NCBI GenBank assembly: GCA_016202645.1
Contig: JACQOF010000145.1
Coordinates: 1-25,957, forward strand
Reading direction: 5' to 3'
Length of the DNA: 25,957 nucleotides
Source of the DNA: a bacterium
GTDB lineage: Bacteria > Lindowbacteria > 2-12-FULL-62-27
This document shows, one piece after another, positions 1-25,957 of this stretch. Positions within the stretch are counted from its first letter, which is position 1, and every line of letters starts with the position of its first letter. Under the pieces are notes generated by a model, which was given only the letters and a program-made list of their open reading frames with translations, searched no databases and was not told where the DNA came from. The position numbers were made by a program, and so were the translations under genes.

Positions 1-542
1 CCGAGCGCGCCGGCCGCCGGGTCCGGGAATTTCAAAAACGCGTCGCGACCGAAGTCCGAAACAAATACGGTCCCCCCTCAAAATTATTTCTCTTCCAAGG
101 CCGGGAAGTTTACTATCTAGACCGTCCCTATCTGGCCGCCAACGATACGTCCTACACCTCGATCTTGGCGGACATTCGTTTCTGGGCGTCGTCGGAAACC
201 TGGATCAGCCGCATCTACGACCGGGATCAACTGATGTCGGGTGAGCGCCTGAATGCGGTCGGCGAACAGCTTCGGCACTCCTTTCATCCCAGCATCGGCG
301 CCGATCTCTATTTCATCCCACGACCGTATGTCTACACCTCCGGCTACCCGAACGGAACCGGCCATGGAACACCCTATTCCTACGACAACCATGTGCCCCT
401 CCTCTGGTACGATCCCGCGCGGCCGCCGGTTGAGATTTCCGACACGGTCTACACCGTCGACATTGCCCCCACTCTGGCCGAGCGGATCGGCCTCAGGCCG
501 CCGGAGATGTTGGATGGACAAGTCCTTCCAGCCAATCCGTGA
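1..542 (+). CDS. PafA-like alkaline phosphatase, C-terminal part (5' truncated by window)
   Basis: The frame is open from base 3 to a TGA at 540-542, so about 179 C-terminal residues are visible and the start lies outside the window. The segment HGTPYSYDNHVPLLWYDPAR, close to the C-terminus, is the metal-ligand region of the alkaline phosphatase superfamily branch of type I phosphodiesterases and PafA-like phosphatases, where a histidine before a G-T/S-P-Y run and a D-x-H pair bind zinc. It is followed by a typical VDIAPTLAERIGLRPP stretch and a short tail. Such enzymes are exported and hydrolyse phosphomonoesters or diesters. The nucleophile Thr/Ser region is not visible, so monoesterase and diesterase cannot be separated. 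A nested inverted repeat follows directly downstream. Confidence 0.8.
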   Translation, partial: ERAGRRVREFQKRVATEVRNKYGPPSKLFLFQGREVYYLDRPYLAANDTSYTSILADIRFWASSETWISRIYDRDQLMSGERLNAVGEQLRHSFHPSIGADLYFIPRPYVYTSGYPNGTGHGTPYSYDNHVPLLWYDPARPPVEISDTVYTVDIAPTLAERIGLRPPEMLDGQVLPANP

Positions 543-553
543 ATTATCGTCCT

Positions 554-643
554 GAGAAGGCTCAATATTCAACACTCAATATTCAATGCTCAAGTTTTCA
601 AAGTTGAAAAATGAGTGTTGGATATTGAATATTGAGCCTTCTC
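554..643. repeat. Nested inverted repeat with a repeated AT-rich 12-mer
   Basis: A perfect 19-bp inverted repeat pairs 554-572 with 625-643. Inside it 570-578 can pair with 612-620, and 595-601 with 604-610 around a two-base loop. The word CTCAATATTCAA occurs twice in direct orientation (561-572 and 576-587). The RNA would fold into a long, interrupted hairpin between the phosphatase stop and the DUF115 gene. No T-run follows the stem, so it is not a textbook Rho-independent terminator, although it may still end or protect the upstream transcript. It looks more like a dispersed intergenic palindromic element. Confidence 0.8.
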
Positions 644-666
644 CATTCTGAAGGCAGGGGCCCTTC

Positions 667-2469
667 ATGCTGGACATAATGCGTTTTCGCGCTCAGATGG
701 AAATGATCAGCCACCGGAATCCCGGGCTGGTCGTCAAGCTTCTGCCCGACCGAAAAAAGAGCCATGCCGAAATTTCGGAAAATCCGTCCGGCGGGTTCAG
801 TCTCAAATGGAGCGACAAACTCCTGCACAGCCTGAAAGATCCAGAGGGCGAGGCCCGGCATATCCTGGACCGCGTGGCGTTCGAACCCGACCGGTCGCAG
901 GTGATCTTCGGCATGGGCCTCGGCCACCTCGCCATGGGCGCCCGCGCACGCCTCCCGGAACAGTCAGCCCTGATCATCATCGAGCCGGACGTCCGGATTC
1001 TCCGGGAAGTTCTGGCCGCGGTGGATCTTCGGTCTCTTCTGTACGACGACCGCGTGCATCTGGTCGCCGGCCGGGACTGGCCGGAAACATTTCGGATCAT
1101 GATCCGCCGATGCGAGGACGCCGGCTGTCGGCCGAGCACGTCGATCCTGGCCCTGCCGGCCTACCGAACCTATTTCCACCGGGCGCTGGCTGAAGCGCGC
1201 AGTGTTCTTGCGCAAAGTCTCAACGAGAGGGACATCGACACTCAGACGCGAGTCCGGCTTTGGGATCTGTGGAACGGCAACCTCACTCAAAATCTTCCGC
1301 AGATCCTGTCATCCGCGCCCGTCAGGATTTTCACATCGACGTTTCAAGGCATCCCCGCCGTCCTCGTCGGCGCCGGCCCCAGCCTGGACGATGTCCTTCC
1401 GGACATTGCGCGCGTCCGGGAAGGGGCGCTCCTCATCACCGTCGACACGGCCCTCGCGCCTTTGCTCTCGGCGGGTTGTGAACCCGACATCGTCCTGGCA
1501 ATGGATGCCCAGGAGGAGAATGCAACGGATTTTACAGACCTTCCGCCACACCAGACGACACTGCTCTTTGACGCATTTTGCTATCCCACCATCCCCGCGC
1601 AGTATCCAGCGGGTTCGCGGATCCTTTCTCTGACAGGCCATATTCTTTCGGACATCGGCGGCACGATCGTTCTCAGGAACGGCCTTTTGCCTCTGCTCGA
1701 ATTCATCCTCGGCCAACCCTTCGGATTCCTCCAGAACGGCGGTTCCGTGATCACGGCGGGATTCGACCTCGCCCGGCTCGCCGACTGCTCGGCCCTCTGC
1801 ATCGCCGGCGTGGATCTGTCGTATCCGGGACTCCTCACCCACAGCAAGCGAACCCGGCGATTCGGAAAACGATACGGCCTGCAGAACCGCTTCGCCACCG
1901 CCGAATGGGATTTTTATGAGGAGTTTTCCCAGAAGGCCCGCATGCGTCTCGACACGGCGGGCGGCGGCAAGGTATGGTCCGACCGGGTTTTGGTCATGTA
2001 CAAGCAGTGGATGGAGGATTCGGCCTCAAAGGCCGGCCTTCCGTGCTTCACGCTCGGAAACCCCCGAGGCCTGACCCTTCACGGATACCCGCCGGTTTCC
2101 GCAGCCGAGTTTTTGAAGACGCATGGCGCCGACCGCTCGGAGATCGAATCAAGGCTGTCGCGCTGCCGGAGATACCGCCCGGACTTCGACAGCGCCAAAA
2201 TCCTGGAGCGAATCCGCCAGGTCCGCGACGATATCGCGGGACTGGACCATCGCCCCGCCTCAAAAAAGATCGGAGCGTTCGATCTGGCCGAGTACGTCGA
2301 GATGGCATCGTTCGCCGTGAGCGAGCGCCTGAAGGATGTTCTATCCATGGAGCCGGAATCCTCCCACCGATCTCGTCGGGAGCAGGCCGCGCGCGCGGTC
2401 CGGCAGTTCGTGACGCCGTTTCTGGACGGGCTGGAAGAGGTGATCAAAACTAACAAACTAAGGGAATGA
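667..2469 (+). CDS. DUF115 / Maf-like (motility-associated factor) glycosyltransferase candidate
   Basis: This 600-residue protein carries the DUF115 core: VLVGAGPSLDDVLPDI at about 233-246, then an acidic stretch ending VDTALAPLLSAG and CEPDIVLAMD (about 259-280), and IAGVDLSYPG further on. An N-terminal region with GMGLGHL (82-88) and IIIEPD (103-108) matches the usual layout of the Maf family. Family members include flagellin glycosyltransferases that add nonulosonic acids, and the archaeal MptE-type 6-hydroxymethylpterin diphosphokinases. The length and N-terminal domain favour the Maf type. No flagellin or nonulosonate genes are in the window, so the acceptor is unknown. The ATG at 667 lies a few bases after a purine-rich GGCAGGGG. 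The gene ends 25 bases from a convergent neighbour. Confidence 0.8.
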   Translation: MLDIMRFRAQMEMISHRNPGLVVKLLPDRKKSHAEISENPSGGFSLKWSDKLLHSLKDPEGEARHILDRVAFEPDRSQVIFGMGLGHLAMGARARLPEQSALIIIEPDVRILREVLAAVDLRSLLYDDRVHLVAGRDWPETFRIMIRRCEDAGCRPSTSILALPAYRTYFHRALAEARSVLAQSLNERDIDTQTRVRLWDLWNGNLTQNLPQILSSAPVRIFTSTFQGIPAVLVGAGPSLDDVLPDIARVREGALLITVDTALAPLLSAGCEPDIVLAMDAQEENATDFTDLPPHQTTLLFDAFCYPTIPAQYPAGSRILSLTGHILSDIGGTIVLRNGLLPLLEFILGQPFGFLQNGGSVITAGFDLARLADCSALCIAGVDLSYPGLLTHSKRTRRFGKRYGLQNRFATAEWDFYEEFSQKARMRLDTAGGGKVWSDRVLVMYKQWMEDSASKAGLPCFTLGNPRGLTLHGYPPVSAAEFLKTHGADRSEIESRLSRCRRYRPDFDSAKILERIRQVRDDIAGLDHRPASKKIGAFDLAEYVEMASFAVSERLKDVLSMEPESSHRSRREQAARAVRQFVTPFLDGLEEVIKTNKLRE

Positions 2470-2494
2470 CCCCTTTTACCTTTTACTGCTTTTA
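2470..2494. other. Short convergent gap with repeated CTTTTAC words
   Basis: The 25 bases between the converging stops of the DUF115 and DUF4153 genes consist of T-rich words (CTTTTAC occurring three times with small spacers). This could help end plus-strand transcription, but no stem precedes it. No other signal is seen. Confidence 0.4.
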
Positions 2495-4324
2495 CTATTT
2501 TCTCCTGTACAGCAAATAGCCTGAATAGTTGGTGACGCGCAGGCGGTCGGATTCCACTTCGCCGTTCAATCGTTCAAACACGAACCGCGCCCGGATTGTC
2601 GGCGTCTCGGTGTCGTATGTCAGATCTGAGAAGTCTGCCGCGTGGCCGAATTTCTCCATCCCGGGCCGTTCCCATATTGAGCGCGCCACCGCCCCGGCGT
2701 CGATGGCGGCCAGCGGCGCGTCCGGAAGGCGGACGATGGAAATGATTCCGCGTTCGCGGTCCAGCAGGGCCAGGCAGGTGTCACCCATCAGCGTCAAACT
2801 CGTGGTGTCATGCCCGTACCGGATGACCGCCAATGTCTCGAACCCATCTACAACCATCTCCCGGTTGATCCGGTCGGCATGATAGTAGAAATGCTGGGCG
2901 GACGGGCCCCCGGACCGGCCCCCCGCATAGTCAAATCCCATCAGTTTCGTGAATGCCGCGGCCGAATGGCGGGTGACGCCAAAAAAGGTGGGATGGTCGA
3001 TAAATTCTTTCCGCTGTCCGGCGATCCATTCCGGTTCAAACCATGCCTCCAGCGGATCCAGTCCGTGGTTCCGGATGATGTAATCCAGCGTGGCGCTGAT
3101 CTCCTTACGATCCGCAAACGTGATCACACCCTCGATCTTCGCGACCCTGCCTTCTTTGATCAACCCGTTTTTGACCAACAGGCGCTCCAGCCGGGCCATC
3201 TGGCTGTGGAGCGAGACCGAATAAGCGCCCCAGGGGCCGAACGAGGTGATCAGCGCCAGCGCGCAGAGCGATTGCGGGATGCGGCGGATGTCGGCGGCCT
3301 TGCGGGCGAGGAAATAAATCGCGACGCCCAACAGCCACAGCCCGAGCACCGCCAGGAGGTACCGCCGCTCGGTGAATCCATACTGCCGGACGCGAATATA
3401 GAGCGACGCGAAGAGCATGCCGATCAGAGGGACCATCGACGCGTAAAACACTTTTTCGTAAACGCGCATCCAGCGGTTGCCGTCTTGCTCCTTCACCGGC
3501 TGGATAAGCAGGAGGTTGAAGATGCCGCCCACAGCCATCGCCGAGACCATCCAGCCGACGAGTCCCTCCGGCCATTTCCCGGTGACACATACCTTGCCCA
3601 GATAGACGTAGAGAATGACGCCGTATACCGTGATCAGCGGGATGAGCAGGTACTGGGCGAAGATTTTCAGCCCGTTGGGGTAATTGTCGGACGCCGAGAG
3701 TTGGGGTGAGTGGATCTCCGGCACGCCCGCCAGAAAATGCCAGGTCTGAAACACAAAGACGCAGAAAATCCAGAGGTCGTAATAGACCTCGCCTTTGATT
3801 TTGACATCGAACAACCGGTCGACGGCCGAGAGGGCGAGCGCGGCGCCGAAGAAGAGGACGTAGGCATAGAGCGTGGAGAGCAGAAACCGCGTGAACAGCG
3901 ATTTGTTGAACTGCCAAAACCGGTCCGGCCGCGCTTCGCGAATGAACGCGACAAACGCCGCCGCCAGATGCGCCGCCAAGGCAAGCTGAAAGTAGCGCAC
4001 GTAATGATTTTGAGTGAGGGTGCCGATCGTCGCGCCGTGGTAAAGTCCGAGCAGAACCAGTCCGGCGGCCATGCAGGCGATCCGCACGGCGGCGGCGCAC
4101 GCCGTCTGCTCGATCGCCAGCGCGATGACCAGAAACAGCGGGATACCAAGCGCCGATGTGAACATCAGGCGCACGATTTCGTATCCACCCTCTGAAGACT
4201 CCCGGTGGACGATCCACATGAACACCGCCGCGCAGACCAACGCGCTCAATAAAACGAGCGGAAAACGCCGGAACGCCGCCGTCGCGGAATGCCGGAGGTA
4301 GGAGATGGACGGAAGTTTCAGCAC
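2495..4324 (-). CDS. DUF4153 multi-pass membrane protein
   Basis: This 609-residue protein has about ten to eleven hydrophobic segments in its first 370 residues and a soluble C-terminal part of about 230 residues. The segment FNKSLFTRFLLSTLYAYVLF, the following ALALSAVDRLFDVKI and the YYDLWIFCVFVFQTWHFLAG stretch are characteristic of DUF4153 membrane proteins, whose function is not known. The C-terminal part (including DYIIRNHGLDPLEAW) is likely extracytoplasmic. The predicted start is a GTG six bases after the ispG stop, making it the last gene of a four-gene minus-strand operon. The Shine-Dalgarno is weak, so translational coupling to ispG is plausible. It converges with the DUF115 gene. 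Confidence 0.75.
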   Translation of the reverse strand: MLKLPSISYLRHSATAAFRRFPLVLLSALVCAAVFMWIVHRESSEGGYEIVRLMFTSALGIPLFLVIALAIEQTACAAAVRIACMAAGLVLLGLYHGATIGTLTQNHYVRYFQLALAAHLAAAFVAFIREARPDRFWQFNKSLFTRFLLSTLYAYVLFFGAALALSAVDRLFDVKIKGEVYYDLWIFCVFVFQTWHFLAGVPEIHSPQLSASDNYPNGLKIFAQYLLIPLITVYGVILYVYLGKVCVTGKWPEGLVGWMVSAMAVGGIFNLLLIQPVKEQDGNRWMRVYEKVFYASMVPLIGMLFASLYIRVRQYGFTERRYLLAVLGLWLLGVAIYFLARKAADIRRIPQSLCALALITSFGPWGAYSVSLHSQMARLERLLVKNGLIKEGRVAKIEGVITFADRKEISATLDYIIRNHGLDPLEAWFEPEWIAGQRKEFIDHPTFFGVTRHSAAAFTKLMGFDYAGGRSGGPSAQHFYYHADRINREMVVDGFETLAVIRYGHDTTSLTLMGDTCLALLDRERGIISIVRLPDAPLAAIDAGAVARSIWERPGMEKFGHAADFSDLTYDTETPTIRARFVFERLNGEVESDRLRVTNYSGYLLYRRK

Positions 4325-4330
4325 GCGCGG

Positions 4331-5551
4331 CTATTTGCGGGCATAGGTCTTCTCGACGTAATCCTCGACGATTGCCTGGAAATCAGCCGCCAGTTTTTCC
4401 TGCGAGCCTTCCAGGGTCACCGATTTTTTCCCGTTGATGTAAATGGGCGCCCGCGGCGATTCGCCGGTGCCGGGGAGGCTGATGCCGATGTTGGCGGCTT
4501 TTGATTCTCCCGGACCGTTGACCACGCAGCCCATGACGGCGACTTTCATCGATTCGACGCCCGCGCGCGTTTTTTTCCATTCGGGCATCCGGTCCCGGAT
4601 ATATCCCTGGACCATCTCCGCCAGCTCCTGAAAGACCGTGCTTGTGGTTCGGCCGCATCCCGGGCAGGCCGTGACGGACGGTGCGAACGCGCGGATCCCG
4701 AGCGCCTGCAGAATCTCCTGCGCGACGCGGACTTCCTCGCGGCGGTCACCGCCGGGCTGCGGGGTCAGGGAGACGCGGATCGTGTCGCCGATACCCGCCT
4801 GCAGAAGCACCGCCAGCGCGGCGCTCGATGAAACGACGCCCTTGACGCCCATGCCGGCTTCAGTGAGTCCCAAATGCAGGGGCTGATCGGTCTTCTCCGA
4901 CAGATCCGTATAAATGCCGACCAGGTCCGGGACGTTGGATATCTTGCAGGAGATGATGATCTGTTCTTCCGTGAGGCCCAGATCGAGCGCCATTTCCGTC
5001 GACTGGACCGCCGACATCACCATGCACTCGTTTAGAATTTCCTCGGCGCTCCGGCCAAGATTCTTTCGCGCGTTTTCCTCCATTTTGGCAGTCACCAAAT
5101 CCTGGTTGAGCGACCCGGCGTTCACGCCGATCCGGACCGGCACCCTGTTTTTAGCCGCGACCCCAACGATCGCCGCGAAATGTTCGTCGCGGCTTTTGCC
5201 CATCCCGACGTTCCCCGGATTGATCCGGTACTTGTCGAGCGCCTTCGCGCACTCCGGAAACTGCGTGAGCAGAATATGCCCGTTGTAATGAAAATCCCCG
5301 ATGAGAGGCGCCCCGCAGCCGGCCTCCCGCATCCGCCGCTTGATCTCCGGCACGGCCTCTGCCGCCGCCGGCGTATTGACCGTCACCCGCACCATCTCCG
5401 ATCCGGCCTCGGCCAGCTCGATCACCTGCCGCGCCGTTCCGGCGGCGTCGGCTGTGTCGGTGTTCGTCATCGACTGAACAACAACCGGCTGACATCCGCC
5501 AACCGGAACCTGCCCCACTCGCACCGTATGTGTCTTTTTGCGTCTGATCAT
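4331..5551 (-). CDS. ispG: 4-hydroxy-3-methylbut-2-enyl diphosphate synthase (IspG/GcpE)
   Basis: IspG catalyses the penultimate step of the MEP isoprenoid pathway, reducing 2-C-methyl-D-erythritol 2,4-cyclodiphosphate to HMBPP with a [4Fe-4S] cluster. The 406-residue protein has the TIM-barrel start ([13 protein letters not shown] at about 23-35, with RVTVNT, DFHYN and NPGNVG further on). Its C-terminal cluster domain has C296 and C299 in ACPGCGR, C342 in GCVVNGPGE and the fourth ligand Glu at about 349. The length fits the bacterial two-domain type without the plant/chlamydial insertion. ATG at 5551 is preceded by GGAG at a good spacing, and it begins 12 bases after the VanZ-protein stop. 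All catalytic and cluster residues are present, so I expect an active enzyme. Confidence 0.97.
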
Positions 5552-5563
5552 TCTGGCTCCATT

Positions 5564-6745
5564 TTATCTCCGCGTCCGGGCCCGGATCAACTGATCCGCG
5601 AACGCGGTGACAGTCAGTACCCCGATTACCATGGCGAAAATTCTGATCCATAAAGTCAGCGTGTCATACGTCGTCACAATCGCTCCCCCGACCGGACTCC
5701 AATAGTCCGGATTCAAGGCTCCGGCCGCACGCAGTTCCGGTTCCAGGGATTTTCCGCCGTCCGGCCATTTCCGGAGGGACTGCGACACAAAGGCCGGGTA
5801 ATATTTTTCGAGGATCCTGTTTTCCATCCAGGCGATCCGAAGGTGCTCGATGCGTTCCGTCGTGTTCGGCGTGGCTTTTTGGAGATACCGGTCTCTTCTG
5901 AATATTCGCACGCGCACTTCATGAACGTAAGGATCTTTCCTTCGGGAGTACCGGATCAGGAAGTCCCCGTAGTCCGTGTCGGTTGTGGCGTCGACGATCC
6001 CAGCCACAGCAGCCCCGCGCGCCGAGTCCTCCTTCGCCAGGGCCTCCGGCCGAAAACTCGAATTGAACGCGCCGATTTCCGGGTCCGAGAAGCGCGCCCC
6101 AAAATCCACGACCGTCCACATGAAAAGTCCCATCGATACGACGGCGCCCGCCAGGAGCCCGCCAGTTGCCCAGACCTCCATTTTGCGTTGGATCGGCTGA
6201 AATCCCGCCGGCGCCCATGCCGTCGCCAGCCCGATCAGCGCCAGTGCCACCGCTTCGAGATTCAAAAAAATGTCTCCGGTATCCCCCACCCGCCTAGGCA
6301 CGAGGGACTGAAGGTATTCGTCGAAGACTCCGATCAGAAAGCAGACCGCGAGGGTCTGCGGATACAGGAGCCGGGTGTCGAAGTGGCATCGGAGGGCGTA
6401 AAACACGAGAAGCGCCAGGACGCCGTATTGAAGGAAATGTATTTTCTCCGGAGCAATATCGATCGTCCACATAAAATACCCGTACCCGGCAAGTACCCCC
6501 GCCAGCCATAGACCGCGGGTCAAATTGAATCCGGGCCGACGGACCACTTTGGCTCCAAATGCGATCACCACAAGCAAGATGATCCCGCCAAAGAGCGGCC
6601 CCAGGACCGGATCGCCTCCGAGCTTCATGCCCAGGAATTGGACGAGATCCCGCGTGTAGGGAATCAGAGCGTAAATGGACGCCGTCCACAGCGCCGCATA
6701 CGCCCAGCGGCGCGGCGCCTCCGCGCCTTCCCCGGCCGCCGTCAT
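5564..6745 (-). CDS. VanZ-domain membrane protein with a large extracytoplasmic extension
   Basis: This protein has 393 residues. The N-terminal half has about five membrane segments with the VanZ-family signature: IHFLQYGVLALLVFY at about 102-116 and DEYLQSLVPRRVGDTGDIF at 142-160. After another helix (about 192-212) comes a soluble region of about 145 residues (about 215-360), rich in charged and aromatic residues, with no domain I recognise. A final helix lies near 362-382. VanZ domains occur in teicoplanin-resistance proteins and many uncharacterised envelope proteins. This one is unlikely to be a resistance gene, because it lies in a housekeeping operon. Its ATG overlaps the stop of the upstream cyclo-ligase (ATGA), so the two are translationally coupled. 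Confidence 0.75.
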   Translation of the reverse strand: MTAAGEGAEAPRRWAYAALWTASIYALIPYTRDLVQFLGMKLGGDPVLGPLFGGIILLVVIAFGAKVVRRPGFNLTRGLWLAGVLAGYGYFMWTIDIAPEKIHFLQYGVLALLVFYALRCHFDTRLLYPQTLAVCFLIGVFDEYLQSLVPRRVGDTGDIFLNLEAVALALIGLATAWAPAGFQPIQRKMEVWATGGLLAGAVVSMGLFMWTVVDFGARFSDPEIGAFNSSFRPEALAKEDSARGAAVAGIVDATTDTDYGDFLIRYSRRKDPYVHEVRVRIFRRDRYLQKATPNTTERIEHLRIAWMENRILEKYYPAFVSQSLRKWPDGGKSLEPELRAAGALNPDYWSPVGGAIVTTYDTLTLWIRIFAMVIGVLTVTAFADQLIRARTRR

Positions 6746-7314
6746 TTCTGTCTTGCCGAAAACCAGAAAACTCCGCGGTCGGTCACTACGCCGTCCAGCC
6801 GTTCGTCCCTGGAGGTATGGGGGATGTTCCGCGCCACCTGAACGTGAAACGCGACTCCAAGACGGATCCCCGTCCCGGAAGAGGAAAGCCAGCGGTCGAA
6901 ATATCCGCCGCCATGTCCGAGTCTCCAGCCCTTTGAGTCAACGCCAAGGCACGGAACCAAAATGAGGTCATTCCGGCGCGGCCTGCCCGCGCGGCGGCCC
7001 CGCACCGGTTCGAGAATTCGATATGTCCCGGGCCGGAGGCCATCCACGGATCGGATCACATGAAAGGTCATCCGCCCCCCGGCCACTTTCGGAAACGCGA
7101 TATCCGTGCGGCGGCGCAACAATTTCCGGTAGAGCGGCCAGAGGTCCGGCTCGCCGAACGTCGCCGCGAACGCGAAAATCCGTTTCGGCCCAAGGCCCCG
7201 GATCACCTTGGCCAGTCGCCCCCGAATCGCCCGGCCAAGCCCCCGGCGCCTCCTCGGGCTCAACTTCAGCATCCGCTGACGAAGCCGATCTCGCCAAACC
7301 TGCTTGCCATCCAT
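6742..7314 (-). CDS. 5-formyltetrahydrofolate cyclo-ligase
   Basis: The enzyme converts 5-formyl-THF to 5,10-methenyl-THF using ATP, salvaging folate one-carbon units in the cytoplasm. The key family block is visible at about 117-143: LILVPCLGVDSKGWRLGHGG followed by GYFDRWL. The C-terminal ERLDGVVTDRGV matches the usual D-x-VVT-E/D end. A basic N-terminal helix containing the first KxxxR pattern is also typical. I chose the ATG at 7314 (190 residues) over an upstream in-frame TTG at 7374, because 190 residues is the family length and the upstream extension is not family-like. It is the first gene of the minus-strand operon with vanZ-like, ispG and DUF4153. Confidence 0.9.
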   Translation of the reverse strand: MDGKQVWRDRLRQRMLKLSPRRRRGLGRAIRGRLAKVIRGLGPKRIFAFAATFGEPDLWPLYRKLLRRRTDIAFPKVAGGRMTFHVIRSVDGLRPGTYRILEPVRGRRAGRPRRNDLILVPCLGVDSKGWRLGHGGGYFDRWLSSSGTGIRLGVAFHVQVARNIPHTSRDERLDGVVTDRGVFWFSARQK

Positions 7315-7393
7315 TAGACCCGACCCTACGTCCAAACCGCCACTTCCGTCAACGGGCGAAACAAGAACTCGCAACTGTTAATCTGTTAGCCTC

Positions 7394-7420
7394 CGTCCCC
7401 TTTGGGGACCCTTTGGGGAC
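7394..7420. repeat. Tandem hairpin element in divergent promoter region
   Basis: GTCCCCTTTGGGGAC (7395-7409) is a 6-bp stem with a three-base loop. It is immediately followed by a second, overlapping copy, CCCTTTGGGGAC (7409-7420). It lies in the 143-base gap between the divergent cyclo-ligase and MBL-fold genes, which must also contain both promoters. I could not identify convincing -35/-10 boxes. The element could be an operator, but its form is also that of a generic dispersed palindrome. Confidence 0.55.
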
Positions 7421-7457
7421 GCTTGCAGGGCCCCTCTTCGTTAGGCTAGTCTGTCCA

Positions 7458-8903
7458 ATGACTAATATCCAAAGAGTCTTTTCGGCGCTTGGGATCCTGC
7501 TGATCTTGGGCTTGCTCGTTCTGCCCGGCGCGCTCGGCGACACCGAACCCGCCGAACGCTCCCATGCGCCTGATGACCTCCTGGTCGTCGTCATGGACGT
7601 CGGCCAGGGAGACGGGATTTTTATCCGGACGCCCGGCGGGAAAAATATTCTGATCGACGCCGGGCAGGACGCGCGGCGCGGGGTTCTGCCTTTTTTGCGG
7701 GCCCAGAACATCACCCGCATCGACGCGCTCGTGGCCAGTCATCCTCACGCGGATCACATGGGCGGCGCCGCCGCCGTCATGCGCTATGCGGACGTCCGGC
7801 AGGTCCTCGACAGCGGCAAAAATCACGCGACGCCGCAGTACGAGGAGTTTCTCTCAACCATTCGGGAATTGGAAATTCCATACCGCAACCCGCGAGCGGG
7901 CGAAAAACTGAACTGGGACCCGGCGCTTGACGTGATGGTTCTTCATCCCGACAACGCCGACTACGACAACGTGAACGACAATTCCATCGTCATCCGGGTC
8001 GCCTACAAGGGCGTTTCGTTTCTCTTTACCGGGGACGCCGAGGAGGAGGCCGAGGACGTGATCCTCGGAAGTTTCCGCGGGCGACTCAAGTCCGACGTTC
8101 TCAAGGTCCCGCACCACGGCAGCCGCACGTCATCGACGCCGGAATTTTTGGACGCCGTCCAGCCGAAATACGCCGTGATCTCCTGCGGCCATCAAAACAG
8201 TTTTCGCCACCCGAGACCCGAGACCCTGCGGAATCTGGAGCAGGTCGACGCGAAAATCATCCGAACGGACATCGAGGGCTACGTGATGTTCAAAACGGAT
8301 GGAAAGAAAATTCGAACGTATCAATCTCCCGTCCCGTTCCCCAAGATCGATCTTCCCGCCGGCAATCCCAGGCCCTTTGACGGGCCGGAATGGTCCGGGA
8401 AGGCCGCCGCGCGGGAAGAAGAAGCGGTTCTCGAAGCCGGACCCGGCGAAAACCTCTGGTCCCACATCGCCAACGCGCCCCGCTGGATGATGCCCGCGCC
8501 GCCGGGCGCATGGTCCTGCGGCGTGTCCGTGAATACCCAGCTCAGCCGAAAAACGGAATCCGGCCTGATTCTCTGGTCCGACGAGAAAAATTTCGTGATC
8601 TTCGGCCGCCAGGAGGAGCGTCTCACCGCGCTGACCGTCGTCAAAAACGGAAGGGTTTCCCTTGGCCCGGAACAATTGGTTTTCACCCCCGGCCGCATCG
8701 CCTTTCGAAAGACCGCCCGGTTTCTCGAAGCCCTCGCCTACGACGCCCCGGAAAAAACCTGGCGCGTTTTGTGGCGGCTGTCCAAAAAAGATATGCCCCG
8801 CATCGCCCGGGACGCGCGAATCGGCGTCTACGCCAAGTCCTGGGGGAACGGCGAAGCGGCCGCGACATTCACCGACTTTCGGATTGCCGCGGCGCTTCCG
8901 TGA
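7458..8903 (+). CDS. Secreted ComEC/Rec2-type MBL-fold hydrolase with C-terminal beta-sandwich domain
   Basis: From the ATG at 7458 the protein has 481 residues. Residues 1-27 are a signal peptide (hydrophobic 9-24). A metallo-beta-lactamase fold of the ComEC C-terminal type follows: MDVGQGDGIFI (46-56), HPHADHMGG (95-103), TGDAEEEAE (191-199), VPHHGSRTSS (217-226) and the HPRPE motif near 251-255. This family hydrolyses phosphodiester or related bonds with two metals, and in ComEC acts on DNA during uptake. Here there is no competence membrane domain. Residues about 325-481 form a separate beta-rich domain (SGLILWSDEKNFVIFGRQEE) resembling DUF1349 / concanavalin-like sandwiches. Frames extending further upstream cross the divergent gene and were rejected. 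The stop overlaps the next gene's start (GTGA). Confidence 0.82.
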   Translation: MTNIQRVFSALGILLILGLLVLPGALGDTEPAERSHAPDDLLVVVMDVGQGDGIFIRTPGGKNILIDAGQDARRGVLPFLRAQNITRIDALVASHPHADHMGGAAAVMRYADVRQVLDSGKNHATPQYEEFLSTIRELEIPYRNPRAGEKLNWDPALDVMVLHPDNADYDNVNDNSIVIRVAYKGVSFLFTGDAEEEAEDVILGSFRGRLKSDVLKVPHHGSRTSSTPEFLDAVQPKYAVISCGHQNSFRHPRPETLRNLEQVDAKIIRTDIEGYVMFKTDGKKIRTYQSPVPFPKIDLPAGNPRPFDGPEWSGKAAAREEEAVLEAGPGENLWSHIANAPRWMMPAPPGAWSCGVSVNTQLSRKTESGLILWSDEKNFVIFGRQEERLTALTVVKNGRVSLGPEQLVFTPGRIAFRKTARFLEALAYDAPEKTWRVLWRLSKKDMPRIARDARIGVYAKSWGNGEAAATFTDFRIAAALP

Positions 8904-10276
8904 AGCTGGACTTTTCACCCACGCCGCCTTACGCCCGAACCCGCCTGCCCGCTTTCCCCGGCTGGCTGGCCGCGCTCGGCCCCGGCATCGTTTGGATGGC
9001 CCTGGCGCAGGGTTCCGGAGAACTTATCTGGTGGCCATACCTGATGGCCAAATACGGTCTCGGATTTTTGTGGCTGCTTGTGCCCGCGTGCCTCTTACAG
9101 TTTCCGGTCACGTTCGAAATCGGCCGCTACACCGCGCTGACCGGAGAGAGCATCTGGCGCGGGTTTGTGCGCCTCCATCCCATCTTCGGATTTGTCCTTT
9201 GGATCCTCATGCTGGTTTCGTTTCTCTGGTTTGGCGCCTTCGCCTCCGCCGGCGGCACCGCCATCGCGGAGCTGACCGGATGGCCGGCCGGCCTGGCCGC
9301 GCGCGAGCGGTCATTATTCTGGGCGGTCTTCACCATCCTGGTCTTCGCGTTTGCGTTGATCACCCGAAAAAAAACCTACTCCCTGATCGAGCGCGTCATG
9401 TGGTTCGTCGCGATATCGACGGTTTTCGGGCTGGCCGTCAGTTGTCTCAACCCGGAAGTCCGCCCGGTCTGGAAGGAATTCACCCGGGCGATTTTTATTC
9501 CGGCGCCTCTGGCCCGCGCCTGGGACCCGGCGGACCTCGACAAGCTTCTCACGGCCCTGACGTTCGCGGGGCTCGGCGGGTTCTGGACGCTGTTTTACAG
9601 CTACTGGATTCTGGGCAAGGGCATCGGCTGTTGCGGCGCGGCCCCCGGCGTTCCGGCGGAAGGAGGGCCGGCCCTGGCCGAGACCGGCCGGAAATGGCGG
9701 AACTTCCTGGCCGCCGACGCGGGGATCGGCATTGTCGGAAACATTCTCACAACCCTGATGATGTGCCTTCTGGCCTACGCGATTCTGCATCCCAAGGGTC
9801 TCATGCCGGACGGCTGGACCCTGGCCGTCGAGCAGAGCCGATTTTTTGAACTCACGTGGGGCAACGCCGGCCGCGCGCTCTTTCTCCTGATCTCCGCGGC
9901 GTTCCTCGCCGACACGTGGCTTTCCACCGCCGACGCCGTCGCGCAGGTCCACATCGAAATGATCCGCCATTATTTTTTTCGGGGAGAACCGTACAATCAC
10001 CGCGCCTGGTACCGCGCCATGATCGTCCTCATCACCCTCATCACCGGTGCCACCATGCTGACGGCCCAGCCCGGCCGCCTCATTATCCTTTCCGCGCTCA
10101 TCGGATTCATCGGCACCGTCTTCTTCACTTTCGCTCTCCTCGTTCTCATCCATGGCCCCCTGAAACGCGCCCTGCCCGGACCCCTCAAACCCGGACGCGC
10201 CGCATTCGCATTCCTGACCCTCTCGGCCCTCGCCTATATGGCGTTGGCCGTCGCGTATCTCGCGCAGGACAGATAG
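8900..10276 (+). CDS. Nramp-family-related transporter lacking canonical metal-site motifs
   Basis: The GTG at 8900 overlaps the preceding stop, giving 458 residues and about 11 membrane helices. The opening GPGIVWMALAQGSGELIWWP and the following YGLGFLWLLVPACLLQFPVT align with TM1-TM2 of Nramp-like proteins (LeuT fold). In canonical Nramp Mn/Fe transporters TM1 carries DPGN and TM6 carries (A/C)MPH. Here the TM1 position reads QGSGE and the TM6 region reads AGLGGFWTLFYSYWILGKG, with no MPH. Substrate specificity therefore cannot be assumed to be manganese or iron; magnesium, another cation or an organic substrate are all open. An 8-kb-scale operon with the MBL gene is suggested by the overlap. 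The next gene starts 41 bases downstream. Confidence 0.75.
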   Translation: MKLDFSPTPPYARTRLPAFPGWLAALGPGIVWMALAQGSGELIWWPYLMAKYGLGFLWLLVPACLLQFPVTFEIGRYTALTGESIWRGFVRLHPIFGFVLWILMLVSFLWFGAFASAGGTAIAELTGWPAGLAARERSLFWAVFTILVFAFALITRKKTYSLIERVMWFVAISTVFGLAVSCLNPEVRPVWKEFTRAIFIPAPLARAWDPADLDKLLTALTFAGLGGFWTLFYSYWILGKGIGCCGAAPGVPAEGGPALAETGRKWRNFLAADAGIGIVGNILTTLMMCLLAYAILHPKGLMPDGWTLAVEQSRFFELTWGNAGRALFLLISAAFLADTWLSTADAVAQVHIEMIRHYFFRGEPYNHRAWYRAMIVLITLITGATMLTAQPGRLIILSALIGFIGTVFFTFALLVLIHGPLKRALPGPLKPGRAAFAFLTLSALAYMALAVAYLAQDR

Positions 10277-10317
10277 GCTTTGACGAAAACTCATCCGAAA
10301 GCTACGATCGGGGCTTC

Positions 10318-11280
10318 ATGACTGCGATAACAAAACGGTCCACGCGCCCAAGCGTCCTGGTCACCGGCGGCGCCGGATACATCGGCTCCGTCCTGACCCG
10401 ATCGCTTCTGGAGAAGGACTTCAAGGTTACCGTTCTCGACAATTTTCTCTACCGCCAGACCAGCCTTCTCGACTGCTTTGGCTTTCCCGATTTTTCCGTT
10501 GTCCGCGGCGACTGCCGGGACGAGCGGATTGTCCGGGACCTGGCCAAGTCCGCCGACATCGTCATCCCCCTGGCGGCGCTTGTCGGCGCGCCCATCTGTG
10601 ACCGGGACCAAACAGCAGCCCGGAGCACGAATGTCGACGCCGTCCGGATGCTCTGCGGAATGCTCTCGCCGGCCCAGCGAGTCCTCTATCCCGTCACCAA
10701 CAGCGGTTACGGCGTCGGCGAAAAGGGAAAATTCTGCACGGAAGAAACGCCGCTCCGGCCGATCAGCCTCTACGGCGTGACAAAAGTTGAAGCCGAGAAA
10801 ATCGTCCTGGAGCGCGAAAATTCCATTTCCTTCAGGCTTGCCACCGTTTTCGGCGTGTCGCCCCGGATGCGCCTGGACCTGCTCGTCAACGATTTTGTCT
10901 GGCGCGCCGTCACAGACCGCGCGCTGGTCATTTTCGAGGGCCATTTCAAGCGCAATTACATTCACGTGTCGGATGTGACCCGCGTGTTTCTGCATGGTCT
11001 TGCCAAATTTTCAAAAATGCGCGGCGAGGCCTACAATGTGGGTCTCGAGGACGCAAACCTCTCCAAGGTCGAGCTGTGCCGGGTGATCCGGAAAATTATT
11101 CCTTCCTTTGTTTTTTTTGAGGCCCCCATCGGCGAGGACGTCGATAAGAGGGATTACATCGTTTCCAACAAGAAAATTCTCAAAACCGGGTTCCGCCCGG
11201 ACTGGAGCCTGGAGCGCGGGATCCGGCAGCTGGTGAAGGCTTACGCGATTTTGAAGAACGCGAACTACGGCAATGTCTGA
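10318..11280 (+). CDS. NAD-dependent nucleotide-sugar epimerase/dehydratase (extended SDR)
   Basis: This 320-residue extended short-chain dehydrogenase has the NAD-binding GGAGYIG (17-23) and the acidic D41 after the second beta strand (NAD preference). IPLAALVG is at 83-90. The catalytic triad lies in TNSGYG (127-132) and YGVTK (152-156), and RNYIHVSDV (212-220) is the usual NDP-sugar region. The three genes downstream make a nucleoside-diphosphate heptose, so the substrate is probably that GDP-sugar, as a 4,6-dehydratase, epimerase or 4-reductase. The sequence alone does not say which. ATG at 10318 was chosen because the Rossmann fold starts about 12 residues later, and longer in-frame extensions run through the transporter. 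HddA begins 18 bases after its stop. Confidence 0.85.
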   Translation: MTAITKRSTRPSVLVTGGAGYIGSVLTRSLLEKDFKVTVLDNFLYRQTSLLDCFGFPDFSVVRGDCRDERIVRDLAKSADIVIPLAALVGAPICDRDQTAARSTNVDAVRMLCGMLSPAQRVLYPVTNSGYGVGEKGKFCTEETPLRPISLYGVTKVEAEKIVLERENSISFRLATVFGVSPRMRLDLLVNDFVWRAVTDRALVIFEGHFKRNYIHVSDVTRVFLHGLAKFSKMRGEAYNVGLEDANLSKVELCRVIRKIIPSFVFFEAPIGEDVDKRDYIVSNKKILKTGFRPDWSLERGIRQLVKAYAILKNANYGNV

Positions 11281-11298
11281 ACGGCGGGGGGCAGGGCG

Positions 11299-12297
11299 GT
11301 GATCATCAGCCGGACGCCCTTTCGGATATCCTTTTTCGGCGGTGGGACCGATTACCCGGTGTGGTTCAAGCACCACCCCGGCGCCGTCCTCGCCACATCC
11401 ATCGACAAATACTGCTACCTGACCTGCCGGTTCCTCCCGCCTTTTTTCGAGCACAAGAGCCGGATCCTGTATTCCAAGGTCGAAGCGGTCAAATCAAACA
11501 GTACGATCGAACACCCGGTCGTCCGCGAGACCCTCCGGCTCCTGAAAATTGACGCGGGCGTGGAAATCCACCACGATGCCGACCTCCCGGCACGCGCCGG
11601 CATGGGTTCCAGCTCCACATTCACGGTGGGCCTTCTGAACTCCCTCTATGCCCTCAAACACCGCATGTCAACCCGCCAGCAGCTTGCCGAGGTGGCGATC
11701 GAGATCGAGCAGAAGATCCTCCGGGAAAACGTCGGGTGTCAGGACCAGGTCTCCTCCGCCTACGGCGGCCTCAACCGAATCGATTTTCACCCGGACGAAA
11801 GCTTCACCGTCACGCCTGTCATTCTCACCCACGACCGCCTCCGCGAATTCAACCAGAACCTCATGCTCTTCTTCACGGGACAGACTCGGATGGCCACCGA
11901 AGTCGCCCGGGAGCAGGTCGAGAACACGGAAAAGAAGGAGAAGACCCTCCTGCGGATGTTCGGCATGGTTGAGGGGGGAATTTCGATCCTGACGACCGGT
12001 CATCCCATCAAGGAGTTCGGCGAGATGCTGCACGAAACCTGGATGCTCAAAAAAGATCTGAGTTCCAAAATCACGACGTCGACGATCGAGGAAGTCTACG
12101 CCGAGGCGCGCGCGGCCGGGGCCCTCGGCGGAAAACTGCTCGGCGCGGGCGGCGGCGGATTCATCCTCATGTTCGCCGACCCGTCCCATCATGCGGCCAT
12201 CCGTCAGCGCCTTCATAAATTTCTCCACGTCCCTTTTTCCCTCGAAAATTCCGGCAGCCAGATTATTTTCTTCCAACCCGATTATCCGGTCGAATAG
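11299..12297 (+). CDS. hddA: GHMP sugar kinase, D-glycero-alpha-D-manno-heptose 7-phosphate kinase type
   Basis: This is a 332-residue GHMP kinase with the N-terminal RTPFRISFFGGGTDYPVW (5-22) typical of HddA. The ATP-binding glycine/serine loop DLPARAGMGSSS is at 95-106, and the C-terminal LLGAGGGGFILMF is at 280-292. HddA phosphorylates the anomeric position of heptose 7-phosphate to give the 1,7-bisphosphate of the alpha series. Flanking nucleotidyltransferase and HAD phosphatase genes support this over galactokinase- or fucokinase-like roles. The start is a GTG at 11299, directly after a strong GGGGGGCAGGGCG purine stretch. Part of a four-gene cassette with short gaps (18 and 13 bases) and one overlap. 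Confidence 0.88.
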   Translation: MIISRTPFRISFFGGGTDYPVWFKHHPGAVLATSIDKYCYLTCRFLPPFFEHKSRILYSKVEAVKSNSTIEHPVVRETLRLLKIDAGVEIHHDADLPARAGMGSSSTFTVGLLNSLYALKHRMSTRQQLAEVAIEIEQKILRENVGCQDQVSSAYGGLNRIDFHPDESFTVTPVILTHDRLREFNQNLMLFFTGQTRMATEVAREQVENTEKKEKTLLRMFGMVEGGISILTTGHPIKEFGEMLHETWMLKKDLSSKITTSTIEEVYAEARAAGALGGKLLGAGGGGFILMFADPSHHAAIRQRLHKFLHVPFSLENSGSQIIFFQPDYPVE

Positions 12298-12310
12298 AGG
12301 CGGGAGGCTC

Positions 12311-13012
12311 ATGGATGTCGTCGTCCTCTGCGGCGGGATCGGGACCCGCCTCAAATCCGTCCTTCCGGACCGCCAGAAAGTCCTGGCGGACGTTGGCGAA
12401 CGCCCCTTTTTGTTCATTCTACTGGACGATGCGATCCGCCAAGGCTTCTCCCGGTTCGTCTTCTGCGCGGGCTTCGGCGCCGAAGACCTGGAGCGGACCG
12501 TCCGCGCGGCCTACGGAACCGGGACGGGCCTGGTCTTCTCCGTTGAAAATCGCCGGCTCGGAACGGCCGGCGCGATCCGGCATGCGGCGGAGCACATCCG
12601 CACGGATCCCTTCCTGGTTCTGAACGGCGATTCCTTCTGTCCCTTCGAGTACCCCCGGATGGCCGAATTCCACGCGGCCTCCAAAAGCCGCGCCACCGTC
12701 GCGCTGGTCGAAGCATCTCCGGACAGTGACGGCGGGTTTGTGAAAATCGATGACGCCCGCCGCGTCACGGGATTCCGGGAAAAATCCTTCGAGGCCTCGC
12801 ACTCCTTCCTGAACGCCGGCGTCTATCTGTTTCCGAAAAACTTCCTCGGCCGAATCCCGGCCGGCCAGTCCGCATCTCTCGAGCTGGATGTCTTTCCGTC
12901 GATGCTTGCGGACGGCGTCTACGGATATCCGACCGGCAGTTCGCTGTTTGACATCGGCACGCCGGATCGATTGGCAAAATTCCGGCGGGAGTTTCAGGAA
13001 AGGAAGGCATGA
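12311..13012 (+). CDS. hddC: Sugar-phosphate nucleotidyltransferase, D-glycero-alpha-D-manno-heptose 1-phosphate guanylyltransferase type
   Basis: This 233-residue protein is a minimal NTP-transferase fold. The nucleotide-binding loop is VVLCGGIGTRLKSVLPDRQK (4-23), the base/phosphate-binding LGTAGAIR is at 83-90, and the metal-binding LNGDSF with D107 follows. The late FDIGTPDRLAKF closes the fold as in HddC/GlmU-like enzymes. It should join GTP and heptose 1-phosphate. Guanylyl rather than adenylyl specificity is inferred from the HddA and GmhB neighbours. ATG at 12311 follows CGGGAGG at about four to six bases, a clear ribosome-binding site. A longer in-frame extension into hddA lacks such a site. 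Its stop overlaps the gmhB start (ATGA). Confidence 0.87.
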   Translation: MDVVVLCGGIGTRLKSVLPDRQKVLADVGERPFLFILLDDAIRQGFSRFVFCAGFGAEDLERTVRAAYGTGTGLVFSVENRRLGTAGAIRHAAEHIRTDPFLVLNGDSFCPFEYPRMAEFHAASKSRATVALVEASPDSDGGFVKIDDARRVTGFREKSFEASHSFLNAGVYLFPKNFLGRIPAGQSASLELDVFPSMLADGVYGYPTGSSLFDIGTPDRLAKFRREFQERKA

Positions 13013-13551
13013 CCGGCCGCCACATCTTTCTCGACCGGGACGGCGTCCTGAACGCCTACCTGCATGACGACTACATCAAAACCCCCGCCGAGTTCAGGTT
13101 CCTTCCGGGGGCCGTCGAGGCCATCCGGCAATTGACCGACGCCGAATACCAGATCATCATCGTCTCGAACCAGGCCGGCGTCGGGAGGGGTCTCATGGAC
13201 CGGGCGGCGCTCGACGCCGTGACGGCGCATATGTTGAATGGCATACACCAGGCGGGCGGAAAAATCCTGGATATTTTTTATTGCACGCATGGCCCGCGGG
13301 ATGGATGCGACTGCCGAAAACCCAAACCGGGACTCCTGCTGAACGCCGCCCGGAAACACGCCGTGGAACTTGCCGCCACCTTCCTCATCGGCGACAACCA
13401 GGCCGACGTTCAAGCGGCGCAAGCGGCCGGCTGCCGGTCAATCCTGGTTTTGTCGGGACGTTCCCGGGCGGAAGAAGTGGCGGGCTGGGCCGTCCAACCC
13501 GGGCGCATCGAAAAAAATATCAGTGAGGCCGTCCGAACCGTTCTGGCCTAG
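13009..13551 (+). CDS. gmhB: D-glycero-D-manno-heptose 1,7-bisphosphate 7-phosphatase (HAD-IIIA)
   Basis: This 180-residue HAD phosphatase has the catalytic DRDGVLN (9-15, nucleophile D9 and acid D11) and motif II VSNQAGVGRG (52-61). The GmhB zinc site is formed by C92, H94, C100 and C102 in YCTHGPRDGCDCRKPKPG. Motif IV is IGDNQADV (127-134). It removes the 7-phosphate from heptose 1,7-bisphosphate between the kinase and guanylyltransferase steps. All catalytic and zinc residues are present. It starts by a 4-base overlap with hddC. Its TAG stop interlocks with the stop of the convergent downstream gene inside one CTAG tetranucleotide (13548-13551). Confidence 0.92.
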   Translation: MTGRHIFLDRDGVLNAYLHDDYIKTPAEFRFLPGAVEAIRQLTDAEYQIIIVSNQAGVGRGLMDRAALDAVTAHMLNGIHQAGGKILDIFYCTHGPRDGCDCRKPKPGLLLNAARKHAVELAATFLIGDNQADVQAAQAAGCRSILVLSGRSRAEEVAGWAVQPGRIEKNISEAVRTVLA

Positions 13552-14711
13552 ACCAGGATAATCTTCGCGATCTCCGGCGGCGCCGCGATTCGAATCGGCG
13601 GACCCCAGGTGCCGGCGCCCCGGCTGACATAAATCTGGGAGGAGCCATGCCGGTGAAGGCCGCTCAGGTAGGGCTGGGCCGCCATGACCAGCATGCCGAA
13701 CGGCCAGATCTGTCCGCCATGCGTGTGGCCCGATATCTGGAGGGTCGCGCCCGCCGCAACCGCCGCATCGATATCCCTGGGCTGATGTGCCAAAAGAACC
13801 GCCGGCCTGTCAGGCGGCGCCCCACGCAGAGCCTGATCGAAATCCGGCGGCGCCGCTCCCTTCGTATGCCATGCGGTCCGGTCCGGCACCCCGGCGAGAT
13901 ATACCGCGTCGGCGATCAGGGTCCCGCGGTTGTGGAGGATCCGCAGGCCAAGTTTTTCAAGGATGGGTGACCAGTCCTCGAAACCCACATAATATTCGTG
14001 GTTCCCCGTCACGAAATAGGTTCCGTAACGCGCCCGGAGATTTCCAAGCGGAGTGATTTTCGAAAGGATCTGGTGGGACAATCCGTCAACCAGGTCTCCG
14101 GTCATCACAACGACGTCCGGGCGGAGCGCGTTGGTCCTGGCGACCAATTCGGAAACAAAGTGTTCCGGAGTCCACGTCGTGACGTGAAGGTCGGTCAGCT
14201 GGACCAGGCTTAGACCGTGCGCGGCCGGCGGAAGCCGGTCCTGCCGTACTTCGATCTCCAGCAGGGCCGGCGCGTCAAATCCTTTCCAGACGCCGTACAC
14301 CAGGCTCGGGACGCCGACGCCGATGGTTCCGGCGGCCAGCGCGCGGGATAGAAATCTCCGGCGGCGCGGATCGAACGGAGGCTCCCGCAACACCCGCGCC
14401 CGGATTCTCAACGCGACCGGGACAGCGCCGGCCAGGACCCGAAGGCAGACGAAGAAGTAGACGACCGAAAGCCACGTGATAATGGCCAGAAACAGCATGC
14501 TGTCCAGCGGCTGGGCGAGGTTCCGACGAAACCAGAAACTGACCGGAATCAGGAACGTGAAGACCACGAAAGCCCATCCGGCGCGGCGGACCCAATGGGC
14601 CGGCGGTTCGACGTCCCGGATCAGCCGGCTCCAGAAGTACCAGTGAAGAACCGCGGAGGTCGTGATGATGACCGTCAGCGAGATCAGCCAGATACGCCAC
14701 TGCGCACTCAT
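13548..14711 (-). CDS. Membrane-anchored metallophosphoesterase (YkuE/YaeI-like) with internal Tat-like motif
   Basis: This is a 387-residue protein. Three hydrophobic helices (about 5-27, 44-61 and 73-95) precede a twin-arginine-like segment PRRRRFLSRALAAGTIGVGV (115-134). The calcineurin-like phosphoesterase follows with all metal motifs: TDLHVTTW (173-180), GDLVDG (205-210), GNHEYY (236-241), LLAHQP (306-311) and SGHTHGGQIWPFG (327-339). Relatives (B. subtilis YkuE, E. coli YaeI) act outside the membrane; YaeI is linked to UDP-diacylglucosamine-type lipid substrates and YkuE is a Tat substrate. A periplasmic catalytic domain is inferred. The start ATG lacks a strong ribosome-binding site. 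It is divergent from the GT39 gene and convergent with gmhB. Confidence 0.88.
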   Translation of the reverse strand: MSAQWRIWLISLTVIITTSAVLHWYFWSRLIRDVEPPAHWVRRAGWAFVVFTFLIPVSFWFRRNLAQPLDSMLFLAIITWLSVVYFFVCLRVLAGAVPVALRIRARVLREPPFDPRRRRFLSRALAAGTIGVGVPSLVYGVWKGFDAPALLEIEVRQDRLPPAAHGLSLVQLTDLHVTTWTPEHFVSELVARTNALRPDVVVMTGDLVDGLSHQILSKITPLGNLRARYGTYFVTGNHEYYVGFEDWSPILEKLGLRILHNRGTLIADAVYLAGVPDRTAWHTKGAAPPDFDQALRGAPPDRPAVLLAHQPRDIDAAVAAGATLQISGHTHGGQIWPFGMLVMAAQPYLSGLHRHGSSQIYVSRGAGTWGPPIRIAAPPEIAKIILV

Positions 14712-14779
14712 TTCGCCAGTCTAATTTGCGGATCAACATTTACAAGACCGGCGGAATATGCCAGAGTTGCGCCTCACAC

Positions 14780-16093
14780 ATGGAAATGATCAGAAGCTCA
14801 CCCCAAATGGCGTGGAGACGCGGGACCGCTATTTTTCTCGCGGCTCTGGCCGTCAGATTTCTGTATGTCTTCTGGATTGGCGATCCTGCGCCCGGCATCT
14901 ATTCCTTTGACTCGGCTCAGTACGATCAGATCGCGTGGAGCCTTGTCGAACGCCGGGAATACCGGGCCGAGGCCATACCCGGCTTCCCGGTCGAATTTTT
15001 CCAGGACCGCAATGTCGAAATTCCTCTGCGGAGCTTCAGAATCCCGGGCTACCCGTTTTTTCTCGCCGCGGTCTATACAGTCTTCGGCCGGTCCTTCACA
15101 GCCGTGGCGGTCGTTCAGATTCTGTTCAGCGCCCTGACGTGCGTTTTGATCTATCGCATCGGGCGCAGATGGTTGGGAGAAACGGCTGGCTGCTGGGCGG
15201 GTATTTTTTCGTGCGTCTATTACGGGCTCTTCCATCAGCCCGGATACATCCTCAGCGAGACCCTCTTCACGTTTCTCTTTTGCGGGTCCTTGCTCCTCTT
15301 CATATCCGCCGGCGCGCGCCGCCCCGCCTTGTTTCTTGCCGCGGTGACCCTCGCGCTTGCGACGCTCGTCCGGTCGACCTCCATGGTTTTTCCGGGGTTC
15401 ATCTGCCTTTGGGCGCTGATCAAGGAACCCTCGCGGCGGGGCCTTCAGGCCTGTCTCGTGATCCTGCTGGGATTTCTCATCCCGCTCACGCCGTGGCTGG
15501 TCAGAAATTACCGCATCCATCATCAGGTCCTGCTTAACTCCGACTTCGGCGTGGTCATCTGGCTCAGCAATAATCCCATTAACCTGAAAGGGCAGGGCGC
15601 CACAAATTCCACAGACATCGATATGGACAAATATGTCCACCTTCCGGAAGCTGAAAAAAACAGGGCGTTCGCGAAGGAGGGATTCGATTACGTCCGGAGC
15701 CTGTCGGCCGGCCGGTTTGCCCGGATCAGCCTTCTGAAAATCGCGTCCTTCCTGTATCCCTTTCTGCCGCATTACGACGTCACGTATGTCTGGATGATTC
15801 CTTTCTCGATATGGGGCATGGTTATCGGCATTCGCAACAGAGACCTCACCAGCGTCTTTCTGGTCTTCGCCATCCTCATGTTCCTCATTGGCATCGTCCT
15901 CACCGGCGGAACCCCTCGCTACCGGGACCCGATGTCCCCTCTGATCATTCTCCTCGGCGCGTCTGGCCTTCTGAATTTATACCGCGTCAGACCCGCGCTC
16001 TGCTCCGTCGCCCTCGTCGCCTGGACCTCCCTGAACGCGGCCATGTATTTCTATTCGGAACCCATCCGCCAGTTCGCCAAGTCGCTCCTCTGA
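14780..16093 (+). CDS. GT39/PMT-like (GT-C) membrane glycosyltransferase
   Basis: This protein has about 437 residues and about 10 to 11 hydrophobic segments. After the first helix comes an extracytoplasmic loop with FDSAQYDQIAWSLVERREY and then RSFRIPGYPFFLAAVY. This resembles the acidic catalytic loop and the R-x-P-x-Y-P/FLA pattern of ArnT/PMT-type lipid-linked sugar transferases. Such enzymes move a sugar from a polyprenyl carrier to lipid or protein on the outer face of the membrane. The acceptor is unknown; proximity to the heptose cassette makes envelope glycan work plausible. The start is uncertain: ATG at 14780, 14786 or 14807, or a TTG at 14726, none with a clear ribosome-binding site. 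Its stop lies 41 bases from the dif-like site. Confidence 0.8.
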   Translation: MEMIRSSPQMAWRRGTAIFLAALAVRFLYVFWIGDPAPGIYSFDSAQYDQIAWSLVERREYRAEAIPGFPVEFFQDRNVEIPLRSFRIPGYPFFLAAVYTVFGRSFTAVAVVQILFSALTCVLIYRIGRRWLGETAGCWAGIFSCVYYGLFHQPGYILSETLFTFLFCGSLLLFISAGARRPALFLAAVTLALATLVRSTSMVFPGFICLWALIKEPSRRGLQACLVILLGFLIPLTPWLVRNYRIHHQVLLNSDFGVVIWLSNNPINLKGQGATNSTDIDMDKYVHLPEAEKNRAFAKEGFDYVRSLSAGRFARISLLKIASFLYPFLPHYDVTYVWMIPFSIWGMVIGIRNRDLTSVFLVFAILMFLIGIVLTGGTPRYRDPMSPLIILLGASGLLNLYRVRPALCSVALVAWTSLNAAMYFYSEPIRQFAKSLL

Positions 16094-16134
16094 ATAATCC
16101 GCGCGCATTTCCGTCTCAAGTGCGCCCAGGGGCA

Positions 16135-16162
16135 AGTTGACATAATATGCATTATGGGAAGT
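16135..16162 (-). other. dif: dif-like XerC/XerD recombination site
   Basis: Read on the minus strand, the site has an 11-bp XerC arm ACTTCCCATAA (16162-16152), a 6-bp centre TGCATA (16151-16146) and an 11-bp XerD arm TTATGTCAACT (16145-16135). Known bacterial dif sites have the same 11-6-11 layout. E. coli has CATAA-TGTATA-TTATGTTAAAT around the core, and B. subtilis starts ACTTCC and ends TTATGTAAACT. The arms are imperfect inverted repeats with the conserved CATAA/TTATG inner halves. It lies in an 85-base gap between two convergent stops, an expected place for a chromosome dimer resolution site. A phage or integrative element copy is possible, but no integrase or phage gene is nearby. Confidence 0.85.
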
Positions 16163-16178
16163 TGGCTCTGAGCGGGAA

Positions 16179-17093
16179 TCAGGCGCGGCGCGGGAGGATC
16201 AGCGAGGCGATGACGGACAGCGCGATGATCGATGCGATCACGGCGAGGGACACGCCGGTCGAGATGTGGACGGCGCCGGACAGGAGCATCTTGGCGCCGA
16301 CGAAGGTGAGGAGGACGGCGATGCCGAGTTTGAGGAACCGGAAGAGGCCCATGATTCCGGCGAGGAGGAAATAGAGGGCGCGAAGGCCCAGGATGGCGAA
16401 GATGTTTGACGTATAGATGATGAAGGTGTCCGTGCTGACGGCGAGGACGGCGGGGATCGAGTCGACCGCGAAGATCAGGTCGCTGGCTTCCACCACCAGG
16501 AGCGCCGCAAAGAGAGGCGTTGCGTGGAGACGGCCTTCCTGGCGCGCGAAAAATTCCGGGCCGTCGTGGCGGTGCAGGATCGGCATGAAATATTTGAACA
16601 GGCGAAGCGCGACGTTCCGCTCCGGGTCCATCTTCTGCTCCCGCTCCACCGCCATCCGCAGGCCCGTAAAGACCAGGACGGCGCCGAAGACGTAGATCAT
16701 CCAGTGGAACTTGTTGAGAAGCGCCACGCCCGCAAGGATGAAAAAGAGGCGCATGACCACGGCGCCGAGGATGCCCCAGTGCAAAATCCGCGGCTGGTAA
16801 ATGGCCGGAACGTTGAAGTATGAAAAAATCAGGATAAAGACAAACATGTTGTCCAAGCTGAGCGATTCCTCGATCAGGTAGGCCGTCAGAAACTCCAGGG
16901 CTTTTTCCTTCCCCATCAGCGCCCATATTCCGGCGTTGAACGAGAGCGCCAAGCCCACCCAGAAGCCGGTCCAAATCACAGCCTCCTTCAGGGCGATCAC
17001 GTGCGCGCGGCGCTGGAGGACGGTCAGATCGAAGACCATGACGGCGGGGACCACCGTGAGAAAAACCGTCCAGAGGATGGCGTGATCGGACAA
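16179..17093 (-). CDS. TerC/Alx-family membrane protein
   Basis: This 304-residue protein has about nine hydrophobic segments. The two family hallmarks are intact: YLIEESLSLDNMFVFILIFS (about 72-91) and VVEASDLIFAVDSIPAVLAV (about 200-219), which supply the intramembrane acidic residues. TerC/Alx proteins are linked to manganese export and to metalation of exported enzymes in some bacteria, and to tellurite resistance in others. The size and motif order fit Alx/TerC rather than the shorter YceF/YkoY types. The start appears to be a TTG at 17093, since the next ATG would cut the first helix. It lies 30 bases after the Crp-like regulator gene, so a yybP-ykoY manganese riboswitch cannot fit directly upstream. 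Confidence 0.9.
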   Translation of the reverse strand: MSDHAILWTVFLTVVPAVMVFDLTVLQRRAHVIALKEAVIWTGFWVGLALSFNAGIWALMGKEKALEFLTAYLIEESLSLDNMFVFILIFSYFNVPAIYQPRILHWGILGAVVMRLFFILAGVALLNKFHWMIYVFGAVLVFTGLRMAVEREQKMDPERNVALRLFKYFMPILHRHDGPEFFARQEGRLHATPLFAALLVVEASDLIFAVDSIPAVLAVSTDTFIIYTSNIFAILGLRALYFLLAGIMGLFRFLKLGIAVLLTFVGAKMLLSGAVHISTGVSLAVIASIIALSVIASLILPRRA

Positions 17094-17123
17094 GGGGATC
17101 GTTATGCGGGCCGGGGTTGAATC

Positions 17124-17798
17124 TTACTTAATCCACTGCGCCAGTTTCTGGGAATCGCGGATCCAGAGGGTCCTCTCGCCGTCCACTTCGACGCTCCCCT
17201 CGTCCTGGAAAAGCTTCAGGGTCCGCGTCACGATCTCGCGGGTACTGCCGACCATGTCCGACAGTTCCTGGTGCGTGAGCCGGATGCGGATGCGCCAGGA
17301 CCCGCCTTCCTGCTCGCCGAATTTTTCGGCGAGGGACACGATGGTGTTGGCCAGCCGGGCCGGGACGTTGTCGAAGGTCAGGGACTTGATCTGCTCGTTG
17401 GCCTCCGTGAGGCGCTGGCAGAGGACTTCAATGATCCTCAAAGAAATGGCCGGGTTGTTCTGGAGATGGTCGAGAAAGACTTCACGCTTCAGCATGAGCA
17501 GGCGCGTTTCCTCGATGGCGATGGCCGAGGCCGACCGCGGAAGGTTGGTGACGATGGCCATTTCGCCGAAACATTCGCCCGAACCGAGGAGCGCCAGGGT
17601 CTTGACGCGGCCACGTTCCGTCGGCTGCTCGATTTTGATCAATCCCTCAACGATGATGTAGAGGACTTTCCCGAAGGTGCCCCGGAGAAAAACATACTCC
17701 CCGCGGCGAACGCTCCGCTCAATCGCCAGCTTGTGGATTTTTTTGAGGTCTTTCTCCTTCAGCCCCGCAAATATGTCGACCTTCTTTAAAACCGCCAT
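17124..17798 (-). CDS. Crp/Fnr-family transcriptional regulator
   Basis: This is a 224-residue regulator. Residues about 8-115 form a cyclic-nucleotide-binding fold whose phosphate-binding cassette GECFGEMAIVTNLPRSASAI (74-93) keeps the Glu and Arg-Ser that contact cNMP in CRP. A dimer helix at about 118-140 leads to the winged helix, with recognition HTH LTHQELSDMVGSTREIVTRT (174-193). There is no N-terminal Fnr cysteine cluster, so oxygen sensing by iron-sulfur is unlikely and cAMP-like or another small ligand is more plausible. ATG at 17798 follows GAGGGG. It lies 71 bases downstream of the histidine kinase and 30 bases upstream of the TerC gene, so the latter may be its partner or target. 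Confidence 0.92.
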   Translation of the reverse strand: MAVLKKVDIFAGLKEKDLKKIHKLAIERSVRRGEYVFLRGTFGKVLYIIVEGLIKIEQPTERGRVKTLALLGSGECFGEMAIVTNLPRSASAIAIEETRLLMLKREVFLDHLQNNPAISLRIIEVLCQRLTEANEQIKSLTFDNVPARLANTIVSLAEKFGEQEGGSWRIRIRLTHQELSDMVGSTREIVTRTLKLFQDEGSVEVDGERTLWIRDSQKLAQWIK

Positions 17799-17869
17799 GT
17801 CCGGTTCACCCCTCGGTTTCCCCTCGCCGATGCCCAGCGCGGGAAATGTAGTTCACGCCGCATGGCGCG

Positions 17870-20341
17870 TCAAGCGGAAACAACGCCCCGGAGGGCCTCG
17901 CGCGTTACGGGTTTCATGAGCACGTGGACGTTCGGCGGGAAACTCGAGCGCTTCTCCTCCGCCACCGCGCTGACCACCGCCACCGGGATGTTCGAAAGCG
18001 ACGGGTCCGACCCGAGTTCGCGGATGACTTCCCAGCCGTTTTTTTCCCGCATCATGAGATCGACCGTGATGAGGTCCGGGGCAGCCTCTCGCACAAGGCG
18101 GAGGCCCTGCTCGCCGGAGGCCGCGGAACGGACGGTGAGACCCAGTTCTTCGAGATAATGAATGAGAATGATGCGGGAGTCCGGATCGTCGTCGATGACG
18201 ACGGCGGATTTCCGGCGCGGCGCGCCACTCGCCCCCAACGCGTCATGGGGAAAATTCCGTCCTGGAATTTTCTGAGACTGGAGCGTTGGGGACAGGACAT
18301 CCCTGTCCGCGTCGGCCATCGTGTCCGGCGGGAGGACGACGCTGAAGGTCGATCCGCGGCCGACGGCGCTTTCAACGAGAAGCGGATAGCCCATCAGGTG
18401 GCACAGGGATTTTGAGATGGCCAGGCCAAGGCCGGTGCCGCCGTGCGGCCGGGATTCAGACCCGTCGGCCTGCTGGAACGCCTCGAAAATCATCTCCTGC
18501 TTCTCCTTCGGAATGCCGGGACCGGTGTCGATGACGTCGATGCGTTCCGGCCGGCGGCTTTCCTCGTCGGCCGTGACCTTGACCCGAACGGAACCCTTTT
18601 CAGTGAACTTGACGGCGTTTCCGATGAGATTGATGAGGACCTGTTTCAGCTTGCCGGCGTCGGTCATCATCGGCGCGAGGGGGCTCGGAAGATCGAGACC
18701 CAGTTTGACGTCGCGGCCGATGACCCGACCCTCCATCTGGCCGACAATGTCCCGAAGGAACGCGTCGATGTAAATCGGCTCGACTTGCAGGCGGAGCTCT
18801 CCCGCTTCCGCTTTGGAGAGGTCCAGAATCTGGTTGATGAGTCCAAGCAGATGCTGGGCGTTGTCCAGGATGCGGTCCAGATAGGCGAGGTCGCGCGACG
18901 GGATCGCGCCGGTTTTGTTTTCCTGGAGAATCCGGGCGAACCCGATGAGGGAATTCAGCGGCGTGCGAAGCTCGTGCGTCATGTTCGCCAAAAATTCGCT
19001 TTTCGCGCGGCTGGACCCCTGCGCCGCGTCGCGCGCGAGGAGCAGTTCCCTCTGAACGCGCCGGCGGGTGGTGATGTCGTGGAGAAACGCGTTGAACATG
19101 CACAGATCGCCGACACGGATAGGCCAGAGCGTCATTTCCACCGGGAATTCTCCGCCGTCCCGCCGGACCGCCGTGTATTCCATGCGGACGCCGAGGAGAA
19201 AACTCCGGCCGGTCTCCAGATAGTCCAGGATCTCCTTCAGGATCCGCTCCCGCTGTTTCGGCGGAAAAACCAGGTCGCAGAGGTTTCGGCCCAGGGCTTC
19301 CTGGCGGCTCCAGCCGAAGATCGATTCGGCCTGGCGGTTCCACTCGGTGATGGCGCAGGTCTCGTCAGCCGAGAGGTAGGCGTCGGAGGCCGTCTCCAGG
19401 ACGGAGCGAAGTTTCCGGGTCATGAATTCCGCCTGGGAGAGCGCGATCCGGCGGGTGGTCACGAGGGACCAGGTGACGCTGAAGAGTAGAAAACTCGCGA
19501 GGACGCCCGCGAGCAGGACCAACAGGGACTGGCTGTGGTCCGTGTCGTCGTCGAATTCCGGCCTCGACCGGAAATTCAGCATCCAGACCCGCTCGCCGAC
19601 TTCCAGAGGCATGGCATGCTGGAAAACGGCGGACCCGTCCGTCCCTCCGGCCGGCGGGACATCCAGCCCGTACAGGAGGGATTCCGGAGACATCTCGATG
19701 CCGTCGAAGACATCCAGGTCGACGTCCCTCACGTCCGTGCCGACGATCCACTCCAGCATGGCGGGGGCGTCGATGCGGGCGAAGACCCACCCGCGAGGGT
19801 AAACCGGCGCCAGAAAAAGAAACGCCTCTCCCAGCAGTTTTCCGCTGATCGTCGGGACCCCCCGGTCCCACGACAGGTCCGCGGCGATGCTCACGCTGGT
19901 TTCTTCGCGGATGTCGACGCCGATCAACCCGGCATATTTCGCCCGCGGTTCGATGAACTTGATCAGGGGCTTTCCCTCGGGCCCGCGCTCCACGTACCCC
20001 ACGGCGTCGATGCCCGGGTAATTTTTTTCAAAGTGGATCGACTCCAGATACGCCCGCCATTCGTCCTCAAGAACCTGACGGGAGGCCGCGAAAAGGCCGC
20101 GGGCGCCCAGAAGCATCTGCTCGTAAATCTGGATGCGGTCGCGGATGAGGGTCTTGATCTGGGCGACCCGGACATCAAACCTTGCCCCGGACTGGAGGCG
20201 CAGGTGAGACTCAGAGACCTGGTATCCCCAGACGGACGCGCCAAGCGAAACCAGCAGGATCGCCCAGGGAAACCAGTGAACGTATCGGGCCGCCGCGCCG
20301 GCCGGGGACTGCGCACTCGCGGAAGAATCCGGCTTCGCCAT
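17870..20341 (-). CDS. CHASE-PAS hybrid sensor histidine kinase with C-terminal receiver
   Basis: This is an 823-residue inner-membrane hybrid kinase. TM1 lies at about 22-40, a periplasmic CHASE ligand-binding domain at about 70-260 (with IDAVGYVERG), and TM2 at about 272-297. A PAS domain spans about 312-428. HisKA is at about 448-515 with the phospho-acceptor H456 in MTHELRTPLNS. HATPase spans about 560-670, with N575 in GNAVKF, DTGPGIP and GGTGLGLAISKSL. A REC domain lies at about 712-823 with the VIDDDPD acidic pocket, phospho-acceptor D761 in VDLMM and K810. All catalytic residues are present. The ATG at 20341 shares bases with the amidohydrolase stop (TGATG). An upstream TTG is also possible. 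The linker before REC is encoded by two perfect DNA hairpins (see 18250-18308). It lacks an HPt domain, so a separate phosphotransfer partner is expected. Confidence 0.93.
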   Translation of the reverse strand: MAKPDSSASAQSPAGAAARYVHWFPWAILLVSLGASVWGYQVSESHLRLQSGARFDVRVAQIKTLIRDRIQIYEQMLLGARGLFAASRQVLEDEWRAYLESIHFEKNYPGIDAVGYVERGPEGKPLIKFIEPRAKYAGLIGVDIREETSVSIAADLSWDRGVPTISGKLLGEAFLFLAPVYPRGWVFARIDAPAMLEWIVGTDVRDVDLDVFDGIEMSPESLLYGLDVPPAGGTDGSAVFQHAMPLEVGERVWMLNFRSRPEFDDDTDHSQSLLVLLAGVLASFLLFSVTWSLVTTRRIALSQAEFMTRKLRSVLETASDAYLSADETCAITEWNRQAESIFGWSRQEALGRNLCDLVFPPKQRERILKEILDYLETGRSFLLGVRMEYTAVRRDGGEFPVEMTLWPIRVGDLCMFNAFLHDITTRRRVQRELLLARDAAQGSSRAKSEFLANMTHELRTPLNSLIGFARILQENKTGAIPSRDLAYLDRILDNAQHLLGLINQILDLSKAEAGELRLQVEPIYIDAFLRDIVGQMEGRVIGRDVKLGLDLPSPLAPMMTDAGKLKQVLINLIGNAVKFTEKGSVRVKVTADEESRRPERIDVIDTGPGIPKEKQEMIFEAFQQADGSESRPHGGTGLGLAISKSLCHLMGYPLLVESAVGRGSTFSVVLPPDTMADADRDVLSPTLQSQKIPGRNFPHDALGASGAPRRKSAVVIDDDPDSRIILIHYLEELGLTVRSAASGEQGLRLVREAAPDLITVDLMMREKNGWEVIRELGSDPSLSNIPVAVVSAVAEEKRSSFPPNVHVLMKPVTREALRGVVSA
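18250..18308. repeat. Two adjacent palindromes inside the kinase linker
   Basis: A 9-bp perfect stem pairs 18250-18258 (GAAAATTCC) with 18264-18272 (GGAATTTTC) around five bases. A 7-bp perfect stem pairs 18290-18296 (GGACAGG) with 18302-18308 (CCTGTCC) around five bases. Both lie wholly inside the kinase reading frame and encode about 20 linker residues (about DRDVLSPTLQSQKIPGRNF) between the ATPase and receiver domains. Such paired hairpins are typical of intergenic repeats, not coding sequence. Confidence 0.8.
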
Positions 20342-21534
20342 CAAACTGACACCCGATTACCGCCGATGAAGCGCGCGAGGATGCGCCGTTCGGCGCGGCC
20401 CTTCAACAGATTTTCGTATGGATCAGACACAGTACCAACGCCGCGCACCAGCAGAAAATCCGCATACGCCCCCGGGGCGATGCGGCCGACTCGGCCGCTC
20501 CAGAAACGCTCGCCGGGCGACAACGTGGCGGCGTCGATCAGCCATCGGGCCGGCGCGTTCCATAAACGGCGGGCCCGGCGGATTTCGGCGAAGAGGTTCA
20601 GGTCCGTGTTGGACGCGAGCGAGTCCGTTCCGAGCAGGATCCGCACCCCGGCGGCCCGGAGACGCCGGGCGCCGCGCGCGGAAAAACCGAACCAGGCCAT
20701 CGATCCCGGACAGACGGCAACCGCCATGTCACGGTTGGAAAGAAGCCGCGCTTCTTCTGCTGTCACGTCGTTCACATGCACCGCCGTGAGGCCGTGCCTG
20801 AGCAGGCGCAGTCGGTCCAAGTGAGACAGCACTCTCCGAGCGGGGACCGAGCGGGGACGAATGCCGAGGCCGGCGTAGAGTTCGGCGAAAGACCCACCGC
20901 CTGTCAGAAAATAATCGGCCTCGTCGGGACTTTCGCCGATGTGCATCGACAGCGCGGCCCCGGGATGGCGGTCCCACCAGCCGGCGATTCGGATCAGGTT
21001 CTCGTCCGAGACCGAGTACGGCGCGTGGGGACTGAACGCGCGGGCGGCGCGCGGCAGGGTAGGTTGGCGATCTAGGCCCACAAATTCTGGAAGGACCGTC
21101 GTCCGAAGCATGCGCGCGGCGCGAAGGGACGCGGTAAAACTGCACGTGTCGGCGACCGACGTCACGCCATTTTCAAGCAGTCGCCGCTCGCCCCGGCGGA
21201 TGCCCGCGACAATCCGTTTTGCCGTCAGCCGCTTCTTCTGCTGAACGACCCGCCGGATCCACCCCGTAAACCGGCCGCGAAAGCCGCGACGGAACCGGAA
21301 CGACGAATCCGTCAGTTCCAAATGCGCATGCGCGTTGACCAGGCCGGGCATCAGGATCGAGTCCGGGAGATCGGCGAGAACGTCCGGATCCATCCGCAAA
21401 ATTTCCGACCGCGTCCCGGCCGCGACGATCCGGCCGCCGCGCCACGCCACGCCGCCGTCGCGAATGGGAAGGCCGGCCGGGCGGAGCACCCAGCCGGCGA
21501 GGAGAGCCTTGAGGCGGTGATTGTCTGACATCAT
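20341..21534 (-). CDS. Metal-dependent amidohydrolase (SsnA / MtaD / aminofutalosine-deaminase-like group)
   Basis: From the ATG at 21534, preceded by AGGAGAGG, the protein has 397 residues. The amidohydrolase fold is complete: HAH zinc pair at 69 and 71 in PGLVNAHAHLE, SPHAPYS with H170, MHIGES with H198 and E201, VHVND with H253, and LGTDSLASNTD with catalytic D304. This set is typical of the deaminase/chlorohydrolase branch acting on purine-like or guanidine-type amines. The opening NAHAHLEL plus a GWIRR stretch resembles aminofutalosine deaminase-like proteins of the menaquinone route. No other mqn gene is nearby, so this is only a suggestion. Coupled by TGATG to the histidine kinase downstream. 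An inverted repeat lies just upstream of its Shine-Dalgarno. Confidence 0.85.
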   Translation of the reverse strand: MMSDNHRLKALLAGWVLRPAGLPIRDGGVAWRGGRIVAAGTRSEILRMDPDVLADLPDSILMPGLVNAHAHLELTDSSFRFRRGFRGRFTGWIRRVVQQKKRLTAKRIVAGIRRGERRLLENGVTSVADTCSFTASLRAARMLRTTVLPEFVGLDRQPTLPRAARAFSPHAPYSVSDENLIRIAGWWDRHPGAALSMHIGESPDEADYFLTGGGSFAELYAGLGIRPRSVPARRVLSHLDRLRLLRHGLTAVHVNDVTAEEARLLSNRDMAVAVCPGSMAWFGFSARGARRLRAAGVRILLGTDSLASNTDLNLFAEIRRARRLWNAPARWLIDAATLSPGERFWSGRVGRIAPGAYADFLLVRGVGTVSDPYENLLKGRAERRILARFIGGNRVSV

Positions 21535-21565
21535 GCGTCCGCCTCTCCTATTCCGTTGGCCGTTC

Positions 21566-21642
21566 CTCATTGGTGCAATGATGAAATGACCATTGATCAG
21601 GACCTCGCGAGCATTGCACCAATCTGTCATTGCACCAATGAG
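21566..21642. repeat. 16-bp inverted repeat with a third partial copy
   Basis: CTCATTGGTGCAATGA (21566-21581) is repeated in perfect inverted orientation as TCATTGCACCAATGAG (21627-21642). A third copy of its core, GCATTGCACCAAT, lies at 21611-21623. It fills most of the 124-base gap between the giant surface-protein stop and the amidohydrolase start. No T-run follows on the minus strand, so a Rho-independent terminator is not clear. It resembles the 554-643 element in design (short word plus inverse copies) but not in sequence. Confidence 0.8.
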
Positions 21643-21658
21643 AAATTATCAACCGATT

Positions 21659-24600
21659 CTAGCGCACGATGGCAAGCTTGTCCACCAGCGTCGTCCCGCC
21701 AGACTCGAGCTTGTAGATGTAGACGCCCGACCCGAGCTTCTGGCCGTGCTTGTTCGTGGTGTCCCACGTGAGGGTGTTCGATCCCGCAACGCCGGAGCCT
21801 TTCAGTTCCTTTACGAGCTTGCCGCCCATGTCGAAAATTTTCAGGCTGACGTCCGCGGCGGACGGGAGGTTGTACTTGAAGGTCATGCTCCCGGTCGCAT
21901 CATCGGGGCCGGGGTTCGGGTAGATGAAGGTGTTTTCCTTCGAGAGCGGCGCGGCCAGGAATGGGGCGAGGTAGTCGGGGAGGCCCACGGCCAAGGTCAG
22001 GGGCAGGGAGAAAGGGAGAGAGGGAGAAAGGGAGAGAGGCAGGGACTCAATCTTGCGCAAGTTCACGGGGCCCTGGGGGGCGCCGATCAGATACGCCTCG
22101 TAGCCATGGGGCAAATTCGACACGTTGTCCCACGCCAGCGTGACAGGATCGCCCACGTCGGCCGCGACGAGAACGTCCCACGCCCGGCCCAGCGCCGCGC
22201 CGCCAATCGGCTCCGCGAAATGAGCCGCCAGCCACGAATTCTCCTCCCCCCTTGAGGGGGAGGCTGGGAGGGGGGATGCCTGCTTTCTCACCGCCACCGC
22301 CACATATCCGCCCGCCGCCGCCGGAGGCTCATACACCGCCGCAAGCGCGGCAGCCTGCGGCGACGGCATCACCCCCACATAATTCTGCGCGTCCGTCTTG
22401 CCCCCGCCCGACGCCATGATCTGTATCGCCCAGTCGTTCTCTGTCCCTGTTCTGTTCTGCTCCTTGTAGTATGCCGACAGAAGGGGTTTCTCCGTTTCTC
22501 CGTTTCTCCGTCTCTCCGTTTCATCCAAATACCCAGGCGCTTGCTGCAGTATCACGCTCGCCGTCTCCGCCACCTCCGCCGGATCCGGAAATACCCACAG
22601 TGTGCACGAGACAAGCGCCTTGACCCAGAACCCGACCATCGGCTTCATCTGAACGCCCGGGACCGTCGACGTGCCGCTCGTGTTCGCCCCGCCCGGCGCG
22701 GCCAGCGTGTTCGGGCCCCACTGGTACTGCGAGCCGTCGTACCAGTAGAGGATTTTGCTCAAGACACCGCCCGCGTGCGCGGAGTCCATCGAGATCATGT
22801 TTAGAAGATGCGTGGCCGTCGGCGTGTCGGTGATGCCGAGGCCCGTGTCGACCTTCACCGATTTTTGCCAGTCGACGTAGAAATACTGCCCGGAACCGAT
22901 CTGATTCCAGCCGTTGTCGCCGAGCCGGAGTGGGATGTTCACCGTGTCGAATCCGGCCGATCCGTGCGCGCCCTCGTCGATCACCCACCGTTTGGCCGCG
23001 CCGCTGATCTGTTTGGCCCAGAACCCGCGGCCGCGCTCGATGGCAGTCGGCTCGTGGAATTTGGTCGTGACGCCGCTGATCGAGGAATTGACGCCCTTGT
23101 CCTCCCGCCACTCGTAGAGTTTGTACTGGCCCGCGCCGCCCATGTCCGCGCCGACCACGGTCGCGGGGTCGGTCGCAAGCATCTTTTTGTTCGGCGCCAT
23201 CATCCGCCACGTCGAGTCGGCGATGTCCCGGCCGTCGGCGTAGGCGGTGAAGGCCACATATTTTGACGTGGCGCGCGCGATCGTGGCCTGCACGCGGAAC
23301 ACGTCGCCGGTCGTGCCGACCCCAACCGTCTCCGAAACGTACCCGCTTGCGTCTGTCAACGCCGTCATCGAGGTCACGCCCGCCGTGTCTCCCAACCGCG
23401 CCCCGCTCGCCGACAGCGCCGCGCCGGTCGGATGCGTGATCGAAAACGTCACCGTCTCCGACGACATCGGACCGCCGGCCAAGTTGACCACGCGCACCCG
23501 AATCGGCAGGCCCGCTCCCGGCGCGCCCAGACCGTGGTTGCCCGACACGATCGAGATCGTCTCCGGCGAATTGGCAATCGACGTCGCAAACACGGTGTCG
23601 GTGAACCAGCTCTGGTTGACGAACGACGAACCATCGAACGACGAAAGACGATAATAATACGCCGCCCCGTCGTTCGCGCCGGTGTCGACCCAGGACGCGC
23701 CGCTGGTGGTGAACGCGAGCACGTTGGCCCAGTGGGTCGTGTCAGGCGTGTTCCGCAGGCGGTAAATCTTGACCCCCGCAAACCCCACCGCTCCGCCGTT
23801 CGTCTCCTCATTCGTCGTCGGATTCGTCCACGACACCGTGATCTGCCCGGGCGTGGCGGCGTTCAGCGTCACCCCGCCGGGCGCCGCGGGCGCGGTCGTG
23901 TCGGCGCCGGCGGCGGTGTCGACGGGGCCGAGGCGGTAGGGGCGGAACGTGCTGGCCGTATCAGAAAATCCAGCGCCAATCTTTGTTTCATCCGTCGATC
24001 CAAACCAATTACTCGTCAAGGTTTGGACGCTGCCGAGTAGACTATTGCGGAGATTGTTGACACTATTCCCAACAATATTGTTTTTCGTGATGGAATTATT
24101 GAACCCATAGATCAAAACACCTGTGTCATTCGCGGTAATTTCATTTTGAAAAATGCTATGTGTATCACCAGTGACCACGATTCCAGCTTGGATATTGTTC
24201 GAGACCCGATTGGCAAAAACAACGTTCTTGCTCGAACTCGAATTGCCTATAAAAATGCCGTACACATTATTAAAGGTCGCCGTATTATTGCTTACAAAGT
24301 TATTTGAACAGGCGAACAGGTAAATCCCATACCCGTTGTTCGAGTTGGCAACATTGCCTGTCACCGTGTTGTTGGCGGCACTCGTATTTACTTCGATGCC
24401 GTTGGCCCAATTCCCAATGGCCGTGTTGTTGGCAATCGTATTATTTGAACTGGACGCACCCAGTACGATTCCGGATCCGTTGGCCGAACCATTTACAGTA
24501 TTGTTTGTCACAGAGACATTGGAACCCGCAATTACAATGCCAGAATACCAATTGTCTCCGGCGTTGTTGCCACTAATCGTATCGTTGTTAGAACCAGACA

Positions 24601-25957
24601 ATAGGTAGACGCCATATCTTCCGTTCTTTGTAATACTGTCGCTTTCCACCTTGGAGCCACTCACATTGACAAGATGAATCCCGTCATACGCCCCGGTCAC
24701 GCCGAGACTCTTGATCGTCAGCCCCGTCTGCGTGTCCGCATAGATGCCGTACAGCCCGATTGTCGAATTCGCCCCCGGCGGGTCGATCACGGTCGCGCCG
24801 GAGTCCTTGCCAATGAGACTGATGTAGTCGGTGTCGATGACGACGGTTTCGGAGTAGAGGCCAGCGTCGATGAATATCGTGTCGCCGGATTTGGACTGCG
24901 AGAGGGCTTTGGTGATCGTCGCGTAGGGAAGGGATGCGCCGCCGTTGTTCGTCAGAAGATTGTCCGACCCGGCGGCGGTTGTGAACGAGTCGCCGGTCGT
25001 GGACGCGTCATTCACGTACCACTTGCCGCTCGTGTTCGGCGACGGCGTCACTGCGAAGGTCTCCTCCGGCGCCCACGCGCTTCGCATCATGCCGCCGTCC
25101 ACCGCCTGCACCGACCAGTAGTACGTCCCTACCGGGAGCGTCCGCACCAGCGCCGCCGACGTGTCGTTCTGGACGTTGCCGAGGATGGTATTGCCTACCG
25201 AGTCGGCGCTGTTCGTGTCTGCGGCGAAAACGTCTACCTTGCCGGGCGCACTCCCCACGCGCAGGTTGTAGGTGATGCCGGTATCGGGCGTTGTGTCTCC
25301 TGTAACTTTTGACCAGCGGAACACCACCGTGTCGCCCTGCGCGAACGACGCGCCTTTGGGCGCATTGGCTGAAGGCGCGGCAGGACGCACGTTTGTCGGG
25401 GCAATGGCATCGTTCCGGTAGAGGATCAATCGCTTGTTTGTGCCCCCATCAAGTGATCCTGACGCAGCAAGGTCGAGGTCGCCGTCGTTGTCGTAATCGC
25501 CCCATTGGATGGAACTCGCATCGATCCCCGCATTGACGCCCATAGGCTCCGCCGCATTCGTGAAACTGCCTCCCCCGTTGTTCCGATAGATGATAAGGCG
25601 CCTGTTTGCGACGCCATCAATTCCCGAAATCGCCAGATCAAGGTCTCCATCGTTGTCGTAATCACCCCACTGGACAGAACTATTATACACGCCCGCGCCG
25701 GCGCCCATCGGCTGGGACGCGGTAGTGAAACTACCGCCGCTGTTTTGATAGACAACAAGTCTGGCGTTTGTGCCGTCATATCCAGACACCGCAAGGTCAA
25801 GATCGCCGTCGTTGTAGTAATCGCCCCATTGAATGGAACCGGAAGCCACACCCGCACCGGCGCCCATAGGCTCTGCCGCATTCGTGAAACTGCCGTCGCC
25901 ATTGTTGCGGTAGATAATCAATCGCTCGTTTAAGCCTCCATCATATCCAGAGACTGC
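21659..25957 (-). CDS. Giant secreted surface protein: FG-GAP/VCBS repeats, Fn3, beta-helix, Ig-like and type-IX-like C-terminal tail (5' part outside window)
   Basis: The frame is open to the window edge, so the N-terminus is missing; 1432 residues are visible. In order from the edge: at least three FG-GAP/VCBS-type repeats of 53-55 residues with the D-x-D-x-D-G-D-L-D calcium-like motif (WGDYDNDGDLDLA; bases about 25957-25420), then an Fn3-like module (about 25410-25040). A right-handed beta-helix of NosD/PbH1 type with N-rich turns follows (about 25020-23950), then Fn3 (about 23900-23590) and an Ig/invasin-like domain (about 23580-23260). A module with WRMMAPN, RGRGFWAK and GWNQIG is at about 23220-22560. 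The C-terminus (about 21940-21659) has FIYPNPGPDDATG, GSGVYIYKLESGG and DKLAIVR, matching type IX secretion sorting / FlgD-like tails. It is likely exported to the cell surface and may bind polysaccharide or other cells. Three repeat-derived segments interrupt its C-terminal third. Confidence 0.88.
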   Translation of the reverse strand, partial: AVSGYDGGLNERLIIYRNNGDGSFTNAAEPMGAGAGVASGSIQWGDYYNDGDLDLAVSGYDGTNARLVVYQNSGGSFTTASQPMGAGAGVYNSSVQWGDYDNDGDLDLAISGIDGVANRRLIIYRNNGGGSFTNAAEPMGVNAGIDASSIQWGDYDNDGDLDLAASGSLDGGTNKRLILYRNDAIAPTNVRPAAPSANAPKGASFAQGDTVVFRWSKVTGDTTPDTGITYNLRVGSAPGKVDVFAADTNSADSVGNTILGNVQNDTSAALVRTLPVGTYYWSVQAVDGGMMRSAWAPEETFAVTPSPNTSGKWYVNDASTTGDSFTTAAGSDNLLTNNGGASLPYATITKALSQSKSGDTIFIDAGLYSETVVIDTDYISLIGKDSGATVIDPPGANSTIGLYGIYADTQTGLTIKSLGVTGAYDGIHLVNVSGSKVESDSITKNGRYGVYLLSGSNNDTISGNNAGDNWYSGIVIAGSNVSVTNNTVNGSANGSGIVLGASSSNNTIANNTAIGNWANGIEVNTSAANNTVTGNVANSNNGYGIYLFACSNNFVSNNTATFNNVYGIFIGNSSSSKNVVFANRVSNNIQAGIVVTGDTHSIFQNEITANDTGVLIYGFNNSITKNNIVGNSVNNLRNSLLGSVQTLTSNWFGSTDETKIGAGFSDTASTFRPYRLGPVDTAAGADTTAPAAPGGVTLNAATPGQITVSWTNPTTNEETNGGAVGFAGVKIYRLRNTPDTTHWANVLAFTTSGASWVDTGANDGAAYYYRLSSFDGSSFVNQSWFTDTVFATSIANSPETISIVSGNHGLGAPGAGLPIRVRVVNLAGGPMSSETVTFSITHPTGAALSASGARLGDTAGVTSMTALTDASGYVSETVGVGTTGDVFRVQATIARATSKYVAFTAYADGRDIADSTWRMMAPNKKMLATDPATVVGADMGGAGQYKLYEWREDKGVNSSISGVTTKFHEPTAIERGRGFWAKQISGAAKRWVIDEGAHGSAGFDTVNIPLRLGDNGWNQIGSGQYFYVDWQKSVKVDTGLGITDTPTATHLLNMISMDSAHAGGVLSKILYWYDGSQYQWGPNTLAAPGGANTSGTSTVPGVQMKPMVGFWVKALVSCTLWVFPDPAEVAETASVILQQAPGYLDETERRRNGETEKPLLSAYYKEQNRTGTENDWAIQIMASGGGKTDAQNYVGVMPSPQAAALAAVYEPPAAAGGYVAVAVRKQASPLPASPSRGEENSWLAAHFAEPIGGAALGRAWDVLVAADVGDPVTLAWDNVSNLPHGYEAYLIGAPQGPVNLRKIESLPLSLSPSLPFSLPLTLAVGLPDYLAPFLAAPLSKENTFIYPNPGPDDATGSMTFKYNLPSAADVSLKIFDMGGKLVKELKGSGVAGSNTLTWDTTNKHGQKLGSGVYIYKLESGGTTLVDKLAIVR
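22005..22036. repeat. In-frame 2 x 16-bp tandem repeat
   Basis: AGGGAGAAAGGGAGAG occurs twice, exactly and head to tail (22005-22020 and 22021-22036), flanked by AGGCAGGG-like degenerate copies to about 22044. It is inside the giant surface protein and encodes an S/P/L run (ESLPLSLSPSLPFSLPL). A 16-base unit is not a multiple of three, so the two copies are read in different frames, yet the gene stays open. Confidence 0.85.
22241..22278. repeat. In-frame GC-rich palindromic element
   Basis: CCTCCCCC (22243-22250) pairs with GGGGGAGG (22256-22263) around a five-base loop, and is followed by CTGGGAGGGGGGATGCC. It lies in the surface-protein reading frame and encodes KQASPLPASPSRGEEN. Elements of this form are familiar as dispersed intergenic palindromes in several bacterial genomes. 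Confidence 0.75.
22487..22522. repeat. In-frame 8-bp tandem repeat (TTTCTCCG)
   Basis: TTTCTCCG occurs three times exactly (22487-22510), then once with one change (22511-22518), then TTTC. On the coding strand it encodes the charged run ETERRRNGETEKP in the surface protein. The unit is not a multiple of three. Confidence 0.85.
25428..25957 (-). repeat. FG-GAP/VCBS DNA repeats of about 159-165 bp
   Basis: The same DNA word (CGTTGTCGTAATCGCC and close variants) recurs at 25486, 25651 and 25810, giving spacings of 165 and 159 bases. Neighbouring words such as CCATAGGCTC and GCATTCGTGAAACTGCC also recur. A fourth unit begins at the window edge. High DNA identity suggests recent duplication of repeat units within the gene. 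Confidence 0.85.

Follow-up and report, generated by a model that had tools for sequence, protein, structure and literature searches.

A very probable dif site in a Candidatus Lindowbacteria genome and its apparent occupation by a tailless provirus in a relative

Bacteria separate joined sister chromosomes at a spot known as dif. The question raised by a 28-bp sequence lying between two convergent genes of an uncultured bacterium of the candidate phylum Candidatus Lindowbacteria is whether it is such a site, and whether it marks the terminus of replication. The window (the whole stretch of DNA analyzed, 25,957 bp) is contig C123 of a draft genome of 2.92 Mb in 146 contigs that is 82% complete. 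It was compared with two genomes of the same family, also Candidatus Lindowbacteria (G001, MFPR01000001.1; G002, JAHFCY010000222.1). The original prediction, made from the letters of the window, was of a dif-like site with an 11-6-11 layout and near-consensus arms, and the 28-mer AGTTGACATAATATGCATTATGGGAAGT was confirmed at exactly positions 16135 to 16162 of the forward strand. The features of the locus are as follows.

14726 to 16093, plus strand: membrane glycosyltransferase (PMT_2), convergent neighbor, from Pfam
16135 to 16162, minus strand: very probable dif site, 28 bp, ACTTCCCATAA TGCATA TTATGTCAACT
16135 to 16145, minus strand: putative XerD-binding arm, TTATGTCAACT; the relatives differ at 0 to 1 positions
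16146 to 16151, minus strand: central hexamer TGCATA, which varies by genome (CGCATA in G001, TATGCA in G002)
16152 to 16162, minus strand: putative XerC-binding arm, assigned from its likeness to known dif sites, ACTTCCCATAA; the three family genomes agree at every position
16179 to 17093, minus strand: TerC-family membrane protein, convergent neighbor, from Pfam
17124 to 17798, minus strand: Crp/Fnr-type regulator, with a homologue near dif in both relatives
20341 to 21630, minus strand: amidohydrolase; in both relatives a homologue adjoins the Crp/Fnr gene near dif

The arms, which may be assigned to XerC and XerD by their likeness to known dif sites, match the dif of Bacillus subtilis (sequence from PMC3025954) at 19 of the 22 arm positions and differ from it at 3. 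The Firmicutes dif profile also fits several other phyla (PMC3025954). Positions 7 to 12 (CATAAT) and 17 to 22 (ATTATG) of the 28-mer are perfectly complementary, so that the inner arms are palindromic, and 18 of the 28 positions are symmetric. The G+C content is 32%, compared to 61% for the window. As had been predicted, the site lies between convergent genes: the plus-strand glycosyltransferase gene ends at 16093, leaving 41 bp before the 28-mer, and the minus-strand TerC gene ends at 16179, 16 bp beyond it. With these gaps on either side, the 28-mer is intergenic and noncoding.

The window holds only one match when up to 3 mismatches are allowed, and 100 dinucleotide shuffles of the window yielded zero matches. 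A relaxed, degenerate dif pattern likewise matched this locus alone in the 82% complete draft genome, the single copy that would be anticipated of a dif site. The same held in the family, where exactly one matching site was detected per relative (ACTTCCCATAACGCATATTATGTAAACT in G001 and ACTTCCCATAATATGCATTATGTCAACT in G002), with 0 and 1 arm differences; a reversed control pattern had a low match rate. Across the three genomes the arms were kept, the hexamer was variable, and the flanks had diverged. Two of the checks suggested with the original prediction, on copy number and on related genomes, were thereby borne out. When 84,980 genomes were scanned for exact matches to both arms, with A or C allowed at one position, 27 records were returned, many of which belong to Bacillota. 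Outside the family, one genome (G022) has five dif-like sites on five contigs (L007, L018, L019, L020, and L021), near position 1501, with similar flanks in two or three, as if within a short dispersed repeat.

Gene order around the site was partly shared among the three genomes. In the genome under study, the order is amidohydrolase, histidine kinase, Crp/Fnr, TerC, dif, and glycosyltransferase; in G002, it is amidohydrolase, Crp/Fnr, BirA, dif, and oligopeptide-transport ATPases; and in G001, it is amidohydrolase, Crp/Fnr, BirA, an 11-kb element, dif, and an OppF-type ATPase. (Gene names in the relatives were assigned by eye from translations, except for BirA and Crp/Fnr of G002.) Thus, the amidohydrolase-Crp/Fnr flank is common to three genera, whereas the genes nearest dif turn over, with BirA beside dif in the two relatives. 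The prediction that there is no integrase nearby was borne out in the window, where the Pfam-checked open reading frames are host-type genes and none was seen to encode an integrase, and on its contig, which has no tyrosine recombinase matches. Elsewhere in the window, a mechanically called open reading frame at 8390 to 10276 overlaps the end of a metallo-hydrolase-like one (7023 to 8903); the transporter-like protein that it encodes probably starts further in. The long minus-strand protein at 21659 to 25957, which is truncated by the contig end, has repeats that resemble FG-GAP and right-handed parallel beta-helix types, as well as a sorting-type tail at its C terminus, as judged by eye.

The recombinases that act on dif were also looked for, and both are encoded. 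The matches to PF00589 in the genome include two Xer-type proteins. XerD, on C85, has 296 amino acids and scores 331 bits, above the equivalog cutoff, and its gene adjoins one for tRNA nucleotidyltransferase. The other, on C100, has 299 amino acids, is encoded directly after trmFO, and has XerC as its best match, with a score (332.1 bits) that falls just under the XerC equivalog cutoff of 335.15 bits. A gamma domain of FtsK is encoded on C73.

The strongest functional evidence came from G001, in which the orthologous site is occupied. A second dif-like site on the G001 contig, at 147352 (ACTTCCCATAACGCATAAAGTGTAAACT), lies in direct orientation 11,011 bp before the dif at 158363, and these direct repeats bound an 11.0-kb insertion (G001:C1:147352-158390, equivalent to L090:7352-18390) with the host dif retained at one junction. 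In G002 the orthologous site is empty and has the same neighbors, BirA and OppF. The two repeats are identical in the XerC arm and hexamer and differ in the XerD arm alone, which fits integration through the XerC side with the full dif at the right junction. CTX- and VGJ-type elements integrate through the XerC side (review, PMC5357621).

The element encodes a P2-type double jelly-roll capsid protein (P2_N, 7.6e-26; P2_C, 1.3e-35) that matches P2 of PM2 in the PDB (2vvf, 2.5e-11) and has a Vibrio phage as its nearest annotated phage record, at 41% identity. A tblastn search of phage records with this capsid found 66, and a viral_contigs scan with it found no relative. A packaging ATPase of 204 amino acids was recognized by phrog_2666 (5.6e-17) and had no Pfam match. 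Also encoded are a TrwC-type relaxase, a lectin-like protein, a lytic transglycosylase, and a RecD/Pif1-like helicase. There were no tyrosine recombinase matches within 147352 to 158390 and no recognized integrase among the main open reading frames of the element that were scanned; neither the genome under study nor G002 has PM2-type capsid genes. Given its PM2-type capsid and its lack of a recognized integrase, the element probably represents a tailless provirus that the XerCD of its host integrated. It is quite likely that, in Candidatus Lindowbacteria, an 11-kb PM2-type tailless virus with a TrwC relaxase but without a recognized integrase docks at dif, integrates by means of host XerCD, and in doing so rebuilds a working dif.

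Mobile elements use dif-like sites, and one occupies the orthologous site in G001, so that the 28-mer might be thought a remnant of a mobile-element attachment site or a plasmid-type pdif instead of a chromosomal dif. This seems very unlikely, because the site is single copy, has no mobile genes nearby, lies in a host-type neighborhood, and has an empty ortholog in G002. Still less credible is a chance palindrome, a terminator, or a regulator-binding site: the position between two convergent genes could suit a terminator, but the arms are conserved across genera with diverging flanks and are kept in three genomes while the hexamer varies freely, shuffled sequences give no matches, and an AT-rich 28-mer without a GC stem or T-run led us to reject a terminator. 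The single copy, the conservation within the family, the presence of xerC, xerD, and ftsK, and the mobile element integrated at the orthologous site of a relative support the identity of the 28-mer well, and there is little doubt that it is the dif of this Lindowbacteria genome.

Whether dif also marks the replication terminus, as the original prediction had proposed as a possibility, was addressed in G001, and gene orientation supported the proposal while GC skew did not. On the 292-kb contig of G001 (292,560 bp), with the element left out and genes predicted with a simple custom codon model, the best convergent gene-orientation breakpoint was at the gene next to dif, with a score of 0.50 of coding bases and a run-shuffle P value of about 0.01; the same score was 0.31 and 0.11 on two other large G001 contigs. 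No cumulative GC-skew maximum was found at dif in G001, and in the window the cumulative skew has a local minimum near 16 to 17 kb, opposite to what is expected of a terminus. GC skew is patchy on three large G001 contigs (C1, C20, and C28), with several sign changes in each, and this repeated switching makes strand composition a poor guide to the direction of replication in this lineage. The candidates for FtsK-orienting motifs, GGGNAGGG and GAGAAGGG, did not show convergent polarity, and the octamers with the strongest polarity look like codon-usage words that track gene direction. In these fragmented assemblies of unordered contigs, the dnaA gene is on contigs other than that of dif. A position of dif at the replication terminus is partly supported and likely.

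By analogy with known systems, we infer binding of XerC and XerD at the 28-mer, activation by FtsK, and a terminus position in this genome. XerC would bind ACTTCCCATAA and XerD would bind TTATGTCAACT; FtsK would join the two dif sites of a chromosome dimer at the septum and activate XerD; and strand exchanges, one to either side of the central hexamer, would then resolve the dimer. In the relative, the PM2-like tailless provirus would have integrated at the same site via host XerCD, with a usable dif left at one of the junctions. The comparison of occupied and empty orthologous sites in the relatives suggests indirectly, at the level of sequence, that XerCD may recombine the site, and the apparent insertion of a virus at the dif of a relative suggests that the site works.

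The site shares with the dif of B. subtilis and the Firmicutes-type profile (PMC3025954) its layout, 19 of 22 arm bases (compared with B. subtilis), complementary inner arms, and single copy, but differs in its host and in lacking a clear tie to a peak in GC skew. In common with the proteobacterial dif/XerCD systems (PMC2731167), it is noncoding, low in G+C, and palindromic, with a conserved XerD arm and with both XerC and XerD encoded; however, its XerC arm follows the Firmicutes type, and its terminus position is that of a candidate. As a dif of this well-known kind, it is ordinary and well formed; its host is a little-studied uncultured bacterium. No earlier dif sequence for Candidatus Lindowbacteria was found in the literature searched. 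An exact sequence is now provided for this candidate phylum and offers a candidate for the terminus wherever GC skew is not informative.

Vibrio and alphaproteobacteria are known to carry tailless prophages at dif-like sites (PMC9966536, PMC11630473, and PMC10589892), and in Legionellales a mobile element was likewise used to reveal dif (PMC9765430). The G001 element resembles Asemoviridae NO16 and the Jorvik-like tailless prophages (PMC9966536, PMC10589892, and PMC11630473) in its length of about 11 kb, its PM2-type P2 capsid and packaging ATPase, its lack of a recognized integrase, and the dif-type repeats at both ends. It differs from them in the phylum of its host, in its TrwC-type relaxase and RecD/Pif1-like helicase, and in its capsid, whose identity to the closest phage record is about 41%. 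Since such prophages have already been described, what the element adds is a further case from a new host phylum, and it extends dif-integrating tailless viruses, which in the reports found come from proteobacteria, to a distant uncultured phylum.
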